Below, piece by piece: positions 1 through 64,000 of a stretch of 64,000 bases of DNA (its first letter is position 1; each line of letters starts with the position of its first letter). The stretch comes from Aureimonas ureilytica. Its GTDB lineage: Bacteria > Pseudomonadota > Alphaproteobacteria > Rhizobiales > Rhizobiaceae. The notes below the pieces were generated by a model. It saw nothing but the letters and a program-made list of their open reading frames with translations. It was not told where the DNA came from and made no database searches. The stretch lies in the NCBI RefSeq assembly GCF_001475935.1, contig NZ_LDQA01000047.1, positions 1 to 64,000 on the forward strand, written 5' to 3'. The translations under genes were made by a program, and so were the position numbers.

Positions 1-229
1 CGACCCCGCCGCCGACGCGGAGGACCGCAAGGCCGGCCGTCGTCTTGCCTGCCCGACCCTCGTCCTCTGGGGTACGGATGGCACGCCGGCCAAGAAGGGC
101 GATCCGCTGACTATCTGGCGGGATTGGGCGGACGATGTGGAGGGCCAGGCCATCGACGCCGGCCATTTCCTCGTGGAGGAAGCGCCGGAGGAGACGCTGG
201 CGGCGCTGATCCGGTTCTTCGACGCCTGA
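1..229 (+). CDS. alpha/beta hydrolase, haloacetate dehalogenase-like (C-terminal part)
   Basis: Only the last 75 codons are in the window, read from base 2 to the TGA at 227-229. The visible part has the core-strand motif CPTLVLWG followed by a GHFLVEEAPEE stretch. In alpha/beta hydrolases such as fluoroacetate/haloacetate dehalogenases the His of this GHF motif is the catalytic base. The catalytic nucleophile and cap domain lie outside the window. The tryptophan-rich segment with DPLTIWRDWADDV is typical of the haloacetate dehalogenase subgroup, but epoxide hydrolases share the fold, so the substrate is uncertain. The gene ends 64 bases before the ArsR regulator gene. Confidence 0.7.
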   Translation, partial: DPAADAEDRKAGRRLACPTLVLWGTDGTPAKKGDPLTIWRDWADDVEGQAIDAGHFLVEEAPEETLAALIRFFDA

Positions 230-269
230 GCGCGTCGATCGCCCCCAAGCGAAACCGCTTGCGAATCAG

Positions 270-285
270 ATAAGTCGATGCTTAT
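270..285. promoter_or_regulatory. candidate ArsR operator (inverted repeat)
   Basis: The inverted repeat ATAAG-N6-CTTAT ends eight bases before the arsR start codon. ArsR-family repressors commonly bind such short AT-containing palindromes over their own promoter. There is no clear Shine-Dalgarno between the repeat and the ATG at 294. The site is inferred from symmetry and position only. Confidence 0.4.
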
Positions 286-293
286 GTATTGAC

Positions 294-608
294 ATGATCG
301 AAGACGATATCTTCAAGGCTCTCGCCGACCCCACCCGCCGCGCGATCTTCGAAAAGCTGGCGGAAGGGCGCAGGAATGCCAGCGCCCTGCGCGAGGGCAT
401 GGGGATCAGCCAGCCCGCCATGTCGCAGCATCTCTCGGTGCTGCGCGGCGCGGGTCTGGTGCGCGAGGAGCGGGAGGGCCGTTTCGTGCAATACGAGGTG
501 GACCCGGCGGGTCTCCAATGCGTGGCATCCTGGCTCGCGAAATATCGCGCCTTCTGGCCGGCGCGCGTCGATGATCTGAAAGCGCTTCTGAAGGAGATGG
601 ATCAATGA
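294..608 (+). CDS. ArsR-family transcriptional regulator
   Basis: This 104-residue protein matches the usual length of small winged-helix ArsR repressors. It opens with the family signature IFKALADPTRRAIFEKLAEG and has the recognition helix in SQPAMSQHLSVLRGAGLV (about residues 40-57), followed by a beta-wing with REGRFVQYEV. No metal-binding cysteine pair is visible, which fits the non-metal subgroup paired with SRPBCC proteins. Its stop overlaps the start of the next gene (ATGA), so the two are translationally coupled. It probably represses its own operon through the inverted repeat just upstream; the signal it senses is unknown. Confidence 0.9.
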   Translation: MIEDDIFKALADPTRRAIFEKLAEGRRNASALREGMGISQPAMSQHLSVLRGAGLVREEREGRFVQYEVDPAGLQCVASWLAKYRAFWPARVDDLKALLKEMDQ

Positions 609-946
609 GCGACAGCCCGGACGATGCGACGCTGGATCTCGTCTACGATCTGGACGCGCCCCCGCAAAAGGTCTGGCGGGCCCTCAGCATCCCCGCCTTT
701 CGCGAGCGCTGGCTGCCTGATGTCACGCAGCCCGAGCCAGACGCCGGCTCCGTCATCCCCGGAGAGGAACTGCGCTATTCGCTTCGCGAGAGCGAGGCAC
801 CCTTTCAAACCAGCGCCGTCACCTTCCGCATCAGCCTGAACGAGGCCGGCGGCACCCGCCTTCGCATCATCCACGAGCGCCTCGGCAGAGGCACCCGCAT
901 GATGGCCGCCAACGCCAACCGGGCAGTGCGCGCCCGCGCGGCGTGA
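605..946 (+). CDS. SRPBCC / AHSA1-like domain protein
   Basis: A 113-residue protein whose start overlaps the arsR stop by four bases. The N-terminal half shows the AHSA1-like pattern: a beta strand with LDLVYDLDAPPQKVWRALS, then FRERWLPD. ArsR plus AHSA1-like SRPBCC pairs are widespread in bacteria; the SRPBCC partner is thought to bind a small hydrophobic ligand. The protein is shorter than typical AHSA1 members (about 140-160 residues) and ends in an Arg/Ala-rich tail, so the C-terminal helix may be shortened or altered. No ligand or reaction can be inferred. Confidence 0.8.
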   Translation: MSDSPDDATLDLVYDLDAPPQKVWRALSIPAFRERWLPDVTQPEPDAGSVIPGEELRYSLRESEAPFQTSAVTFRISLNEAGGTRLRIIHERLGRGTRMMAANANRAVRARAA

Positions 947-1095
947 CGCACGCCAGCCGGGGCTCTGTCGCTCCGGCACCCACCCACGCTGCCTTTTAAG
1001 AGCTGAAGCCTGCTCGCCGATCCGGTTTTGACCGGACGGGCTGTCCCCGCTCGGCTCCTTCCCTGTCCCCACAATCCAAACCCAAGGAATTCGCC

Positions 1096-1716
1096 ATGCG
1101 CGAAGCGATGCAACTCGTCCCTATGGTGGTCGAGCAATCCAACCGGGGCGAGCGCGCCTTCGATATTTTCTCGCGGCTTCTGCGCGAGCGCGTGATCTTC
1201 ATCAATGGCGAGGTGAACGATCAGGTCTCGGCCCTCGTCTGCGCGCAGCTTCTGCTTCTGGAAGCGGAGAGCCCGAAAAAGCCCATCCATCTCTACATCA
1301 ACTCACCCGGCGGCGTGGTGACGAGCGGCCTCGCCATGTACGACACGATGCAGTTCATCCAGGCGCCGGTTCACACGCTCTGCATGGGCACGGCGCGCTC
1401 CATGGGCTCGTTCCTCTTGATGGCAGGCGAAGCGGGGGAGCGCTGCGCCCTGCCTAATGCCAGCATCCACGTCCACCAGCCGCTCGGCGGCTTTCAGGGG
1501 CAGGCCTCCGACATATTGATCCATGCCGAGGAAACGCGGAAGGTGAAGCACCGCATGACCCGGCTTTACGCCGAGCATTGCGGGCGGACCTATGAGGAGG
1601 TGGAGCGCAAGCTCGACCGGGACTGTTTCATGTCGGCCGAAGAAGCGCTGGAATGGGGCCTGATCGACCGCATCCTGCACCGCCGCCCGCTGGCGCTCGC
1701 CGCCGGGTCGCTCTGA
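1096..1716 (+). CDS. clpP: ATP-dependent Clp protease proteolytic subunit
   Basis: A 206-residue serine peptidase subunit that would form the heptameric-ring chamber working with ClpX or ClpA. The catalytic triad is readable: Ser102 in GTARSMGSF, His127 in IHVHQPLGG and Asp176 in [11 protein letters not shown]. The family's glycine-rich strand appears as [11 protein letters not shown]. The residue before the nucleophile is Arg (ARSMG) where most ClpPs have Ala. No clpX or lon gene is adjacent, unlike the usual clpP-clpX-lon order, so this is probably an extra ClpP paralogue, as is common in Hyphomicrobiales. It converges with the lipoprotein gene, the stops being seven bases apart. Confidence 0.92.
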
Positions 1717-1723
1717 CGCTCTC

Positions 1724-1981
1724 CTACCAGATGCGCCCATAGCCTGCGCCCGGCACGACGCCGCCGACATAGAACGGATCGTCCCGCAGCCGGGCGCGCC
1801 GGTCGGCCTCGCGCGACAGGTCGATCCGTTGAAGGCAGGCGGCAAAGCCGTCCGTGCCGCGCCGGAAACCGTAATCGGCACAGCGCGCCGCGTCCCGCCC
1901 CCGCAGCGCTTCGGGCGAGACGGTCGTGCAGCTCGCCAGAGCCAGGATGGGCAGAAGAAACCAGATCGGACGCAGGGCCAT
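1724..1981 (-). CDS. small lipoprotein, hypothetical
   Basis: The ATG at 1981 is preceded by a strong AGGAGG ribosome site and gives an 85-residue protein. A longer reading upstream is possible but unsupported. The N-terminus is a lipoprotein signal: MALRPIWFLLPILALASC, with lipobox LASC and acylation at Cys18. The mature part is short, with two further Cys residues (ARCADYGFRRGTDGFAACLQR) that could form a disulfide, and an Arg-rich middle. The CxxYGF...GTxxFAxC pattern recurs in small uncharacterised alphaproteobacterial lipoproteins. It lies just downstream of lolA, the carrier that delivers lipoproteins to the outer membrane. Function unknown. Confidence 0.75.
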   Translation of the reverse strand: MALRPIWFLLPILALASCTTVSPEALRGRDAARCADYGFRRGTDGFAACLQRIDLSREADRRARLRDDPFYVGGVVPGAGYGRIW

Positions 1982-2043
1982 GATTCCTCCTGGACGCGAT
2001 TTGTCCCGAGGCGGCTCGCCGCCGCCCTCGGACCCCTCTCCGC

Positions 2044-2700
2044 TCAGCGCTTGCCGCCGGTCTGGCCCGTCGCGATCTGAGAATAGGGAATCGCGAACAG
2101 GTCGTTGTTCACCGATATGCCGTCCTCGACATTGTAGACCATGACGGTCGTGTCCTTGCCCTGCGCGTCGCGGATCGTCCATTGCCGCAGATCGTAGGTG
2201 TTGGGGTCGAACATCATGGTGATGCGCGAATTGCCGAAAATCGACTTGTCGCCCATCACGATCGTGGTGAGGTCCGGCCCTTCCTTCACGCTCTGGATAT
2301 TGGCCGAGGAGAGGTCGATGCGCTGGTCGAGCAGGAGCTTCAGCGGCGTCTTGGACAGGGGATAGAGGTCCCAGGTATTGAGCTTGCGATTGTTGACCGC
2401 GACTTGTGAGCCGTCCGAGATCACGCGCACGGGCGAGCCGGAATAGTCGAAGCGGATCTTGCCGGGCCGCTCCATGTAGAACGTGCCCTCGGTCTGGTTT
2501 CCGGCGGCGTCGAACTGGACGAACTGCCCCTTCATGGAGCGCACGCCCGAGAAATGATCGGCGACGCGCTGGGCCGTCGCGGCGGCCCCCGCTGCCTGCG
2601 CCAGCGCCGGGCCGGCGGTCAAAGCGGGCGCGAAAGCCGCGCCCATCAGCAGCGTGGCGGTGAGTCCGGCCTTGGCGATCCGGGTGAAGTTGGTCGTCAT
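2044..2700 (-). CDS. lolA: outer-membrane lipoprotein carrier protein LolA
   Basis: A 218-residue periplasmic carrier that accepts lipoproteins from the inner-membrane LolCDE complex. The start at 2700 is chosen because it has an AAGGAAA site and begins a clear signal peptide (about residues 1-34, cleavage after PALA). The unclosed beta-barrel fold is seen in MKGQFVQFDAAGNQTEGTFYMERPGKIRFDY, the hallmark of LolA, followed by LLLDQRID and the strand FDPNTYDLRQWTIRDAQG. The small lipoprotein gene lies 62 bases downstream. ftsK is nearby but separated by the gene-poor patch and a terminator, so the common alphaproteobacterial ftsK-lolA neighbourhood has probably been split by inserted DNA. Confidence 0.92.
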   Translation of the reverse strand: MTTNFTRIAKAGLTATLLMGAAFAPALTAGPALAQAAGAAATAQRVADHFSGVRSMKGQFVQFDAAGNQTEGTFYMERPGKIRFDYSGSPVRVISDGSQVAVNNRKLNTWDLYPLSKTPLKLLLDQRIDLSSANIQSVKEGPDLTTIVMGDKSIFGNSRITMMFDPNTYDLRQWTIRDAQGKDTTVMVYNVEDGISVNNDLFAIPYSQIATGQTGGKR

Positions 2701-4061
2701 GTCCGTTTCCTTGTTCGTCTCATCAGGCCGTGCAGCGGGACCGCCTCTCTCCCGCGCTGTGCCGATCCTTGTCCCGAATACGCCTAGCACATCGCTCTGG
2801 CGGCAATGCGGCATGGGCATCTCGGTTTTCTTACCACTCGAAATGGCGTGGCGCGCGAGCAATGCCAAGCCCAGCTATGTTCGTTGGAAATTTGGACTCA
2901 GAGTGCCGATACCTACAAGAAGATCCCCCAGGTGCGCCGCCTGATCCGCTTCTCCGTAGCTCTTACTCCGGGATCCTCGTCCCACCGAAGCGCAGAAGGT
3001 GCCGACCAGCATGGTTTGGTCGGCACCGGGCGTCTCAACGCATCAGGCGCTTCTGGATAGAAGCAACAATATGGGCCACGATATGCGACCAATAAAGAAA
3101 CCCATGCACATCATGCAGCAATTCCCGCAATCCCACGGGAGTTCCCAATTCGGGCCTTGACAGAATAAAGCCGGTGACACTAGCCGCCATATACGCGTAG
3201 AATAGACGCGAGGCGATGATATGGCCCATTTCCATGAGCTCATCCTCTCTTGGTTGTGTCCTCGTCGGGAAAGTTTGGCGACCGACCGACTTGGACGCTG
3301 GAAATTGGAGCCCGCTCTCACGAGTGGGCTTCTTTCGTTTCAGGCACTTACATCATCACTATACCTCGCGTTTGAACACCAAGCGACCTACTGCCTGTAG
3401 CGAAACCTCTATCTCCACAATCTCACATCAAAGCTTGTGGAAGACGTAAAAGTTAAAGAATCGCTACCGCCCCTCATTATCGCACACACTCCCTTAAGGA
3501 GTCCTAACTTGCGTTAACTTTTATTCCCGCCGCAGCGATGGTCGGTTCGGCTGCGAACCTCGGTCATCAATGGAGTTGGTACGAAAGGTTTCGATAGCCT
3601 CACGGGCATCAATTCATAGGCCAAAGTCCAGACCCGATCTGGATTTGTTCGCGACTCCCAAAGAAAGTCGCAAACGATGTCCGCATGTGAAGCAGACATC
3701 GTCCGTACCCATGCATAACGCTACAATTTTCGGGAAACGAAGCTTAGGACGCAGATCCTACAGTGGAGCAGTTCCCTTGAACGTAGCTCAAACTAAAAAA
3801 GCGAGTTTTACTCGATATACCGACTTAGAGAGAAAGGGGATTTGTGAAAACCAAACATCTCCAATTTGTGCCGTTTTCCAGAACCCGTTCTCTCCAGCAT
3901 GTAAATGCTGCCTCCCATGCGAATTCAACGGCTGGATGAGGCGAAGTGTCAGCCGCGTCCACTCTCTGGAACGCGCTACCATCTCAACCACGATACGTTG
4001 GTAACGACGGATGTCTGGAATGATGGTGCGGGCTGAGAACGATCTATTCGAGTTTAAACGC
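2701..4061. other. gene-poor patch with lower GC
   Basis: About 1.36 kb between lolA and the ftsK terminator. It contains one plausible small gene (3035-3235) and otherwise short overlapping reading frames that look random: no family motifs, no good ribosome sites, odd composition. Base composition is visibly more AT-rich than the flanks, with several A/T runs near 3360-3530 and 3720-3860. This looks like inserted or decaying DNA between lolA and ftsK. No tRNA, repeat or transposase remnant was recognised. Confidence 0.5.
3035..3235 (-). CDS. small hypothetical membrane-associated protein
   Basis: A 66-residue reading frame starting at an ATG preceded by AGAGGATGAGCTC, a fair ribosome site. 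The protein has two weakly hydrophobic stretches (about residues 4-24, IIASRLFYAYMAASVTGFIL, and 47-60, LYWSHIVAHIVASI), with several His residues in the second half (LHDVHGFLYWSHIVAHIV). The pattern could be one or two membrane-associated helices. Another frame overlaps it (3043-3321) and looks less protein-like. It sits alone in an AT-richer patch. I do not recognise the family. Confidence 0.4.
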   Translation of the reverse strand: MEMGHIIASRLFYAYMAASVTGFILSRPELGTPVGLRELLHDVHGFLYWSHIVAHIVASIQKRLMR

Positions 4062-4088
4062 AAAAACGGGCGCGATCGCTCGCGCCCG
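4062..4088 (-). terminator. rho-independent terminator of ftsK
   Basis: A perfect 9-bp stem (CGGGCGCGA/TCGCGCCCG) with loop TCGC. On the minus strand it is followed by five Ts (the A run at 4062-4066). It lies 57 bases past the ftsK stop codon. Confidence 0.85.
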
Positions 4089-4144
4089 CCTGATCATCTC
4101 CCATCGAAGCACGCGCCCTTATCCGGGGCGCGCCTTATTCGCGC

Positions 4145-7100
4145 TTAAGCGTTGTCCGTCGGCACCAGAATCTCGCGCTTGCCGGCATGGTTGGCGGGGC
4201 CGACGATGCCTTCGCGTTCCATGCGCTCGATGATCGAGGCGGCGCGGTTGTAGCCGATCTGGAGGCGGCGCTGGACGTAGGAGGTGGAGGCCTTGCCGTC
4301 GCGCAGCACGATCGCCACCGCCTGATCGTAGAGATCGGCGCTTTCTTCCATGCCGGCCGTGGAACCACCGGCGGCTGCGGCCGGGGCCTCCTCGTCCTCG
4401 TCCTCCAGAATGGCGTCGAGATACTCCGGCACGCCCTGCGTCTTCAGGTGCTTCACGATCTCCTCCACCTCGTCGTCGCCGACGAAGGGGCCGTGGACGC
4501 GCTGGATGCGACCGCCGCCGGCCATGAAGAGCATGTCGCCCATGCCCAGCAGCTGCTCGGCGCCCTGCTCCTGCAGGATGGTGCGCGAGTCGATCTTGGA
4601 CGTCACCTGGAAGGAGATGCGGGTCGGGAAGTTGGCCTTGATCGTGCCGGTGATGACGTCGACCGAAGGACGCTGCGTCGCCATGATGACGTGGATGCCG
4701 GCGGCGCGGGCCATCTGCGCGAGGCGCTGGACCGTGCCTTCGATGTCCTTGCCGGCCACCATCATCAGGTCGGCCATCTCGTCGATGATCACGACGATAT
4801 AGGGCAGCGGCTGGAGGTCGAACTCCTCCGACTCGAAGATCGGCTCGCCGGTCTCGCGGTCGAAGCCGGTCTGCACCGTGCGCGAGATCGATTCGCCGCG
4901 CTCGATCGCGGAGGCGACGCGGGCGTTGAAGCCGTCGATATTGCGAACGCCCACCTTCGACATCTTGCGGTAGCGGTCCTCCATCTCGCGGACCGTCCAC
5001 TTCAGCGCCACGACCGCCTTCTTCGGATCGGTCACGACCGGGGCCAGAAGATGCGGGATGCCGTCATAGATCGAGAGTTCGAGCATCTTCGGGTCGATCA
5101 TGATCATGCGGCATTCGGCCGGGCTCATCCGGTAGAGCAGCGACAGGATCATCGTGTTGATCGACACCGACTTGCCCGAGCCGGTGGTGCCGGCGACCAG
5201 CAGATGCGGCATCTTGGCGAGATCGGCGATGACGGCTTCGCCGCCGATCGTCTTGCCGAGCGCCAGCGGCAGCTTGGCCTTGGAGCCGGCGAACGTGTCG
5301 GAGCCGATCATCTCGCGGAAATAGACGGTCTCGCGACGCTGGTTCGGCAGTTCGATACCGATCGCGTTCTTGCCGGGGATGACGGCGACGCGCGCGGCGA
5401 TGGCCGACATGGAGCGGGCAATGTCGTCGGCGAGGCCGATGACGCGGCTCGACTTGATGCCGGGCGCGGGCTCCAGCTCATAGAGCGTCACGACCGGGCC
5501 GGGGCGCACTTCGATGATCTCGCCCTTCACGCCGAAATCATCGAGGACGCCTTCGAGAAGACGGGCGTTCTCCTGCAGGATTTCGGGCGTCAGCGAATTG
5601 TCGCGGTTGCGCGGCTTGGGCGGAGCCAGAAGCTCGATCGGCGGCAGGATGAACTCCTCGTTGAGATCGGGATGGCCGAACTCGGCGAGGCGCGCGCGCG
5701 AGGACTGGTGCGCGTGCATGTCCATGGAGGGCTGCATCTGCACGCGAACCGGGCGCGGATCGGCCGCCATGGCGCCGCGCGCGGCGACACCGGCCTGCGG
5801 GGCGGGACGCGGGGCGACGGGCGCGGGGCGCGCGGGCTCCGGCTCGGGGCGCTGCGCGCGCTTCAGGCCGGGAAAGGCCACGATATTGTTGGCGATGAAG
5901 CCGCGCCAGCCGCCCTGCTCCTCGGGCTCGGGCTCGCGGCGCATCTCGGCCTCGACGCCATAGGGCTCGTCATGGAAGCGGTCTTCGTCCTCTTCTTCGG
6001 CGGCGATGCGCTCTTCCAGGGTCGGGCGCGATTCGTCGCCGAGATGAGCATGGGTTTCCAGCTCGAACGGCGCGTCCTCGAATTCATCTTCCTCGTAGCG
6101 CTCGGTCTCGAAGCGGGGCTCGTGATGCGCCTCGTCATGGGCGCTCTCGTGATAGTCCTGCGCGGGGTCGTAGTCGCCCTCCGTGTCCGGGGCCGGCAGA
6201 CCGAGTTCGGCCGCGCGGGCCGCCTCCGCCGCCGCCAGCAGCGCCGCTTCGCGCTGGGCCATCTTGTAGGAGCCGTTCCAGTCGGAGCGGCCGTGGCGCA
6301 CCGTGGCCTTGCTCGTGTCCACCGTGCGGCGCGCCGGCATCTCGGGCGCGGCAACCGTCGGGGCCGGAGCGCGGGCAGCAGGAGCGGGAGCCGGCGCTTG
6401 CGCGCGAGCAGGCGCGGCCGCGCGGGGCTGTGCGGCCGGCGCGGGCCGGGCGGCGGGCTCGGGCACAAAGCCCATCTCGGTCTCGTCGGGCTCGAACTCC
6501 ACCGCCTCGTCGAAGCGCGGCGGCTGCACGATGCGCGGGCCGCGCGAGGCCGGCGCGCGGCCGGCTTCCGCTTCCTCGGCCGCGCGCAGCGCCTCGCGCA
6601 GGCGCGCTTCGGGCGCGGGCGGCATCAGGGGCGCGTCGCGGTCCCAGTCGCGATGGGCGAACGGATCGTCGCGCAGGCGGCGTGCCTCGGCGATGTCGCC
6701 GATCTTGCGGCCGAGCGCCGAGCGGGCCGAATAGAGCCAGTGGCCGGCCGCGCCCGCCAGAAGCTGCATCGCGCCTTCGCGCTCGTCGTCGTGGCGGCCG
6801 CGCGCCGCACCATGGCCGCGCGGATGCATCTCGGCCTCGTACTCGTCCGACAGGCGGGCCACGAGACCCGCGCCGTTCAACACGCACCAGACGGCCGGCA
6901 GCGCGAAGACGACCGCCAGCACAATGCCGAGCGAGCCCTGCGGATAGGTGCCCGTGGCGAGCGCCGGGATTTTCAGAACGAGATCACCGACCACACCGCC
7001 CAGACCAATCGGCAGCGGCCAGCTCGCGGGCGAGGGAAGGCTGCCCAGCGCGGCGCTGGCCAGCGCCATGCCCGCCAGCGCCCACCAGGCGCGCGCGCCC

Positions 7101-7402
7101 GAGCGCCCGACCCGGCGGCCGAGCAGCAGCAGCACGCCCCGCGCGGTCAGAAGCACCGGCAAGAGCACGGCGGCGAGGCCGAAAAGCTGCATCCCGAGAT
7201 CGGCAACCATCGCGCCGGAGCGGCCCGCGAGATTCTGCACCGCGTGGTCGTTGGAATAGCTCAGCGACGGGTCGTCCACCGTCCAGCTCGCGAAGGACAG
7301 GGCAAGCCAGATGGACGCGGCGACCAGCGCCAAGCCCAACACCACCTGCGCCGGGCGGCCCAGCCGGCCAGCGCCCTCTTCCCGTGCTTCGATCGATGCC
7401 AT
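4145..7402 (-). CDS. ftsK: DNA translocase FtsK
   Basis: A 1085-residue septal DNA pump that clears chromosome termini and activates XerCD recombination at division. The N-terminal third has four hydrophobic segments, followed by a long low-complexity linker rich in Ala, Pro, Glu and Arg. The motor domain holds Walker A GTTGSGKS (about residues 735-745) and Walker [11 protein letters not shown] (about 870). The C-terminal gamma winged-helix domain reads [17 protein letters not shown] and then [11 protein letters not shown]. The start at 7402 is preferred because AAGGG lies seven bases upstream; an in-frame ATG at 7408 and one at 7540 are alternatives. A CtrA-type box lies about 155 bases upstream and a terminator follows the gene. 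Confidence 0.95.
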
Positions 7403-7555
7403 CGCCATGCCCTTGAGCCCTGAAGTCGGCGGGAAAGCTCCCGCATGTGCCCCGTGCCACGCCTCGAAGGGCCGCCCCGCCCTGCCCTCTCGCAAAGGCG
7501 GGAAGCGGCCCGCCGTCGAAGACGCAGCCTTTTGCGCCAAGGTAAAGAAAGCTGG

Positions 7556-7570
7556 TTAAAGCGCATTTAA
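7556..7570. promoter_or_regulatory. CtrA-type box upstream of ftsK
   Basis: TTAA-N7-TTAA occurs exactly at 7556-7570, inside a larger perfect palindrome (GGTTAAA-GCGCA-TTTAACC, 7554-7572). This is the alphaproteobacterial CtrA consensus. It lies between ftsK and the divergent GNAT gene, so it could control either; a cell-division gene is the likelier target. Confidence 0.6.
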
Positions 7571-7721
7571 CCCTCATCCGACGGATCATCAGTCTCTCTG
7601 TCGAGTGCCCCTGCGCCCTCGGCCTGTCGCGTGTGTGATGGAACCGCGAGGGGCGTGCGCGACATAAGGAGGCAGGCGCGCCGAGCGGCGCGATGAAGAC
7701 GCGAAAAAGGAGCGAGAGATC

Positions 7722-8033
7722 ATGGAGATCAGGCACGAGGATCGCGGCCGGGGCGGCGTGTTCGCGGCGGGCGAAGGAGACGACCGGGCCGAGCTGACCT
7801 ATTCGCCGGCCGGCATCCAGAATTCGCTGGTGTTCGACCACACCTATGTTCCCGAGCATCTGCGGGGCCAGGGCATCGCCGAGAAGCTGGTGGACCATGC
7901 CGTCGCCTATGCCCGCGAACAGGGCATGAGCGTGGTGCCGGCCTGCTCCTATGTCCGCTCGCTGTTCCAGCGCCACCCTGAGCGCTACGGCGATGTCGTC
8001 ACGCGCGAGGACAAGCCCTTCGGACGCATCTGA
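7722..8033 (+). CDS. GNAT-type N-acetyltransferase (small YjdJ-like)
   Basis: A 103-residue protein with a ribosome site (AAAGGAGCGAGAG) before the ATG. It belongs to the compact GNAT subgroup that keeps only the acetyl-CoA binding core: FDHTYVPEHLRGQGIAEKLVDHAVAYARE (about residues 38-66), where RGQGIA is the pyrophosphate-binding loop, then a conserved CSYVRSLFQRHPERY near the end. These proteins are about 90-110 residues long, so this one is complete. Their substrates are not known. It is divergent from ftsK and converges with amtB. Confidence 0.85.
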   Translation: MEIRHEDRGRGGVFAAGEGDDRAELTYSPAGIQNSLVFDHTYVPEHLRGQGIAEKLVDHAVAYAREQGMSVVPACSYVRSLFQRHPERYGDVVTREDKPFGRI

Positions 8034-8042
8034 CAGCGCATG

Positions 8043-8072
8043 AAAAAAGGCAGGCGGATCGCTCCGCCTGCC
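8043..8072 (-). terminator. rho-independent terminator of glnK-amtB
   Basis: A perfect 10-bp stem (GGCAGGCGGA/TCCGCCTGCC) with a four-base loop. On the minus strand it is followed by six Ts (A run 8043-8048). It lies 39 bases past the amtB stop. It may also stop transcripts from the convergent GNAT gene, although no T run follows on the plus strand. Confidence 0.85.
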
Positions 8073-8111
8073 CTTCGTGTCGAGAATCCGGACCGGGAGA
8101 CCCGGCCGTTT

Positions 8112-9500
8112 TTAGGCGTGGTAGGCCGCCTCGCCATGCGAGGTGAGGTCGAGGCCCTCGCGCTCGGCTTCCACGGTCGGACGCAGGCCGATGACGACAT
8201 CGACGATCTTGTAGAGGATCGCGGAGACGATGCCGCCATAGACCACGGTGATGAGCACCGCGACGATTTGGCTGTAGACCTGGGAGCCCATGGTGACGCC
8301 CTCGAGATAGCCGCCGCCGCCCAGCGAGGTGGAGGCGAAGATGCCGGTGCCGATGGCGCCGACGATGCCGCCCACGCCATGGATGCCGAAGACGTCGAGC
8401 GAGTCGTCATAGCCGAACTTCGGCTTCACCACGGCCACGAAGAAGTAGCAGAGGGCCGAGGCGATCGCGCCGAGGAAGATGGCGCCGATCGGGCCGACCG
8501 CACCCGCTGCCGGCGTCACGGCGACGAGGCCGGCGATGATGCCCGACACGGCACCGAGCATCGAGGCCTTGCCGCGCAGGAGGGCTTCGATCAGCACCCA
8601 GGCGACCGTCGCGCCGGCGGTTGCGGTGAAGGTGTTGATCATGGCGAGCGCCGCGCCGCCATTGGCTTCGAGGTTGGAGCCGGCGTTGAAGCCGAACCAG
8701 CCGACGAAGAGGATCGAGGCGCCGACCATGGTCAGCGTCATCGAATGCGGAGCCATGTTGTCACGGCCGAGGCCCGTGCGCTTGCCCACGATGAAGGCGC
8801 CGACCAGCGCCGCGATGCCGGCATTGATGTGAACCACCGTGCCGCCCGCGAAGTCGAGCGCGGCGACGCCGCCGGCATGCTTGCCAAGGAAGATCAGACC
8901 GTTGGCGTCCCAGACCATGTGAGCGATCGGGAAGTAGACGATCGTGACCCAGAGGATCGAGAAAAGCACGACCGCGCCGAATTTGATGCGCTCGGCGAAG
9001 GCGCCGACGATCAGCGCCGGCGTGATGCAGGCGAAGGTCATCTGGAAGGCGATGAACACGTATTCGGGGATCACGATGCCCTTGGTGAAGGTCGCCGACA
9101 TCGTGTCCTTGGTGATCCCGGCAAGGAGGAGCTTGCCCGTGCCGCCCCAGAAGGCGCTGGTGGAGCCGCCGAATGCGAAGGAATAGCCGTAGGTGACGTA
9201 GATGATCATGACGACCGCGGCGATCGTCACGGTCTGCATCAAGACAGAGAGCATGTTCTTGGCGCGCACGAGGCCGCCGTAGAACAGGCCGAGGCCCGGC
9301 AGGATCATGAACAGAACGAGGACGGTGGATATCATCATCCAGGCGACGTCGCCCTTGTCCATGACTTCGGCCGCAACGGCGGCGGCAGCCGCCGGCACCT
9401 GTTCAGGCGCAGGCGCGACGCCGGTGTCCTGCGCGAAGGCTGCGACCGTCGAGAGGCCCGACAGGGCCAAGGTCGCCAGGGAGGTCTTCAGAAAACGCAT
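8112..9500 (-). CDS. amtB: ammonium transporter
   Basis: A 462-residue inner-membrane ammonium channel. The start at 9500 begins a signal sequence (residues 1-23, cleavage after AFA), as in other AmtB proteins. About eleven hydrophobic helices follow. Family motifs are plain: DKGDVAWMMISTVLVLFM, PGLGLFYGGLVR, DFAGGTVVHINAG with the pore His, and FGIHGVGGIVGAIGTGIFA with the second pore His. The C-terminal tail, where GlnK docks, reads GLDLTSHGEAAYHA. It is 17 bases downstream of glnK and shares its nitrogen-controlled promoter. Confidence 0.96.
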   Translation of the reverse strand: MRFLKTSLATLALSGLSTVAAFAQDTGVAPAPEQVPAAAAAVAAEVMDKGDVAWMMISTVLVLFMILPGLGLFYGGLVRAKNMLSVLMQTVTIAAVVMIIYVTYGYSFAFGGSTSAFWGGTGKLLLAGITKDTMSATFTKGIVIPEYVFIAFQMTFACITPALIVGAFAERIKFGAVVLFSILWVTIVYFPIAHMVWDANGLIFLGKHAGGVAALDFAGGTVVHINAGIAALVGAFIVGKRTGLGRDNMAPHSMTLTMVGASILFVGWFGFNAGSNLEANGGAALAMINTFTATAGATVAWVLIEALLRGKASMLGAVSGIIAGLVAVTPAAGAVGPIGAIFLGAIASALCYFFVAVVKPKFGYDDSLDVFGIHGVGGIVGAIGTGIFASTSLGGGGYLEGVTMGSQVYSQIVAVLITVVYGGIVSAILYKIVDVVIGLRPTVEAEREGLDLTSHGEAAYHA

Positions 9501-9517
9501 GTTCGTACCGTATCCCC

Positions 9518-9974
<457 letters not shown>

Positions 9975-10098
9975 TTGAGCGACAGATCGATTTCGGCCGC
10001 ATTTGTGCGGTGCGAAAGCGCTTTCTGCCCTTCGGATGGTCAGCGGTAGCGTTGAAGAATTCGGAACGCCGCCGCTTTTTTAGACATGTGAGTATTCT

Positions 10099-10965
10099 TT
10101 AATCCATTCGACGCGGACGGATCAGCCCTTCCTGCGCCACCGAGGCGACGAGCACGCCCTCGCGCGAAAAGAGCGAGCCGCGCGTCAGCCCGCGCCCGCC
10201 CGACGAAGACGGACTGTCCTGCGTGTAGAGATGCCAGTCGCTGACCCGCAGCGGCCGGTGAAACCACATGGCATGGTCCAGGCTGGCGGCTTGGATACGC
10301 TCGTCGAAGATCGAGAGCCCGTGAGCGAAGAGCGAGGTGTCGAGCAGCGTCATATCGGAGAGATAGGCCATGACGGCGGCGTTCAGGGCCGGGTCGTCGC
10401 CGATATCGGCCGTCACCCGCACCCAGATATGCTGCTCGGGCGGCAGTTTCTCGCGCTTGAAGTAGTGATCGGTCGAGACGGGGCGAAACTCCACCGCGCG
10501 CGGCCGCATCCAGTAGCGCCGAACCGGCTCGGGCGCGCGGGCCAGAATGTCCTCACCCAGACTCTCGCCCGACGGCAGGTCTTCCGGCCCCGGCAGCGCG
10601 GGCATGGGAATCTGATGATCGAGCCCCTCTTCCTTCACCTGGAACGAGGCCGAAAGCGTGAAGATCGCCTGCCCATGTTGGATCGCCGTGACGAGGCGGG
10701 TGGAGAAGGAGCCGCCATCGCGCAGGCGATCCACCTCGTAGATCACCGGCACACGCGGATCGCCCGGCCGCATGAAGTAGCCATGCAGCGAGTGAACCTG
10801 CCGCTCGGCCGGCGCGGTGCGCTGGGCCGCGACCAGCGCCTGCGCAATGACTTGGCCCCCGAAGATGCGCTGCCAGCCATTGGCGGGGCTGATGCCGCGA
10901 AACAGGTTCTCTTCCAGCGTTTCGAGGTCCAGCGTTTCCACCAGCTTGGCCACCAGATCGTTCAT
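10099..10965 (-). CDS. tesB: acyl-CoA thioesterase II
   Basis: A 288-residue double-hotdog enzyme that hydrolyses medium- and long-chain acyl-CoA to fatty acid and CoA in the cytoplasm. Length is typical of TesB (about 286). The first hotdog has GISPANGWQRIFGGQVIAQALVAA and HSLHGYFMRPGDPRVPVIYEVDRLRDGGSFSTR. The second has YLSDMTLLDTSLFAHG (catalytic Asp region) and ASLDHAMWFHRPLRVSDWHLY. The conserved SPSSSGGRGLTRGSLFSREG near the C-terminus confirms the family. It appears monocistronic. Confidence 0.95.
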   Translation of the reverse strand: MNDLVAKLVETLDLETLEENLFRGISPANGWQRIFGGQVIAQALVAAQRTAPAERQVHSLHGYFMRPGDPRVPVIYEVDRLRDGGSFSTRLVTAIQHGQAIFTLSASFQVKEEGLDHQIPMPALPGPEDLPSGESLGEDILARAPEPVRRYWMRPRAVEFRPVSTDHYFKREKLPPEQHIWVRVTADIGDDPALNAAVMAYLSDMTLLDTSLFAHGLSIFDERIQAASLDHAMWFHRPLRVSDWHLYTQDSPSSSGGRGLTRGSLFSREGVLVASVAQEGLIRPRRMD

Positions 10966-11067
10966 GGAACCTCCCTTCCCAACGCGCTCTGCCTCGCCGC
11001 CCGCGAGCCGGGGCAGCGGGGGAGATGTAGCAGACTTGCGCGAAGGGAGAACCGGGCGGGTTTGCGC

Positions 11068-12264
11068 TCAACCGAGCGCGGCTTCCACGCCGCCGCCGCG
11101 CGACTTGGCGCGGTAGGAGGCCGCGTCCGCCCTGCGCAACATATCGTCCAGTCGCACGCTGGCGGCGGGGGCGGCGGCATAACCGTGGCTCACGCGCATC
11201 GTGACGGTGCGCCCGGTCAGATCGTAGGGCTGCATCAGATGGTCGGTCAGGCGCATGGCGAAGCACTCCGCCTCATCGGCGCCGCCGAGCCCGGACTGGA
11301 TGATGGCAAACTCGTCCCCGCCCAGGCGCACGGCGATGTCGTGCTCGCCGATCAGGCGTTTGACGCGCCCCGCCAAGGCCCGCAGAAGCGCGTCGCCCGT
11401 GTCATGGCCGAACCGATCGTTGATCGACTTGAACTCGTCCAAGTCGAAACAATGCACGGCCATCCACCCTTCGTCCCTGGGGGGCGGGAGCGTGCGCAGG
11501 TCCTGAAGCGCGAGGCGATTGCCGAGGCCGGTCAGCGCGTCGGTTCGCGCCAGACGCGTCATGGTGATGCGCGATTCGATCTCCTGCACGGACACGTCGT
11601 AGATATGCCGGATGCTTTCCAAACTGCCGCACAGGAAGACAAGAAGGATCAGACCCAGCAGCCTGTCGGCCCCACTGCCGAAGACGAGCGTGGAAATGGC
11701 GGGTGGAAGGGCAGCGATCACCACGGCGGCGATGGCCAACCGCGGCCGGATGAAAAGCCGCATGGCGACGCCCGAGCAATAGCCGAAGACGAGAGCCGTT
11801 CCCAGCACGTGAAGTCCCGCATCGAGGCGCGCGAAAAGCCCTGCCGACAGGCCGCCGACCGATGAGGCGACGAGGCAGGTCGTCACGGTATGGACCAGCT
11901 CCCATAGGCGTGCCTCCTCCACGCTCGGAACGGCCTGCCGCAGCCGGAGCTGATGCGCCACGAGCACGACGAGTTTGGCCAGGGATGCGGCCATGCCGAC
12001 GAGCGCGGCGCCCAGAATGGCTGGAGAGCCCACTTGAAGATAGGCGAAAATGCCGACAGCGACGATCGTCGCCCCCATGATAGCGCTGGGTAAAAGGCTG
12101 AAAGCCAACCCGGATACGAGCGTCTTGTAGGTTTCGTCCATCTCCTGCTGGAAGAGCCTGCGAGCGCGAATGGGTTCGGAACCCGCCGTCAAACTCGCCT
12201 CCCCAAAACGGCAGCCCAATGGGTGCCAAGACTCCGAAATGTAACCTTGAGTTGCGCAACCCAT
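11068..12264 (-). CDS. membrane-anchored GGDEF diguanylate cyclase
   Basis: The protein would make cyclic di-GMP from GTP. The N-terminal half has six hydrophobic helices of a MASE-like sensor (for example LVSGLAFSLLPSAIMG and SAGLFARLDAG), and the C-terminal half is a GGDEF domain beginning ARTDALTGLGNRLAL. The active-site motif is intact (RLGGDEF) with the metal-binding Asp in FDLDEFKSIND. No inhibitory RxxD is visible at the usual spacing. The start is uncertain: the ATG at 12264 has a distant AAGG; a GTG at 12312 or an ATG at 12141 is also possible. The sensed signal is unknown. Confidence 0.85.
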   Translation of the reverse strand: MGCATQGYISESWHPLGCRFGEASLTAGSEPIRARRLFQQEMDETYKTLVSGLAFSLLPSAIMGATIVAVGIFAYLQVGSPAILGAALVGMAASLAKLVVLVAHQLRLRQAVPSVEEARLWELVHTVTTCLVASSVGGLSAGLFARLDAGLHVLGTALVFGYCSGVAMRLFIRPRLAIAAVVIAALPPAISTLVFGSGADRLLGLILLVFLCGSLESIRHIYDVSVQEIESRITMTRLARTDALTGLGNRLALQDLRTLPPPRDEGWMAVHCFDLDEFKSINDRFGHDTGDALLRALAGRVKRLIGEHDIAVRLGGDEFAIIQSGLGGADEAECFAMRLTDHLMQPYDLTGRTVTMRVSHGYAAAPAASVRLDDMLRRADAASYRAKSRGGGVEAALG

Positions 12265-12807
12265 GAAAGATCCGACCTTGGAGCCGGACGCCGATGCCAA
12301 GGGCTCGAACACCCGATATACCGACCCGATACATGGTGATCGGATCGTCCAGATTTCCGCAAGGTCACGCTACCTTTCTTGCCGTTCGCAGTCACAGCCA
12401 CCTGAAAAGCTTGCTGGGTCATAGCGAAATCTGATCCCGGAAGAGCGACGATATGCCGCCCCTATGTCACCCAGAATAATGGATATTTCCGTAGCCGGCG
12501 ATACAAGCTTCGTTCGTCGATGAAATTTTTCACTCGGATACGTTGAAATCTCTTTCAGGAACGAGCGCAACGGATGATCCCGGACGTTCCGCATCCCGCC
12601 CGCCTCATTCTTCCGAAAACAACGAAGAGATGGCTTTTTGTCTTCAGCACGCTCTTCCGGGGGCTTCGCGACGGATAACGGAACGCTGCCTTGAACGCGC
12701 AAGGCGTCACACCACCCTTGTCCCCATGCCGCGTGACGCTCTAGATCAGCGCGCAAGGGACCTGCCGCCACGAAGGGCCGGTCCCGTCCCGAACCGGAGT
12801 CCGAGCC
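12265..12807. other. intergenic region without recognised genes
   Basis: About 540 bases between the divergent diguanylate cyclase and hydroxylase genes. Reading frames here are short and lack family motifs. It presumably carries both promoters. I see no tRNA, repeat or convincing terminator. Confidence 0.5.
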
Positions 12808-14049
12808 ATGTCCGACCCTCGCCGTGAGACCCTGCCCGAGCGCGCTGACATCGTGGTGGCCGGTGCGGGCTATGTCGGACTCGGAACCGCGGTCGCGATT
12901 CGCCAAGCCGCGCCCGAGCTTTCGGTGGTGCTGGTGGACGCCGCGCCCGAAGGCGTCTGGGAGCGGGACGGACGCGCCTCGGCCATCGCGGCCGCCGCCA
13001 TCCGCATGTTGACGCGCCTCGGCGTCTGGGACGCGATCCGGCCGGAAGCTGAAGCGATCCGCGAGATGATCGTCACGGATTCGCGCACCAACGATCCCGT
13101 GCGCCCGGTCTTCCTGACCTTCGGCGGCGAGGCCGAGCCGGGCGAGCCCTTCGCCCATATGGTGCCCAATGTCGCGCTGAACGGCGCCCTGCGCGCCCGG
13201 GCGGCCGAGCTTGGCATTCCCATTCGCTCGGGCGCGGCCGTCACCGGACTTCAGGTCGGCCCCTCCAGCGTCACGATAGAGACGGGCCCGGGCGCCATCG
13301 AGGCGCGGCTTCTGGTCGCCGCCGATGGCGTGCGCTCCGCCATTCGCGACATGGCGGGCATTCGCACCGTCCACACCGATTATGGCCAGAGCGGCATCGT
13401 CGTCACCGTCCAGCACGAGCGCCCGCACGAGGGCCGCGCCGAGGAGCACTTCCTGCCCGCCGGCCCCTTCGCCATTCTGCCGCTCAAGAACAACCGCTCC
13501 TCGCTGGTCTGGACCGAATCCACGGCCGAGGCCGAGCGCCTGCTGCGCGCCGACGAGATGGTCTTCGAATTAGAGCTGGAGCAGCGCTTCGGCCTGAAGC
13601 TCGGCGCGCTCACGGTCGAAGGCAAGCCCCGCGCCTTCCCGCTGGGGCTGACGCTGGCGCGCGATTTCGTGAAACCGCGCATCGCGCTGGCGGGAGACGC
13701 CGCGCACGGCATTCACCCGATCGCCGGCCAGGGGCTCAATCTCGGTTTCAAGGACGTGGCGGCGCTGGCCGAGACGGTGGTGGAGGCCGCGCGCCTCGGG
13801 CTCGACATCGGTGCGCTCGACACGCTGCAGCGCTACGAGCGCTGGCGCCGCTTCGACACGGTGCAGATGGGCATCACGACCGATGTCCTGAACCGGCTGT
13901 TTTCCAACGACAATCCCATGCTGCGCGCCGCGCGCTCCTTCGGCCTGTCGCTGGTGGACCGCGCGCCCTTCGCCAAGCGCTATTTCATCGAGCAGGCGTC
14001 CGGCCTCAGCGCCTCGACGCCCCGGCTCCTGCGCGGCGAGCCGGTCTGA
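12808..14049 (+). CDS. UbiH/UbiF/VisC-family FAD-dependent hydroxylase
   Basis: A 413-residue flavoprotein monooxygenase, probably hydroxylating the ubiquinone ring. It has the N-terminal dinucleotide fold GAGYVGLG (residues 19-26), the middle AADGVRSAIRD motif that contacts FAD and NADPH, and the late GDAAHGIHPIAGQGLNLGFKD motif (from residue 296) diagnostic of UbiH-type enzymes. Length fits the family (about 390-420). Alphaproteobacteria use one or more such proteins (UbiH, UbiF, UbiL) with differing positions; I cannot assign the ring carbon. It is followed by the sulfur operon after 230 bases. Confidence 0.9.
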   Translation: MSDPRRETLPERADIVVAGAGYVGLGTAVAIRQAAPELSVVLVDAAPEGVWERDGRASAIAAAAIRMLTRLGVWDAIRPEAEAIREMIVTDSRTNDPVRPVFLTFGGEAEPGEPFAHMVPNVALNGALRARAAELGIPIRSGAAVTGLQVGPSSVTIETGPGAIEARLLVAADGVRSAIRDMAGIRTVHTDYGQSGIVVTVQHERPHEGRAEEHFLPAGPFAILPLKNNRSSLVWTESTAEAERLLRADEMVFELELEQRFGLKLGALTVEGKPRAFPLGLTLARDFVKPRIALAGDAAHGIHPIAGQGLNLGFKDVAALAETVVEAARLGLDIGALDTLQRYERWRRFDTVQMGITTDVLNRLFSNDNPMLRAARSFGLSLVDRAPFAKRYFIEQASGLSASTPRLLRGEPV

Positions 14050-14279
14050 CGGGCTCGGCCGGACACAGAGCGCATTCATTGCGCGTCTGTGGCCCTCGCG
14101 AGCAAAAACATCCGCTTGAACTGCACCGAAGGAAATCCTCTTCGGCGCAACGTGGCTGGCATTGGATTATTTAGAACGATAACAAGCGAGCCGCGACACC
14201 TCTTCGGGTGTCGGGAGGTGTCTTCGTGGCTGCCGCGCAACCGGTGGCCGGGAAGACCGGCAGAAAAGGACCATCGGGA

Positions 14280-14618
14280 ATGGCGAGCGACGTCAAGGCG
14301 GGTGCGAAGACCAAGGGGCCCAAGCTCCCCGTCATCATGAGCGCCAACGACCTCTTGGACGGCGACGTCGTGTTCCTGACCCGCGAGGGCTGGAGCCTCG
14401 ACCCCAAGGCCGCGCTGGTCGCAAACGATGCTGCGACGGTCGCCTTCATGGAAGAAGAGGGCGCCAAGGGCTTCAAGAGCAACCGGGTCGTCGATCCCTA
14501 TCTGGTCGAGGTCACGCTCGATCCGAACGGGCTGCCTCTCGCCACGCATTTTCGCGAGGCGATCCGCCAGAAGGGTCCGAGCATTCTGCCGCAATACGGC
14601 AAGCAGGCTGAATTTTAA
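14280..14618 (+). CDS. DUF2849 protein, first gene of the sulfate-reduction operon
   Basis: A small protein (112 residues from the ATG at 14280, preceded by AAAGGA; a GTG at 14208 would add 24). It has the DUF2849 core: IMSANDLLDGDVVFLTREG near the N-terminus, then NRVVDPYLVEV and HFREAIRQKGPS. In alphaproteobacteria this family nearly always sits directly before cysI, as here, where the spacing is 85 bases. A role in sulfite reductase maturation or electron supply has been suggested only by context; the biochemical function is not known. Confidence 0.85.
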   Translation: MASDVKAGAKTKGPKLPVIMSANDLLDGDVVFLTREGWSLDPKAALVANDAATVAFMEEEGAKGFKSNRVVDPYLVEVTLDPNGLPLATHFREAIRQKGPSILPQYGKQAEF

Positions 14619-14703
14619 GCGTTTCGGGATGGGGAGCCTCTGAGCGCTTCCGCCACCCACCGGGCGCCCGCAAGAGCGCCGGAACCGATCGAGGACGACA
14701 GGC

Positions 14704-16407
14704 ATGTATCGGTACGACGAATTCGATGAGCGCTTCGTGCGTGAGCGCGTCCAGCAGTTTCGCCATCAGGTGGAGCGCCGGCTCGACGGCTCGCTCTCGG
14801 ACGACGAGTTCAAGCCGCTGCGCCTCAAGAACGGACTCTATCTCCAGCTTCACGCCTATATGCTGCGCGTCGCCGTGCCCTATGGCACGCTGAACTCCAA
14901 GCAGATGCGCCAGTTGGCCCTGATCGCCGAGAAATACGACAAGGGTTATGCGCATTTCACCACGCGCCAGAACCTTCAGTACAACTGGCCGAAGCTGCGC
15001 GATGTCCCCGACATCATGGACCTTCTGGCCGATGTCGAGATGCACTGCATCCAGACCTCGGGCAATTGCATCCGCAACGTCACGGCGGACCAGTTCGCCG
15101 GCGTCGCGGCCGACGAGGTGGAAGACCCGCGCCCGACCGGCGAGTTGATCCGCCAATGGTCGAGCCTGCACCCCGAATTTTCCTGGCTGCCGCGCAAGTT
15201 CAAGATCGCCGTGACCGGCGCCGAGCACGACCGCGCCGCGATCAAGGTTCACGATATCGGCCTGCGCATTCTGCGCCATCCCGAAACCAACGAGATCGGC
15301 TACGAAGTCGTCGTGGGCGGCGGTCTCGGCCGCACGCCGATGGTCGGCAAGGTGATCCGCGACTTCCTGCCGAAGGCCGAACTGCTCGCCTATCTCGAGG
15401 CGATCATGCGCGTCTACAACGCGGAAGGCCGGCGCGACAACAAGTACAAGGCGCGCGTCAAGATCCTCGTCCACGAGATCGGCACGGACGAGTTCAAGGC
15501 CCGCGTCGAAGCAGAATATGCTCAGCTCAACGGCCCGACGATCAATGCGCCGGCCGAAGAGGTGGAGCGCATCGCGCGCTATTTCGCGGCCCCCGCCTAC
15601 GAGACGCTGCCCGAGACCTCTTCGGTGCTGGAGGCCGCCCGTGCGGCCGACCCCGAACTCGACCGTTTCGTGGAGCAGAACGGCTTTGCCCATCGCCAGC
15701 CCGGCTATATCGCGCTGACGGTTTCGCTGAAGCCCATCGGCGGCGTACCGGGCGACATGAGCGACAAGGAAATGCGCGCCTTCGCCGACATTGCAGAGCG
15801 CTACTCGTTCGATGAATTCCGCGTCACGCACGTGCAGAACCTCGTTCTGCCGCATGTGAAGAAGGATGACGTGCCGGCGGTCTACGCCGCGCTCAAGGCG
15901 GCGGGGCTCGCCACCGCCAATGCCGGTCTCGTTACCGACATCATCGCCTGCCCCGGCCTCGACTATTGCGCGCTGGCGACGGCCCGCTCGATCCCGATCG
16001 CGCAGGACATTTCCAATCTCTATGCCGACGAGGCCAAGCAGAAGGACGTGGGGCCGCTCCAGATCAAGATCTCGGGCTGCATCAATGCCTGCGGCCATCA
16101 CCATGTCGGCCATATCGGCATTCTCGGCCTCGAAAAGTCGGGCCGCGAGAACTACCAGATCACGGTGGGCGGCGACGCCTCCGAACACGCGGCGCTGGGT
16201 GAGCGCGTGGGGCCGGGCATCGACGCCGAGCAGGTGCCGGGTGCCATCGAGGCGTTGGTCGGCGTCTACATGAGCGAACGGCAGGCCGGCGAAACCTTCA
16301 TCGACACGGTGAAGCGCGCCGGGCTGGAGCCCTTCAAGCAGGGCTTCACCGCCTATGTCGCGGGCAGCAACGCGGCCAACGCTTCGGCGGAAGGAGCGCA
16401 CGCATGA
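14704..16407 (+). CDS. cysI: sulfite reductase hemoprotein subunit
   Basis: A 567-residue siroheme/4Fe-4S enzyme that reduces sulfite to sulfide. The two-fold repeated nitrite/sulfite reductase architecture is visible: ferredoxin-like halves around HFTTRQNLQYNWPKL and FRVTHVQNLVLPHV, each ending in a siroheme-binding region. The cluster cysteines are Cys416 and Cys422 (CPGLDYC) and Cys459 and Cys463 (CINACGHHHVGH). Ferredoxin-type nitrite reductases share the fold, but the cys neighbours and lack of nitrate genes favour sulfite. No flavoprotein CysJ is present, so the electron donor is probably ferredoxin or another reductase. The last four bases overlap the DUF934 gene. Confidence 0.93.
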   Translation: MYRYDEFDERFVRERVQQFRHQVERRLDGSLSDDEFKPLRLKNGLYLQLHAYMLRVAVPYGTLNSKQMRQLALIAEKYDKGYAHFTTRQNLQYNWPKLRDVPDIMDLLADVEMHCIQTSGNCIRNVTADQFAGVAADEVEDPRPTGELIRQWSSLHPEFSWLPRKFKIAVTGAEHDRAAIKVHDIGLRILRHPETNEIGYEVVVGGGLGRTPMVGKVIRDFLPKAELLAYLEAIMRVYNAEGRRDNKYKARVKILVHEIGTDEFKARVEAEYAQLNGPTINAPAEEVERIARYFAAPAYETLPETSSVLEAARAADPELDRFVEQNGFAHRQPGYIALTVSLKPIGGVPGDMSDKEMRAFADIAERYSFDEFRVTHVQNLVLPHVKKDDVPAVYAALKAAGLATANAGLVTDIIACPGLDYCALATARSIPIAQDISNLYADEAKQKDVGPLQIKISGCINACGHHHVGHIGILGLEKSGRENYQITVGGDASEHAALGERVGPGIDAEQVPGAIEALVGVYMSERQAGETFIDTVKRAGLEPFKQGFTAYVAGSNAANASAEGAHA

Positions 16408-16922
16408 GCCTACTCGTCACCCCCGCCGGAGAGAAGACCGACGAGTTCACTGTTATCGAGGACATGGCCGATCTGTCCCTGACCGAGGGCGCGGTTCTTG
16501 TGCCGCTCACCGTCGTCGACCAGGCCCTCGCCGACCGGCGCAACGCGCCCTTGGGTCTGGCGGTCGCGGGCGACACGCCGGTCTGCGCCGTCGAGCCCTA
16601 TTTCGGGCAGGTGGAGCTGATCTCGGTTCGCTTTCCGTCCTTCTCGGACGGGCGCGGTTTCTCGCTTGCCAAGCGCCTGCGCCGCGCGGGCTTTTCCGGC
16701 ACGCTGCGCGCCAGCGGCCCGCTGATCGCCGATCAGTTCGCCGAGGCGCTGGCCTGCGGCTTCGATGAAGTCTGGCTGCCGGACCAGATGGCCGAGCGCC
16801 AGCCTGTTGACCAGTGGATGAAGGCCAAGGACATCGTCCGCGACCATTACCAGACCGGCTATGGCGAGGATCAGAGCATCCTGCAGAAGCGCCTCGCCGC
16901 CCGCGCGGGAGAGGCCGCATGA
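16404..16922 (+). CDS. DUF934 protein of the sulfate-assimilation operon
   Basis: A 172-residue protein that overlaps both neighbours by four bases (ATGA at each end), so it is tightly coupled to cysI and cysH. The family core is seen as VEPYFGQVELISVRFPSFSDGRGFSLAKRLRRAGFSGTLRASG, followed by LIADQFAEALACGFDEV. DUF934 is found almost exclusively beside cysI/cysH in proteobacteria. It has no redox cysteine cluster and no known reaction; a helper role in sulfite reduction is inferred from this conserved context. Confidence 0.88.
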   Translation: MSLLVTPAGEKTDEFTVIEDMADLSLTEGAVLVPLTVVDQALADRRNAPLGLAVAGDTPVCAVEPYFGQVELISVRFPSFSDGRGFSLAKRLRRAGFSGTLRASGPLIADQFAEALACGFDEVWLPDQMAERQPVDQWMKAKDIVRDHYQTGYGEDQSILQKRLAARAGEAA

Positions 16923-17698
16923 GCGCCGAGCTCGCGCAGGACCTCAACGACAGCTTCGCGGGCCTCAAGCCCGCCGAGCGGCTGCGCCTTTTGACGGAGC
17001 GCCTGCCCGGCCGCATCGTCTTCACCACCTCACTCGGCATCGAAGACCAGATGCTCACCCATCTGATCTTCCGCGAGAAGCTGGCGATCGACGTGGTGAC
17101 ACTCGACACCGGCCGCCTGTTTCCCGAGACCTACGCTCTCTGGCAGCAGACGGAAGAAACCTATGGCCGGCGCATCAAGGCCAAGTATCCGCAGGCCGAA
17201 GCTCTCGAAGCGCTGATCGACGATCAGGGCATCAACGGCTTCTATTTCGCGCCCGAAATGCGCAAAGCCTGCTGCGGCGCGCGCAAGGTGGAGCCGCTCG
17301 GCCGCGCCTTGGCGGGTGCGTCGGGCTGGATCACGGGCCTGCGCCGCGACCAGTCGGCCAATCGCGAGCGGCTCGACTTCGTGTCCTTCGACGGCGCGCG
17401 CGGCCTGATCAAGGCCAACCCGCTCTTCGACTGGACGCGCGAGGAAATCCGCGTCTTCACCGTGGATAACGCCGTTCCGGTGAATCCGCTGCACGATCAG
17501 GGCTTCCTGTCCATCGGATGCGCCCCTTGCACCCGCGCCATTCGCCCCGGCGAGGTCGAGCGGGCGGGCCGCTGGTGGTGGGAAGAGGAAACCAAGCGCG
17601 AATGCGGCCTGCATGTGGACGAGGCCGGCCAGCCCGTGCGTGCCGAGGATGGCCGCCCCGCCCCCGGCGACAGCGCCTTCGAGACAATTCCCTCCTGA
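16919..17698 (+). CDS. cysH: adenylyl-sulfate (APS) reductase
   Basis: A 259-residue enzyme reducing activated sulfate to sulfite with thioredoxin or glutathione. The start at 16919 overlaps the previous stop. The PP-loop region is TTSLGIEDQM, and the active-site cysteine lies in the C-terminal KRECGLH motif. Cys118-Cys119 (ACCGARK) and Cys201/Cys204 (GCAPC) form the 4Fe-4S site that marks APS reductases as opposed to PAPS reductases. This agrees with the absence of an APS kinase (cysC) gene or domain in the operon. Confidence 0.93.
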   Translation: MSAELAQDLNDSFAGLKPAERLRLLTERLPGRIVFTTSLGIEDQMLTHLIFREKLAIDVVTLDTGRLFPETYALWQQTEETYGRRIKAKYPQAEALEALIDDQGINGFYFAPEMRKACCGARKVEPLGRALAGASGWITGLRRDQSANRERLDFVSFDGARGLIKANPLFDWTREEIRVFTVDNAVPVNPLHDQGFLSIGCAPCTRAIRPGEVERAGRWWWEEETKRECGLHVDEAGQPVRAEDGRPAPGDSAFETIPS

Positions 17699-17809
17699 TC
17701 GGCCCGTCCTGATCGGCCGCTTCTGACAGGCCCTGCCTGACTGGACCGCGCCGACCTATCCCCCTTCTCAGCCGCGCCCGCGCTTGCCGGGCGTCAAAGG
17801 TCCCCTGCC

Positions 17810-18712
17810 ATGAAGCACATGACCCATCTCCAGAGCCTCGAGGCGGAGTCGATCTACATCATCCGCGAAGTGGCGGCGACGGCCGAGAACCCGGTGATGC
17901 TCTTCTCCATCGGCAAGGATTCGATGGTCATGCTGCATCTGGCACGCAAGGCCTTCGCGCCGGGCAAGCTGCCCTTCCCGCTGCTCCATGTCGATACGAC
18001 CTGGAAGTTCCGCGAGATGATCGAGTTTCGCGACCGCATCGCGCGCGAATGGGATCTCGACCTTATCGTTCACACGAACGAAGAGGGCTTGAAGGCCGGC
18101 ATCAACCCGTTCGATTCCGGCTCGCGCCTTCACACCGACGTGATGAAGACCGAAGGGCTGAAGCAGGCGCTCGGCAAGTACAAGTTCGACGCGGCCTTCG
18201 GCGGCGCGCGGCGCGACGAAGAGAAGAGCCGCGCCAAGGAGCGCGTCTTCTCGCTGCGCTCGGCCGAGCATCGCTGGGAGCCCAAGAACCAGCGCCCCGA
18301 GCCCTGGCACCTCTTCAACACCCGCAAGCGCCAAGGCGAAAGCTTCCGCGTCTTCCCCTTGTCCAATTGGACGGAGGCGGATGTCTGGGACTATATCGCG
18401 CTGGAAGATATTCCCGTCGTGCCGCTCTACTTCGCCAAGCATCGTCCCGTGGTCTCGCGCGACGGCACGCTGATCATGCGCGATGACGAGCGCATGAAGC
18501 TGAATGAGGGCGAGGCGACATCGGACGAGCTGGTGCGCTTCCGCACGCTCGGCTGCTACCCGCTGACGGGCGCAGTGCGCTCCACCGCCACCACGCTGCC
18601 CGAGATCATCGCCGAAATGCGCGCCTCCCGCTCGTCCGAGCGCGAGGGCCGCGTGATCGACCGCGACGGCGGCGCCTCCATGGAAGAAAAGAAGCAGGAA
18701 GGGTATTTCTGA
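17810..18712 (+). CDS. cysD: sulfate adenylyltransferase subunit 2
   Basis: A 300-residue catalytic subunit of ATP sulfurylase, which makes APS from sulfate and ATP. The PP-loop is residues 33-38 (SIGKDS), followed by HLARKAF. The family motifs [40 protein letters not shown] and [12 protein letters not shown] are all present. It ends one base into cysN (TGATG arrangement), and the C-terminus [10 protein letters not shown] is typical. A 111-base gap after cysH contains nothing recognisable, and the genes are probably one operon. Confidence 0.96.
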
Positions 18713-20502
18713 TGTCCATCGCACGCCCTTCCTCCGCAGAAGCCGACGCAACTTTGGACAATGTGACCAACGGCACCGCGCTGGCCGAGGACCAGACCTT
18801 TGCCGGTCCGGCGCCTGACGAGGCCCCGCTCGACCCGACGCTCGGTGCGGTGAAGCAGGCCGACCTGCGCGCGCAGGCCGCCGCCGTGGCCGCTGCCGGG
18901 GCCAAGGCCTCGCTTCTGCGCTTCATCACCTGCGGCTCGGTGGACGACGGCAAGTCCACGCTGATCGGCCGGCTTCTGTTCGACACCAATTCCGTCTTCG
19001 ACGACCAGATGGAAGCGCTTCAGCGCGACTCCAAGAAGTTCGGCACCACGGGCAGCGATCTCGACTTCGCGCTTCTGGTGGACGGTCTCTCGGCCGAGCG
19101 CGAGCAGGGCATCACGATCGACGTCGCCTATCGCTATTTCAACACCAAGAACCGCGCCTTCATCATCGCCGACACGCCGGGGCACGAGCAGTACACCCGC
19201 AACATGGCGACCGGCGCGAGCCAGGCCGAACTCGCCATCATCCTTGTGGACGCGCGCAAGGGCATCCTGCCCCAGACGCGGCGTCACTCCTTCATCACCT
19301 CCATGGTCGGCATCAAGTCGGTCATCGTGGCGGTGAACAAGATGGATCTGGTGGAGTTCGACGAGAGCGTCTTCAACGAGATCGTGAAGGGCTATCAGGC
19401 GCTTCTGCCCCATCTCGGCTTCACGGATGTCCGCTACATCCCGCTCTCGGCCAAGAACGGCGACAATCTCGCCGAGCGCTCCGTCCATACGCCCTGGTAC
19501 AAGGGGCCGACGCTGCTCGAAACGCTGGAAGTCGTGGAGCCGCAGACCTTCGCGGCCGGCTCGCCGCATTTCCGCCTGCCGGTGCAATGGGTGAACCGCC
19601 CCAATCTCGACTTCCGCGGCTTTTGCGGCACGGTGGCGGGCGGGCGCATCTCGCAGGGCGACGCCATTCTCTCTCTGCCAAGCCGCAAGCGCTCCACCGT
19701 CAAGGCCGTCTATGGGCCGAACGGGCAGGTCGAAAGCGCCGAGGACGGCGAGGCGATCACACTGACGCTGGCCGACGAAATCGACGCCTCGCGCGGCGAC
19801 GTGCTGGTCAAGGTCGGCGACCCGATCGCCGCGCACCGCATTCTCCACGCTGAGATTTTGTGGATGGTGGACCGTCCGCTGATCGCGGGCGGGCGCTTCG
19901 TCGCCAAGCTTTCGACCGCGCAGACGCCGGTGAACGTGCGCTCGCTGGACGAGGCGGTGGACATCCATTCCTACCAGCCGCGCCATGCCAACGCCCTTCT
20001 CATGAACGAGATCGGCCGCGTCACGCTGCAGTTCGACAAGCCACCGGTGGCGACGCTTTATTCGGAAAGCCGCGAGCTGGGCGCCTTCATCCTGATCGAC
20101 CCGCTGACCAACGAGACGGTGGCGCTCGGCATCGTGACCGGCCTGCCGCGCGAAGGTGAAGCCCCGGCCGCGAGTGCGTCGCGCCCCGGCGCGGCGTCCG
20201 CACCCGCCGCAGCCGCCGCCACCGCGCCGCGCACCCGCTTCGAGCAGGTCAAGGCGGAATGGCTCGGCCCCGCGCTCAGCGCCGACCCGGAGCGGGCGCG
20301 CGGCGTCACGATCTTCCGCGCCATGGCGGCCATCCTGATCGGTCTCATCGCGTTGCTCCTGGGCTTGGCGCTCTGGAAGGCGATCATTCTCGGCGCGCTG
20401 GACTTCGCGCTGCGCCCGCTTCTGCGCCGGCTCATGGTGCCGGCCGAAACCGAAGTTGCGGTGGTGGACCCCAGCACCGTGCGCGACGGCGAGGGCATCT
20501 GA
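18712..20502 (+). CDS. cysN: sulfate adenylyltransferase subunit 1 with a hydrophobic C-terminal extension
   Basis: A 596-residue GTPase subunit that drives APS synthesis with CysD. GTPase motifs: G75-SVDDGKST, D154-TPGH and N209-KMD. Translation-factor-like barrels follow, including PHFRLPVQWVNRP and LVKVGDP. The catalytic part ends near residue 490. Ordinary CysN stops about there, and CysNC fusions carry an APS kinase; this one has neither. Instead there is an Ala/Pro-rich linker, then a helix-like segment (FEQVKAEWLG), a hydrophobic stretch at about residues 538-562 long enough to span the membrane, and a charged tail. The N-terminal 60 residues are also longer than usual. The stop overlaps the next small gene by one base. 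Confidence 0.93.
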   Translation: MSIARPSSAEADATLDNVTNGTALAEDQTFAGPAPDEAPLDPTLGAVKQADLRAQAAAVAAAGAKASLLRFITCGSVDDGKSTLIGRLLFDTNSVFDDQMEALQRDSKKFGTTGSDLDFALLVDGLSAEREQGITIDVAYRYFNTKNRAFIIADTPGHEQYTRNMATGASQAELAIILVDARKGILPQTRRHSFITSMVGIKSVIVAVNKMDLVEFDESVFNEIVKGYQALLPHLGFTDVRYIPLSAKNGDNLAERSVHTPWYKGPTLLETLEVVEPQTFAAGSPHFRLPVQWVNRPNLDFRGFCGTVAGGRISQGDAILSLPSRKRSTVKAVYGPNGQVESAEDGEAITLTLADEIDASRGDVLVKVGDPIAAHRILHAEILWMVDRPLIAGGRFVAKLSTAQTPVNVRSLDEAVDIHSYQPRHANALLMNEIGRVTLQFDKPPVATLYSESRELGAFILIDPLTNETVALGIVTGLPREGEAPAASASRPGAASAPAAAAATAPRTRFEQVKAEWLGPALSADPERARGVTIFRAMAAILIGLIALLLGLALWKAIILGALDFALRPLLRRLMVPAETEVAVVDPSTVRDGEGI

Positions 20503-20672
20503 TGCGCGCGGCCTGCCCGACCTGCGCGGACGCGCCCTGCGAAACTCCGGCCCTTCGCGCCCGCGCCGAGCGCGTCGCCGCCTGGCGTCGCCCGCGCCCG
20601 ATCCTGGAGGCGGCGATGCTCGCCGCCTCGTTTATCCTCTGCGCCGCCGTCGTGCTCGGCGGCGTGATCTGA
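20502..20672 (+). CDS. small single-pass membrane protein coupled to cysN
   Basis: A 56-residue protein whose ATG shares a base with the cysN stop (TGATG), implying coupled translation. The N-terminus is Cys-rich (ACPTCADAPC), followed by an Arg-rich amphipathic part and a C-terminal hydrophobic helix (about residues 37-56, EAAMLAASFILCAAVVLGGVI region). The CxxC could bind a metal or be redox active. It is the last gene of the sulfur operon. I do not recognise the family; codon use matches the neighbours and the coupling supports it being real. Confidence 0.6.
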   Translation: MRAACPTCADAPCETPALRARAERVAAWRRPRPILEAAMLAASFILCAAVVLGGVI

Positions 20673-20757
20673 CATCGGGGGCGGCACGGAGTTCGGCGCT
20701 GCCTCCGCCTTAAGGTGACGTTGAGGCCCGAAAACTCCCGGAAAGGCTTGGGTCTGC

Positions 20758-21222
20758 CTAAAGACCCAGCGCGCTGAGCCCGGGATGATCGTCCGGTCGT
20801 CGCCCGAGCGGCCAATGGAACTTGCGCTCCCCGGCTGCGATCCGCACATCATTGATCGAGGCATGGCGATGGGACATCAGCCCCGCCGCGTCGAACTGCC
20901 AGTTTTCGTTGCCATGCGAGCGGTACCACTGATCGCTGTCGTCGCGCCATTCATAGACGAAGCGCACGGCGATACGCGCATCCGCGTGAGCCCACACCTC
21001 TTTGATCAGCCGATAATCCAGTTCGCGATGCCATTTGCGGGTCAGGAAAGCGACGATCGCCTCGCGTCCGGTGATGAATTCGGCGCGGTTCCGCCAATGG
21101 CTGTCGATCGTATAGGCCAGGGACACCCGCTCGGGATCGCGGCTGTTCCAGGCATCCTCCGCCAGGCGGGCCTTCTGGACGGCGTCGTCGAAGCTGAAGG
21201 GCGGCAGGGGCGGACGGGACAT
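20758..21222 (-). CDS. nuclear transport factor 2-like protein (DUF1348)
   Basis: A 154-residue NTF2-fold protein. The DUF1348 signature is clear: [31 protein letters not shown], then [44 protein letters not shown] and the C-terminal [11 protein letters not shown]. Length is typical (about 150-160). Members are small cytoplasmic proteins of unknown function. It stands alone, converging with the cysteine operon. Confidence 0.88.
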
Positions 21223-21349
21223 GCACGGACCTTTTCAAAACGATCGGCCTCTGGTTGGCCGATGGGAGCGTAGGAACGTCTGCTGAGACCTCCGGGAAGG
21301 CCTTACGGATCGCTCCGACCGCCCCACCCGATTGTGGATTGTGTCCGGC

Positions 21350-21544
21350 TTAATCGAGTTCGCGCGCTTCCGACGGCAGCATAATTGGAATGCCGTTGCG
21401 GATGGGATAGGCGAGGCGCGCGGCGCGCGAGACCAGCTCGTTGCGCTCCGCGTCGTAGCTCAGGACCGTCTTGGTCAGCGGGCAGACCAGGAGTTCTAGA
21501 AGCTTGGGATCGGGGCGGCCCTTGCGCTCGGTATCATCGACCAT
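21350..21544 (-). CDS. Trm112-family protein
   Basis: A 64-residue protein from the ATG at 21544 (upstream AAGAGATCC; the longer frame lacks support). It has the YcaR/Trm112 pattern [17 protein letters not shown] followed by [30 protein letters not shown]. Only one cysteine is present instead of the four zinc ligands of eukaryotic Trm112, as in most bacterial members. Bacterial homologues are thought to stabilise methyltransferases. It is in line with the LON, thioredoxin and deacylase genes upstream, 135 bases after the first of them. Confidence 0.9.
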
Positions 21545-21679
21545 GCGGATCTCTTTTCGGTTTGGCTGCGCGCCGCGTGTGAGTGAGGGCAGTCCTAAGC
21601 CGGCCCGTCTCCCGCTGAATAGACTTCTGCGCACGCCCTGCCAAGAAAGGCCCCATCCTCCCGCCGTGTCCGGCGCGCG

Positions 21680-22357
21680 CTATTGGAGGATGGGCGTTCC
21701 GTTGCCGTCGTCGCTGTTCTCGCGCGCCAGCGAGATCTCGGTGATCGCGACCAGCGTTTCGGCGCGGGTCTTGAGATCGGGCGCTTCCAGAAGCGCCTGC
21801 TTTTCCGCCGCGCCATAGGGCGACATCATCGACAGCGCGTTCACCAATGTCTCGTTGGAAGCCTTGGACACGCTCTCCCAATCGGCTTCCAGCTGGTTGG
21901 CTTCGAGATAGGAGCGGAAGGCCTTCAGAAGCGCGTCGCGGTCCACCACCTCCTCGCCCTCGCCCGGCGAGAGATCGGCGGTGAAAGGGCAGACGCGGCA
22001 AAGGCGATAGGGCTCGTCGCTTTCCAGCTCTTCCAGAATGCGGAAGCGCGCGATGCCCTGAAGGTTGAGGAGATAGCGCCCGTCGCCCGTTTCGGTCAGC
22101 GAGGTGATGCGCCCGAAGCAGCCCACGGCGCAAAGCTCGGGCTCGCCGGACTCCTGAACCGCGCCGTCGAGGCGCGGCTGAATCATGCCGATGACGCGCG
22201 CGCCGGACATGGCATCGTCGATCAGCGCGAGATAGCGCGGTTCGAAAATGTTGAGCGGCATCTGCCCGCCCGGCAGCAGAAGCGCGCCGGACAAGGGAAA
22301 CACCGCCACCGTTTCCGGCAGATCGGCATCCGAGCTATAGGTCACGTTGCCGGCTTG
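21680..22357 (-). CDS. LON peptidase substrate-binding domain protein
   Basis: A 225-residue protein consisting only of the N-terminal domain of Lon, without the ATPase or protease domains. Motifs: VAVFPLSGALLLPGGQMPLNIFEPRYLALIDDAM, then IGMIQP, and GCFGRITSLTETGDGRYLLNLQGIARFRI. The start is placed at a GTG (22357) with GGAGAAG seven bases upstream; a TTG at 22390 would add eleven residues. Such stand-alone LON proteins are common in alphaproteobacteria and usually lie beside the thioredoxin-TPR and Trm112 genes, as here. Function is unproven; a protein quality-control role is a guess from context. Confidence 0.9.
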   Translation of the reverse strand, partial: QAGNVTYSSDADLPETVAVFPLSGALLLPGGQMPLNIFEPRYLALIDDAMSGARVIGMIQPRLDGAVQESGEPELCAVGCFGRITSLTETGDGRYLLNLQGIARFRILEELESDEPYRLCRVCPFTADLSPGEGEEVVDRDALLKAFRSYLEANQLEADWESVSKASNETLVNALSMMSPYGAAEKQALLEAPDLKTRAETLVAITEISLARENSDDGNGTPILQ

Positions 22358-22463
22358 CACCAAGGTTCTTCTCCGGTTGATCCCGCGCAATTGGCGCAGT
22401 GGGGCGCAAACTCAAGGTCCATGCGACGGCCTCACCCGTCGGACGGCGGCCTCGCCTTCCGCC

Positions 22464-23453
22464 TCAGCGGAAGAGAAGCGAGGACAAACGCCGGCGGCCT
22501 TCCTTCGTCGCCGGGTCCATCGGCCCCCAGGCGTCGAAGAATTCGAGGAGCTTGCGCCGCGCGCCATCGTCCGCGAAGGTCCGGTCGCGCTTGATGATCT
22601 CCAGAAGATGGCCGGCCGCGACATCCCGCTGGCCTTTGGCCTGTGCGATCAGCGCCAGATCGAAGCGGGCCTGGTGATCGTCCGGATTGCCTTCGAGCCG
22701 CGCCTGAAGCTCGGCCTGATCGCCGAGCCCCGCGAGTTCCTCGGCGAGCTTGAGCTTGGTCTTGACGGAAGCGAATGCGGGGTCGTTCAGGACCTCCGGC
22801 GGCAGCTGATCGACCACGGCCTGCGCCCGGTCGGGATGGCCCGCCGCGATGTAACACTCGGCAAGCCCGGCCGCCGCCTTGGCGTTTTCGGGATCGTGCT
22901 GGAGCACGGCCGAGAAGATCTGAGCGGCATTGCCCGCATCGCCCGCCGCCAGAAGCTCGGTGCCTTGTGCGATCGCCTCTTCCAGCGGATCGCCCTCCGC
23001 GCCCGGCCCGCCCATCTTCACCAGCCGATCCACGAAGGCCTTCACCTCGCTCTCGGGCAGCGCGCCCATGAAGCCGTCCACCGGCTGGCCGTTGACGAAG
23101 GCAAAGACGGCCGGGATGGACTGCACGCCGAGCTGGCCCGCGATCGAAGGATGCTCGTCTATATTCATCTTCACGAGCTTCACCCGGCCCTTGGCCGCCT
23201 GAACCACCCGCTCGATGACGGGCGTGAGCTGCTTGCAGGGGCCGCACCAGGGCGCCCAGAAATCCACGAGAACCGGCTGGTTGCGCGACTCGCGAATGAC
23301 GTCGGCCGAGAAATTCGCCGTGGTCGTGTCCTTCACGAGGTCGCCACCGGCCGGAGCACCGCCCGGGGCCGGTGCGGCGCCGGCAGCGGAGCGCGGCGAA
23401 ACGCTTTGACGGCCGAAGCCCATAAGTCCCGAAGCGTAGGGATTGTCGCTCAT
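22464..23453 (-). CDS. CnoX/YbbN-type thioredoxin-TPR chaperone
   Basis: A 329-residue protein: a thioredoxin domain (about residues 40-145) with the redox centre WAPWCGPCK and cis-Pro in IPAVFAF, then C-terminal tetratricopeptide-like helices (LLAAGDAGNAAQIFSAVLQ, AAAGLAECYIAAGHPDRA). This layout is that of CnoX (YbbN), a chaperedoxin that protects proteins from oxidation and hands them to GroEL. The intact CxxC suggests real oxidoreductase activity, as reported for the Caulobacter homologue. It overlaps the upstream deacylase gene by four bases. Confidence 0.9.
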   Translation of the reverse strand: MSDNPYASGLMGFGRQSVSPRSAAGAAPAPGGAPAGGDLVKDTTTANFSADVIRESRNQPVLVDFWAPWCGPCKQLTPVIERVVQAAKGRVKLVKMNIDEHPSIAGQLGVQSIPAVFAFVNGQPVDGFMGALPESEVKAFVDRLVKMGGPGAEGDPLEEAIAQGTELLAAGDAGNAAQIFSAVLQHDPENAKAAAGLAECYIAAGHPDRAQAVVDQLPPEVLNDPAFASVKTKLKLAEELAGLGDQAELQARLEGNPDDHQARFDLALIAQAKGQRDVAAGHLLEIIKRDRTFADDGARRKLLEFFDAWGPMDPATKEGRRRLSSLLFR

Positions 23454-24046
23454 GAGGTCTGTCCGCTCGCAAGGTCGGCCGCGTCCGCTTCGAGGCGCAC
23501 GATCAAGGGATCGTGCCGCACCGCCGCGAACAGGGCGAAGAGATGTTCCCGCGAGATAGAGGTCGTCCCGCGGTTCGTCAGGGGGTGGCAGTTCAGAATA
23601 TCGTGCGCCATCAGGCGCTCATCAAGGACGAGCGTGACCACGCCTTCCCCGTCATTGGCAATGCCGAAGGCCGTCACCGAACCGGGCTCGACGCCGAGCC
23701 GCTCGCGCATCTGCTCGGGTGAACCGAAGGACAGCCGCCCCTGCGCGCCGATGCGCGTGTGCAGCGTCTTGAGGTCCACATTCGTGTCCTCCTGCGCGAC
23801 CACCAGGAACAGGCGGCTCTTCTTGTCTTTCAGGAACAGGTTCTTGGTGTGAGCGCCGGGGATCGTGCCGCGCAGCGCCTGCGATTCGTCCACCGTATAA
23901 ACCGGCTCGTGCGCCACCGTGCGCGAGCGCAAGCCGAGCGCCTCGAAACGCTCCGCCAGCTCGGGCGCGAGCTCCTGCAGGATATCGTCCCGCTCGGGAA
24001 AATCCGCGCTCGCCGCGCCCTGCCCCTCACCCGCCTGCCCGACCAT
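23450..24046 (-). CDS. YbaK/PrdX-type prolyl-tRNA editing protein
   Basis: A 198-residue aminoacyl-tRNA deacylase of the INS family. Motifs: HEPVYTVDESQAL, PGAHTKNLFLKDKKSRLFLVVAQED (with the catalytic-site Lys region), GSPEQMRERLGVEPGSVTAFGIAND and HPLTNRGTTSISREHL. This matches free-standing ProXp-ala (PrdX), which removes Ala wrongly attached to tRNA-Pro. Specificity among INS members cannot be read from sequence alone. It is the first gene of a small operon with the CnoX-like gene. Confidence 0.88.
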   Translation of the reverse strand: MVGQAGEGQGAASADFPERDDILQELAPELAERFEALGLRSRTVAHEPVYTVDESQALRGTIPGAHTKNLFLKDKKSRLFLVVAQEDTNVDLKTLHTRIGAQGRLSFGSPEQMRERLGVEPGSVTAFGIANDGEGVVTLVLDERLMAHDILNCHPLTNRGTTSISREHLFALFAAVRHDPLIVRLEADAADLASGQTS

Positions 24047-24359
24047 GGATGCTCTCCGTGCCGTCTCGTCCTCTCCTTCGCTGGTGCCACCGCCGGTCGT
24101 GCCCCGTCAAGCCGGCGGGCCTCGCGAAGACGAGACATCTCCGACGCAAACCGGGCAGGCGATTCGACCCTTCCCAGCGCGGTCGAACAGCGAGCCACGC
24201 CGAGCAAGGGGACCACCTCCCGTCGCAAGTCCCTGTCCGCGAACGCGGTTTCAAGCATTGCGACGCTTCTGCAATTTTCTCCTTGCCAAACCGAGGGCCA
24301 TCCTTCATAAGCCGCTCATCCGCAGCGGCCCACCGGGCAGCGACGGAACGACAGAGCGG
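24047..24359. other. intergenic region before tRNA-Gly
   Basis: About 310 bases between the PrdX-like gene and the tRNA. Reading frames here show no family motifs. It should carry the promoters of both flanking units. Nothing else is recognised. Confidence 0.5.
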
Positions 24360-24434
24360 GCGGGCGTAGCTCAGGGGTAGAGCACAACCTTGCCAAGGTT
24401 GGGGTCGTGGGTTCGAATCCCATCGCCCGCTCCA
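24360..24434 (+). tRNA. tRNA-Gly (anticodon GCC)
   Basis: A complete cloverleaf. The acceptor stem GCGGGCG (24360-24366) pairs with CGCCCGC (24424-24430), with discriminator T and an encoded CCA (24432-24434). The anticodon arm is CAACC-TTGCCAA-GGTTG with GCC at 24392-24394. The T-arm has GGTTCGAATCC and the D-loop GGGGTAGAGC. Confidence 0.97.
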
Positions 24435-24814
24435 GTCTCTCAAAATCCAAATCATACTGATCAGGCAAAACGCAATCTCCGCGGTTCGTATGTTGCGTGA
24501 TGACGGCGCGGTGCGCCATGCCATTACGCCCGGCTCCACGCGTCTCTCGCGGGGCGTAGATTTTTCGCGGATGGTAGTCGTGAATGGCGCGATGCCCGAT
24601 CAGGGTGTTGGCCTTTTAGGGCGCGGCTCGCCGCGAAGGCCGGCGCGCAGGTAGCCTTCCATTCCGTAGACGAGACCTCCCGAACCACAGGCGGCTCAAG
24701 GCCGGGTCCCAAACGCCCGCCGCAGAACGCGCGCCCTCACCAAAAATCATTGCAATTGCCCGGCAATCCGGGGCTGATGGCCTCGCCTTTGAATCGCAAG
24801 CCGGAACATTGCCG
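24435..24814. other. intergenic region between tRNA-Gly and purC
   Basis: About 380 bases with no recognised gene. The short frames on the minus strand look like chance openings. No integrase remnant or duplicated tRNA 3' end was seen, so there is no sign of an island at this tRNA. Confidence 0.45.
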
Positions 24815-25801
24815 ATGGACGCCGCCACCCTCGCCCCTCATGCCCATCAGGTTCTCTCCGAAGCCGAGATCGCGGGCCTGCCGAATCGCTACCGGGGCAA
24901 GGTACGCGACAATTACGACCTGCCGGACAACAGGCGCATTCTCATCACCACCGACCGGATCAGCGCCTTCGACCGACCGCTGGCCAGCATTCCCTTCAAG
25001 GGGCAGGTGCTGACGCAGATCGCCCGCTACTGGTTCGAGCAGACGGCCTCGATCTGCCCCAACCACGTTCTTGCCTATCCCGACCCCAATGTCGTGGTCG
25101 GCCGTCGCCTCGACATTCTGCCGGTGGAGGTCGTGGTGCGTGGCTATCTGGCCGGGACGACATCGACCTCCATCCTGACGCGCTACCGCGCCGGCGAGCG
25201 CGAGATGTACGGGCACCGCCTGCCCGAGGACCTGCGCCCCAACGAGAAACTGCCCCAGCCCATCATCACCCCGACCACCAAGGCGATGGATGGCGGCCAT
25301 GACGAGCCCTTGAGCGAAGCGGAGATCATCGAGGGCGGCATCCTGTCCGCCGAGGATTGGCGCACGGTTTCGCAAGCCGCGCTGGCGCTCTTCGCGAGGG
25401 GGCAGGCTGTGGCGGCCGAACGGGGCCTGATCCTGGCGGATACGAAATACGAGTTCGGCCGCGATGCGGACGGGCGCATTGTTCTGGCCGACGAGGTTCA
25501 TACGCCGGATTCGAGCCGCTACTGGTTTGCCCAAAGCTATGCCGAGCGCTTTGCGGCAGGGGCAGCGCCCGAAAGCTTCGACAAGGACTTCATCCGCAAC
25601 TGGGTGGTGGCGCGCTGCGACCCCTATCGCGATCCGATCCCGGAAATTCCGGCCGATGTCGTTCTGGAAGCGGCGGCCGTCTATATCCGCGCCCACGAGA
25701 TCATCACGGGCCGGACGTTCGTTTTGCCCGATGCGACAGAAGTCCCGCTGGAGCGCATCCAGCGCAACCTCGCGGCCTATCTGGAGACGGGCACCGACTG
25801 A
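24815..25801 (+). CDS. purC: phosphoribosylaminoimidazole-succinocarboxamide synthase (long form)
   Basis: A 328-residue SAICAR synthetase acting in purine synthesis: it joins CAIR and aspartate using ATP. The start is the ATG at 24815; a TTG at 24809 is possible. Motifs: [28 protein letters not shown] at the N-terminus, [17 protein letters not shown], and [14 protein letters not shown] (aspartate and metal-binding region). It belongs to the longer (about 300-330 residue) class resembling the yeast-like form; many alphaproteobacteria also have a short PurC of about 250 residues beside purSQL, so this may be a second copy. Confidence 0.93.
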
Positions 25802-25805
25802 GGCT

Positions 25806-26792
25806 TTAGGATAAGACCTCCGGCGCGGCTCCGCGATCAGCGCGCCGACCCGGCTCGGGCGCATCGCCGCAAAGGCTTACGGGCGATGTCGCCTCGGGGA
25901 GTTCGGAGGCCAGCGCGTCGAGCGCCAAGCGAACGCGCAGCGGCAGATGTGCCGTCTGCGGCCAAAGGGCGTGCGTGTCGAAGACGTGCGAGGGCAGGTC
26001 TTCCAGCACGGTGACGAGCCGACCCGCCAGAAGCTCCTGCCGGATCAGCCAACAGGGCAGCCAGGCCAGCCCATGCCCGGCCACCGCCGCATCCCGGATC
26101 ACGCCGAGATCGTCGAAGCGCAGGCGGCTCGGCGGGGTGGTCTCGGTCGCCGGCCTAGCTTCGCCTGGAAAACGCCAGCCGAGAACACGGCCCGCGCGCC
26201 CATAGAGGATGGCCTGATGCCGCTCCAGATCGGCCAGAACCCTCGGCGCACCCATCGCGTCGAGATAGGAGGGCGCGGCGCAGACCCGCATATACTGATG
26301 CGCCACCCGGCGCACCATGAGGCCGGGCCAGGGCTGAAGCGGCCCATTGCGCAGCACGAGATCGAAACCGTCCTCCAGAAGATCGACCAGCCGGTCGCTG
26401 AAGTTCAGATCGAGCTCCAGCCGGGGATGCGCGCTGGCGAGGCGTATCAGCACCGGCGCCACGCATTGGCGCCCGAAAAGCACCGGCATCGACACGCGCA
26501 GGCGACCGGACACTTCCCGCCGCCCGGCATCCAGCATGGCGCGGCCGGCCTGCAACTCGCCCAGCCCACGTCGGCAATGCTCAAAGAAGACCTGCCCATC
26601 CTCGGTCAGAGCGATCGTGCGCGTCGTGCGATGCAGGAGCTTCGCGCCCAGCCGCGCTTCGAGGCGCGCCACCGCCTTGCCAACGGCCGAGCGCGACAGG
26701 TTGAGCCGGGCCGCCGCCGGCGCGAAGCCACCGGCCTCCACCGCCGCGACGAAGAGCGGAATGTCCGCCAGCATCTCGCCTTGCTCGATCAT
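25806..26792 (-). CDS. LysR-family regulator
   Basis: A 328-residue regulator with the N-terminal helix-turn-helix at about residues 10-70 (FVAAVEAGGFAPAAARLNLSRSAVGKAVARLEARLG, then HRTTRTIALTEDG). The C-terminal effector domain runs from LRVSMPVLFGRQCVAP to LPCWLIRQELLAGRLVTVLED. This resembles the subgroup that controls oxidoreductases. It is divergent from the alcohol dehydrogenase gene with a 100-base gap, so that gene is the likely target. The tail after residue 300 is low-complexity. It converges with purC, the stops being four bases apart. Confidence 0.9.
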   Translation of the reverse strand: MIEQGEMLADIPLFVAAVEAGGFAPAAARLNLSRSAVGKAVARLEARLGAKLLHRTTRTIALTEDGQVFFEHCRRGLGELQAGRAMLDAGRREVSGRLRVSMPVLFGRQCVAPVLIRLASAHPRLELDLNFSDRLVDLLEDGFDLVLRNGPLQPWPGLMVRRVAHQYMRVCAAPSYLDAMGAPRVLADLERHQAILYGRAGRVLGWRFPGEARPATETTPPSRLRFDDLGVIRDAAVAGHGLAWLPCWLIRQELLAGRLVTVLEDLPSHVFDTHALWPQTAHLPLRVRLALDALASELPEATSPVSLCGDAPEPGRRADRGAAPEVLS

Positions 26793-26842
26793 TGTCGCCT
26801 CTCAAGCACCGATCCTGCGCCGATCTATCGCCACCGAAGACA

Positions 26843-26872
26843 CGAGATCAACGCTAGCTTCGCGCGATCTCG
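26843..26872. promoter_or_regulatory. candidate LysR operator
   Basis: Perfect 7-bp arms CGAGATC (26843-26849) and GATCTCG (26866-26872), separated by 16 bases, in the gap between the divergent LysR and dehydrogenase genes. The position suits a LysR binding site, but the prediction rests on symmetry alone. Confidence 0.35.
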
Positions 26873-26892
26873 AACCCTTTGGAGACGACGTC

Positions 26893-27912
26893 ATGACGAT
26901 GAAGCGCTGGGAGATGACGGGCTATGGCCGCGAGGCCCTTCGCCTAGTGGAGGTGGAGCGCCCGCAGCCGGGGCCGGGCGAGGTTCTGGTGAAGGTCGAG
27001 GCCGCGTCGCTGAACTATCGCGACACGCTGATCATCGAGAACGGCATGGGGATGCCGCTCGCCTTTCCGCTGGTGCCGGCCTCCGATCTCGCGGGCACGG
27101 TGGTGGGTCTGGGCGCGGGCGTCACGCGGTTTGGCGAGGATGACCGCGTTCTGTCCAACTTCTTTCCCGGCTGGATCGACGGGCGCGCGCCGGGCAATGC
27201 GAAAGTGCTGGACGGGCGCGCGCTCGGCGGCTCCTATCCCGGCGTGCTGACGGAATATGTCGCCCTGCCGGCCGACTGGCTGTTGGCCGCGCCGGGCAGT
27301 CTCGATCTCGCGGAGGCCAGCACGCTCCCCTGCGCCGGCCTCACCGCCTGGTTCGCGCTGACGGAAGCCGGATCGCTGGAGGCCGGCGACACGGTTCTGG
27401 TGCAGGGCACGGGCGGCGTCGCCCTGTTCGCGCTCCAGATCGCCAAGGCGCGCGGCGCACGCGTTGTCGTGACCTCCGGCAACCCCGACAAGCTGGAACG
27501 AGCATTGGCGCTCGGCGCGGATGATGGCATCGACCGCACGCAGGAGGACTGGGTGGAGGCGGTTCACCGCCTCACAAACGATCGCGGGATCGACCATATT
27601 CTGGAACTCGTGGGCGGGCCGCATCTCGGCCGCTCGCTGGAGGCCGTCGCGGTGGGCGGACGGATTTCCGTCATCGGCGTGTTCGAGGGGTTCGATCTCT
27701 CGGGAAGCGCAGGTCTGCTGCTGATGAAGAACGCCACGATCCAAGGCATCCGCGTCGGCCACCGCCGAGCCTTGGAGGATCTGGTGCGGTCGGTGGACGA
27801 GACCGGGCTGAAGCCCGTCATCGACCGACGCTATGGTTTGGCCGATCTCCCGGCGGCGCTCGACCATCTCCAGCGCGGCCCCTTCGGCAAGATCGTGGTG
27901 GAGATGAACTAG
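26893..27912 (+). CDS. zinc-type NAD(P)-dependent alcohol dehydrogenase (MDR family)
   Basis: A 339-residue medium-chain dehydrogenase; GGAG lies eight bases before the ATG. The N-terminal catalytic fold has PGPGEVLVKVEAASLNYRDTLI, with Asn-Tyr-Arg-Asp in place of the Cys zinc ligand, so it is probably a quinone-oxidoreductase-like, zinc-independent member. The Rossmann fold is LVQGTGGVALFALQIAKARGARVVVTSG. The later segment IDHILELVGG and GRISVIGVFEG are typical of the group. No structural-zinc Cys cluster is seen. Regulated presumably by the divergent LysR. Substrate unknown. Confidence 0.88.
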   Translation: MTMKRWEMTGYGREALRLVEVERPQPGPGEVLVKVEAASLNYRDTLIIENGMGMPLAFPLVPASDLAGTVVGLGAGVTRFGEDDRVLSNFFPGWIDGRAPGNAKVLDGRALGGSYPGVLTEYVALPADWLLAAPGSLDLAEASTLPCAGLTAWFALTEAGSLEAGDTVLVQGTGGVALFALQIAKARGARVVVTSGNPDKLERALALGADDGIDRTQEDWVEAVHRLTNDRGIDHILELVGGPHLGRSLEAVAVGGRISVIGVFEGFDLSGSAGLLLMKNATIQGIRVGHRRALEDLVRSVDETGLKPVIDRRYGLADLPAALDHLQRGPFGKIVVEMN

Positions 27913-27979
27913 ACCGGATCGCTCAAGCAGAGGGCGGTGGCCTTGGCCCTGCCCTCATTCTCGTCAGAGCCGGATAGAG

Positions 27980-28238
27980 TCATCGTTGCACCGTTGTCTT
28001 CGACGCCACGGCAGCTCCCGCCAGCCTGATGTCCAAGGCGACAGGCCCCAGCTCTCCCAGTTCAAGCACTGTGCGATTGGCTGCGTCCACATAGACACCG
28101 CCGAAGTCCAAACGGCCAAAGGCAAACTCTATCTCTATTCGGCGGGGAGACTTTTTTGAAAGCCTCCACCTCGAACTTGTTCTGCGCATAAGGACGTGGG
28201 CGCGCCGACAGCGAAATGGAGAACTCCTGGAGGTCCAT
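27980..28238 (-). pseudogene. small gene broken by a frameshift at an A6 run
   Basis: Starting at the ATG at 28238 (AAGGA nine bases upstream), the frame reads MDLQEFSISLSARPRPYAQ, then NKFEVEAFKK, and then runs into a poor-looking sequence. Removing one base in the run of six As (plus-strand Ts near 28150-28155) joins it to a second frame that continues SPRRIEIEFAFGRLDFGG, then VYVDAANRTVLELGELG, down to a stop at 27980. The joined product would be about 85 residues. The join looks natural, so this is a real gene with a +1-type lesion, a sequencing error, or a gene using slippage. I do not recognise the family. Confidence 0.5.
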
Positions 28239-28310
28239 CGCATGAGATCCTTGTGCCCGCCAGCGCCAGCTTGGGCGGCCTATACGAGTCACACTCGCCG
28301 CTCGTCGGTA

Positions 28311-28970
28311 TCAGGTGAGACGTGCCTTCGCACCATCCGCCAAGCTGCCGAGAATCATGGCGCAGGAGGTGGCCCCGGCGTCGAGCACACCGCGCGAGCG
28401 CTCACCGAGCCGGCTGGCGCGGCCGATCTTTGCAACGAGGTCGATCGTCGAGTCGCGCCCCTTGTCCGCAGCCGTCGACAATGCGTTCAGCGCATCAGCA
28501 AACGATTGGCCTTTCGCGGTCGCCCCGTCGAAGGCCTGCACCGCAGGAACGAAACTGTCGAGGAGCGTCTTGTCGCCGACCTTCGCCGAACCGATCGACT
28601 GAACCCCCTCCAACCCTTTGTGCAGCATGATCGAAAAGAGTTTGGCGTCGATGCGCTCCTGACCCTCGATCGCCTCCGCGAACTCCGCGAAGGTCATGCC
28701 ATAGAGCGGCCCCATCGAGCCGCCGATTTCGCCCATCAGAACTCCGCCCAACAGCGCGAAGGCTTCGGAGAGCGAAGCGTCCCGTCTCTTCAGGCGCTCG
28801 GCGGCCATGCCGAAGCCCTTCGCCATGTTCACACCGTGATCGCCGTCGCCGATCTTGCCGTCGATCTCGGAGAGATAGGCGCGGTTCTCGATGATCCTGG
28901 CCGCCATCGCCTCGACGATCACCCCACCGCGCGCGTTGGGAAAGCTCTGCATCGCATTGGTCTCCGTCAT
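28311..28970 (-). CDS. dhaL: dihydroxyacetone kinase subunit L
   Basis: A 219-residue nucleotide-binding subunit that donates phosphate to the ketone bound on DhaK. The three Asp residues that hold Mg-ADP/ATP are present: Asp37, Asp42 and Asp44 in SEIDGKIGDGDHG. Also typical are GSMGPLYG and LVAKIGRASRLGERSRGVLDAGATSCAMIL at the C-terminus. It overlaps dhaK by four bases. No dhaM (PTS donor) gene is in the cluster, so the kinase may use ATP directly, or act on another short ketose, as shown for erythrulose kinases of this family. Confidence 0.93.
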   Translation of the reverse strand: MTETNAMQSFPNARGGVIVEAMAARIIENRAYLSEIDGKIGDGDHGVNMAKGFGMAAERLKRRDASLSEAFALLGGVLMGEIGGSMGPLYGMTFAEFAEAIEGQERIDAKLFSIMLHKGLEGVQSIGSAKVGDKTLLDSFVPAVQAFDGATAKGQSFADALNALSTAADKGRDSTIDLVAKIGRASRLGERSRGVLDAGATSCAMILGSLADGAKARLT

Positions 28971-29965
28971 GCCTGGAAGCCGGGCGCGCGCGCCTTCGCG
29001 TCGAGAAGGCGTTTCAGTTCGTCGTCGAGCGCGAGGACGGTCAAGGTCGCGCCGACCATTTCCAGCGACGTGAAGTAATTGCCGATATAGGTGCGATAAA
29101 CGGAGAGCCCGCGCGCGGCGATCTCCGTCTCGATCGTGTCATTCAGAATATAGAGTTCGTTCAGCGGCGTCGCGCCAAGGCCCGAAACGAGAACCGCAAC
29201 CTCCGTGCCCGAGGGGAGCGCATGGTCGTCCAGCACGATCGCAGCCATGTCGCGGGCCACCTCGGCGGCGGTCTTCAGCGGCTCCACCCGAATGCCGGGC
29301 TCGCCGTGGTGGCCGATGCCGACTTCCATCGTGCCGGCCTCGATCTGGAAATTCGGATGGCCGACAGCCGGCAGGGTGCAGGGGCCGAGGCCGACGCCGA
29401 TCGAACGACAGTTGTCGATCGCCTTTTGTGCGGTGGCGCGCACCTCTTCGAGGCTTGCGCCTTCGGCCGCCTTCGCCCCGCCGATCTTCCACATGAAGAT
29501 TTCGCCCGCCACGCCCCGACGCTTCTCGCGCTCGGTGGCCGAAGCCGAGCAGACGTCGTCGTTGGCCACGACGACGGCAACCTCGATACCATCCTTCGAC
29601 GCCAGTTTCTGCGCCATCTTCACGTTCATGTTGTCGCCGGCATAGTTGCCGTAGAGGCAGACGACGCCGGCGCCACCGTTGGCTTCCTTGATCGCGTCAT
29701 GGAAGCTCTTGGCGGTCGGCGAGGAGAAAAGCTCGCCCACCGCTACCGCATCGACCATCCCGATGCCGGTATACCCCACGAAGGCCGGCTCGTGGCCCGA
29801 ACCACCACCGGTGACGACGCCGACCCGCCCCGTCTGCGGTGCGTGCGTCGAGACCACGACGCGTGGGTTCGCCTCCGACAGACGCACGAGGTCGCAATGG
29901 GCCTTCACGAAGCCTCGAACGGTGTCGTTCACGACATTGTTGGGATCGTTGATGAATCTCTGCAT
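28967..29965 (-). CDS. dhaK: dihydroxyacetone kinase subunit K
   Basis: A 332-residue substrate-binding subunit. The start at 29965 gives MQRFINDPNNVVNDTVRGF, the usual N-terminus. The glycine-rich GGGSGHEP motif (residues 53-60) and the histidine region IGHHGEPG (His219-His220, one of which forms the hemiaminal with the ketone) are both intact. The NYAGDNMN loop is also present. Family members phosphorylate dihydroxyacetone or related ketoses such as erythrulose. It lies 86 bases after the TRAP permease and ends inside dhaL. Confidence 0.94.
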   Translation of the reverse strand: MQRFINDPNNVVNDTVRGFVKAHCDLVRLSEANPRVVVSTHAPQTGRVGVVTGGGSGHEPAFVGYTGIGMVDAVAVGELFSSPTAKSFHDAIKEANGGAGVVCLYGNYAGDNMNVKMAQKLASKDGIEVAVVVANDDVCSASATEREKRRGVAGEIFMWKIGGAKAAEGASLEEVRATAQKAIDNCRSIGVGLGPCTLPAVGHPNFQIEAGTMEVGIGHHGEPGIRVEPLKTAAEVARDMAAIVLDDHALPSGTEVAVLVSGLGATPLNELYILNDTIETEIAARGLSVYRTYIGNYFTSLEMVGATLTVLALDDELKRLLDAKARAPGFQA

Positions 29966-30051
29966 GGGGTCTCTCTGGGCAACCGGAAGCGGCGGTCCCG
30001 AAGGATGGATGGAACCGTCGCGAAATCGGGGCGGCATGTCCGCCGGGTTCT

Positions 30052-31311
30052 TTAATAGAGGGTGAGCGCCGGGATGTAGCTGACGGCAAAGAGCAGCAGC
30101 ATGGCCATGGCGAAGAACGGCCAAAGCTCCCTTGTCGTCGCGCCCAGCGGTGCCTTGGCTATCGAAGACGAGATGAAGAGCGTCGTTCCGATCGGCGGGG
30201 TGTAGAGGCCGATGCCGAGATTGATCACCATCATCAGGCCGAGCTGTACCGGATCCAGCCCGATGGTCATGGCCAGTGGTACGAAGATCGGTCCCAGAAG
30301 CAGGATCGACGGAGGCAGATCGAGCGGCATGCCGACGATCAGCATCAGGACGTTCATCATCAAGATGATCAGAATCGGGTTGGAAACGTTGGCCGACACC
30401 CAGGCCGCGAAGGTCTGCGGCACCTGATCGAAGGTCAAGATCCAGCCGACGGCGGCCGAGCCCATGATGACCAGCATCACAACGCCGGTCGCCACCCCCG
30501 CTTCCACCATGTTGTCGCAGAAGCGCTTCAGGGTAAGGTCGCGGTAGAACAGGAGGCTGAGGACCAGCGAATAGACCACCGAAAGCACCGCGACTTCCGT
30601 TGGCGTCGCGAAGCCGAAGCGCAGGCCGAGAATGATGAGGATCGGCAGCAGAATGGCGGGGAAGCTCTTGAGGCCGAGCCGCGCCAGCTCGCGCTTTCGA
30701 ATGCTGCTCTTCTCGACCGCGTAGCCGCGCCTCCAGGAAACATACCAGCACACGCCGATAAAACCGGCCGCCATCAGGATGCCTGGAAGGATGCCGGCGA
30801 CGAAGAGGTCGGCGACCGACACGCCGCTGACCAGGGCGTAGAGGATCATCGGGATCGAGGGCGGGATCAGGACGTCGATCACCGCGGAGGTCGCGTTGTT
30901 GGCGGCGCAGAGCGGTGCCGGGTAGCCCTGCCGCTTCTGCCAGGGAATCAGAACGGAGCCGAGCGCCGAGGCGTTGGCGACAGCCGAGCCTGATACACCG
31001 CCGAAGACGACGGAGGAGACGACCGTGGTCGAAAGCGCCCCGCCCCGCCAGCGCTGCATGACGTGACTGGCAAGTTCGAGAAGCTGGTTCCCGAGTTTGC
31101 CGCCGAGCATCAGCGTGCCGGCCAGCATGAAGAAAGGCAGGGCCAACATCGGGAAGGATTGGGTCTGATCGTAGACCTGTTGCGCGACGAGCGACAGCGG
31201 CAGATAGCCGTGCGAGAGAATGGCCGCGCCCGCCGCAATGATGAGGCCGTAGCCGACCGGAATGGCCAGCAGCATGGTGACGAGGAACACTCCGATCATG
31301 ACGAGTGTCAT
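30052..31311 (-). CDS. dctM: TRAP transporter large permease subunit
   Basis: A 419-residue inner-membrane protein with about twelve hydrophobic segments, matching the DctM family. Motifs: MLALPFFMLAGTLMLGGKLGNQLLELA, SSVVFGGVSGSAVANASALGSVLIP, and GLYTPPIGTTLFISSSIA near the C-terminus. It couples sodium entry to uptake of the substrate delivered by the DctP protein. The start overlaps the dctQ stop (ATGA). Confidence 0.95.
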   Translation of the reverse strand: MTLVMIGVFLVTMLLAIPVGYGLIIAAGAAILSHGYLPLSLVAQQVYDQTQSFPMLALPFFMLAGTLMLGGKLGNQLLELASHVMQRWRGGALSTTVVSSVVFGGVSGSAVANASALGSVLIPWQKRQGYPAPLCAANNATSAVIDVLIPPSIPMILYALVSGVSVADLFVAGILPGILMAAGFIGVCWYVSWRRGYAVEKSSIRKRELARLGLKSFPAILLPILIILGLRFGFATPTEVAVLSVVYSLVLSLLFYRDLTLKRFCDNMVEAGVATGVVMLVIMGSAAVGWILTFDQVPQTFAAWVSANVSNPILIILMMNVLMLIVGMPLDLPPSILLLGPIFVPLAMTIGLDPVQLGLMMVINLGIGLYTPPIGTTLFISSSIAKAPLGATTRELWPFFAMAMLLLFAVSYIPALTLY

Positions 31312-31889
31312 AGCGGCAGTTCCTCCGCGCTGGTATGCGGACGGGCGTCCCAGCCGAGGCGGGCCACGCGAAACGTGGCGGTGGCCGTCACCACGGCGAC
31401 GAGCAGTGCGCCGACCGAGACGACATAATAGCCGATGCTGTTGGGCAGGCCGAGGATGGGGCTATGCTCGACGCCCGCGATCGCAGCGACGACGCGCGCC
31501 TGCCAGGCGAGCGTCAGGAAGCTCGCGATGACGCAGACATGGCTGAAGACGAACAGCATCGCCTTACCGCGCGCTGCGAAGCGGTCGTAAAGCCACTCCA
31601 CGGCCATGTGGAGCCCGCCTTGCGCGGCGAGTATGATCCCCGCGACGATGAAGAAGGGAAAGATGAGGGTGGGCAGTTCTTGCGCCCAGCGGAATCCACC
31701 GGACGAAAGGACGTAGCGCGCCACGACATTCGCAGTCATGACGGCCGTCAGCAGCACACCCGACCCGATCACGACGGCTTTGGAGAACTGACCGACGAGC
31801 GCGTCGATTCCGTTGGCGAGCACAAAAGAGACCCCGAGCGGGCGCAAAGGCCCGCTCGGGTGGGCGGCCGGATCCGGGGGGGAGGTCAT
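31308..31889 (-). CDS. dctQ: TRAP transporter small permease subunit
   Basis: A 193-residue protein with four hydrophobic helices and the DctQ features RYVLSSGGFRWAQELPTLIFPFFIVAG and LHMAVEWLYDRF. It overlaps dctP upstream and dctM downstream by four bases each, so the three transporter genes are translated together. The N-terminus is longer than usual by about 25 residues (MTSPPDPAAHPSG and following). Confidence 0.92.
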   Translation of the reverse strand: MTSPPDPAAHPSGPLRPLGVSFVLANGIDALVGQFSKAVVIGSGVLLTAVMTANVVARYVLSSGGFRWAQELPTLIFPFFIVAGIILAAQGGLHMAVEWLYDRFAARGKAMLFVFSHVCVIASFLTLAWQARVVAAIAGVEHSPILGLPNSIGYYVVSVGALLVAVVTATATFRVARLGWDARPHTSAEELPL

Positions 31890-32890
31890 CCGCGCGCCGC
31901 TTCCTCTACCTGACTGACGAAAGCGCCGAAGTCTTTCTTCTTCCAGATGTCCACGACCGATTTCGTCGCCTCAACGAAGGCAGCTCGATCGACTTCGGTC
32001 ACGACAAGCGCCTTGTCGGCCTTGAATTTGACAAGTGCTTCGCTCGCGGCCTTCTCCGACAGTTCGATCTGCATTTTCCCCGCTTCCGCAGCGGCGGCCT
32101 GCACCGCGTCGAGGTCGCCGCCGATGCGGGCCATCGCGATCTGCGACATCAGGAATGGTGTCGATTCCCACTTGTGCGCGGTCAGCGCGATGAACTTGTT
32201 GACCTCGTAGAGCTTGGAACTGGCGATGTTGACGAGCGGGTTCTCCTGCCCGTCCACAACGCCCTGCTGGAGCGCGACATAGAGTTCCCCGAAGGCGATC
32301 TGCTCGGTCGAGGCGCCGAGAGCTTGGAAGATGTCGATCGTCATCGGATCGGCGGGCGTGCGGATTTTCAGGCCCGAGACGTCGCCAGGCTTCGTGACCT
32401 CGCGCTTGGAATTCGTCAGATGCCGGATGCCGTTGTTCCAATAGCCGAGCGGCACGATGCCGACCGCCTTGAACTTGGCCGCGAGAGCCTCTCCGACGGG
32501 ACCGTTCAGGATTGCGATCGCCTTGTCGGTGGTCTCGAACAGGAACGGCAGGCCGAGGACGGCGATCTCGGGAACGATCGCCGAGACGGGGCCCTGGCTG
32601 TTGGCCGTCATGTCAAGCGCCCCCGTGCGAAGGCTGGTGAGCATGGCAGCGTCGGACCCCAACGTCTCGGAGCCGGCGACATTGATGGTGATCCGCCCGT
32701 TCGTCTTTTCCTTCACGAGTTCGGCGAATCTTGCGGCGGCCAGCGTTCGCGGATTGCCGGGCGCAGCCCCGTGGCCGAGCGTCAGAACCGTCGCGGCACT
32801 GGCGCGCGTCGGAAAACTCAGCAGAGCCGGTGCCGAGAGCGTCGCGCCCAGTCCCGCCATGAGCGTACGGCGCGTGATGTGAATGGTCAT
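31886..32890 (-). CDS. dctP: TRAP transporter substrate-binding protein
   Basis: A 334-residue periplasmic receptor. The signal peptide has a twin-arginine-like start (ITRRTLMAGLG) and cleavage near ASA (about residue 33). Family motifs: LTLGHGAAPGNPRTLAAARFAELVKEKTNGRITINV, GLPFLFET, and VVDGQENPLVNI, whose upstream Arg (LKIRTPADP) forms the salt bridge to a ligand carboxylate or hydroxyl. Related proteins bind sugar acids and polyols; the exact ligand is not readable. It is the second gene of the leftward operon, 104 bases after the SDR. Confidence 0.93.
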   Translation of the reverse strand: MTIHITRRTLMAGLGATLSAPALLSFPTRASAATVLTLGHGAAPGNPRTLAAARFAELVKEKTNGRITINVAGSETLGSDAAMLTSLRTGALDMTANSQGPVSAIVPEIAVLGLPFLFETTDKAIAILNGPVGEALAAKFKAVGIVPLGYWNNGIRHLTNSKREVTKPGDVSGLKIRTPADPMTIDIFQALGASTEQIAFGELYVALQQGVVDGQENPLVNIASSKLYEVNKFIALTAHKWESTPFLMSQIAMARIGGDLDAVQAAAAEAGKMQIELSEKAASEALVKFKADKALVVTEVDRAAFVEATKSVVDIWKKKDFGAFVSQVEEAARG

Positions 32891-32994
32891 GGAAATCCTC
32901 CCGTTAGCCTAAGTCGCAGTCTGGGCCGGACGGCTCCCATTCTGTCCGGGCCCTGCGATCTGATGGGTTGGGCCCCTGCGGGGCTCCGTTCTGA

Positions 32995-33747
32995 TCAGTG
33001 GATCAGCATGCCGCCGTTGACGTCGATCGTCGCGCCCGTGACGTAGGACGAGAGATCGGAGGCGAGGAAGAGATAGATCTTTGCCACATCCGCCGCATCG
33101 CCGAGGCGGTTGAGCGGAATTCCCTTCAGGATGTCGGTGCGCATCTCGTCGGTGAGCTTGCCGCCGGTGATGTCGGTCTGGATGAGGCCGGGGGTGACGG
33201 AGTTGACACGAATGCCTGCCGGGCCGAACTCGCGCGCCATCGCCTTGGCGAGGCCGAGCACGCCCGCCTTGGCTGCCGAATAGTGCGGACCGCCGAAGAT
33301 GCCGCCGCCTCGCTGCGCCGAGACCGACGACATGCAGGCGATCGAGCCGCCGCCCTTCTCCTTCATGTGCGGCACGAAGGCCTGGCTGAGCAGCAGCACG
33401 CCCGTCAGATTGACGTCGATCACCTTGCCCCAGTTCTCGAGTGAGATGTCGAGCGTCTTCAGCGGCTGGGTGATGCCGGCATTGTTGACGAGGACATCGA
33501 CCCGGCCGAACGCTTCGATCGCGGCCTTCGCCGCCGCATCGCAGGAAGACTTGTCCGTCACGTCGCAGGCGATGCCGACATGGCCGTCGCCTGGCAAAGC
33601 CTTTGCGGCATCGGCGCTCGCCCCGGCGTCGAGATCGAGGATCGCCACACGCGCGCCGTGCTCGGCGAAAAGCTGAGCCGTGGCCCGGCCGATGCCACGC
33701 TGGCTGGCCGCGCCCGAGATGACGGCGGTTTTACCGTTCAACAACAT
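32995..33747 (-). CDS. short-chain dehydrogenase/reductase
   Basis: A 250-residue NAD(P)-dependent oxidoreductase; GGAAGACGT precedes the ATG. Motifs: cofactor loop SGAASQRGIGRATAQ, Asp in ILDLDAG (suggesting NAD preference), LVNNAGITQP, catalytic Ser in ACMSSVSA, and Tyr/Lys in HYSAAKAG. The C-terminal LFLASDLSSYVTGATIDVNGGM is typical of sugar- and polyol-oxidising SDRs. As first gene of the operon with a TRAP transporter and dihydroxyacetone kinase, it probably oxidises the imported polyol or sugar. The longer reading upstream lacks support. Confidence 0.93.
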   Translation of the reverse strand: MLLNGKTAVISGAASQRGIGRATAQLFAEHGARVAILDLDAGASADAAKALPGDGHVGIACDVTDKSSCDAAAKAAIEAFGRVDVLVNNAGITQPLKTLDISLENWGKVIDVNLTGVLLLSQAFVPHMKEKGGGSIACMSSVSAQRGGGIFGGPHYSAAKAGVLGLAKAMAREFGPAGIRVNSVTPGLIQTDITGGKLTDEMRTDILKGIPLNRLGDAADVAKIYLFLASDLSSYVTGATIDVNGGMLIH

Positions 33748-33892
33748 ACGTCTTCCATCCTCACCGTAAGGCCCGGCCGGAAGGGCTCCATCCCCCTCCG
33801 CTATCAACCGTGCACTTCGTCTCCCCGCCCCTGGTTCCGGTCCTGCGGTTCGGGGCCTCCGGGGAGGAGTAGAAGATGCCTGCATTCTCGCC

Positions 33893-33906
33893 GCAAACGC
33901 GAAGTT
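33893..33906 (-). promoter_or_regulatory. 14-bp operator-like element, left copy
   Basis: Read on the minus strand the element is AACTTCGCGTTTGC, identical to the one at 34864-34877. It lies about 145 bases before the SDR start and in the same orientation relative to that operon as the right copy has to the isomerase operon. With the preceding A it contains AAAC-N5-GTTT symmetry. Probably a binding site of the intervening LysR protein. Confidence 0.6.
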
Positions 33907-33926
33907 TACACGCCTGAATGAATCTG

Positions 33927-33948
33927 GTTCAACATTGGCATGTTGAAC
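33927..33948. promoter_or_regulatory. perfect palindrome over the lysR start codon
   Basis: Nine-base arms GTTCAACAT (33927-33935) and ATGTTGAAC (33940-33948) with spacer TGGC. The lysR start codon lies inside the right arm, and no Shine-Dalgarno is seen. A regulator bound here would block lysR itself, so autoregulation is likely. Alternatively a hairpin could hide the start codon. Confidence 0.55.
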
Positions 33949-34863
33949 GGTATCTCGCTTTCCGCCATCCGAACCTTCGAGGCCGCTGCGCGTCACGGCA
34001 CCTTCCGGGCCGCCGCCAGCGAACTGAACCTGTCACCCAGCGCCGTCAGTCACGCGATCGTGAAACTCGAGCGAGAGCTCGGCAAGCCCCTGTTCGATCG
34101 CTCGGCGCGTACGATCCGCTTGACGAGCGACGGCGAGGTCTTGATGCGGCACGTATCGGCGGCCTTCGAGGAACTGCGAATTGGCGTCGAAAGCGTGTCG
34201 GCGCGGCGTTCCCGCCTTCTGAGGCTGCACAGCGCGCCGAGCTTCGCCGCCCAGTTCCTGTCGCCACGCCTGCCGACCTTCCTTGCCGCCCATCCGAATC
34301 TGGAAGTGCGCATCGCCGCCTCCACCGAATATGTCCGCTTCGTCGATGGCGAGTTCGACGCCGACGTCGTCTACGGCAAGCCGCAGGGAGACCACCTCGT
34401 GATCGAGCCGCTCGGCGAGGAGATCGTCACGCCGCTCTGCACGCCCAAGGTCGCCGAAGGGATCAGGGTGCCGGCCGATCTCCTGACGCGTATCCTGATC
34501 CGCAGCGACAACAAGCGCGTGCGGTGGCCGGACTGGTTCGCCGCCAATGGGCTGACCGCGCCCGCCACCCAGGCCATGAGCTTCGACCGCTCGTTTCTCG
34601 CCATCGCGGCGGCGGCCGACGGGCTCGGCGTCGCGCTGGAATCGACCCGCCTTGCCCAGCGTGAAATCCTGTCGGGAAAGCTCGTCGCGCCCCTTGCCGG
34701 GCGCACGCGCGATCTCCGCTACGTCGGCCATTATCTCTGCTACCCGAAGTCCGGCTCGCAACGCCGCCTCGTCGGTGTCTTCGCCGAATGGTTGCAGGCA
34801 GAACTCGGCACGCCCGCCCCGCTGGCCGACGCGATCCATGAATGCCATTCAACGAACGTTTAG
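33940..34863 (+). CDS. LysR-family regulator (GcvA-like) of the ketose cluster
   Basis: A 307-residue regulator. The helix-turn-helix region reads AIRTFEAAARHGTFRAAASELNLSPSAVSHAIVKLERELG, then LFDRSARTIRLTSDGEVL. The effector domain has RLHSAPSFAAQFLSPRLPTFLAAHPNLEVRI and the GcvA-type ending VGHYLCYPKSGSQRRLVGVFAEWL. It is encoded between two divergent catabolic operons and is the obvious candidate to control both through the two copies of the 14-bp element. Start placed at 33940 because the family N-terminus fits, although no ribosome site is seen. Confidence 0.92.
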   Translation: MLNGISLSAIRTFEAAARHGTFRAAASELNLSPSAVSHAIVKLERELGKPLFDRSARTIRLTSDGEVLMRHVSAAFEELRIGVESVSARRSRLLRLHSAPSFAAQFLSPRLPTFLAAHPNLEVRIAASTEYVRFVDGEFDADVVYGKPQGDHLVIEPLGEEIVTPLCTPKVAEGIRVPADLLTRILIRSDNKRVRWPDWFAANGLTAPATQAMSFDRSFLAIAAAADGLGVALESTRLAQREILSGKLVAPLAGRTRDLRYVGHYLCYPKSGSQRRLVGVFAEWLQAELGTPAPLADAIHECHSTNV

Positions 34864-34877
34864 AACTTCGCGTTTGC
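34864..34877 (+). promoter_or_regulatory. 14-bp operator-like element, right copy
   Basis: AACTTCGCGTTTGC begins directly after the lysR stop codon and lies 113 bases before the isomerase start. It is identical to the left copy at 33893-33906 and faces the rightward operon. Its placement outside coding sequence at both operon fronts argues for a regulatory role. Confidence 0.6.
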
Positions 34878-34990
34878 TGAAGCGTGCTCCACCATCCCAT
34901 CCTGCGCGCTAGGGAGAACGGGGCCGGACGCCGTCAAGGCGTCACCCCCGTTTGCGGCGATGGACGCCGCAAAGCGTGCGGAGTTCGGGG

Positions 34991-35866
34991 ATGGAGACCA
35001 AGGAGCCGGGGCAGAACAATGCGGGGGCGCGTGGACGAATCGTCTCCGTGTCCGCCGCGCCCTACGACGGCTACAGTCCGGCCGAGGCCTTCGAGAGCCT
35101 GGCGAGGATCGGCGCGACCCATGTCGAGCCCGCGTTCATCGTGGGCTACACGGAGCCGTTCGACGAAAGCGCCTTCGCGCCGGATCGGGCGAGCGTCTAT
35201 CGCCGGCTGATCGAGGAACAGGGCCTGGGTTGCGTCGCAATGTCGTCGCATATCGATCTAGGCCTCTCCACGGCCGTCAAGGTCTTCACCGGGCGGATGC
35301 GCTTTGCCGCCGCGATCGGCGCGCGCATCATCGCCACCAATGCCGCAGCCCGTGTTCGGCAAGACGCCTTCTTCGCCCATATGGATCTCTTGCTGCGTCG
35401 GGCAGAGGATTTGGGCGTGGTGATCGCGCTGGAGAATCCCGGCGACGGCAGCGACAATCTCTTGAACACCGCCGAAGACGGATTGGCGCTGGTGCGCCGG
35501 ATCGGCTCCGATCACCTCGGCCTCAATTACGACGCGGCCAACACCGCCTCGCACCGCCCGGAGCTGCAGGACTTCGCCGACGACGCGATCGCCGCCATGC
35601 CGGCATGCGTCCACATCCACGTCAAGGATCTCGTGCGCCGCGAAACCGGCTGGCACTTCACCGCCATCGGCGAGGGCACGATCGGCTGCGAGCGCATCCT
35701 CAAGGCTGCCCGTGCCGCGATGCCGGTCAGTATCGAGTTGCCCTTGCGCCTTCACCGCGGCCCGGATGCACAGCCGGTGCGGCGCGCGGAACGGGTCCCC
35801 CTGCCCGAGATAGAGAAGGTTGTGGCCCGATCCCTCGCCACCGTGCGGACGGCTCTCGCCGTGTGA
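34991..35866 (+). CDS. TIM-barrel sugar isomerase/epimerase family protein
   Basis: A 291-residue protein from the ATG at 34991 (GGAG seven bases upstream). It has the AP-endonuclease-2-type barrel motifs: SPAEAFESLARIGATHVEPAFI, IALENPGDGSDNLL with the metal-binding Glu, LGLNYDAANTAS with Asp, VHIHVKDLV with His, and AIGEGTIGCERILKAA with Glu near the end. These enzymes isomerise or epimerise ketoses using a divalent metal. In this cluster it probably converts an aldose to the ketose that transketolase cleaves. The specific substrate cannot be assigned. Confidence 0.9.
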   Translation: METKEPGQNNAGARGRIVSVSAAPYDGYSPAEAFESLARIGATHVEPAFIVGYTEPFDESAFAPDRASVYRRLIEEQGLGCVAMSSHIDLGLSTAVKVFTGRMRFAAAIGARIIATNAAARVRQDAFFAHMDLLLRRAEDLGVVIALENPGDGSDNLLNTAEDGLALVRRIGSDHLGLNYDAANTASHRPELQDFADDAIAAMPACVHIHVKDLVRRETGWHFTAIGEGTIGCERILKAARAAMPVSIELPLRLHRGPDAQPVRRAERVPLPEIEKVVARSLATVRTALAV

Positions 35867-35963
35867 CGATGAAGGTCGAGTGAACTGCGGCGGTCGTTTC
35901 GACCAATGACACCGCTGCGCTGAGGCTGTGTCCGGCGCGGCCTTCATCCTGACAGGAGACCAC

Positions 35964-36821
35964 ATGCAGCCTGACAACCGCCCCCCTTCCGCCCTTTCCA
36001 ACGTCTCGCTGGCGCGCCGCGCCTGGAACATCCGGCGCAAGGCGCTTCTGATGGGTGAGGTGCAGGGCCAGGGCTATATCGGGCAGGCGCTCGGCATCGC
36101 CGATGTCCTCGCCGCCTCCTATTTCCACGCCCTGCGCTATGATCCGACGGACCCCGAATGGGAGGGGCGCGACCGCTTCCTCCTGTCGATCGGCCATTAT
36201 GCGATAGCGCTCTATGCCGTTCTGATGGAAGCCGGCATCCTACCCGAGGATGAGCTCGAGACCTACGGCATGGACGACAGTCGCATGCCGATGTCCGGCA
36301 TGGCCTCCTATACCCCTGGCATGGAGATCACCGGCGGCTCGCTCGGCCACGGACTCGGCATCGCCGTCGGCATGGCCATGGGGCTGAAGCGCAAGGCAAG
36401 CGACCGCTTCGTCTTCAATCTGATGTCGGATGGGGAACTCGGCGAGGGCTCGACCTGGGAAGCGGCGATGGCCGGCGCTCACCACAAGCTCGACAACCTC
36501 GTCTGCCTGATCGACTTCAACGACCAGCAGGCGGACGGCAAGTCGACGCAGATGCTCTCGGCCGAACCGCTTCTCGACAAGTGGACGGCCTTCGGGTGGC
36601 ATGCCCAGCGTGTCGACGGCAACGACCTCGACGCTGTCGTCGCCGCGCTCGATGCCGCGCGGACGCATCAAGGCGATCAGCCTCGCGTGATCATCTTCGA
36701 CACGTTGATGTGCAAGGGCGTGCCGTTTCTGGAAACGCGCGAGATCACGCATTTCGTCCGGGTCGAAAAGGAGGAATGGGCGAAGGCCCTGGCCGTTCTG
36801 GAAGAAGGAAAGCCCGCATGA
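35964..36821 (+). CDS. transketolase, N-terminal (thiamine diphosphate-binding) subunit
   Basis: A 285-residue protein corresponding to the first domain of transketolase; AGGAG precedes the ATG. Motifs: GEVQGQGYIGQALGIADVLAASYF, the substrate loop region MSGMASYTPGMEITGGSLGHGLGIAVGMAMG, and the thiamine diphosphate/Mg site SDGELGEGSTWEAAM with DFNDQQ. Its partner is the next gene, which overlaps by four bases. Split two-subunit transketolases are common in sugar-catabolism clusters, including those reported for apulose-phosphate and sulfo-sugars. Confidence 0.92.
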   Translation: MQPDNRPPSALSNVSLARRAWNIRRKALLMGEVQGQGYIGQALGIADVLAASYFHALRYDPTDPEWEGRDRFLLSIGHYAIALYAVLMEAGILPEDELETYGMDDSRMPMSGMASYTPGMEITGGSLGHGLGIAVGMAMGLKRKASDRFVFNLMSDGELGEGSTWEAAMAGAHHKLDNLVCLIDFNDQQADGKSTQMLSAEPLLDKWTAFGWHAQRVDGNDLDAVVAALDAARTHQGDQPRVIIFDTLMCKGVPFLETREITHFVRVEKEEWAKALAVLEEGKPA

Positions 36822-37855
36822 CTCATGCATCCATGGCCCGCAAGTACCAGCCGCGCCGTGCGGCTCCCGAAGGCGAGCGGGTGGCGACCTCCGCCATGAT
36901 CGCCTCCCTCGCGGCCGAGGGCTACGAGACGGAGAACGCGCCCTTCGGCCACGCGCTGGTGGAACTGGCGAAGGCGGACGAACGGATCGTCGGCCTGTCG
37001 GCGGATCTTGCTAAATACACCGACCTTCACATCCTCGCCCAAGCGATGCCGGACCGCTTCTACCAGATGGGCATGGCCGAGCAGGTTATGGTCTCGGCGG
37101 CGGCAGGTCTGGCGCGCGAGGGCTTCCTGCCCTTCGCCACCACCTATGCCGTTTTCGCCTCCCGCCGCGCCTACGACTTCATCGCCATGGCGATCGCGGA
37201 GGAGAATCTTCCCGTCAAGATCGTCTGCGCCCTGCCGGGCCTGACCACCGGCTACGGCCCGAGCCATCAGGCGACCGAGGATCTGGCGATCTTTCGGGGC
37301 CTGCCGAACATGACGATCATCGACCCCTGCGACGCGGTGGACATCCGCCAGTCCGTGCCAGCCATGGCGGCCCATCCCGGACCGATCTATTCTCGCTTGC
37401 TGCGCGGCAAGGTGCCGGCCGTGCTGACCCGCTGGAAGCCGGACTATCAGTTCGCCATCGGCAAGGCGCAGGTGATCCGCGAGGGTAAGCAGGTCCTCGT
37501 GATCTCGTCGGGCTTCATGACGATGCGCGCTCTGGACGCCGCCGAGCAGCTTGCCAAGGACGGGATCGACGTCGCTGTCCTCCACTCACCCACCATCAAA
37601 CCGCTCGACACGGAGACGATCTTGCGGGAGGCAGGCCGAGGCGGGCGGCTGGTTGTCACCGCCGAGAACCACTCGGTGGTGGGCGGACTCGGCGAGTCGG
37701 TCGCCAGCACGCTACTACGCGCCGGCGTCACGCCGACCTTCCGCATGATCGGCCTACCGGACGAATTCCTGGAGGCTGGTGCCCTGCCGACGCTTCATAA
37801 CCTATACGGAATCTCCGTCGGGAAGATCGCCGAGCAGATCAGGGGCTGGGTATAA
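36818..37855 (+). CDS. transketolase, C-terminal (pyrimidine-binding) subunit
   Basis: A 345-residue protein starting inside the stop of the first subunit (ATGA). It has the pyrimidine domain with the catalytic Glu in QMGMAEQVMVSAAAGLAREGFLPFATTYAVFASRRAYD, then GLTTGYGPSHQATEDLAIFRGLPNMTII, and the C-terminal domain with VTAENHSVVGGLGESVAS. Together with the preceding subunit it would transfer two-carbon ketol units. The N-terminal 30 residues are an unusual basic extension. Last gene of the rightward operon. Confidence 0.92.
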   Translation: MTHASMARKYQPRRAAPEGERVATSAMIASLAAEGYETENAPFGHALVELAKADERIVGLSADLAKYTDLHILAQAMPDRFYQMGMAEQVMVSAAAGLAREGFLPFATTYAVFASRRAYDFIAMAIAEENLPVKIVCALPGLTTGYGPSHQATEDLAIFRGLPNMTIIDPCDAVDIRQSVPAMAAHPGPIYSRLLRGKVPAVLTRWKPDYQFAIGKAQVIREGKQVLVISSGFMTMRALDAAEQLAKDGIDVAVLHSPTIKPLDTETILREAGRGGRLVVTAENHSVVGGLGESVASTLLRAGVTPTFRMIGLPDEFLEAGALPTLHNLYGISVGKIAEQIRGWV

Positions 37856-38203
37856 GAGCGCCCAACAATAACTCGCGGGGCCGGCTGGTCGGGTCTTCTC
37901 GCCATCCAAGAGCGGGCCACATGTCTCGCCTGTCCTTCGGACCGTCGCGAACCTTCGCTCAACGACCTGACGCCTCCGCGAAACCCAAAAAAGCGGCCTC
38001 GGTTCGGCGAGCGGTCTCCGAGGTAGGGGCGAGATCAGCGCCCGTTCCCGGACGCGAGGATCACCTGAAATACCACCCTCGACGCGCCGGATCGCGCCGG
38101 GCGGCTTCAGTCCAAGGCATGATCGGCGCCACGAAGACTCGCAACCTGATGCAATCACAGCCCGCTGAAACCGCTCAACTCGTTTCGGGTTCGGCCTTCC
38201 ACG
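37856..38203. other. intergenic region without recognised genes
   Basis: About 350 bases between the convergent transketolase and Tad-type genes. No family motif, tRNA or repeat was recognised, and I found no strong terminator hairpin with a T run. Confidence 0.45.
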
Positions 38204-39667
38204 TTACTGGGCCAGACGCACCTGGTTGATGGCCTTCGCGATGCCCGAAAACGCACTCAGCAAGCGGTTCCGATCCGATGCGTCGAAATAATGCTTCGCA
38301 TCCGTCGCGCATAGCCGCAGCATGTCCTTGGCGGTGGCGTTGTCTACCATGAAAGCGATGGTGTAGACTTCGATCTTCTTGTTCTTCGCGTAGCTGCAGA
38401 TCGACAACGTATCGTTGTTTGTCTGGTTCACCTCGATCGCGGCCTTGTCTGCCTTCGAACTCAACGAAACGTGACGACCGTCATTCGGGTCGAACCGCAG
38501 CGTATTGTCACCATCGGTCATCAGAACCAAGATCTTCTTCGGATCGATATTGTCCTTGTCATAGTCCGCCGCTTCACTGAGAGGCTCGGTAGCGGAAAGG
38601 ATGTTCTGGCCCCAAATCATCCCTGCCGGGATATAAGTGTAGGGCTTGTATTTATCTCCTATATTGATGACGAGGTTGTGGATCGCAGCGAGCAAGGTGG
38701 GTTTGTCGTTGCTCAAGGGGACGATCGGGCTCAGGCAATGCTGGCTCGTTTCGAGATAGCCGGGATAGGGAATGGTGCTGGCGAGGTCGTTCAGGCGATA
38801 GGTTCCCGGCCTTCTCGAACCGATGCACCCGAACCATTTATAGGTTTTACCTTTTCCGCCTCCCGAGCAGTCTTCGTAAGGCGCGACCGTCCTGATTTCT
38901 GACGCAGTACAGTCTCCACCGCAGGTGGATTGTTCCGGCACACCGTCGACAAATTTCTTGCAAGAATATTCCGCGGTCTTCTGAAGACAGATCTTTTTCT
39001 GGGTCTTGGTTTCGCAGACTTTGTCTTTCGCCGCTTCGGTGTAGTCTCGGCCGACGTCGATCCATGGTTCGTTGCGGTACTTCGTCCCGACATTGATGTA
39101 ATCGGCATAGGGCACGATCCCGATTCGAATCGGACTGTCATCGCCACTAATCAACTGATCGACGAGTTCGCGAGAAGCCTGTTTCAGCGTGTCGATCTTG
39201 GAGATGCCGCTGCGATCCTTTTCTGACATGGACCAGGTGTTGTCGAGCACGAGAGCGAGCTCCACCTTCCGCACGGGCGCGCGTATCGCCTTGGCGGCCG
39301 TCTGAAGACCCAGATCGTGAAAATTGGCGATCTGCATGAGCGTCAAAGGCAGGACGGCCGATGTTGTGAGTTCGATGTCCTTCGAAGTTGCTTCGAGGGC
39401 GTCGAGTTTCAGATCTATGACAGACGCGTCCGTCATGTTGGCCAGAAGATAGGATTTGGCTAGAGCCTCAAGTTTTTGCTGATCCTGTTCCATGGAGGCG
39501 GCAAGCGCGAGAGCGGCCATATCGGTCGCGTTTTGGAGCTGGCTTCGCGCGGAGTAGTATCGCGTACCATCGATCGCGAAGCCGACAATCAAGATCAACG
39601 GAATGACGATGATCGCCGTCAGAATTGCGAAGGTTCCAGACCGATCGCTCGAGAAATTCGAAAGCAT
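38204..39667 (-). CDS. TadG-like pilus-assembly protein with von Willebrand A domain
   Basis: A 487-residue protein starting at the ATG at 39667 (GAGGATCAGAG upstream). It opens with the Tad-type signal anchor SGTFAILTAIIVIPLILIVGFAIDGTRYYSARSQLQNATDMAALALA. A von Willebrand A domain follows, with MIDAS-like VLDNTWSMS and later ILVLMTDGDNT. About eight Cys residues lie in an inserted segment around residues 225-300 and could form disulfides outside the membrane. Such TadG-like proteins assemble with Flp pili or act at the envelope. It is the last of three coupled genes. Confidence 0.88.
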   Translation of the reverse strand: MLSNFSSDRSGTFAILTAIIVIPLILIVGFAIDGTRYYSARSQLQNATDMAALALAASMEQDQQKLEALAKSYLLANMTDASVIDLKLDALEATSKDIELTTSAVLPLTLMQIANFHDLGLQTAAKAIRAPVRKVELALVLDNTWSMSEKDRSGISKIDTLKQASRELVDQLISGDDSPIRIGIVPYADYINVGTKYRNEPWIDVGRDYTEAAKDKVCETKTQKKICLQKTAEYSCKKFVDGVPEQSTCGGDCTASEIRTVAPYEDCSGGGKGKTYKWFGCIGSRRPGTYRLNDLASTIPYPGYLETSQHCLSPIVPLSNDKPTLLAAIHNLVINIGDKYKPYTYIPAGMIWGQNILSATEPLSEAADYDKDNIDPKKILVLMTDGDNTLRFDPNDGRHVSLSSKADKAAIEVNQTNNDTLSICSYAKNKKIEVYTIAFMVDNATAKDMLRLCATDAKHYFDASDRNRLLSAFSGIAKAINQVRLAQ

Positions 39668-39689
39668 CTCTCTGATCCTCAAAGCTCTA

Positions 39690-40265
39690 TCAACAGTCCG
39701 TGCAGGTTATGGTCCACATTCCTCTAGGGCGGGAATACGTGACTTTGGAGAGCTCGACCGACTTCTCGAAAATGTCGCTGGTCACAGGCTCGTAATCGTA
39801 AAGAGTTTCGGTCACGACGAGAGACTTCTGCTCGTCGGTCCAAAGATTGGGCGGGGTCTGATAAATGCTTCCCGGGCTTCTTCTATCCATATTCTGCCCC
39901 ACGGACCACATTACCTTCGACTGTCCGTCCGGTTTGGGTGATAGAACGGAAACCCGGAGTTTCAGCGGGTTGGGAGAATAGGGCTGGAGCACGGCGTTCG
40001 CGGCCGTGAAGATTTGCAGAACGTCGTCGGAGGTGAGAGTGGAGGATTGGCTGATCAAATCTCCAACGATCGACGTGGCATGCTTCAACTTTTGGTCGCA
40101 TGTCAGGGCCAGCGTCAGCTCGATATTGCCGATATAGATCAGGAGCAGGATCGGCGCGATGATCGCGAACTCGATCGCGGCGACGCCAGACCTGTTCGCG
40201 ACGTTACGACCTGTCAGGAGCGGGGCTTGGGAGAACTGCCAAGCAAACCTTCGAAACGGCTTCAT
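39690..40265 (-). CDS. TadE-like membrane protein
   Basis: A 191-residue protein whose ATG overlaps the stop of the upstream TadE-like gene (ATGA). It has the family anchor RSGVAAIEFAIIAPILLLIYIGNIELTLALTCDQKLKHATSIVGDLISQS at about residues 27-76. The rest is a periplasmic domain with two Cys at the C-terminus (TITCTDC). TadE-type proteins are pseudopilins or minor components of the tight-adherence secretion system. No tad ATPase or Flp pilin gene is close by. Confidence 0.85.
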   Translation of the reverse strand: MKPFRRFAWQFSQAPLLTGRNVANRSGVAAIEFAIIAPILLLIYIGNIELTLALTCDQKLKHATSIVGDLISQSSTLTSDDVLQIFTAANAVLQPYSPNPLKLRVSVLSPKPDGQSKVMWSVGQNMDRRSPGSIYQTPPNLWTDEQKSLVVTETLYDYEPVTSDIFEKSVELSKVTYSRPRGMWTITCTDC

Positions 40266-40804
40266 TGAAACGGCTCGGTCTTGAACACATCGACCGCGAC
40301 GAGCATGTGATTGCCGCTTGGTGTGTTGGACAGGAAACGGCGAATGATGTCCGTGTGAATGGGCCATTCGTAGAACGCGCGTAACGCCATGATCCGACCT
40401 GGCTCGCCCTCGTCGTAAGCCAAGCCGTCGACGTCGATCACGTTATTCTTCACCGGGGCGGCCGACGAGATGTCCGAATAGCGCTCGTACTCGCGCAGAT
40501 CGATCTGCAATTTCTCGCAGTCGATCGGGATGGCCATGGTGGCGCAGATCCTCTGTCGCAGGTCTGGGGCCGAGACCTGAGCATCCGCGACCTCGCCCGT
40601 GCGGACCTGACGGCCGACTTGAGCGGTCGCGTTCTCCAACGTCATTTCCCCAATGAAAACCGCTGCAGTTTCCAGGACGGCGAAGATGAGAAGGAAAAAC
40701 GGCACTGCCAGAATGGCGAACTCGATCGCGGTTGTTCCCCGCCTGTCTCGCACAAAGCGTCGACGCGCGGCACGATCTCGGTGTCTGTCGCGGAACTCCA
40801 ACAT
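40262..40804 (-). CDS. TadE-like membrane protein, first of the trio
   Basis: A 180-residue protein with an Arg-rich start and the TadE anchor RRGTTAIEFAILAVPFFLLIFAVLETAAVFIGEMTLENATAQVGRQVRTG at about residues 21-70. The remaining part is a periplasmic domain with Cys residues in LRQRICATMAIPIDCEKL. The start at 40804 fits the anchor position. It is preceded by an AT-rich region that should hold the promoter of the trio. Confidence 0.85.
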   Translation of the reverse strand: MLEFRDRHRDRAARRRFVRDRRGTTAIEFAILAVPFFLLIFAVLETAAVFIGEMTLENATAQVGRQVRTGEVADAQVSAPDLRQRICATMAIPIDCEKLQIDLREYERYSDISSAAPVKNNVIDVDGLAYDEGEPGRIMALRAFYEWPIHTDIIRRFLSNTPSGNHMLVAVDVFKTEPFQ

Positions 40805-41220
40805 ACTTCGCTCTTGGAACCCGTTCGATAGACGGCCTGAATCGGTAGATGGCTATAGACTAAGTTAGTGCGCTTTGCATTAAAGAACTCTTTATGCACG
40901 TAGATACATCGAGAAATTTACTTTATATCAAATGAAAATACTAAGGGTTGAGAGTATATTGTTTGATATATTTATTACATTGCTCGATTGTGCGGTGACC
41001 CGGATCCCTTATCGCAAGGACCGTGTTGGCGCCGTTCGACGGATGGGGCGTTCGTGGTTTTGAACTGGATCCGTGGGGGTAACGGAGGTCATCGTCTGGT
41101 CGAGATAGGATCCCTCATTCGCCCTGCGAATGCTCGGCCCTCGCATCCATGGCTCTTCGCTTCGCGTGGACGGATGGGATTCCCTCGTCCACCCTTCCAA
41201 TTCAGGGGATTCAGATGCTC
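40805..41220. other. AT-rich intergenic region upstream of the Tad trio
   Basis: About 415 bases. The stretch 40860-40980 is markedly AT-rich (several TATA- and ATAT-like runs) and probably contains the promoter for the TadE/TadG genes. The small frames here show no recognised family. Confidence 0.5.
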
Positions 41221-42207
41221 TCAGCGAGCGGAAGCAACGCCGGAGAATATCCGATAAACGCCGCGTCCCGCGTTTTTGGCTTGATACAGGGCAGCGTCCG
41301 CTTCTCGGTAGAGTTGGATGGCGTTGCCATCCCCGCGCGTGGCGATCCCGATGGAGGCGCCAACCTTGGCCAGCCTCCCCTCGACCCGCATGTCCCGCGA
41401 GATTTCGCTGATCGCGCGCATGGCCAAGGTCTCGACCTTGGCGCTCGCGGCGTCGGTCAACAAGGCGAACTCGTCTCCTCCGATCCGCGCCGGAAATGCC
41501 AGACCGTCGGCGCAGTCAGCGAGCCTTTGTCCCACGATGCGCAAGACCTCGTCCCCCGCGCTATGGCCGAGCCGATCGTTGATGAGCTTGAATCCGTCGA
41601 GATCGAGCAGCAGAAGCGTGGCGCGTGAGGAACAGCGTACCGCCGCTTCGCACAGAGCCTGCAGGCGATGATTGAAGGAATGGCGGTTGGCAAGCTGGGT
41701 TATCTCGTCGTGTTCGGCGAGGTGGCGCATACGCTCCAGAAGGGCCAGTTCATCCGTGACATCGCGCTTCACGCCGAAAATGCGAGCGGGAACGCCATCG
41801 CGCATTTCGACCGTGGCGGTGATCCGGATCCAGCGTTGCGCCCCCGTGCCGGTTCGGATCCTTGCGTCGCACTCGAAGCCCGAGCCCGTTCGTATGGCTT
41901 GAGCGCGGAGCGCGATCAGCCGCTCGCGCGTTTCGGAATCGTATTGCTGGAGGATCAAATGTCGGTCGGGGCGAATGCCACGGGGGAGGTCGAACAGATC
42001 ATAGACCCCATCACTCCAGATCAATGTCTGGTCGGGCAGACTGCATTCCCAAACGCCCATCTTCACGGTGGCGAACGCGGCGTTGAGAACCGTGAGATCA
42101 TGAGGGCTTCGCTCGCAGAGCGACACGGGGCGCGCGATCTCGCGCAATGACGCGGTCGCGCCGTTCGGATCCGGTTCCGGAGACTTCGCGATCGGCTTCG
42201 ACGACAT
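41221..42207 (-). CDS. PAS-GGDEF diguanylate cyclase
   Basis: A cytoplasmic sensor that would make cyclic di-GMP. The PAS domain spans about residues 40-160 (VKMGVWECSLPDQTLIWSDGVYDLFDLP, then the PAC-type RWIRITATVEMRDGVPARIFGVKRDVTD). The GGDEF domain follows (HDEITQLANRHSF), with active site RIGGDEFALL and metal-binding Asp in LLDLDGFKLINDRLGHSAGDE. No transmembrane segment. The start is uncertain: ATG at 42207 is used here, GTG at 42237 is possible, and neither has a good ribosome site. Confidence 0.88.
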   Translation of the reverse strand: MSSKPIAKSPEPDPNGATASLREIARPVSLCERSPHDLTVLNAAFATVKMGVWECSLPDQTLIWSDGVYDLFDLPRGIRPDRHLILQQYDSETRERLIALRAQAIRTGSGFECDARIRTGTGAQRWIRITATVEMRDGVPARIFGVKRDVTDELALLERMRHLAEHDEITQLANRHSFNHRLQALCEAAVRCSSRATLLLLDLDGFKLINDRLGHSAGDEVLRIVGQRLADCADGLAFPARIGGDEFALLTDAASAKVETLAMRAISEISRDMRVEGRLAKVGASIGIATRGDGNAIQLYREADAALYQAKNAGRGVYRIFSGVASAR

Positions 42208-42339
42208 CGGCTGAACGCCCGCTTGAATCCCTGTCACATCATGGCTGGCTTGACGACGTTCACACAGGCACGCTCAACCCACTTCGGAAGAGTGCCGCCA
42301 AGCCCATCACGATCCATTATGGCACGATTCCCTTAAAGT

Positions 42340-42916
42340 TTGATGAGATGGCCAATCGCTGGCGTTGCGCCTCCAGATGCCGCTCCCAGCCCAGCGAGCG
42401 GTGAGGGCTGCCGAAGCCTCGATCGCGCCTTCGGCGGCCGGACGGCGCGACGGCGAGGGAGCCCCGGAAAGAAGGGTCGGCAGAGCCGATGCCGGTGAGA
42501 AGAAACGCAGCGGGCCGATCCGGCCATTCCGGCTATGAACGACAGGTGGGGAACGGCGCGATTCGCCGTTGAACTGTCGGAGCGAAATTCCATCGTCAGC
42601 GCCCTCGATTGGGAAGCCAGGTGAGGCCGACCGCAGGACGACGAGATGATGGAGACGATGGAGGTGATGAGCGGCACGCCACGGTAGCTGAAGCGCGGGT
42701 GATAGCGGGCGGGACGCGCGAGAACGTGTCGATGACCGTCAGGATGCGCAGGGTCGCAACTGGTCGCGGGTTGGTCGTGGACGATGTCGCCCACGTCCGG
42801 TTCGCATGGGTCGCTGCCCTCCCCCGGTGGTCCCGCAGCTTGGCGTTCCCGCGAGGCTTCGGCACCTTATTCCCGAGCTGAAGACCGATCTCCAGCCCAG
42901 GAGCGCTTGACCTCAA
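42340..42916 (-). pseudogene. degenerate IS3-family transposase (OrfB) remnant
   Basis: Pieces of an IS3-type integrase appear in several frames on the minus strand. One reads ANRTWATSSTTNPRP followed by LRILTVIDTFSRV; another has HPRFSYRGV; and a C-terminal piece SPHRSLGWE sits near 42400. In functional elements these read as TWATDxVHDxL, LRILTVVDTFSR, FSYRGxDV and RPHRSLGW. Multiple frameshifts and substitutions make it non-functional. No terminal inverted repeats or target duplication could be defined. Confidence 0.65.
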
Positions 42917-42962
42917 CAGGCCGAACGGAGCAGAGCCGCCCGGACCTGTGTGGTCGGAGATG

Positions 42963-44816
42963 TCACGGCAGAAACCCCGTCGAGAACCATGGCACCGCCG
43001 CCAGCAGCAGAAGGCTCAGTACGAGAACGCCGAGATAAGGCCAGATTTTCCGCATGGCGACATCCGGATTCACTTTCCCGATCGTGCAGGCCGTGTAGTA
43101 GCCGAGACCGAAGGGCGGCGCGAAGAGACCGATGCCCATGGCGAGGATGATCACCACAGCATAATGCACCTCGTTGACACCCATCTCTCGCGCGATCGGG
43201 AACAGGAGGGGGCCGAACAACACCATGGCCGGGATGCCTTCGAGCACGCTCCCCAGCATGATGAAAGCCAGGATGGACACCGCGAGGAAGCCCCATTGCC
43301 CGCCGGGTACGCTGGCCATGACCTGCGCTAGAGCGTGCGAGAAGCCTGACTGCGTCAGCGCCCAAGCCATACCCGTCGCCGCTCCGATGATGAACAGAAT
43401 GGCGCCGGACAGCGTCGCGGTGTCGATCAGCATGGGATAGGCGCGCCGCCAATCGAACTGCCGATAGACGAGAACGCCCACGATAAGGCAGTAGGCGATG
43501 CCGATGGTCGAGACTTCGGTGGCGGTGGCGACGCCTTCGACCACGGCGGTGCGGACGAGCACCGGCAGGATCAGCGCCGGCAGGCCGATCAGGAAGGTCT
43601 TGCCGACGACCGCCAGCGGCGCCCGCGCGGTGGGTGCCTCTATGGTGCGATGACGGGCCAGGATCGCAAGAGCAACCGCGAGCACCACGCCCGGCAGGAG
43701 GCCGCCGATGAAGAGCGCTGAGATCGAGACTCCTGTCACCGAGGCGATGGCGATCAGCACCAGGGAGGGTGGGATCGTTTCCGCCATGGCGCCCGAGCTT
43801 GCCAGAAGCGACACCATCTCGCCCTCGTCGAGGCCGCGGCGCTTCATCTCCGGGAAGAGCACGGGAGCGACGGCAGCCATATCCGCCGCCTTCGAACCCG
43901 AAATGCCGGAGACAAGCAGCATACCGCCAAGCAACACATAGGACAGCCCGCCCCGCACGTGACCGATCAAAGCGGCCAGAAAGGCCACCATGGCGCGAGC
44001 CATGCCGGTCGCCTCCACGAGTTGCCCGAGCAGAACGAAGAGCGGGACCGCGAGCAGGATCAGCGAGCTCATCCCCTCGTCGAGCCGCCCCACTACGACG
44101 GAGAGAGGCGTCGAGGAGGTGGTCAACAGGTAGGCTATGGTGGCAAGGCCGAAGGCGAAGGCGATCGGAACCCCGAGAAGAACCGCGCCGCCCACAAGCA
44201 GGACGAAGAAAAAAAGGAGGTTCCAGTTGCCGATCGCCGTCAGGACTGGCGCCGCAGCATAGAGCCCGGCGGCCAGAACGCCGAGTGCCAGAACCGACAG
44301 GGCCACATCGCGCCACCCCAGTTTGAGGAGCCGCAGCGCCGCAACCGCCAACATCAACCCGATACCGACCAGCATGGCATAGGCGCGCACCGAACCCGGC
44401 CAACCGAGGGCCGGCGTCTCGATGAAGCTCTGGTCCTCGACATAGTCTTGCGCCGGCTGGAACAGGAATATCAGGACAATCAGCGGCACGATGGTCGCAA
44501 GAGCCTCCAGTCGCCTCTGCCAGACCGGCGACATGATGGCGGTCACGGTTGAAAGGCGCATATGGGCACGGCGCGCGAGAGCGATCGCGGAACCCACCAT
44601 GGCGAGCCACAGGAACAGGAGCGACGCAAGTTCGTCGCTCCAGATCAAGGGATTGTCGAAGACGAATCGCGACACGACGCCCATCAGAAGGATGATCGTC
44701 TCGGCCACCACCAGAATCGCCGCCAGTGCCTCCATCGCACGCAAGAGCAGGCGTTCGGCTTCCGATGCGAACGAGCGCCCCTCAAGGGGCGCTGCCGCGA
44801 CGGGTATCCCCGCCAT
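42963..44816 (-). CDS. TRAP transporter, fused small and large permease
   Basis: A 617-residue membrane protein joining a DctQ part (about residues 1-170; RFVFDNPLIWSDELASLLFLWLAMVG, MRLSTVTAIM) to a DctM part (about 190-617; LAVPLFVLLGQLVEATGMARAMVAFLAALIGHVRGGLSYVLLGGMLLVSGISGSKAADMAAVAP). Such fusions are a known TRAP subtype. About sixteen hydrophobic segments. The start codon shares one base with the dctP stop, so the two are coupled. It is the last gene of a leftward catabolic operon. Confidence 0.92.
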   Translation of the reverse strand: MAGIPVAAAPLEGRSFASEAERLLLRAMEALAAILVVAETIILLMGVVSRFVFDNPLIWSDELASLLFLWLAMVGSAIALARRAHMRLSTVTAIMSPVWQRRLEALATIVPLIVLIFLFQPAQDYVEDQSFIETPALGWPGSVRAYAMLVGIGLMLAVAALRLLKLGWRDVALSVLALGVLAAGLYAAAPVLTAIGNWNLLFFFVLLVGGAVLLGVPIAFAFGLATIAYLLTTSSTPLSVVVGRLDEGMSSLILLAVPLFVLLGQLVEATGMARAMVAFLAALIGHVRGGLSYVLLGGMLLVSGISGSKAADMAAVAPVLFPEMKRRGLDEGEMVSLLASSGAMAETIPPSLVLIAIASVTGVSISALFIGGLLPGVVLAVALAILARHRTIEAPTARAPLAVVGKTFLIGLPALILPVLVRTAVVEGVATATEVSTIGIAYCLIVGVLVYRQFDWRRAYPMLIDTATLSGAILFIIGAATGMAWALTQSGFSHALAQVMASVPGGQWGFLAVSILAFIMLGSVLEGIPAMVLFGPLLFPIAREMGVNEVHYAVVIILAMGIGLFAPPFGLGYYTACTIGKVNPDVAMRKIWPYLGVLVLSLLLLAAVPWFSTGFLP

Positions 44817-45844
44817 CAGGTGAGGCTCCCCGCCGTGCTCTCCAGCACCTTCCAGGCCTCATCGCCGAACTTGGCCTTCCAGTCCTTGTAATAGCTCGTG
44901 GTCTTGAGCATATCCTGGAACTTGGCGCGATCGACGTCGTGGAATACCATACCTTTGGAAGTCAGGTCTTGGCGCAGCGTCTCGCTGAGCTTGACGATGT
45001 CCTGGCGTTCCTGCTGCCCCGATTGAGCGAGCTCGCGCTGCACGATCTCTTTGAGATCAGCCGGCAGCCTTTCCCAAGCGCGGCGGTTGCCAAGAATCTG
45101 GTAGCCGTCCCAGACATGGCTCGTCATGCTGATGGATTTCTGGACCTCGTAGAGCTTGGTCGTGGCAATGATGGCCAGGGGATTTTCCTGCCCCTCGACG
45201 ATCTTGGTCTGCAGGGAGGAATAAAGCTCGTTGAAGTTGATCGGCGTCGGCGACGCGCCGAGCGCCTGAAACAGCGAGGTCAAAATGGGCGCCGGCGGTA
45301 CGCGGATTTTGAACCCCGCAAGGTCGGCGGGCGCAATGATATCCCGCGTCGACGAGGTGATCTGGCGGAAGCCGTTATTCCAGAGCGGTACGACCGAAAC
45401 GAGGCCGACCTTTGCAATCTGCGCGGCTATGTACTGGCCAAGCGGACCATCCACCGCTTTCCAGACATCGGCATAGTCCTTGAAGGCAAAGCCGATGTTG
45501 ACGAGGCCAGCTGCCGGCACCAGCGTATTGAGGATGGAGGTCGCGAGATTGAAGAATTCGACGCCGCCCGAACGCACCTGGCTCAGAAGGTCTGTGTCGG
45601 AGCCCAGTTGGTTGGCAGGGAACATCTTGATATCGAGTCGCCCACCCGAGGCTTCCCGAATGCGATTCAAGGCTTCGCCGGCTCTGACATTGACGGGATG
45701 GCTCGGGTCCTGGCCGGTCGCGAACTTGTAGCTGAATTCCGCCGCAAAGCTCCGGCTCGTGATCACCGTGATCATGGGCAAGGCGGCCGCGCCTGCCAGA
45801 AACGCGCGGCGGTTCAGCCCCGCCTTCGGTGTTTTCGTCGTCAA
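44816..45844 (-). CDS. dctP: TRAP transporter substrate-binding protein
   Basis: A 342-residue periplasmic receptor with a Tat-like signal (LNRRAFLAGAAALPM; cleavage near SFAA, about residue 34). Family features: YKFATGQDPSHPVNVRAGEALNRIREASGGRLDIKMFP, FKIRVPPAPILTSLFQALGASPTPINFNELYSSLQTKIVEGQENPLAII. The Arg in FKIRVP is the usual ligand-carboxylate contact, so an organic or sugar acid is a reasonable guess. It lies 44 bases after the dehydrogenase gene. Confidence 0.92.
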   Translation of the reverse strand: MTTKTPKAGLNRRAFLAGAAALPMITVITSRSFAAEFSYKFATGQDPSHPVNVRAGEALNRIREASGGRLDIKMFPANQLGSDTDLLSQVRSGGVEFFNLATSILNTLVPAAGLVNIGFAFKDYADVWKAVDGPLGQYIAAQIAKVGLVSVVPLWNNGFRQITSSTRDIIAPADLAGFKIRVPPAPILTSLFQALGASPTPINFNELYSSLQTKIVEGQENPLAIIATTKLYEVQKSISMTSHVWDGYQILGNRRAWERLPADLKEIVQRELAQSGQQERQDIVKLSETLRQDLTSKGMVFHDVDRAKFQDMLKTTSYYKDWKAKFGDEAWKVLESTAGSLT

Positions 45845-45888
45845 TGTATCATTCCTCCCGTTGTCGATTAGAGCCGGCCGTGGCGCTC

Positions 45889-46776
45889 TCAGGTGCCGTT
45901 CAAGCCGTCATAGGTTCTGATGATCTGGCTATCGTCGGCCTTCCCATGCCCTTGACCGGAGGTCGCCAGGAATAGCTGATGGGCGAGTGCGGCCAGCGGC
46001 ACGGCCGCCTTGGCGTCCCGCCCGGCCTCGATCACGATGCCCAGATCCTTGACGAAGATATCGACCGCGCTGGTCGTAACAGGCTGCGCTTCCAGCATCC
46101 GCGGGCCGCGATCCTTCAGCATCCAGCTTGACGCGGCCGAGCCACACACGATGTCGAGCATCACGGCCCTATCGACGCCGACCTTGCCGGCCAGCGCCAA
46201 GGCCTCGGCAGCGGCCGCGATATGGACCCCGCACAAGAGCTGATTCACGGCTTTGACAAGCGCGCCTTGGCCTGGCCGGGTTCCTACATGCACGACCTTG
46301 CCACCAAGCGCATCGAACATGGGTCGGAGCGCGGCGAGCGTGTCGGCGGGTGCCGCCGCCATGATGGTGAGCGTTGCCGCCATCGCGCCTGCGACGCCGC
46401 CGGACACGGGCGCATCGATGAAACCGCGGCCTGTCGCCACGACGCGCTCCGCCATGGATTCGACGGCACCGGGCGGGCACGTCGCCATCAGAACCACGGT
46501 GCCGCCCGGTCGCAACGCATCCAGCGCGCCCGCCTCGAACAAGATAGCGCGGGCCTGATCCGCGTTGACCACCATCAGGACGAGCGCGTCGGCACCTGTC
46601 GCGGCCTCGGCGGCCGAAGAGACGGGCTTGCCACCTGCCGTTTCGAGCGCGTCGCGCGCCGCCTGGCTTATGTCGAAGCCCTGCACCACGAAGCCATTTT
46701 CGATAAGATGAGCCGCCATCGGACGCCCCATGGCGCCCAATCCGACGAAGCCGATCGTCGTCTCGGCCGGGCTCAT
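45889..46776 (-). CDS. 3-hydroxyisobutyrate dehydrogenase-family oxidoreductase (threonate dehydrogenase-like)
   Basis: A 295-residue NAD-dependent dehydrogenase. The Rossmann motif is IGFVGLGAMGRPMAAHLIENGF, the substrate loop FIDAPVSGGVAGAMAATLTIM, and the catalytic Lys lies in ALVKAVNQLLCGVHIAAAAEALALAGKVGVD. This combination resembles L-threonate dehydrogenase LtnD and glyoxylate/tartronate reductases. The start at 46776 overlaps the upstream stop (ATGA); an ATG at 46788 also exists. With a TRAP transporter beside it, uptake and oxidation of a short-chain sugar acid is likely, although the usual LtnD partners (a DUF1537 kinase, an aldolase) are not here. Confidence 0.9.
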   Translation of the reverse strand: MSPAETTIGFVGLGAMGRPMAAHLIENGFVVQGFDISQAARDALETAGGKPVSSAAEAATGADALVLMVVNADQARAILFEAGALDALRPGGTVVLMATCPPGAVESMAERVVATGRGFIDAPVSGGVAGAMAATLTIMAAAPADTLAALRPMFDALGGKVVHVGTRPGQGALVKAVNQLLCGVHIAAAAEALALAGKVGVDRAVMLDIVCGSAASSWMLKDRGPRMLEAQPVTTSAVDIFVKDLGIVIEAGRDAKAAVPLAALAHQLFLATSGQGHGKADDSQIIRTYDGLNGT

Positions 46777-47072
46777 GCTGCGACCCATCGCGTGAGCGAG
46801 GCCGCGTTGGAAGGCGCCAGACGCCCCGGCACCGGCGCGCCCCCGTCTGGACCCGGAAAGGCATCGCCCATCTCTTGGCAGCAGCCGTCGATGACGAGCC
46901 GGATATCGGCGTCGCCCTTGTGTCCTGCAGGAGACTCGCCGGTTTTTTGGGCGTCGAGGTCGGCGACCCCGGCGCGCGCGGCTTGGTCGGCGAGCTGAGG
47001 GACTACGCGAAAACCAGCGTTTGGCAGGCTTGCAACGCCCGCCACGAGGGCAATCTGGCGCGGAAAAGACAC
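46773..47072 (-). CDS. hypothetical protein leading the second TRAP operon
   Basis: A 99-residue frame from a GTG at 47072 with a strong GGAGG six bases upstream, ending in an ATGA overlap with the dehydrogenase gene. These two signals argue that it is translated. The protein (SFPRQIALVAGVASLPNAG, then GHKGDADIRLVIDGCCQEMG) has no hydrophobic helix and matches no family I know. The N-terminus is faintly like a dehydrogenase start, so it could instead be a truncated remnant whose reading frame survived. Confidence 0.45.
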   Translation of the reverse strand: MSFPRQIALVAGVASLPNAGFRVVPQLADQAARAGVADLDAQKTGESPAGHKGDADIRLVIDGCCQEMGDAFPGPDGGAPVPGRLAPSNAASLTRWVAA

Positions 47073-47281
47073 ATCAATCCTCCGTGATGTGCGGTCAGTC
47101 TCCAATGAGCCGATGCATCTGACAAACGCGATTTTTTCGACCATCGATGCATTTGATTCATTCGTTCCCACAAGTTACGGACGGGTCTCATGGGATGGCC
47201 AAACCAAGCTGGCGCTGCGCGAATGACAGCTATGTAAAAATACAGCGGCCTCGCCTCTCGATGCCCGGAGGCGAGAGGTCT

Positions 47282-47509
47282 ATGCTGCATCGCAGCAGAA
47301 ATAGAATGTACGAAGAGACCGAGATGCGTGAGAGCTTTGAAGCGTCGAGTTTTCGCCGGGAGGCCGACATCATGGCCGAGGCGCGTGGCATGCAGGCTCA
47401 GCATATGGGGCGTTTGGCCGGCGTTCTGGCGCGCCGCTTCGGCGTGCTCGCCGCGCGATTTGCGGACGGTATGCATTCGCTCGACGGCGACGGACCAGCG
47501 CGCCGCTGA
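47282..47509 (+). CDS. small hypothetical protein
   Basis: A 75-residue protein starting at the ATG at 47282, preceded by GGAGGCGAGAGG. The centre is an amphipathic helical segment EADIMAEARGMQAQHMGRLAGVLARRFGVLAARF, a pattern (EAxxxARxMQAxxM...RR) seen in short uncharacterised proteins of Hyphomicrobiales. Later ATGs at 47306 and 47324 are also possible starts. It lies between the second TRAP operon and the mobile-element remnants. Confidence 0.5.
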   Translation: MLHRSRNRMYEETEMRESFEASSFRREADIMAEARGMQAQHMGRLAGVLARRFGVLAARFADGMHSLDGDGPARR

Positions 47510-47751
47510 CGGGCTAAGGCCATGATCGGGGGGTGATGGTCTCGAAAGAGACCTCCTGCCTTATTCGGTCTTCGCATCGGGACGCGTGGCTCAAGGCTCG
47601 GCGCGTCCGATCTCCTTCAATGGAAGCCGGCATCTCACGCGGTGAACGGATCGACCGAGTGGGGTCGGCGACACAGGTACGAGACGCATCCAAAATATTG
47701 CCAAGATCGATTGATCCCGTCCGGAATTGAGTTTCCGGATAGGAGGCGATC

Positions 47752-47838
47752 ATGCCTGATTTGGTTTGGCTATCGGACGAGGCATGGGCGGTGTTGGAGC
47801 CGCACCGTCCAAAGAACCAACCCGGCAAGCCGCTTTGA
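47752..47838 (+). mobile_element. IS5-type transposase N-terminal fragment
   Basis: Twenty-eight codons (MPDLVWLSDEAWAVLEPHRP, then KNQPG) with an AGGAGG site upstream match the start of common alphaproteobacterial IS5-family transposases (LSDEAWAxIEPHLPxNxPG). The frame stops at 47836-47838, where the recombinase remnant begins, so the rest of the element is missing. Confidence 0.75.
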
Positions 47839-48735
47839 GCTGAACAAGGACGGCACCCTCACACCGGGCCGCGGTGACTGGGGCTCCAGCACCTTCAACG
47901 GCAATCCGAAGCGGGACACCGGCAAGCGCCAGGGGCGGATGAATCCGGAACCGGAATGGATCACGCAGGACGTTCCCGAACTGCGCATCCTCAATGGCGC
48001 CCTCTGGCCATGGCGCAGGAACGCCAGCGCGCGGCCAAACGGAATCGCGGCGAGGACGGCGACACCACGAACCATGTCAGGGAACGCCGGCATCCCCAAT
48101 ACCTCTTCTCGGGCCTGACCAGATTCGGGTGCTGCGGTGGCGGTTATTCGATGATCTCGGTCTATCTGGTCGCTGCTCGATGGCACGCAACAACGGCATC
48201 AGAGACAACTGAAAGAAGATCCGCCGCGACCAACTCGAAGCACGGGTGCTGAACGCGCTGCGCCATCAGCTGATGGACCCTGCGCTGTGCAAGGAGTTTT
48301 GCGACGAGTTCACGCACGAGATGAACCGGCTGCTCATGGAGGGTCGATGGATGCGGCCGAGGCGGAGATCAAGAAGATCGACCGAGAGCGGGACACGCTG
48401 CTCAATCTCGTTCTGGGAAGTGGTGCTGCCGAACGTCTCCATGAGACGATGGTTGGGCTGGAACGGCGTCAGAAGAACCTGAAGGCAATCCTGCAAGAGG
48501 CCGAGGAGTCGCCTTCCCTCCTGCACCCGAACACGCCCCGCCACCACATCCAGATCGACGAACTCTACGCGGCGATTCAGAAGGATTTGGAGGCCAAGCG
48601 GATGGTGGGAGCCGATGGTGCTACGTTCGCTGGCGCGCGAGATCATCCTAAAGCAAAAGGCCTGCCAGAGGAGGGGCGGGGCGATCGCAAGTCGAAATGG
48701 TTGCGGGGACGCATTGACCAAGACTTGCGAACATA
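47833..48735 (+). pseudogene. large serine recombinase, C-terminal remnant with frameshifts
   Basis: Recognisable pieces in successive frames: FELNKDGTLTPGRGDWGSST and then RDTGKRQGRMNPEPEWI, the recombinase domain; LFSGLTRFGCCGGGYSMISVYLVG, the zinc beta-ribbon; RRDQLEARVLNALRHQLMDP, then CKEFCDEFTHEMNRL and the coiled-coil DAAEAEIKKIDRERDTLLNL. At least three or four frameshifts separate them. The catalytic resolvase domain is absent. This is a decayed integrase of an integrated element. It ends about 60 bases from the first initiator tRNA. Confidence 0.85.
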
Positions 48736-48792
48736 AGAAAGCCGCCTGGTCTGGGCGGGTGACGCTCGTGATCTGGTCTCGTATGTTCGGAT

Positions 48793-48869
<77 letters not shown>

Positions 48870-48912
48870 CCAAGACCTTCGGCCAAAGCCTCCGGCTATC
48901 CGTTCTATACAA

Positions 48913-48989
<77 letters not shown>

Positions 48990-49188
48990 CCATGTCCCGT
49001 CGGCGTCTCGCCGTCGGTGAGTGGTGATATAGACGCCCTTTTCGGCTTTGCAAAGAGGCTCATGTCGCTTTTATGAAAAAATCGAAGACGCCTCGCCAAA
49101 CAGGTGTTTTGCGAGCTGGGCATGTCCTGACGGTCAAAATCATATCGCAGACCGAGCAAAAGGCGAGTCCCCTTGCGATCCCAAGCCG

Positions 49189-50424
49189 TTAGGCGCTCCG
49201 CTGCCGGAGAAAGGTCGCAGCCAGGAGTGCGCCGGCCAGGGCGAAACCCGCCGTCATCGCGCCGATGGCGGGCCAGCCGCCATGCTGCCAGACCCAGCCG
49301 CCGGCCCAGCCGGTGACGCTGGCACCCAGATAATAGATGAGGAGATAGAGCGAGGTCGCATGGCCCTTGTCGCCCCGCGCCAGCGCGCCGACCGATCCGC
49401 TGGCGACGGAATGGCCGATGAAGAAGCCGGTCGTGACCAGCGCGATACCGAGCCCGATCGCGACGAGTGAGGCGAGCAGTGTCAGCGCGACGCCGGCCAG
49501 CATCAGGAGGAAACCCGCGAGAAGCAGCGGCCCGCGCCCGAAGCGATCCGACAGCCGGCCCGCCAGCGAGGACGAGACGATGCCGAACCCGTAGGCCAAA
49601 AAGATCAGGCTGACCTCTGTCTGCCCCAGCCCATAGGGCGCGCCCATCAGGCGGAAGGTCGAGTAGTTGAAGAGCGTGACGAAGATGCTCGTAAGGAGAA
49701 AACCGATCGCATAGATGCGCAGCAAGCCGGGATTGGCGAGATGCCGGCCCCAGGCCGCCAGATGAAAGCGCGCATTGACGCCGCGCCGGGCTTCGAAATG
49801 GCGCGAGGGCGGTAGAAGCGCCAGAAAGCCGAGTGCCGCCATAAGACACAGCGCGCCGAGAACGCCCATGGCGAGGCGCCAGGACACGAATTCGGTCGCG
49901 ACGCCCAGCCCCACCCGGCCGATCATCGCGCCGAAGGCCGTGCCGGCGACATAGAGGCCCATGGTGCGGCCGAGATGGCGCGGGTCGATCTCTTCCGCGA
50001 GCCAGGCCATGGCGACGGCCGGAACGCCGCCGAGCACGAAGCCTTCCGCCGCGCGGGCCAGCAGCAGCCCGTGCCAGTTGGGACTGAGCGCAGCGGCAAG
50101 GTTCAGGACGGCAGCCAAGGCCATGGACACGAACATGAGCCCGCGCCGGCCGAGCGCCTGCGAGAAGGCTCCCGCCAGAAGAATCGAGATCGCGAGAAAG
50201 CCCGTCGTCAGCGACAGGGCGAGCGCGCTCTCGGCCGGTGTCAGGCCGAAGCTCTCGGCGAAGGCCGGTAGCAGCGGCTGGACGCAATAGATCAGCGAGA
50301 AGCTGGCGAACCCCAAAAGAAAGAGCGCCGCGCCCGCCTTTCGATATTCCGGCGTGCCATGGCTGACGAAACCAGAGGGCGCGGACAGGTCGGCAAAGCC
50401 TGAGGCGGCGAGTAATGAAGCCAT
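49189..50424 (-). CDS. MFS transporter (YnfM-like)
   Basis: A 411-residue major-facilitator protein with twelve hydrophobic helices. Start at 50424 with GAGG ten bases upstream. Motifs: YCVQPLLPAFAESFGLTPAESALALSLTTGFLAISILLAGAFSQALGRRGLMF, where ALGRR is the loop-2/3 signature, and AYGFGIVSSSLAGRLSDRFGRGPLL in the second half. It resembles the YnfM/arabinose-efflux group of drug or metabolite exporters. Divergent from a LysR gene that probably regulates it. Substrate unknown. Confidence 0.92.
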   Translation of the reverse strand: MASLLAASGFADLSAPSGFVSHGTPEYRKAGAALFLLGFASFSLIYCVQPLLPAFAESFGLTPAESALALSLTTGFLAISILLAGAFSQALGRRGLMFVSMALAAVLNLAAALSPNWHGLLLARAAEGFVLGGVPAVAMAWLAEEIDPRHLGRTMGLYVAGTAFGAMIGRVGLGVATEFVSWRLAMGVLGALCLMAALGFLALLPPSRHFEARRGVNARFHLAAWGRHLANPGLLRIYAIGFLLTSIFVTLFNYSTFRLMGAPYGLGQTEVSLIFLAYGFGIVSSSLAGRLSDRFGRGPLLLAGFLLMLAGVALTLLASLVAIGLGIALVTTGFFIGHSVASGSVGALARGDKGHATSLYLLIYYLGASVTGWAGGWVWQHGGWPAIGAMTAGFALAGALLAATFLRQRSA

Positions 50425-50524
50425 GATGGGCGAACCTCGTCTGGGAGTGCCCGGCATATACGGTTCCCCCTCCCCATCGGTCCAATATATGGAAATGGCA
50501 AATGCGATAGCTTATGCAAATGGC

Positions 50525-51427
50525 ATGGAGCTTCGCCACATCCGATATTTCCTGGCCGTCGCCGAAGAAGGGAACTTCACCCGCGCCGCCGCGCGGCTCG
50601 GCATCGGCCAGCCGCCGCTCAGCCTTCAGATCCGGGACCTGGAGACGGAGATCGGCACGCGCCTGTTTCACCGGGTGCCGCATGGAGCCGAGTTGACAGA
50701 GGCGGGCCGAGCCTTCCTTGAGCGGGTGCGCCCGATCCCTCAGCGCGCGCTGGAAGCGGCGGAGGCCGCGCGAAGGGCCGAGCGGGGTGAAACCGGCGTC
50801 TTGCGGCTCGGCTTCACCGGCACCTCGGTTCTTCATCCCGTGCTCGGCGCCAGCATCCGCGCCTTTCGCCGGCGCTTTCCCGATGTCGAACTGACCTTGG
50901 AGGAGGCCAATTCTGCCGTGCTTTTGGGTGGGCTGGAGGAGGACCGATTGGATGCCGCGATCCTGCGGCCCTCCCTGTCGGAGGCGAGCACCATCCAGGC
51001 CTTCGCTCTGGTGCGCGAGCATTTGGTGGCGGCCGTGCCGGCGGGCCATCCGGCCGCGAGCGGCAGCGCGCCGCTGGATTTGCGCCTCCTGCGCGAGGAG
51101 CCGCTTCTCCTCACCCCGCGCCGCGTCGGCACCAGCCTGCACGATGCGGCGATCGAGGCCTGCCGCGCGGCGGGCTTCGAGCCTGGTATCGGCCAGTCCG
51201 CGCCGCAGATCGCCTCCGTCCTGTCGCTGGTCTCGGCCGAACTCGGCTTCTCGCTGGTGCCGGATGCGCTGCGCCAGCTCAGCATCGCGGGCGTCGCCTA
51301 TCGCGACTTGAAAGCCCCCGTGCCGCACGTGGAACTCGCCGTCGCCTATCCCCGGCAACGCCCCTCGCGCCTTGCCATGAACTTCGCGGAGATGGCTCGC
51401 GCGGCCGCGCACGAGTTCGAGGCCTGA
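50525..51427 (+). CDS. LysR-family regulator, divergent from the MFS gene
   Basis: A 300-residue regulator with the helix-turn-helix at the very N-terminus: MELRHIRYFLAVAEEGNFTRAAARLGIGQPPLSLQIRDLETEIGTRLFHRVPHGAELTEAG. The effector domain includes LRLGFTGTSVLHPVLGASIRAFRRRFPDVELTLEEANSAVLLGGLEEDRLDAAILRP. This is the subgroup commonly found divergent from YnfM-type transporters. The start at 50525 fits the family; in-frame ATGs further upstream lack support. The 100-base gap to the transporter gene should hold the shared operator. Confidence 0.9.
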   Translation: MELRHIRYFLAVAEEGNFTRAAARLGIGQPPLSLQIRDLETEIGTRLFHRVPHGAELTEAGRAFLERVRPIPQRALEAAEAARRAERGETGVLRLGFTGTSVLHPVLGASIRAFRRRFPDVELTLEEANSAVLLGGLEEDRLDAAILRPSLSEASTIQAFALVREHLVAAVPAGHPAASGSAPLDLRLLREEPLLLTPRRVGTSLHDAAIEACRAAGFEPGIGQSAPQIASVLSLVSAELGFSLVPDALRQLSIAGVAYRDLKAPVPHVELAVAYPRQRPSRLAMNFAEMARAAAHEFEA

Positions 51428-51512
51428 GACAACGAACGCCCGGCGACGTGGCACACGCCACGGCCGGGCATTGACCCACGCGTTTGATGAGGTGGGCCGG
51501 AGCGCGCGCCTT

Positions 51513-52010
51513 TTATGGCTTGGGCGCGGTCGGCATTTTCACGATCTTGCCGTCGGGCATGATGATGTCGCCCGGGCTCTGGCCGGCGATGCAGGGGCCG
51601 ACATAGGTGGCGTCGATCTCCATCTGGCGCCGAACCGGCTCCTTCATGTCGGGCACGCCGGTCAGCGTCGTATCCACCTTCATGTGAATCTTGCTGTCGA
51701 AATCGCCGGAGATGAGGGCTTTGCCCGTGGCCGAGATCGTGCCGATCTTGCACTCGCTCTCGGACTCGTAGCCCGTATCCGTCTTCACCAGCGAGCGCTT
51801 GGAGCAGTTCTGCGACGCGCCGAACGCGCCCTGCGCCAATTGGTCGGTCTTCTCGTCAATGCACTGGCGAACGGTGACGTTGCCATCCGGCGACTGGGTC
51901 TTGGTTTCCCACAGGCCGGCCTTGCGCATGGGCAGCGTTTCGGCGGCAAAAGCCGTGCCCATGGTTCCGATTGTGGCGGCAAGGCAGACGGTAAGGACGC
52001 GAACTCGCAT
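51513..52010 (-). CDS. DUF3617 secreted protein
   Basis: A 165-residue protein with a signal peptide (residues 1-22, cleavage after AFAA) and AGGGAG before the ATG at 52010. The mature part carries the DUF3617 pattern: LPMRKAGLWETKTQSPDGNVTVRQCIDEKTDQL, then SQNCSKRS and ESECKIGTISATGKALISGDFDSKIHMKVDTT. Four Cys could form two disulfides. Members are periplasmic and of unknown function. It appears monocistronic. Confidence 0.85.
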   Translation of the reverse strand: MRVRVLTVCLAATIGTMGTAFAAETLPMRKAGLWETKTQSPDGNVTVRQCIDEKTDQLAQGAFGASQNCSKRSLVKTDTGYESESECKIGTISATGKALISGDFDSKIHMKVDTTLTGVPDMKEPVRRQMEIDATYVGPCIAGQSPGDIIMPDGKIVKMPTAPKP

Positions 52011-52284
52011 GACGACTCCCTGAAAAGCGTGGCCGCAGCCACGGGGAAACACAGAGCTAGGCGACAGCCCGGAGCCGGCAACCGATTTCGTCGGCAAAAT
52101 GCAGGTTGGCCTTACGAAGCCACCGGCCGCTGCCCTTCAGACGGGAGGCTTCGCAGCCAGCGACGTGACTCTCTTCGAGCGGCGAGAACAGGCGCGAGAA
52201 GGGCGGCAACGCCCTGCTCGATCGGAGTGCGGCGAGCGAGATAAGCCGTTGCCCTCCGCAGGCGGCTCCTGCGAGAGGCCCCGC

Positions 52285-55200
52285 TCAGGCGGGCGCGCCG
52301 GCCGCCTCCCCCTTGCTCGCCTCCCGCTCCGCCGTGTCCCGCGCGCGGCTTTCGGCCACCAGCCCCTTCAGCGCTTGATCGAGCCGCACGGTCGCGCCCA
52401 TCGGGTCGAACCACCAGTCGGTGGACCAGACGCGCAGGATATTCCAGCCCAGGCCCCGCAGCACCTGCTCGCGCACCTTGTCGCGGTCGCGGGCCGTGGC
52501 CGAGCGGTGATAGGTCGCCCCGTCGCACTCGACGCCCGCCAGAAACGCGCCGGCATGGTCAGGATGACGGATGGCGAGATCGACGCGGAAGCCGGACACG
52601 CCGACCTGCGTCACCATCTGCCAGCCGCGCCGCGAGAGCGCCTCGGCCACCGCCGCCTCGAAGGGCGATTCGACGCCGCCGAGCGAGCCCTGATCCGTGG
52701 CGGGCAGCGCCACCGCGCCCCGGTCGGCATAGTCGAGGAAGGTCTTGAGATGGCGCACGCCCGCCGCCTTGGAGCGCGACAGGTCGATCGATTCGGCCTT
52801 GATCGAGGAGACGATCTGCAATTCCTGCCGGGCGCGCGTCACCGCCACGTTCAAGCGCCGCTCGCCGCCCTCCCGGTTCAGCGCGCCGAAATCCATCGCG
52901 AGCTTGCCGGCCGCGTCCTTGCCGAAGGTCATGGAGAAGAGGATCACGTCGCGCTCGTCGCCCTGCACGTTTTCCAGATTCTTGACGAAGACCGGCTCCA
53001 GCCGCTCATCCTCGAAGAACCATTCGAGCACGGGATCGTCGCGCCGCTCCTGATCGAGGAGATCCTGAATCAGGCCCTGCTGCTGGCTGTTGAAGGTGAT
53101 GATTCCGAGCGTCGGCCGCTGGGCCTCCGGCAGGCCCAGCGCGGCGCGCAGACGGTTCGCCACATCCTTCGCGATGGCGCGCGCCTCGGCCGGATTGGTG
53201 CGGCTCTTGCCCCGGTCGTAGACGGCATCGGGCAGATGACGCAGCGATACGGCGCGGTCCTGCGTCACCGGCGAGGGGAAGGTGATCAGCCGGTTGTCGT
53301 AATAATGATGGTTGGAGAAGGCGATCAGCGATTCATGGCGCGAGCGATAGTGCCAGCGCAGATCGTGCACCGGCAGGCCGGAGGCCTTGGCCTCGTCCAG
53401 AATGCTTTCCAGATCGCGCTCGAACTCGGGCGCTTCGTCCTCCGTCTCGGTGCGGCCGAAGAAATTGGTCGGCGGCAGCTGCTTGGGATCGCCCACGATG
53501 ATGGTCTGCCGGCCGCGCGCCACCGCGCCGACCGCATCCCATGTCGTGATCTGCGAGGCCTCGTCGAAGATCACGACATCGAACAAGGCTTGATCGGGCG
53601 GGAGATATTGCGCGATCGAGAGCGGCGACATGAGAACGCAAGGCGCAAGACGCGCGAAGCTTTCGGGCATGGCGCCGATCATCTCGCGGATCGAGCGGCT
53701 GGGGCGCTTCAGCTCCATCTGATGGCGCAGGAGGCCGAGTTCGGACTTGCGCGGCACCGATTGCGGATCGGGCAGGCCGTGGGCCAGCGCCTCGCGGATG
53801 CGCTGCGAGGCCGCCTTGCGCACGAGATCGTCCAGCTTGCGGAAATCGTCGATCGCGTGCTCATGGCTGAAGCGGCGGAAATCGCGAAGGCGCGGGTCAG
53901 CGTCGATGGCGAGCGGCAGCCACCAGCGGGCATAGGCGAGCGCGAAGGCGGCGCGCGCTTCGCCCGGCCGCACCGCGCCGCTTTCCAGATCGGCCACGAG
54001 TGGAGCCAACCCCTCGGCCAGCGCGCGGCGGCGAATGGCGCACCAGGACGTCCAGTCGCGCAGGAGGCCCGCGCTGGCACCCAGATCGGCGAGCGCGGCG
54101 GACACGCTGTCCAGCGTTTCGCCTTGCGCCGCGCCGAGCGGCACGCCGCCGCTGACCTCGCGCCATTGGCGCTCGGCCTCCAGCCAGCCCGCCTCGGCCT
54201 CTTCAAAGGCGCGGGCGGCCTCGCTGAGCGGGCTCGTCTCGGTCAGCTCCGGCAGCGCGCGCAGGAGAGCGGCGACGATGGCACCCGTTTCCCCCGTCGG
54301 CTCGCCCAGACGCATCACGGCGGCGCGCAGTTGCTCGGCCGAGACGAGGCTGGCGGACAGGCGCGGAAGGTCGCTGTCGATCCCGGCAAAGCCCTTGAGC
54401 CGCCCGGCGAGCGGGCTCGCCCGCACTTGGGCCGCGACGGCCTGCATCCGGCGCAGGATCGGCAGGTCACTCGCCGGAACGGCCGTGCCCGAGCGGGCAT
54501 AGGTCTGGAGCAGCTTGGCGACGCCGCGCCGCTTGAACCAGGAGAAGGGCCAGAAGCTGGCCCCGGCCTCGCGCAGACGGCGGTCGAGATCCTCCACCGG
54601 AATGCGCGCCATCTCCTCGCGCTCATAGGTGGCCGAGAGGCGCGATTCTTCCGTGCGGAAGGCCGAGACGGCGGCTTCCAGCGCGCCGAAGTTCTCGCGC
54701 AGCTCCGCAAAGCCGGGGTCGAAGGCGAGCGCGCCCTCGCCCGGCTTCAGAGCGGCCGCCAGCGCGGCGAGGCGGCGTGCGTCGGGAACGCTGAAGGATC
54801 CGGCCGGGGCCATGCCGATGCGGGCGCGAAGCGCCGTGGCGGCCTGCGCCAGCGCCTCGGCCGCCTCGCGTGCGGCGCGCGCCTGCGCCAGGAGGCGCTC
54901 GGCCCAGGCGGAGGTCCATTCGTCCACATCCACCAGCGCGAGGCTCGGGCGCGCTTCGACGGCGGCGATGGTGCGGCCCAGCCCCTCGGCGAGGTCTTCG
55001 AGCGCGGCGTAATGAGCGGCCTCATGCTGGTCCAAGGCGGGCCAGGAAAGTGCGGGCGCGTGCTGCTCGGCCCCGCGCAGCGTCACGCCCATGGCGCGAT
55101 AGGGCGTCCAGCCGCAGCGCGCCTCGCGGTGCAGCGCCTCGGCATAGCTGTTCAGCGCGTCGCGCTGCACCTTGAGCCGGCCGTTCAGCTCCACCCAATC

Positions 55201-57534
55201 CCCGCTTCGCGCCGCGCCGCTTTCCCAGGCGCTGCGCAATTGGCTGAGGAAGTGCCGCCGGTCGGCCTTGGAGGAATGAAGCTCCAGACAATGCTCGCCG
55301 AGCCCATGCTCGCGCAGGCGGCGATACACGACATCGAGCGCGGCGGTCTTCTCCGCGACGAACAGGACCGTGCGCCGATGCGCGAGGCAATGGGCGATCA
55401 TGTTGGCGATGGTCTGGCTCTTGCCCGTGCCCGGCGGGCCGATCACCACGAAATCCTTGCCCTCGGCCGCCGCCAGCGTCGCGACGATCTGCGAGGAATC
55501 GGCCGGCAGCGGCGTCACGATGTCGGCCGGGGCATAGGCCCGGTCGATCTCGCGCGCCTCGCGGAAGGGCACGGGGTCGGCGAAGGCCTCTTCGGGCGTG
55601 TCGATGAGATGGCGCACGACGCGGTTCTGGCGCAGCGCGTCGGTGCGCTCCGTCAGGTCCTTCCACATCAGATATTTGGCGAAGGAGAAGGTGCCGAGCG
55701 CCGTCTCGTCCACCACCTCGAAGCCCGGCACGTCGCGCACCGCCTGACGCATCCGCGACAAGACGTCCGCCACGTCGATACCGGTCTCATCAGTGGGCAG
55801 CTCGCCTTGGAGCGAAGGCACTTTCAGGCCGAAATCGCGCTCCAGAAACTGGAGCAGCGTCGCGTTGAAGCGGATATCGTCCTCGTGATGCACGAGGCGG
55901 AAGGGCGAGGAGGCGCTGCGGCGCTCCAGCTTGGCCGGCAGAAGCAGAAGCGGCGCGCGGTAGACGCGCTCGTCCTCGGGCTTCTTCTTCCAGCGCAGGA
56001 AGCCGACCGCGATATAGAGCGTGTTGGTGCCGCCCTCGGCCATGTCGCTGCGCGACTGGCGAAACAGCGCGGTGAGCCGCGCTTCCAAGGTCTTCTGGTC
56101 GAGGGTGGAGGCCAGTTCGCCGCGCGCCAAGGCGTCGGCCGCAAAGCGCGCCTGCAAGTCCTCGCCGCGCGTTTCGCGAAACAGCGTCTCGTCGCGCTCG
56201 CCGACAGGATTCTGCTCGGGAATGGAGACGAGGCGCATGGCCCCGCCCGCCGCCAGCCGATCCTCCAGCGCGGCGGCGTCCGGGCAGAGGAAGGGCACGG
56301 TCGAGCCGGTCTGGCTGAAATTCAGGAGCTTGTTGCGCAGGGAGAGATCGAGGAGCTTGCGCTGCCAGCGATCGATGCGCCCGCCCGGCGTCGTCGGCTT
56401 GTCCTCGACGCTTTCCGCCGGCATCGCACCGAAATCGGGCATGGCGGGCAGGGCCGGCGCGGCGGGCTCGGCGCTTGGTTCCGCCTCGCCCGGTGCGGCG
56501 GGGTCGTGCGAGGCGAGCGGCTGGATGCCGCCGCTGCGCGAGCGCGCCACATCCACCGCGCAGACAAAGGCGCGGCGCGCGCCCTCGGCCAGAAGCGCCG
56601 CGCCGTCGCGACAGGCCTGCTCGAAGCCCATGGCCGGCCGAAAGGTCACGCCCGTCGTCTCGAACACCAGAAGCTCGCGCCCGGCCAGCGCCTTGCGCAG
56701 TTCCATGGCGTCCGTCTCCACCGCGCGCGGCAGGGTGCGCTTGGAGAGCCAGACGCCGACGGCCGCATGGCCCGAAACGAAGACGACCACGGCGTTCAGC
56801 CCCGCCGCCTCCAGCGCGGCGGCCAGAAGCAGACTCGTGTCGAGGCAGGTGGCGAGCCCGTCGCTCAGGGCGCTCGCCGGGCGGCGGATCTTTTGTCCGC
56901 GCTGCTCGAAGCTCGCGGGCGGCTCGGCATAATGCAGCCCAAGCCCGGCGACGCTCGTGTAGAGCGCGGCGGCCAGCATATAGGCGCGCCTGACATCGCC
57001 GCTTTGATAGCCGTCCATCGCGCCGGAATGGCCGTGCGCCACCAGCATATCGGCCGCCGCGCGCAAAATCTTCGCGGTGGCCGGATCGTTCGGCATGACG
57101 AAGGCGGGCAGAAGCTGGGCCATGTCGCCCGCCCCGCCCCATTCGTCGCGCGCCAGAAGCCGGATGGGCCGGACCGTCTCGGCCAGCATCTCATCGCCGC
57201 GCGTTAAGCGAAAGCGAAGCTCGCCGCGCTCGGCCTCGTTCAGCCCCGCGAGATAGGCGGCGTCCAGTTCCACGCGCCGGTCGCCGAGCGCCAGCGTCTC
57301 GCCCGGCCCGAGACGATCGATCGCCCAGTTCTTCGGCCGCAGGAACGGCGGCACGGAGGACAGCTCCAGCCGCAGCCCGTCCAGCGTCTCGGGGCCGGGA
57401 TGGTGGAGCGCGAGGCTTGAGAGAAGAGGCACGGCGTTCTGGAACGAGGCGTAGGTGAGGCTTTCGCGCGCCTCCACCGCAATCTCCGGCCGCAAGGCAT
57501 CCTCACCCTCGACGCCTTCGGTCCCGTCCATCAT
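52285..57534 (-). CDS. DUF4011 superfamily I helicase with C-terminal Vsr-like nuclease
   Basis: A very large (about 1749-residue) protein. The N-terminal part carries a transglutaminase-like region (CLDTSLLLAAALEAAGLNAVVVFVSGHAAVGVWL) and the DUF4011 segment (IDRWQRKLLDLSLRNKLLNFS). The helicase motor has Walker A VIGPPGTGKSQTIANMI (about residue 698), Walker B DVVIFDEASQI (about 1320), and late motifs VQGDERDVILFSMTFGKD and RRLNVAVTRARQELQIV. The end is a Vsr/MTES-1575-type nuclease, VSGFRVDLAIRHP with GVECDGATYHRS (about 1670), then RDRDKVREQVLRGLGW. The start is 57534 (GAGGG upstream); 57540 is possible. Such single-polypeptide proteins are candidates for phage defence or DNA repair; none is established here. 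Confidence 0.9.
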   Translation of the reverse strand: MMDGTEGVEGEDALRPEIAVEARESLTYASFQNAVPLLSSLALHHPGPETLDGLRLELSSVPPFLRPKNWAIDRLGPGETLALGDRRVELDAAYLAGLNEAERGELRFRLTRGDEMLAETVRPIRLLARDEWGGAGDMAQLLPAFVMPNDPATAKILRAAADMLVAHGHSGAMDGYQSGDVRRAYMLAAALYTSVAGLGLHYAEPPASFEQRGQKIRRPASALSDGLATCLDTSLLLAAALEAAGLNAVVVFVSGHAAVGVWLSKRTLPRAVETDAMELRKALAGRELLVFETTGVTFRPAMGFEQACRDGAALLAEGARRAFVCAVDVARSRSGGIQPLASHDPAAPGEAEPSAEPAAPALPAMPDFGAMPAESVEDKPTTPGGRIDRWQRKLLDLSLRNKLLNFSQTGSTVPFLCPDAAALEDRLAAGGAMRLVSIPEQNPVGERDETLFRETRGEDLQARFAADALARGELASTLDQKTLEARLTALFRQSRSDMAEGGTNTLYIAVGFLRWKKKPEDERVYRAPLLLLPAKLERRSASSPFRLVHHEDDIRFNATLLQFLERDFGLKVPSLQGELPTDETGIDVADVLSRMRQAVRDVPGFEVVDETALGTFSFAKYLMWKDLTERTDALRQNRVVRHLIDTPEEAFADPVPFREAREIDRAYAPADIVTPLPADSSQIVATLAAAEGKDFVVIGPPGTGKSQTIANMIAHCLAHRRTVLFVAEKTAALDVVYRRLREHGLGEHCLELHSSKADRRHFLSQLRSAWESGAARSGDWVELNGRLKVQRDALNSYAEALHREARCGWTPYRAMGVTLRGAEQHAPALSWPALDQHEAAHYAALEDLAEGLGRTIAAVEARPSLALVDVDEWTSAWAERLLAQARAAREAAEALAQAATALRARIGMAPAGSFSVPDARRLAALAAALKPGEGALAFDPGFAELRENFGALEAAVSAFRTEESRLSATYEREEMARIPVEDLDRRLREAGASFWPFSWFKRRGVAKLLQTYARSGTAVPASDLPILRRMQAVAAQVRASPLAGRLKGFAGIDSDLPRLSASLVSAEQLRAAVMRLGEPTGETGAIVAALLRALPELTETSPLSEAARAFEEAEAGWLEAERQWREVSGGVPLGAAQGETLDSVSAALADLGASAGLLRDWTSWCAIRRRALAEGLAPLVADLESGAVRPGEARAAFALAYARWWLPLAIDADPRLRDFRRFSHEHAIDDFRKLDDLVRKAASQRIREALAHGLPDPQSVPRKSELGLLRHQMELKRPSRSIREMIGAMPESFARLAPCVLMSPLSIAQYLPPDQALFDVVIFDEASQITTWDAVGAVARGRQTIIVGDPKQLPPTNFFGRTETEDEAPEFERDLESILDEAKASGLPVHDLRWHYRSRHESLIAFSNHHYYDNRLITFPSPVTQDRAVSLRHLPDAVYDRGKSRTNPAEARAIAKDVANRLRAALGLPEAQRPTLGIITFNSQQQGLIQDLLDQERRDDPVLEWFFEDERLEPVFVKNLENVQGDERDVILFSMTFGKDAAGKLAMDFGALNREGGERRLNVAVTRARQELQIVSSIKAESIDLSRSKAAGVRHLKTFLDYADRGAVALPATDQGSLGGVESPFEAAVAEALSRRGWQMVTQVGVSGFRVDLAIRHPDHAGAFLAGVECDGATYHRSATARDRDKVREQVLRGLGWNILRVWSTDWWFDPMGATVRLDQALKGLVAESRARDTAEREASKGEAAGAPA

Positions 57535-57715
57535 GCCCATGCTCCCTCGCTTTCGTGCGCGCATCCTATGCAGCGCGCGCCGTTTGAGAAGGGCTCGCGT
57601 CGCCGCGCTTCCTTTGCTGGGCCGCAATAGGTGATGACGCAGCGCACAAAAAGCCCGCGAAATAGGCATCCAAACATCCATCCATGGTGGACAGCTCCTG
57701 TGCCGCAAGGCGTGA

Positions 57716-58468
57716 GTGTTTGGCACGGAGCTTGCACTTCAGTCTTGTATGCAAGATCGCCCCTCTCTCCCGTCCCCCTCCGCCGCCATCGACGCCGTGA
57801 TTCTGCGCTCGATCCTGGCGCGCCGTCTGCGCCCCGGCGCGCGGCTGGGCGAAGGGGAACTGGCGAGCCTGTTCAACGTGTCGCGCACCCTCGTGCGCGA
57901 GGCGCTGATGCGGCTGGCCTCGCGCCATATCGTGGAGGTGCGCTCGCGCCGGGGCTGGTTCGTGGTGGAGCCCTCGTCGACCGAGGCCAAGCGCGTCTTC
58001 GAGGCGCGCCGCGCCGTGGAGGCCGGCATGATGCGCATCATGCCGGCGCTGGAGCCCGAGCATCTGGCGCTCCTCCAGACGCATCTGAGCGACGAGCGCG
58101 CCGCCATGGCGGCGGGCGATCATCCCCGCCTCGTCTGCCTGATGGGCGACTTCCACATCCGGCTTGGCGATATCGTGGCCAATCCGGTCCTCAGCGAAAT
58201 CCTGCGCGACCTCACGGCCCGCACGATCCTGATCTCCATGCTCTACCAGTCCACGACCCATGCCGAGGAATCGCATCTCGGCCATTGCCGCATCGTCGAG
58301 GCGCTGGCGCGCGGCGACCGGCTGGCCGCGTCCGACCTCGCCATCCGGCATCTCGACGAGGTGGAAGCCGGCCTCGATCTCGACATCGCGGCCGACCCTC
58401 TCGCCGATCTCCGGCGCTCGCTCGACCCCACGGGCGCCCTCGCCTCACCCGCTTTTTCTACACTCTGA
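57716..58468 (+). CDS. GntR/FCD-family regulator of the amino-acid ABC operon
   Basis: A 250-residue regulator (from the GTG at 57716, preceded by AAGG; an ATG at 57749 is an alternative without a ribosome site). The winged helix reads LRSILARRLRPGARLGEGELASLFNVSRTLVREALMRLASRHIVEVRSRRGWFVVEP. The FCD effector domain has the metal-binding His pattern in FHIRLGDIVANPVLSEI, with HLGHCRIVEALARGDRLAASDLAIRHLDEVEAGL near the end. It ends 13 bases before the binding-protein gene, so the regulator and transporter probably form one operon. Confidence 0.9.
   Translation: MFGTELALQSCMQDRPSLPSPSAAIDAVILRSILARRLRPGARLGEGELASLFNVSRTLVREALMRLASRHIVEVRSRRGWFVVEPSSTEAKRVFEARRAVEAGMMRIMPALEPEHLALLQTHLSDERAAMAAGDHPRLVCLMGDFHIRLGDIVANPVLSEILRDLTARTILISMLYQSTTHAEESHLGHCRIVEALARGDRLAASDLAIRHLDEVEAGLDLDIAADPLADLRRSLDPTGALASPAFSTL
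57743..57756. promoter_or_regulatory. candidate GntR/FCD operator
   Basis: TCTTG-TATG-CAAGA, perfect 5-bp arms around the alternative start codon of the regulator gene. It resembles the short TTGTATNCAA-type sites bound by FCD regulators. If the ATG at 57749 is the true start, it covers the transcription start region and would give autoregulation. Confidence 0.4.
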
Positions 58469-58481
58469 AGGACCCTGCCTC

Positions 58482-59270
58482 ATGATCCATCGTCGCTCGC
58501 TTCTCGCCGCCGGCCTCGCGCTCGCCGGGCTCGTCTCGCTGGCCCTGCCGGCCTCGGCCGATGCCCTGTCCGATATCGAAAGCCGTGGCACGCTGCGGGT
58601 CGCCGTGCCGCAGGACTTCCCGCCCTTCGGCTCGGTCGGCACCGACATGACCCCGCAGGGCTACGACATCGATGTCGCCAAGCTCATCGCCGAGAAGATG
58701 GGTGTGAAGCTCGAGCTGACGCCCGTCACCTCGGCCAATCGCGTGCCCTTCCTCCAGACGGGCAAGGTCGATCTGGTGATTTCCTCGCTCGGCAAGAACC
58801 CGGACCGCGAGAAGGTGATCGACTTCTCCACCGCCTACGCCCCCTTCTACAACGGCGTGTTCGGCCCGGCCGACATCCAGGTGAAGGACGCAGCGGAACT
58901 GGCCGGCAAGACCATCGGCGTCACGCGCGGCTCGGTCGAGGATCTGGAGCTGACCAAGGTCGCGCCCTCCGACGCCACCATCAAGCGCTATGAGGACAAT
59001 AACGGCACGATCTCGGCCTTCCTGTCGGGCCAAGTGCCGCTGGTCGCCACGGGCAACGTGGTCGCCGCCGCGATCATCGAGCGCAACCCGCCCAAGCGCC
59101 CGGAGCTGAAGTTCCTGATCAAGGATTCGCCTTGCTATATCGGCCTGCCCAAGGGCGCCGACGCGCTGAAGGCCAAGGTGGACGCCATCATCGCCGAGGC
59201 CAAGAAGGACGGCGCGCTGAACGCCATCGCCCAGAAGTGGCTGAAGACCGACCTGCCGGCCGGCCTGTAA
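58482..59270 (+). CDS. amino-acid ABC transporter substrate-binding protein (family 3)
   Basis: A 262-residue periplasmic receptor with a signal peptide (about residues 1-26, ending PASADA). Family 3 features: IESRGTLRVAVPQDFPPFGSVGTDMTPQGYDIDVAKLIAEKMGVKLELTPVTSANRVPFLQTGKVDLVISSLGKNPDREKVIDFSTAY. The Arg in TSANRVPFL and the Asp in the domain-2 motif are the usual amino-acid-binding residues. Specificity cannot be assigned. A stable stem-loop follows the stop, before the permease genes. Confidence 0.93.
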   Translation: MIHRRSLLAAGLALAGLVSLALPASADALSDIESRGTLRVAVPQDFPPFGSVGTDMTPQGYDIDVAKLIAEKMGVKLELTPVTSANRVPFLQTGKVDLVISSLGKNPDREKVIDFSTAYAPFYNGVFGPADIQVKDAAELAGKTIGVTRGSVEDLELTKVAPSDATIKRYEDNNGTISAFLSGQVPLVATGNVVAAAIIERNPPKRPELKFLIKDSPCYIGLPKGADALKAKVDAIIAEAKKDGALNAIAQKWLKTDLPAGL

Positions 59271-59285
59271 TCCGACACCGACCCG

Positions 59286-59319
59286 AAAGGCGATCCGCTC
59301 TTCGTGGCGGGTCGCCTTT
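59286..59319 (+). terminator. intra-operon stem-loop after the binding-protein gene
   Basis: Arms AAAGGCGATCCGC (59286-59298) and GCGGGTCGCCTTT (59307-59319) pair over 13 positions with one G-T pair, with an 8-base loop. Such hairpins after ABC binding-protein genes act as partial terminators or protect the upstream mRNA so that more receptor than permease is made. Confidence 0.65.
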
Positions 59320-59325
59320 GCCGTT

Positions 59326-59356
59326 CTCGTTCAGCTTCCTGTCTCGTTCAGCTTCC
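59326..59356 (+). repeat. short direct repeat before the permease gene
   Basis: CTCGTTCAGCTTCC occurs at 59326-59339 and again at 59343-59356, three bases apart, in the leader of the first permease gene. Function unknown; it may be a slip duplication. Confidence 0.8.
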
Positions 59357-59370
59357 AGAGGCCCGGCCTC

Positions 59371-60042
59371 ATGCCCTATCAGTTCGACTTTTCCTGGCTG
59401 GCCCCTTACGCGCCGGCGCTTCTCAACGGCGTGCGGGTCACGCTTCAGCTCATCTTAGTGGGCGGCACGCTGGGCATTCTCGTCGGCATCGCCTGCGCCT
59501 GGGTCCGCGCGCTCGGGCCCAAGGCGCTGCGCTGGCCGGTCTCGGCCTATGTCGAGATGATCCGCAACACGCCCTTCCTGATCCAGCTCTTCTTCATCTT
59601 CTTCGGCCTGCCGGGCCTCGGCATCCAGATGGACGAGATGAGCGCGGCCTATCTCGCCATGACGATCAATCTCGGCGCCTATGCCTGCGAGATCATCCGC
59701 GCCGGCATCGAGGCGACGCCCAAGGGCCAGTACGAGGCGGGCGCGAGCCTCGCCATGACGCGCTGGGAAACGTTCCGCCATGTCGTGCTCGTGCCCTCGC
59801 TCCAGCGCATCTGGCCGGCGCTCTCCTCGCAGGTGGTGATCGTGATGCTCGGCTCGGCCGTGGTCTCGCAGATCGCGGTCGAGGATCTGACCTTCGTCGC
59901 CAATTTCATCCAGTCGCGCAATTTCCGAGCCTTCGAGACCTATCTCGTCTCCACCATCATCTATCTCGCGCTGGCCATTCTCGTGCGCCGCGCCATGGGG
60001 CTTCTCGGCTCGGCCCTCTTCCCCAAGCGGAGGCCCGCATGA
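59371..60042 (+). CDS. amino-acid ABC transporter permease 1
   Basis: A 223-residue inner-membrane permease of the polar amino-acid (His/Glu/Gln) type with about five hydrophobic helices. Family loop: EMIRNTPFLIQLFFIFFGLPGLG and the EAA motif AGASLAMTRWETFRHVVLVPSLQRIWPALSSQ. The end overlaps the second permease by four bases (ATGA). It is separated from the binding-protein gene by about 100 bases containing a hairpin. Confidence 0.93.
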   Translation: MPYQFDFSWLAPYAPALLNGVRVTLQLILVGGTLGILVGIACAWVRALGPKALRWPVSAYVEMIRNTPFLIQLFFIFFGLPGLGIQMDEMSAAYLAMTINLGAYACEIIRAGIEATPKGQYEAGASLAMTRWETFRHVVLVPSLQRIWPALSSQVVIVMLGSAVVSQIAVEDLTFVANFIQSRNFRAFETYLVSTIIYLALAILVRRAMGLLGSALFPKRRPA

Positions 60043-60698
60043 TCGAGTTCTCGACCTGGGACATCCTGCGCAACCTGCTTCTGGCGGCGCGCTGGACGGT
60101 GGTTCTCTCGCTTGTGTCCTTCGCGGGCGGCGGCCTTGTCGGCCTTCTCGTCCTGTTCGGGCGCATCTCGCCGCGCAAGGCCATCCAGCGCGCGGCCAAG
60201 GCCTATATCGAGCTTCTCCAGGGCACGCCGCTCCTGATGCAGCTCTTCCTGATCTTCTTCGGGCTCGGCCTGTTCGGCGTGAACGTGCCGGCCTGGCTCG
60301 CCGCCGGCTCGGCGCTGACGCTCTGGAGCGCGGCGTTCCTGGCCGAAATCTGGCGCGGCTGCGTGGAATCGGTCTCCAAGGGCCAGTGGGAGGCCTCCGC
60401 CAGCCTCGGCATGGGCCGGCTCCAGCAGATGCGCCATGTCATCCTGCCCCAGGCGCTCCGGGTCGCCGTGCCGCCCACCGTCGGCTTCTCGGTGCAGGTG
60501 GTGAAGGGCACGGCGCTCACCTCCATCATCGGCTTCACCGAACTCTCCAAGGCCGGGACGGTGGTCACCAACGCCACGTTCCAGCCCTTCACCGTCTATG
60601 GCCTCGTCGCGCTCATCTATTTCGCGCTGTGCTGGCCGCTCTCCAAGTCCTCGCAGATCCTCGAAAGGAAGCTCAATGTCGCTCATCGCGGTCACTGA
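60039..60698 (+). CDS. amino-acid ABC transporter permease 2
   Basis: A 219-residue partner permease; its ATG overlaps the previous stop. Motifs: IELLQGTPLLMQLFLIFFGLGLFGVNV and the EAA loop EASASLGMGRLQQMRHVILPQALRVAVPPTVGFSVQVVKGTALTSIIGFTELSKAG. Its last 23 bases overlap the ATPase gene. The two permeases probably form a heterodimeric channel. Confidence 0.93.
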   Translation: MIEFSTWDILRNLLLAARWTVVLSLVSFAGGGLVGLLVLFGRISPRKAIQRAAKAYIELLQGTPLLMQLFLIFFGLGLFGVNVPAWLAAGSALTLWSAAFLAEIWRGCVESVSKGQWEASASLGMGRLQQMRHVILPQALRVAVPPTVGFSVQVVKGTALTSIIGFTELSKAGTVVTNATFQPFTVYGLVALIYFALCWPLSKSSQILERKLNVAHRGH

Positions 60699-61407
60699 GG
60701 TCAAAAAGCGCTTCGGCTCGAACGAGGTCCTGAAAGGCATCAATCTCGACGTCGCGCCCGGCGAGGTCATCGCCATCATCGGCAAGAGCGGCTCGGGCAA
60801 GTCCACCTTGCTTCGCTGCATCAACGGGCTGGAATCGATCGACGGCGGCTCGATCCTGGTCGCCGGCGCGCAGCTTCTGCCCGACGAAACGCATCTGAAG
60901 GCGCTGCGGCTGAAGGTCGGCATGATCTTCCAGCAGTTCAACCTGTTTCCCCATCTCACGGCCGGACGCAACGTGATGCTGAGCCAGACCGTAGTGAAGA
61001 AGGTGCCCAAGGCCGAGGCGGAGGCCATGGCGCGCCGGCAGCTGGAGCGGGTCGGGCTGGGGCACAAGTTCGACGCCTATCCCGACGAGCTCTCGGGCGG
61101 CCAGCAGCAGCGCGTCGCCATCGCCCGCGCGCTCGCCATGCAGCCGATCGCGCTTCTGTGCGACGAGATCACCTCGGCGCTCGACCCCGAACTCGTGGCC
61201 GAGGTTCTGGCCGTGGTGCGCGAACTCGCCGCCGAGGGCATGACGCTGATGATGGTGACGCACGAGATGAAGTTCGCCCGCGAGGTCGCCTCGCGCGTCG
61301 TCTTCATGCATGAGGGCCGCGTCCACGAGATCGGCCCGCCGGAAGAGCTGTTCGGCAACCCCAAGACGCCCGAGCTTCAGCGCTTCCTCGGCCACGGGCA
61401 GGCGTGA
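60676..61407 (+). CDS. amino-acid ABC transporter ATP-binding protein
   Basis: A 243-residue ATPase. Walker A is IIGKSGSGKSTLLRCINGLE, the signature ELSGGQQQRVAIARALAM, Walker B ALLCDEITSALDPELV, and the switch His is in MMVTHEMKFA. AAGGA lies six bases before the ATG at 60676, inside the end of permease 2. This is the GlnQ/HisP-type subfamily of polar amino-acid importers. Last gene of the operon. Confidence 0.95.
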   Translation: MSLIAVTEVKKRFGSNEVLKGINLDVAPGEVIAIIGKSGSGKSTLLRCINGLESIDGGSILVAGAQLLPDETHLKALRLKVGMIFQQFNLFPHLTAGRNVMLSQTVVKKVPKAEAEAMARRQLERVGLGHKFDAYPDELSGGQQQRVAIARALAMQPIALLCDEITSALDPELVAEVLAVVRELAAEGMTLMMVTHEMKFAREVASRVVFMHEGRVHEIGPPEELFGNPKTPELQRFLGHGQA

Positions 61408-61526
61408 GGCCGCGCCGGCGGAGGCGATAGGGGCAGCTTGCTATTTCGAAGGCCTTCGGGCCAAGAGCGGGGCGCGCGGGATCGACCCGCCCGCACGCTC
61501 CCGCCCGATGCCCGAAAGAGCCTGAT

Positions 61527-62432
61527 ATGACGGATACCCAGCCTCGCCTTGCCGTCAGCCTCCTGATGCTGCTGTCGCTGGCGACGCTCTGGGGCGCGTC
61601 CTATTCCTTCATCAAGCTCGGTGTCGCCACCATTCCCCCGGTGACGCTGATCGCGGTGCGCACGCTGATCGCCGGTAGCCTGCTTCTGGTCATCCTGCGC
61701 CTTCGCGGCCTTCGCCTGCCGACCGACCGGCGCAACACCAAGCGCTTTCTGATCCAGGCGGGGCTCAACACAGTCGTGCCCTTCACGCTCGTCGCCTGGG
61801 GTTCGCAATACGTGGATGCCGGGCTCGTCACGATCCTGAACTCGCTGACGCCCGTCTTCGCCTTTCTGATCAACGCGCTCGTCACGCGGCACGAGGCTGT
61901 GACGGGTCGTAAGCTCGTCGGCGTCCTGTTGGGGCTTCTCGGCATTTGCCTGGTGATCGGCCCGTCCGCGCTCGGCGGGTTGAACGAGGCGCTTCTGGCG
62001 CAAGGCGCCATCGTGTTCGCCGCCGTCGCCTATGGCGCGGCCGTCACCTTCGGGCGCACGTTCCGCGATCTCGACCCGATGATGCCGGCGGCGGGCTCTC
62101 TCCTCTGGGGCGGGATCGTGCTCCTGCCTTTCAGCCTCGTGCTCGACCACCCGTGGACGCTCGCGCCCTCGCAAAGCTCCATCCTGGCGCTGCTGGCGCT
62201 CTCGGTCTTTTCCACCGCGCTCGCCTTCGTTCTCTATTTCAATCTCCTGTCGCGCATCGGCTCGATCGGCACCACGGCGCAGGCCTACCTGCGCGTTCCC
62301 ATCGGCGTCGGCATCGCCATGGTGTTCCTCGGCGAGGTGCCGCAGCCCAGCGCCTGGGTCGGGCTCGTCTTCGTCATCGCCAGCGTCGTGATGATGACCC
62401 TGCCCGCCCGGCGACTTGCCCGCACAGCCTGA
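61527..62432 (+). CDS. EamA-family (DMT) transporter
   Basis: A 301-residue membrane protein with ten hydrophobic helices in two EamA repeats. The first repeat has LLSLATLWGASYSFIKLGVATIPPVTLIAVRTLIAGSLLLVIL and GLNTVVPFTLVAWGSQYVDAGLVTILNSLTPVF; the second has LALLALSVFSTALAFVLYFNLLSRIGSIGTTAQAYLRVPIGVGIAMVFLGEVP. Such proteins export amino acids or other metabolites. It follows the ABC operon after 119 bases and precedes the parS site. Confidence 0.9.
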   Translation: MTDTQPRLAVSLLMLLSLATLWGASYSFIKLGVATIPPVTLIAVRTLIAGSLLLVILRLRGLRLPTDRRNTKRFLIQAGLNTVVPFTLVAWGSQYVDAGLVTILNSLTPVFAFLINALVTRHEAVTGRKLVGVLLGLLGICLVIGPSALGGLNEALLAQGAIVFAAVAYGAAVTFGRTFRDLDPMMPAAGSLLWGGIVLLPFSLVLDHPWTLAPSQSSILALLALSVFSTALAFVLYFNLLSRIGSIGTTAQAYLRVPIGVGIAMVFLGEVPQPSAWVGLVFVIASVVMMTLPARRLARTA

Positions 62433-62445
62433 TCGCCCCCAAGCG

Positions 62446-62463
62446 CTGTTTCACGTGAAACAG
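62446..62463. other. parS: parS centromere site (ParB binding site)
   Basis: CTGTTTCACGTGAAACAG is an 18-bp perfect palindrome; its inner 16 bases match the widely conserved bacterial parS consensus (TGTTTCACGTGAAACA) at every position. It is intergenic, 14 bases after the EamA stop. ParB binds such sites to load SMC and segregate origins. I found no second copy by eye in the window. Confidence 0.88.
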
Positions 62464-62492
62464 AAAATTAACAACTCTCCGCCGACCGCACA

Positions 62493-62521
62493 TTGACATG
62501 ATACTGACATGTCAGTTAGCA
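62493..62521 (+). promoter_or_regulatory. promoter with embedded GntR-type operator
   Basis: A perfect -35 box TTGACA (62493-62498) is followed after 17 bases by TTAGCA as a weak -10. The spacer contains the perfect 12-bp palindrome CTGACATGTCAG (62504-62515). The site lies just before the DapA-family gene, whose downstream neighbour is a GntR regulator, the likely repressor. Confidence 0.6.
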
Positions 62522-62544
62522 GTTAGGAAACGCGGGAGGATTTC

Positions 62545-63432
62545 GTGGGCGATCAGGGTTTTGGTTTGTCGGCAGCGCTGGTGACGGTGTTGGGCGAGAG
62601 CGGTTCGATTGACAGCGGCGCCATGGCGCGTCACGCGCGCTGGTGTCTCGATCAGGGCTGTTCCAGCGTCACGCTGTTCGGCACCACGGGCGAGGGCTCG
62701 TCGGTCTCGCGCACGGAGCGCACCAGCCTCATCCGCGCCTTCCGTGAAGCCGGCATCGCGCCCGCACAGACGATCGGCTGCGTCATGGCCAATGCGGCCG
62801 GCGACGCGACCGAACAGGCGGCCGAGCTTCTGGAGGCCGGCGCGCGCGGCGTGCTTCTCGCCCCGCCCTCCTATTTCAAGAACGTGTCGGAAGACGGCGT
62901 CTTCGCTTGGTTCAACCAAGTGCTGGGCGCGCTGGGAGCCAAGGCGCGCGGCATCATCCTCTACAACATCCCCTCGGTCACGGCGGTGGAACTCTCCGTC
63001 CCGCTGATCGGGCGCATTCGCGCGGCCTTCCCGAAGGCCATCGCGGGCGTCAAGGATTCCTCGGGCAACTGGCCCTATACCGAGCGGCTTCTGGCCGAGC
63101 ACAAGGACATCGCCATCCTGATCGGCGACGAGCGGAGCTTGGCGGCTGGCGTGCGGCTCGGCGCACAAGGCGCGATCTCCGGCATGGCCAATCTCCTGCC
63201 CGAGCGGCTTCTGCCGATGATCCGCGAAGGGCGCGACGACAAGGGTGTGCATGAGCTGGTGGACGCGGTGCTGACCTTCCCGGTGACGCCGGCGGTCAAG
63301 GCGCTGGTCGCCCATCGCACGGGCGAGGCTGGCTTCGCGCGGGTGCGCGCGCCGCTCGTCTCGACGCCTGCGGAAGGCGCGGCGCGCCTCGGCGCGATCT
63401 ACGACGCGCTCAACGCGTCCCAAGCGGCCTGA
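62545..63432 (+). CDS. DapA-family (dihydrodipicolinate synthase/N-acetylneuraminate lyase superfamily) enzyme
   Basis: A 295-residue class I aldolase-type enzyme, starting at a GTG with GGGAGGA upstream. Key residues: VTLFGTTGEGSSVSRTER (substrate-carboxylate loop), Tyr in GIILYNIPSVT, and the Schiff-base Lys in AIAGVKDSSGN. This order defines the superfamily. Because it is paired with a GntR regulator and not with lysine genes, a catabolic aldolase or dehydratase acting on a sugar acid or keto acid is more likely than lysine synthesis. Confidence 0.92.
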   Translation: MGDQGFGLSAALVTVLGESGSIDSGAMARHARWCLDQGCSSVTLFGTTGEGSSVSRTERTSLIRAFREAGIAPAQTIGCVMANAAGDATEQAAELLEAGARGVLLAPPSYFKNVSEDGVFAWFNQVLGALGAKARGIILYNIPSVTAVELSVPLIGRIRAAFPKAIAGVKDSSGNWPYTERLLAEHKDIAILIGDERSLAAGVRLGAQGAISGMANLLPERLLPMIREGRDDKGVHELVDAVLTFPVTPAVKALVAHRTGEAGFARVRAPLVSTPAEGAARLGAIYDALNASQAA

Positions 63433-63446
63433 CGGAGCGCCGACGC

Positions 63447-64000
63447 GTGGACGCCGATGTCGGAAAGGGTCGAGGCGGGGATGCTCTCAAGCTGCGCGAG
63501 CGGGCTTACGAGAGCATCATCGAAAAGCTGATGGCGCGGGATTTCTTGCCCGGCGAGTTCGTCTCGCAGCGCCAGCTCGTCGCCCGCACCGGCCTGCCGC
63601 TCGGCGCCATCCGCGAGATCATTCCGCGCCTCGAATCCGAAGGCCTTCTCGTCACCGTGCCCCAGCGCGGCATCCAGATCGCCCATGTGGACCTGAACCT
63701 CATCCGCGAGGCCTTTCAGTTCCGCCTGTTTCTGGAAAAGGAGGCGATCGGCGTCTTCACGGTTCAAGCGAGCGACGCCACGATCGCCGCCCTGCGCGCC
63801 GAGCACGAGGCGATGCTGGCGCTGGCGCTGTCGCGCAAGCTGACGGAAGAGGAAGAGGCCAGGGCGCAGGCGATCGACTGGCGGCTGCACGACACGTTCA
63901 TCGACGCGCTCGGCAATTCGATCATCGCCATGGCCTACCGCGTCAACTCGGTGAAACTGCGCCTCATTCATCAGGAGCGCTATCGCATCGACGGGCGCGT
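63447..64000 (+). CDS. GntR/FCD-family regulator (partial, runs off the window)
   Basis: A GTG at 63447 with GGAG nine bases upstream begins a regulator whose first 184 codons are visible. The winged helix reads ALKLRERAYESIIEKLMARDFLPGEFVSQRQLVARTGLPLGAIREIIPRLESEGLLVTVPQRGIQIA. The FCD domain starts with LIREAFQFRLFLEKEAI and includes DWRLHDTFIDALGN, with the metal-ligand Asp and His. It lies 14 bases after the DapA-family gene and probably represses that operon through the palindrome at 62504-62515. Confidence 0.88.
   Translation, partial: MDADVGKGRGGDALKLRERAYESIIEKLMARDFLPGEFVSQRQLVARTGLPLGAIREIIPRLESEGLLVTVPQRGIQIAHVDLNLIREAFQFRLFLEKEAIGVFTVQASDATIAALRAEHEAMLALALSRKLTEEEEARAQAIDWRLHDTFIDALGNSIIAMAYRVNSVKLRLIHQERYRIDGR

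Follow-up and report, generated by a model that had tools for sequence, protein, structure and literature searches.

A ProA-family protein of Aureimonas ureilytica without the DUF3320 tail: a candidate anti-phage helicase-nuclease whose tailed relatives often adjoin Mre11/Rad50-like genes

Introduction

The eukaryotic protein Dna2 works together with MRX/MRN in the resection of DNA ends. In bacteria, giant proteins of the layout discussed here, for which a transglutaminase domain is also named, were proposed in 2013 as likely modification-independent defence proteins; the available passages of that paper describe giants of the MTES_1575 type that carry, besides, a HEPN domain and two wHTH domains overlapping DUF3320, and propose the C-terminal wHTH domains as the part that recognises invading DNA (PMC3710099). 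Since the layout was described in those passages, this kind of protein is already known. A DUF4011 gene has been reported in every P. aeruginosa isolate, that is, as a core gene, flanking a defence hotspot (PMC10250203, available passages). Among the literature matches listed, a paper naming ProA was not located, and the available passages of PMC10586767 do not mention it; Prometheus is the name of a defence system (PMC12629846 and PMC12390725, in the parts available), and it is a guess that ProA belongs to it.

The DNA considered here, called the window, is the whole stretch of 64,000 nucleotides that was analysed, positions 1 to 64,000 of contig NZ_LDQA01000047.1 of Aureimonas ureilytica. 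Three things are new in this analysis: the Cys-His-Glu triad, invariant in 80/80 aligned relatives, the form of the protein that lacks the C-terminal tail, and the Mre11/Rad50-like pair that adjoins the gene in relatives.

The proA-type gene and its family

The gene occupies a single intact frame:

52285..57534, minus strand: proA-type gene, ATG at 57534, 1749 codons, stop end at 52285

In an alignment of three upstream regions, ATG 57534 is the start common to the window, A. ureilytica (L022) and G013 (L163), and both ATG 57540 and the mechanically assigned GTG 57726 are unconserved; residues are numbered from ATG 57534. The dN/dS of the gene is 0.13 in the comparison with A. ureilytica and 0.22 in that with G013, and therefore the window protein has been kept by selection. 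The GC3 is 0.88, and that of the neighbouring genes is 0.76-0.93. By dN/dS and GC3 this is a real coding gene, and the single polypeptide that an earlier note on this DNA placed at 52285-57534 is borne out as an uninterrupted minus-strand frame ending at 52285. A plus-strand frame antisense to proA (52099-57207, 1702 aa) was rejected as a GC shadow whose codon-position GC mirrors that of proA, and it matches no Pfam family above cut-off.

The protein passes the threshold of the NCBIfam model antiphage_ProA (NF058533) with 2069.1 bits against a cut-off of 1500, in an alignment that spans model positions 1-1723 of 1903. Among the PADLOC models it matches PDC-S37 with 1187 bits and Hhe with 523 bits.

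Domain architecture and conserved residues

The chain is divided as follows, all parts being on the minus strand:

57148..57501, minus strand: N-terminal beta-sandwich domain, from the predicted structure and a fold search
56527..57147, minus strand: likely transglutaminase-like (Cys peptidase-like) domain, from its triad and a profile comparison
55843..56358, minus strand: DUF4011 domain, Pfam match (E 7.3e-47 in one scan, 2e-45 in another)
52804..55491, minus strand: predicted SF1B Upf1-like helicase, from Pfam AAA_11/AAA_12, motifs and a fold match
55417-55440, minus strand: Walker A motif GPPGTGKS of the helicase, K705 in 80/80 rows
53761..55218, minus strand: mostly helical insertion in the helicase, about 485 residues, bounds judged from the model
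53560-53565, minus strand: DE box of the helicase, D1324-E1325 in 80/80 rows
52369..52662, minus strand: MTES_1575 / Vsr-like nuclease, Pfam E 3.7e-33
52519-52533, minus strand: nuclease motif VECDG, with E-C-D-G in 80/80 rows
52285..52368, minus strand: short C-terminal tail, 27 aa beyond the nuclease, in place of the DUF3320 region

Conservation was read from a family alignment of 80 rows, from which L037, L051, L062 and L070 had been left out beforehand as incomplete. The earlier note had described a single protein that joins DUF4011 to an SF1 helicase and a Vsr-like nuclease, with intact Walker motifs, and all of this stands: Pfam finds DUF4011 (E 2e-45), AAA_11/AAA_12 and MTES_1575 (E 3.7e-33), and GPPGTGKS is present with its lysine conserved in 80/80 rows. 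In a fold search the helicase matches Upf1, Ighmbp2 and Dna2 (for Upf1, VIA Z 23.2, rmsd 4.9, 431 aligned), and as modelled it has the Upf1-like SF1B fold, together with motifs I and II. Its insertion holds the least conserved blocks of the alignment, the first 50 residues of the protein aside. At the other end of the scale, the nuclease positions E1626, E1669 and D1671 are found in 80/80 rows and D1652 in 76/80, and C1670 and the glycine of the E1669-C-D1671-G motif are likewise invariant (80/80).

The structure model of residues 12-468 has a mean pLDDT of 84.9. The N-terminal fold search matched the beta-sandwich alone (residues 3-117), with Spo0M among the best (VIA Z 10.4, rmsd 2.8, 107 aligned) and other sandwiches, including those of factor XIII and glycosidases, tied with it within Z 1. 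The transglutaminase-like character that the earlier note had given to the N-terminus held in part: the Pfam Transglut_core match of the window protein lies below cut-off (E 0.18), and the reading is carried instead by the triad, by profile comparison and by predicted secondary structure. The triad consists of C230, H256 and E292 (codon starts 56847, 56769 and 56661), each in 80/80 rows. An hhalign comparison with a profile of 21 transglutaminase-core domains from the relatives' genomes scores 25.4 with the Cys and His in register, at a single-comparison E of 0.0027 and a probability of just 11%; among the controls, 20 column shuffles score no more than 18.7 and six other regions of ProA no more than 14.9. 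In the model, a helix begins at the Cys, a strand begins at the His and another strand stands just ahead of the Glu. That order, helix-Cys, strand-His and strand-Glu, is the one known for the transglutaminase fold. Among 59 N-termini searched at E 1 or better, Transglut_core is matched by 5 (best E 0.01) and DUF553, which is transglutaminase-like, by 10 (best 0.019); DUF6197, a family of unknown function, is matched most often (18, best E 0.0019), which counts against the transglutaminase reading. When the N-terminal profile was searched against PDB sequences, no relative emerged, the best match having an E of 0.14. Taken together, these weak-to-moderate lines make a transglutaminase-like domain likely. 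Since the catalytic positions are invariant or nearly so over the 80 rows, all three enzyme-like parts look active, as judged by their residues.

A triad so strictly kept is also what would be expected of abortive infection, in which the helicase would sense phage DNA and the transglutaminase-like protease would be the toxic effector that halts the cell, and the available passages of the 2013 paper do suggest that cleaving proteins may serve as an additional layer of defence (PMC3710099). The nuclease positions are, however, just as invariant, the protein target is purely hypothetical, and a second type found in 4/21 genus genomes begins directly at DUF4011, so that in this type the protease-like part is dispensable; abortive infection is accordingly held to be improbable.

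A form without the C-terminal tail

In 62/80 rows the chain runs 197-279 aa past the nuclease, and in both long-tailed rows scanned Pfam confirmed DUF3320 in the tail. The remaining 18/80 rows, which include all 7 Aurantimonadaceae rows, end at most 51 residues past the nuclease; one of these short rows (L046) runs into a contig end and is possibly cut, which puts the tail-less rows at 17-18/80. On the family tree (a quick tree with a midpoint root) tail presence needs 8 changes whether L046 is kept or dropped, and 7 once four long-branched rows are omitted as well. DUF3320 was found at E 0.001 neither in the window protein nor in its 99% complete genome, and a tblastn search of the window with the tail, for a DUF3320 region encoded apart, gave scattered weak matches only, with E values from 0.012 upward. 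The window copy is thus a form without the C-terminal DUF3320 (wHTH) region.

If DUF3320 is the part that recognises DNA, as in the view of 2013, the Aurantimonadaceae lineage manages without it. Strong purifying selection in the absence of DUF3320 implies that recognition resides elsewhere, or that the tail has another job, such as docking the Mre11/Rad50-like pair discussed below.

Distribution across genomes, plasmids and viruses

Within the genus, 9/21 genomes have a protein above the ProA cut-off: 5 of the window type (G000, G009, G013, G017 and G020, at two loci) and 4 of the second type (G005, G011, G012 and G019). The latter has DUF4011 at its very start and lacks the transglutaminase-like part; it is a DUF4011 helicase-nuclease of about 1870-1907 aa (L175, L176, L177 and L178). 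Both of the proteins scanned singly lie above the cut-off, and all four do when neighbouring matches are included, so that two architectures go under the one NCBIfam name. Of 297 genomes sampled from the order, 37 have a match with an E of 1e-200 or below and 17 are taken as window type, defined by a match that begins at model position 12 or earlier. The presence/absence comparison proposed in the earlier note therefore gives a patchy picture, with the window type in 5/21 genus genomes at two loci, and not universal conservation at one locus; the window gene is an accessory gene. The Aurantimonadaceae copies lie in three unrelated neighbourhoods (G000/G017/G013; G009/G020; Antarcticirhabdus with a MAG), and their seven proteins form one clade on the tree.

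Among plasmids, 327/72,556 records match at E 1e-50, 233 of them from Klebsiella, and 64 span at least 80% of the protein. The full-length matches listed come from rhizobial and similar plasmids, so that other DUF4011 helicases may account for many of the remaining records. Among 50,697 phage records there is one match, and 6 viral contigs match as well. On a Bosea plasmid (L219:8046-13804) the annotation splits a ProA relative in two, with one gene for an N-terminal part and another for a DUF3320 protein. Two rhizobial plasmids carry, about 5-6 kb from ProA, a cassette of a multiubiquitin-domain gene, a ThiF adenylyltransferase gene and a DUF6527 gene (L216:74-2697, L218:167-2515), possibly a bacterial ubiquitin-like conflict system.

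Relatives on rhizobial plasmids could exclude rival plasmids, and no modification gene stands alongside the window proA, two points which would suit a factor directed against plasmids or other mobile elements instead of phages. The NCBIfam name, however, says anti-phage, and an anti-plasmid role is considered quite improbable.

Genomic setting in the window

The neighbours of proA in the window are MFS, LysR, DUF3617, GntR and ABC-transporter genes, and among the neighbours scanned neither a defence gene nor a modification gene was recognised beside it. Of the accessory surroundings described in the earlier note, the tandem tRNA-Met genes at 48793-48989, 3.3 kb from the gene, were confirmed, as was the lack of a partner gene among its immediate neighbours in the window; the recombinase/IS debris was not, since none of 26 frames scanned, 25 of them within 45.9-52.3 kb, has a Pfam recombinase or transposase match. 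Both tRNA-Met genes read CAT, and no mobile-element gene was recognised alongside them.

In G013 the gene has MFS-LysR on one side and the 62545 gene on the other, as in the window, without the intervening GntR-transporter block. In the window this block of GntR and ABC-transporter genes (57716-62432) lies between proA and the 62545 gene, and in G013 it is on another contig. In the stretches from G003, G005, G006, G012 and G014, which are without the window-type gene, the left flank lies apart from the right one, and hence no clean empty site was seen in any of the five. Close relatives keep the window-type gene stably, with host-like composition.

Around the relatives, a scan for defence islands compared two sets of 113 frames. 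The near set was sampled from the 335 frames within 3.5 kb, using the 308 that encode 150 aa or more; the far set came from the 241 frames at 6-9.5 kb, of which 150 were drawn and mostly short ones then removed by hand. The best 25 of 242 PADLOC families matched near the gene include type I and III methyltransferases, a specificity subunit, GajA, HamB, Cas1, Cas8g, PDC-S02, PDC-S20 and GlgB; the best 25 of 93 in the far set include REase_I, MTase_II, RTasRmuC, PD-T4-6, PDC-S01, mad6 and RtcR. Near and far genes are not clearly separated by these matches.

Mre11/Rad50-like partner genes of relatives

In 4 of the 5 plasmid relatives inspected (among 15 listed), a gene annotated as DNA repair exonuclease adjoins ProA. 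In three of those four the exonuclease adjoins a large gene annotated as YhaN family, AAA ATPase or DNA-binding protein, and in the fourth, a Sinorhizobium plasmid (L216), Rad50-like matches to the ATPase profile lie in pieces either side of an IS21 element (15179-20285). One partner exonuclease was compared with the PDB and matches Mre11 at E 6.7e-11; in NCBIfam, sbcd is matched under its cut-off by 4/4 partner exonucleases and Mre11 models are matched by 3/4. The conserved His/Asp positions of the exonuclease family, which are the metal-binding positions of Mre11-like enzymes, are kept in 27-29 of 29. The partner ATPases are of two kinds, of about 1160 aa and about 880-900 aa. Single ATPases match no PDB relative and, at E 1e-4, none of the NCBIfam models of SbcC/Rad50; for profiles built from 13 and 11 sequences the best PDB match is Rad50 (E 2.4e-5 and 3.6e-8). 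Among the 29 loci where an ATPase was matched, our own patterns find an N-E-x-G-K motif in 25 and an LSGG-like one in 12; a CxxC zinc hook was seen in few.

The Mre11-like and Rad50-like pair is adjacent in 22 of the 60 scorable rows, the other 20 of the 80 being unscorable owing to contig ends. It lies downstream on the same strand in 9, upstream and divergent in 5, upstream on the same strand in 7 and downstream and convergent in 1, an arrangement that changed at least 10 times on the tree. Partial partners were scored as none: a weak exonuclease piece of 44 bits (L040), a pair starting 3.6 kb away (L080) and an exonuclease 3.5 kb away (L075). When the neighbours were clustered (335 frames from 72 loci, after removal of 9 near-duplicate or family loci), the families of the pair occurred in 11, 9 and 8 loci and the next family in 3, so that the Mre11/Rad50-like families are the only ones above 3 of 72 loci; in the far control (6-9.5 kb, 241 frames, 63 loci) families reach 2 loci at most.

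The pair occurs in 0/11 tail-less rows, with the window row entered by hand as partner-less, and in 22/49 tailed ones (Fisher p 0.0046); under a first, different criterion the counts were 0/10 and 18/44 (Fisher p 0.021). The tree offers 4 independent pairs, with 0-2 of them agreeing in direction, or 10, none differing in tail. These are too few, and the link between the tail and the partner pair is therefore suggestive only. In the window itself no adjacent exonuclease and ATPase cassette is found, the neighbours of proA being DUF3617 and GntR, and a search of its own genome with one partner exonuclease, which as a single query is weak evidence, gave no match. The window copy must consequently act solo or with host proteins encoded elsewhere. 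Among the literature matches listed, mostly from non-subscription literature, no title or abstract joins ProA to Mre11/Rad50, and these partner genes appear under-described.

These neighbours fit repair or defence alike. If the protein were mainly not a defence protein but a Dna2-like factor for the repair and resection of host DNA ends, the Mre11/Rad50-like partners would process blocked ends and the solo forms would use host end-processing enzymes. The adjacency of the pair in 22/60 rows, as the sole neighbour families above 3 of 72 loci, speaks for such a role, and so do Dna2 among the structural matches and the purifying selection on the window gene. On the other hand, the window type is missing from 16/21 genus genomes and from most of the order sample, some members are plasmid-borne, and NCBIfam curates the family as anti-phage; repair as the main role is considered unlikely.

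Proposed function

The best explanation, with a probability of roughly 0.6, is that the window protein belongs to the ProA family of anti-phage proteins, as a solo form that lacks DUF3320, and acts by a helicase-nuclease mechanism. The matches to ProA and PADLOC, the invariant catalytic positions, the patchiness, the three loci in Aurantimonadaceae and the matches on plasmids and viral contigs support this reading; the lack of a defence gene alongside, the stable host-like state in close relatives and the P. aeruginosa DUF4011 gene reported as core in the available passages of PMC10250203 count against it. That the layout recurs among predicted phage-defence genes, as had been claimed for it, agrees with the 2013 proposal (PMC3710099, available passages), the NCBIfam family and the PADLOC matches. 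The defence reading of the earlier note has survived on those same grounds (ProA, PDC-S37/Hhe, the 2013 passages) and on the patchy occurrence in 5/21 genomes, and has lost the recombinase/IS debris. The domain content, the conserved catalytic positions, the purifying selection, the accessory distribution and the partner genes of relatives are observations; from them we infer defence by the window protein, and with it phage as the target, DNA as the substrate, a 5'-to-3' polarity and protease activity.

The anti-phage mechanism would run as follows. The Upf1/Dna2-like SF1B motor would load onto foreign or damaged DNA at a free end or a single-stranded stretch and translocate with ATP, presumably 5'-to-3', and the C-terminal Vsr-like nuclease would cut the DNA that the motor feeds to it. 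The transglutaminase-like Cys-His-Glu domain would most likely be a protease that frees an autoinhibited nuclease or cleaves a second target. The closest functional analogy may be Dna2 with MRX/MRN in end resection, turned to defence.

A more tentative and rather doubtful extension is that ProA is the helicase-nuclease arm of an Mre11-Rad50-Dna2-like immune complex. The pair would find DNA ends and dock through DUF3320, ProA would resect and destroy the DNA, and the protease would control the switch; loss of the tail would go with loss of the partners and lead to autonomous single-gene forms, such as the window copy. The Mre11/Rad50-like pair in any case ties a catalogued anti-phage helicase-nuclease to the machines that process DNA ends, in a way that can be tested.

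Comparison with known systems

Of the known systems, NF058533 antiphage_ProA is matched above its curated cut-off over model positions 1-1723; the window protein differs in lacking positions 1724-1903, the region that bears DUF3320 in relatives and that the cut-off does not demand. The phage-defence candidate PDC-S37 of PADLOC is matched over residues 450-1804 of the 1813-aa frame (1187 bits, a score not judged against the PADLOC cut-off), but this match excludes the transglutaminase-like part. Hhe (NF042953) aligns with the helicase and the nuclease at 776.1 bits, which is far below its cut-off of 2000 bits and places the window protein outside that family.

With the MTES_1575-type giants, as the available passages of PMC3710099 describe them, the window protein has in common the union of an SF1 helicase with a Vsr-like nuclease in a single chain, together with a likely transglutaminase-like domain; in contrast to them it has no wHTH/DUF3320 region and no detected HEPN domain (none by Pfam at E 0.1, a scan that a divergent HEPN could escape), and at its N-terminus a beta-sandwich is predicted. 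Finally, Dna2 with MRX/MRN resembles this protein in uniting an SF1B helicase and a nuclease in one chain, and the relatives of the window protein adjoin Mre11/Rad50-like genes; it differs in that the nuclease of the window protein is C-terminal and Vsr-like, in the extra protease-like domain and in the partner genes, which are absent from the window.
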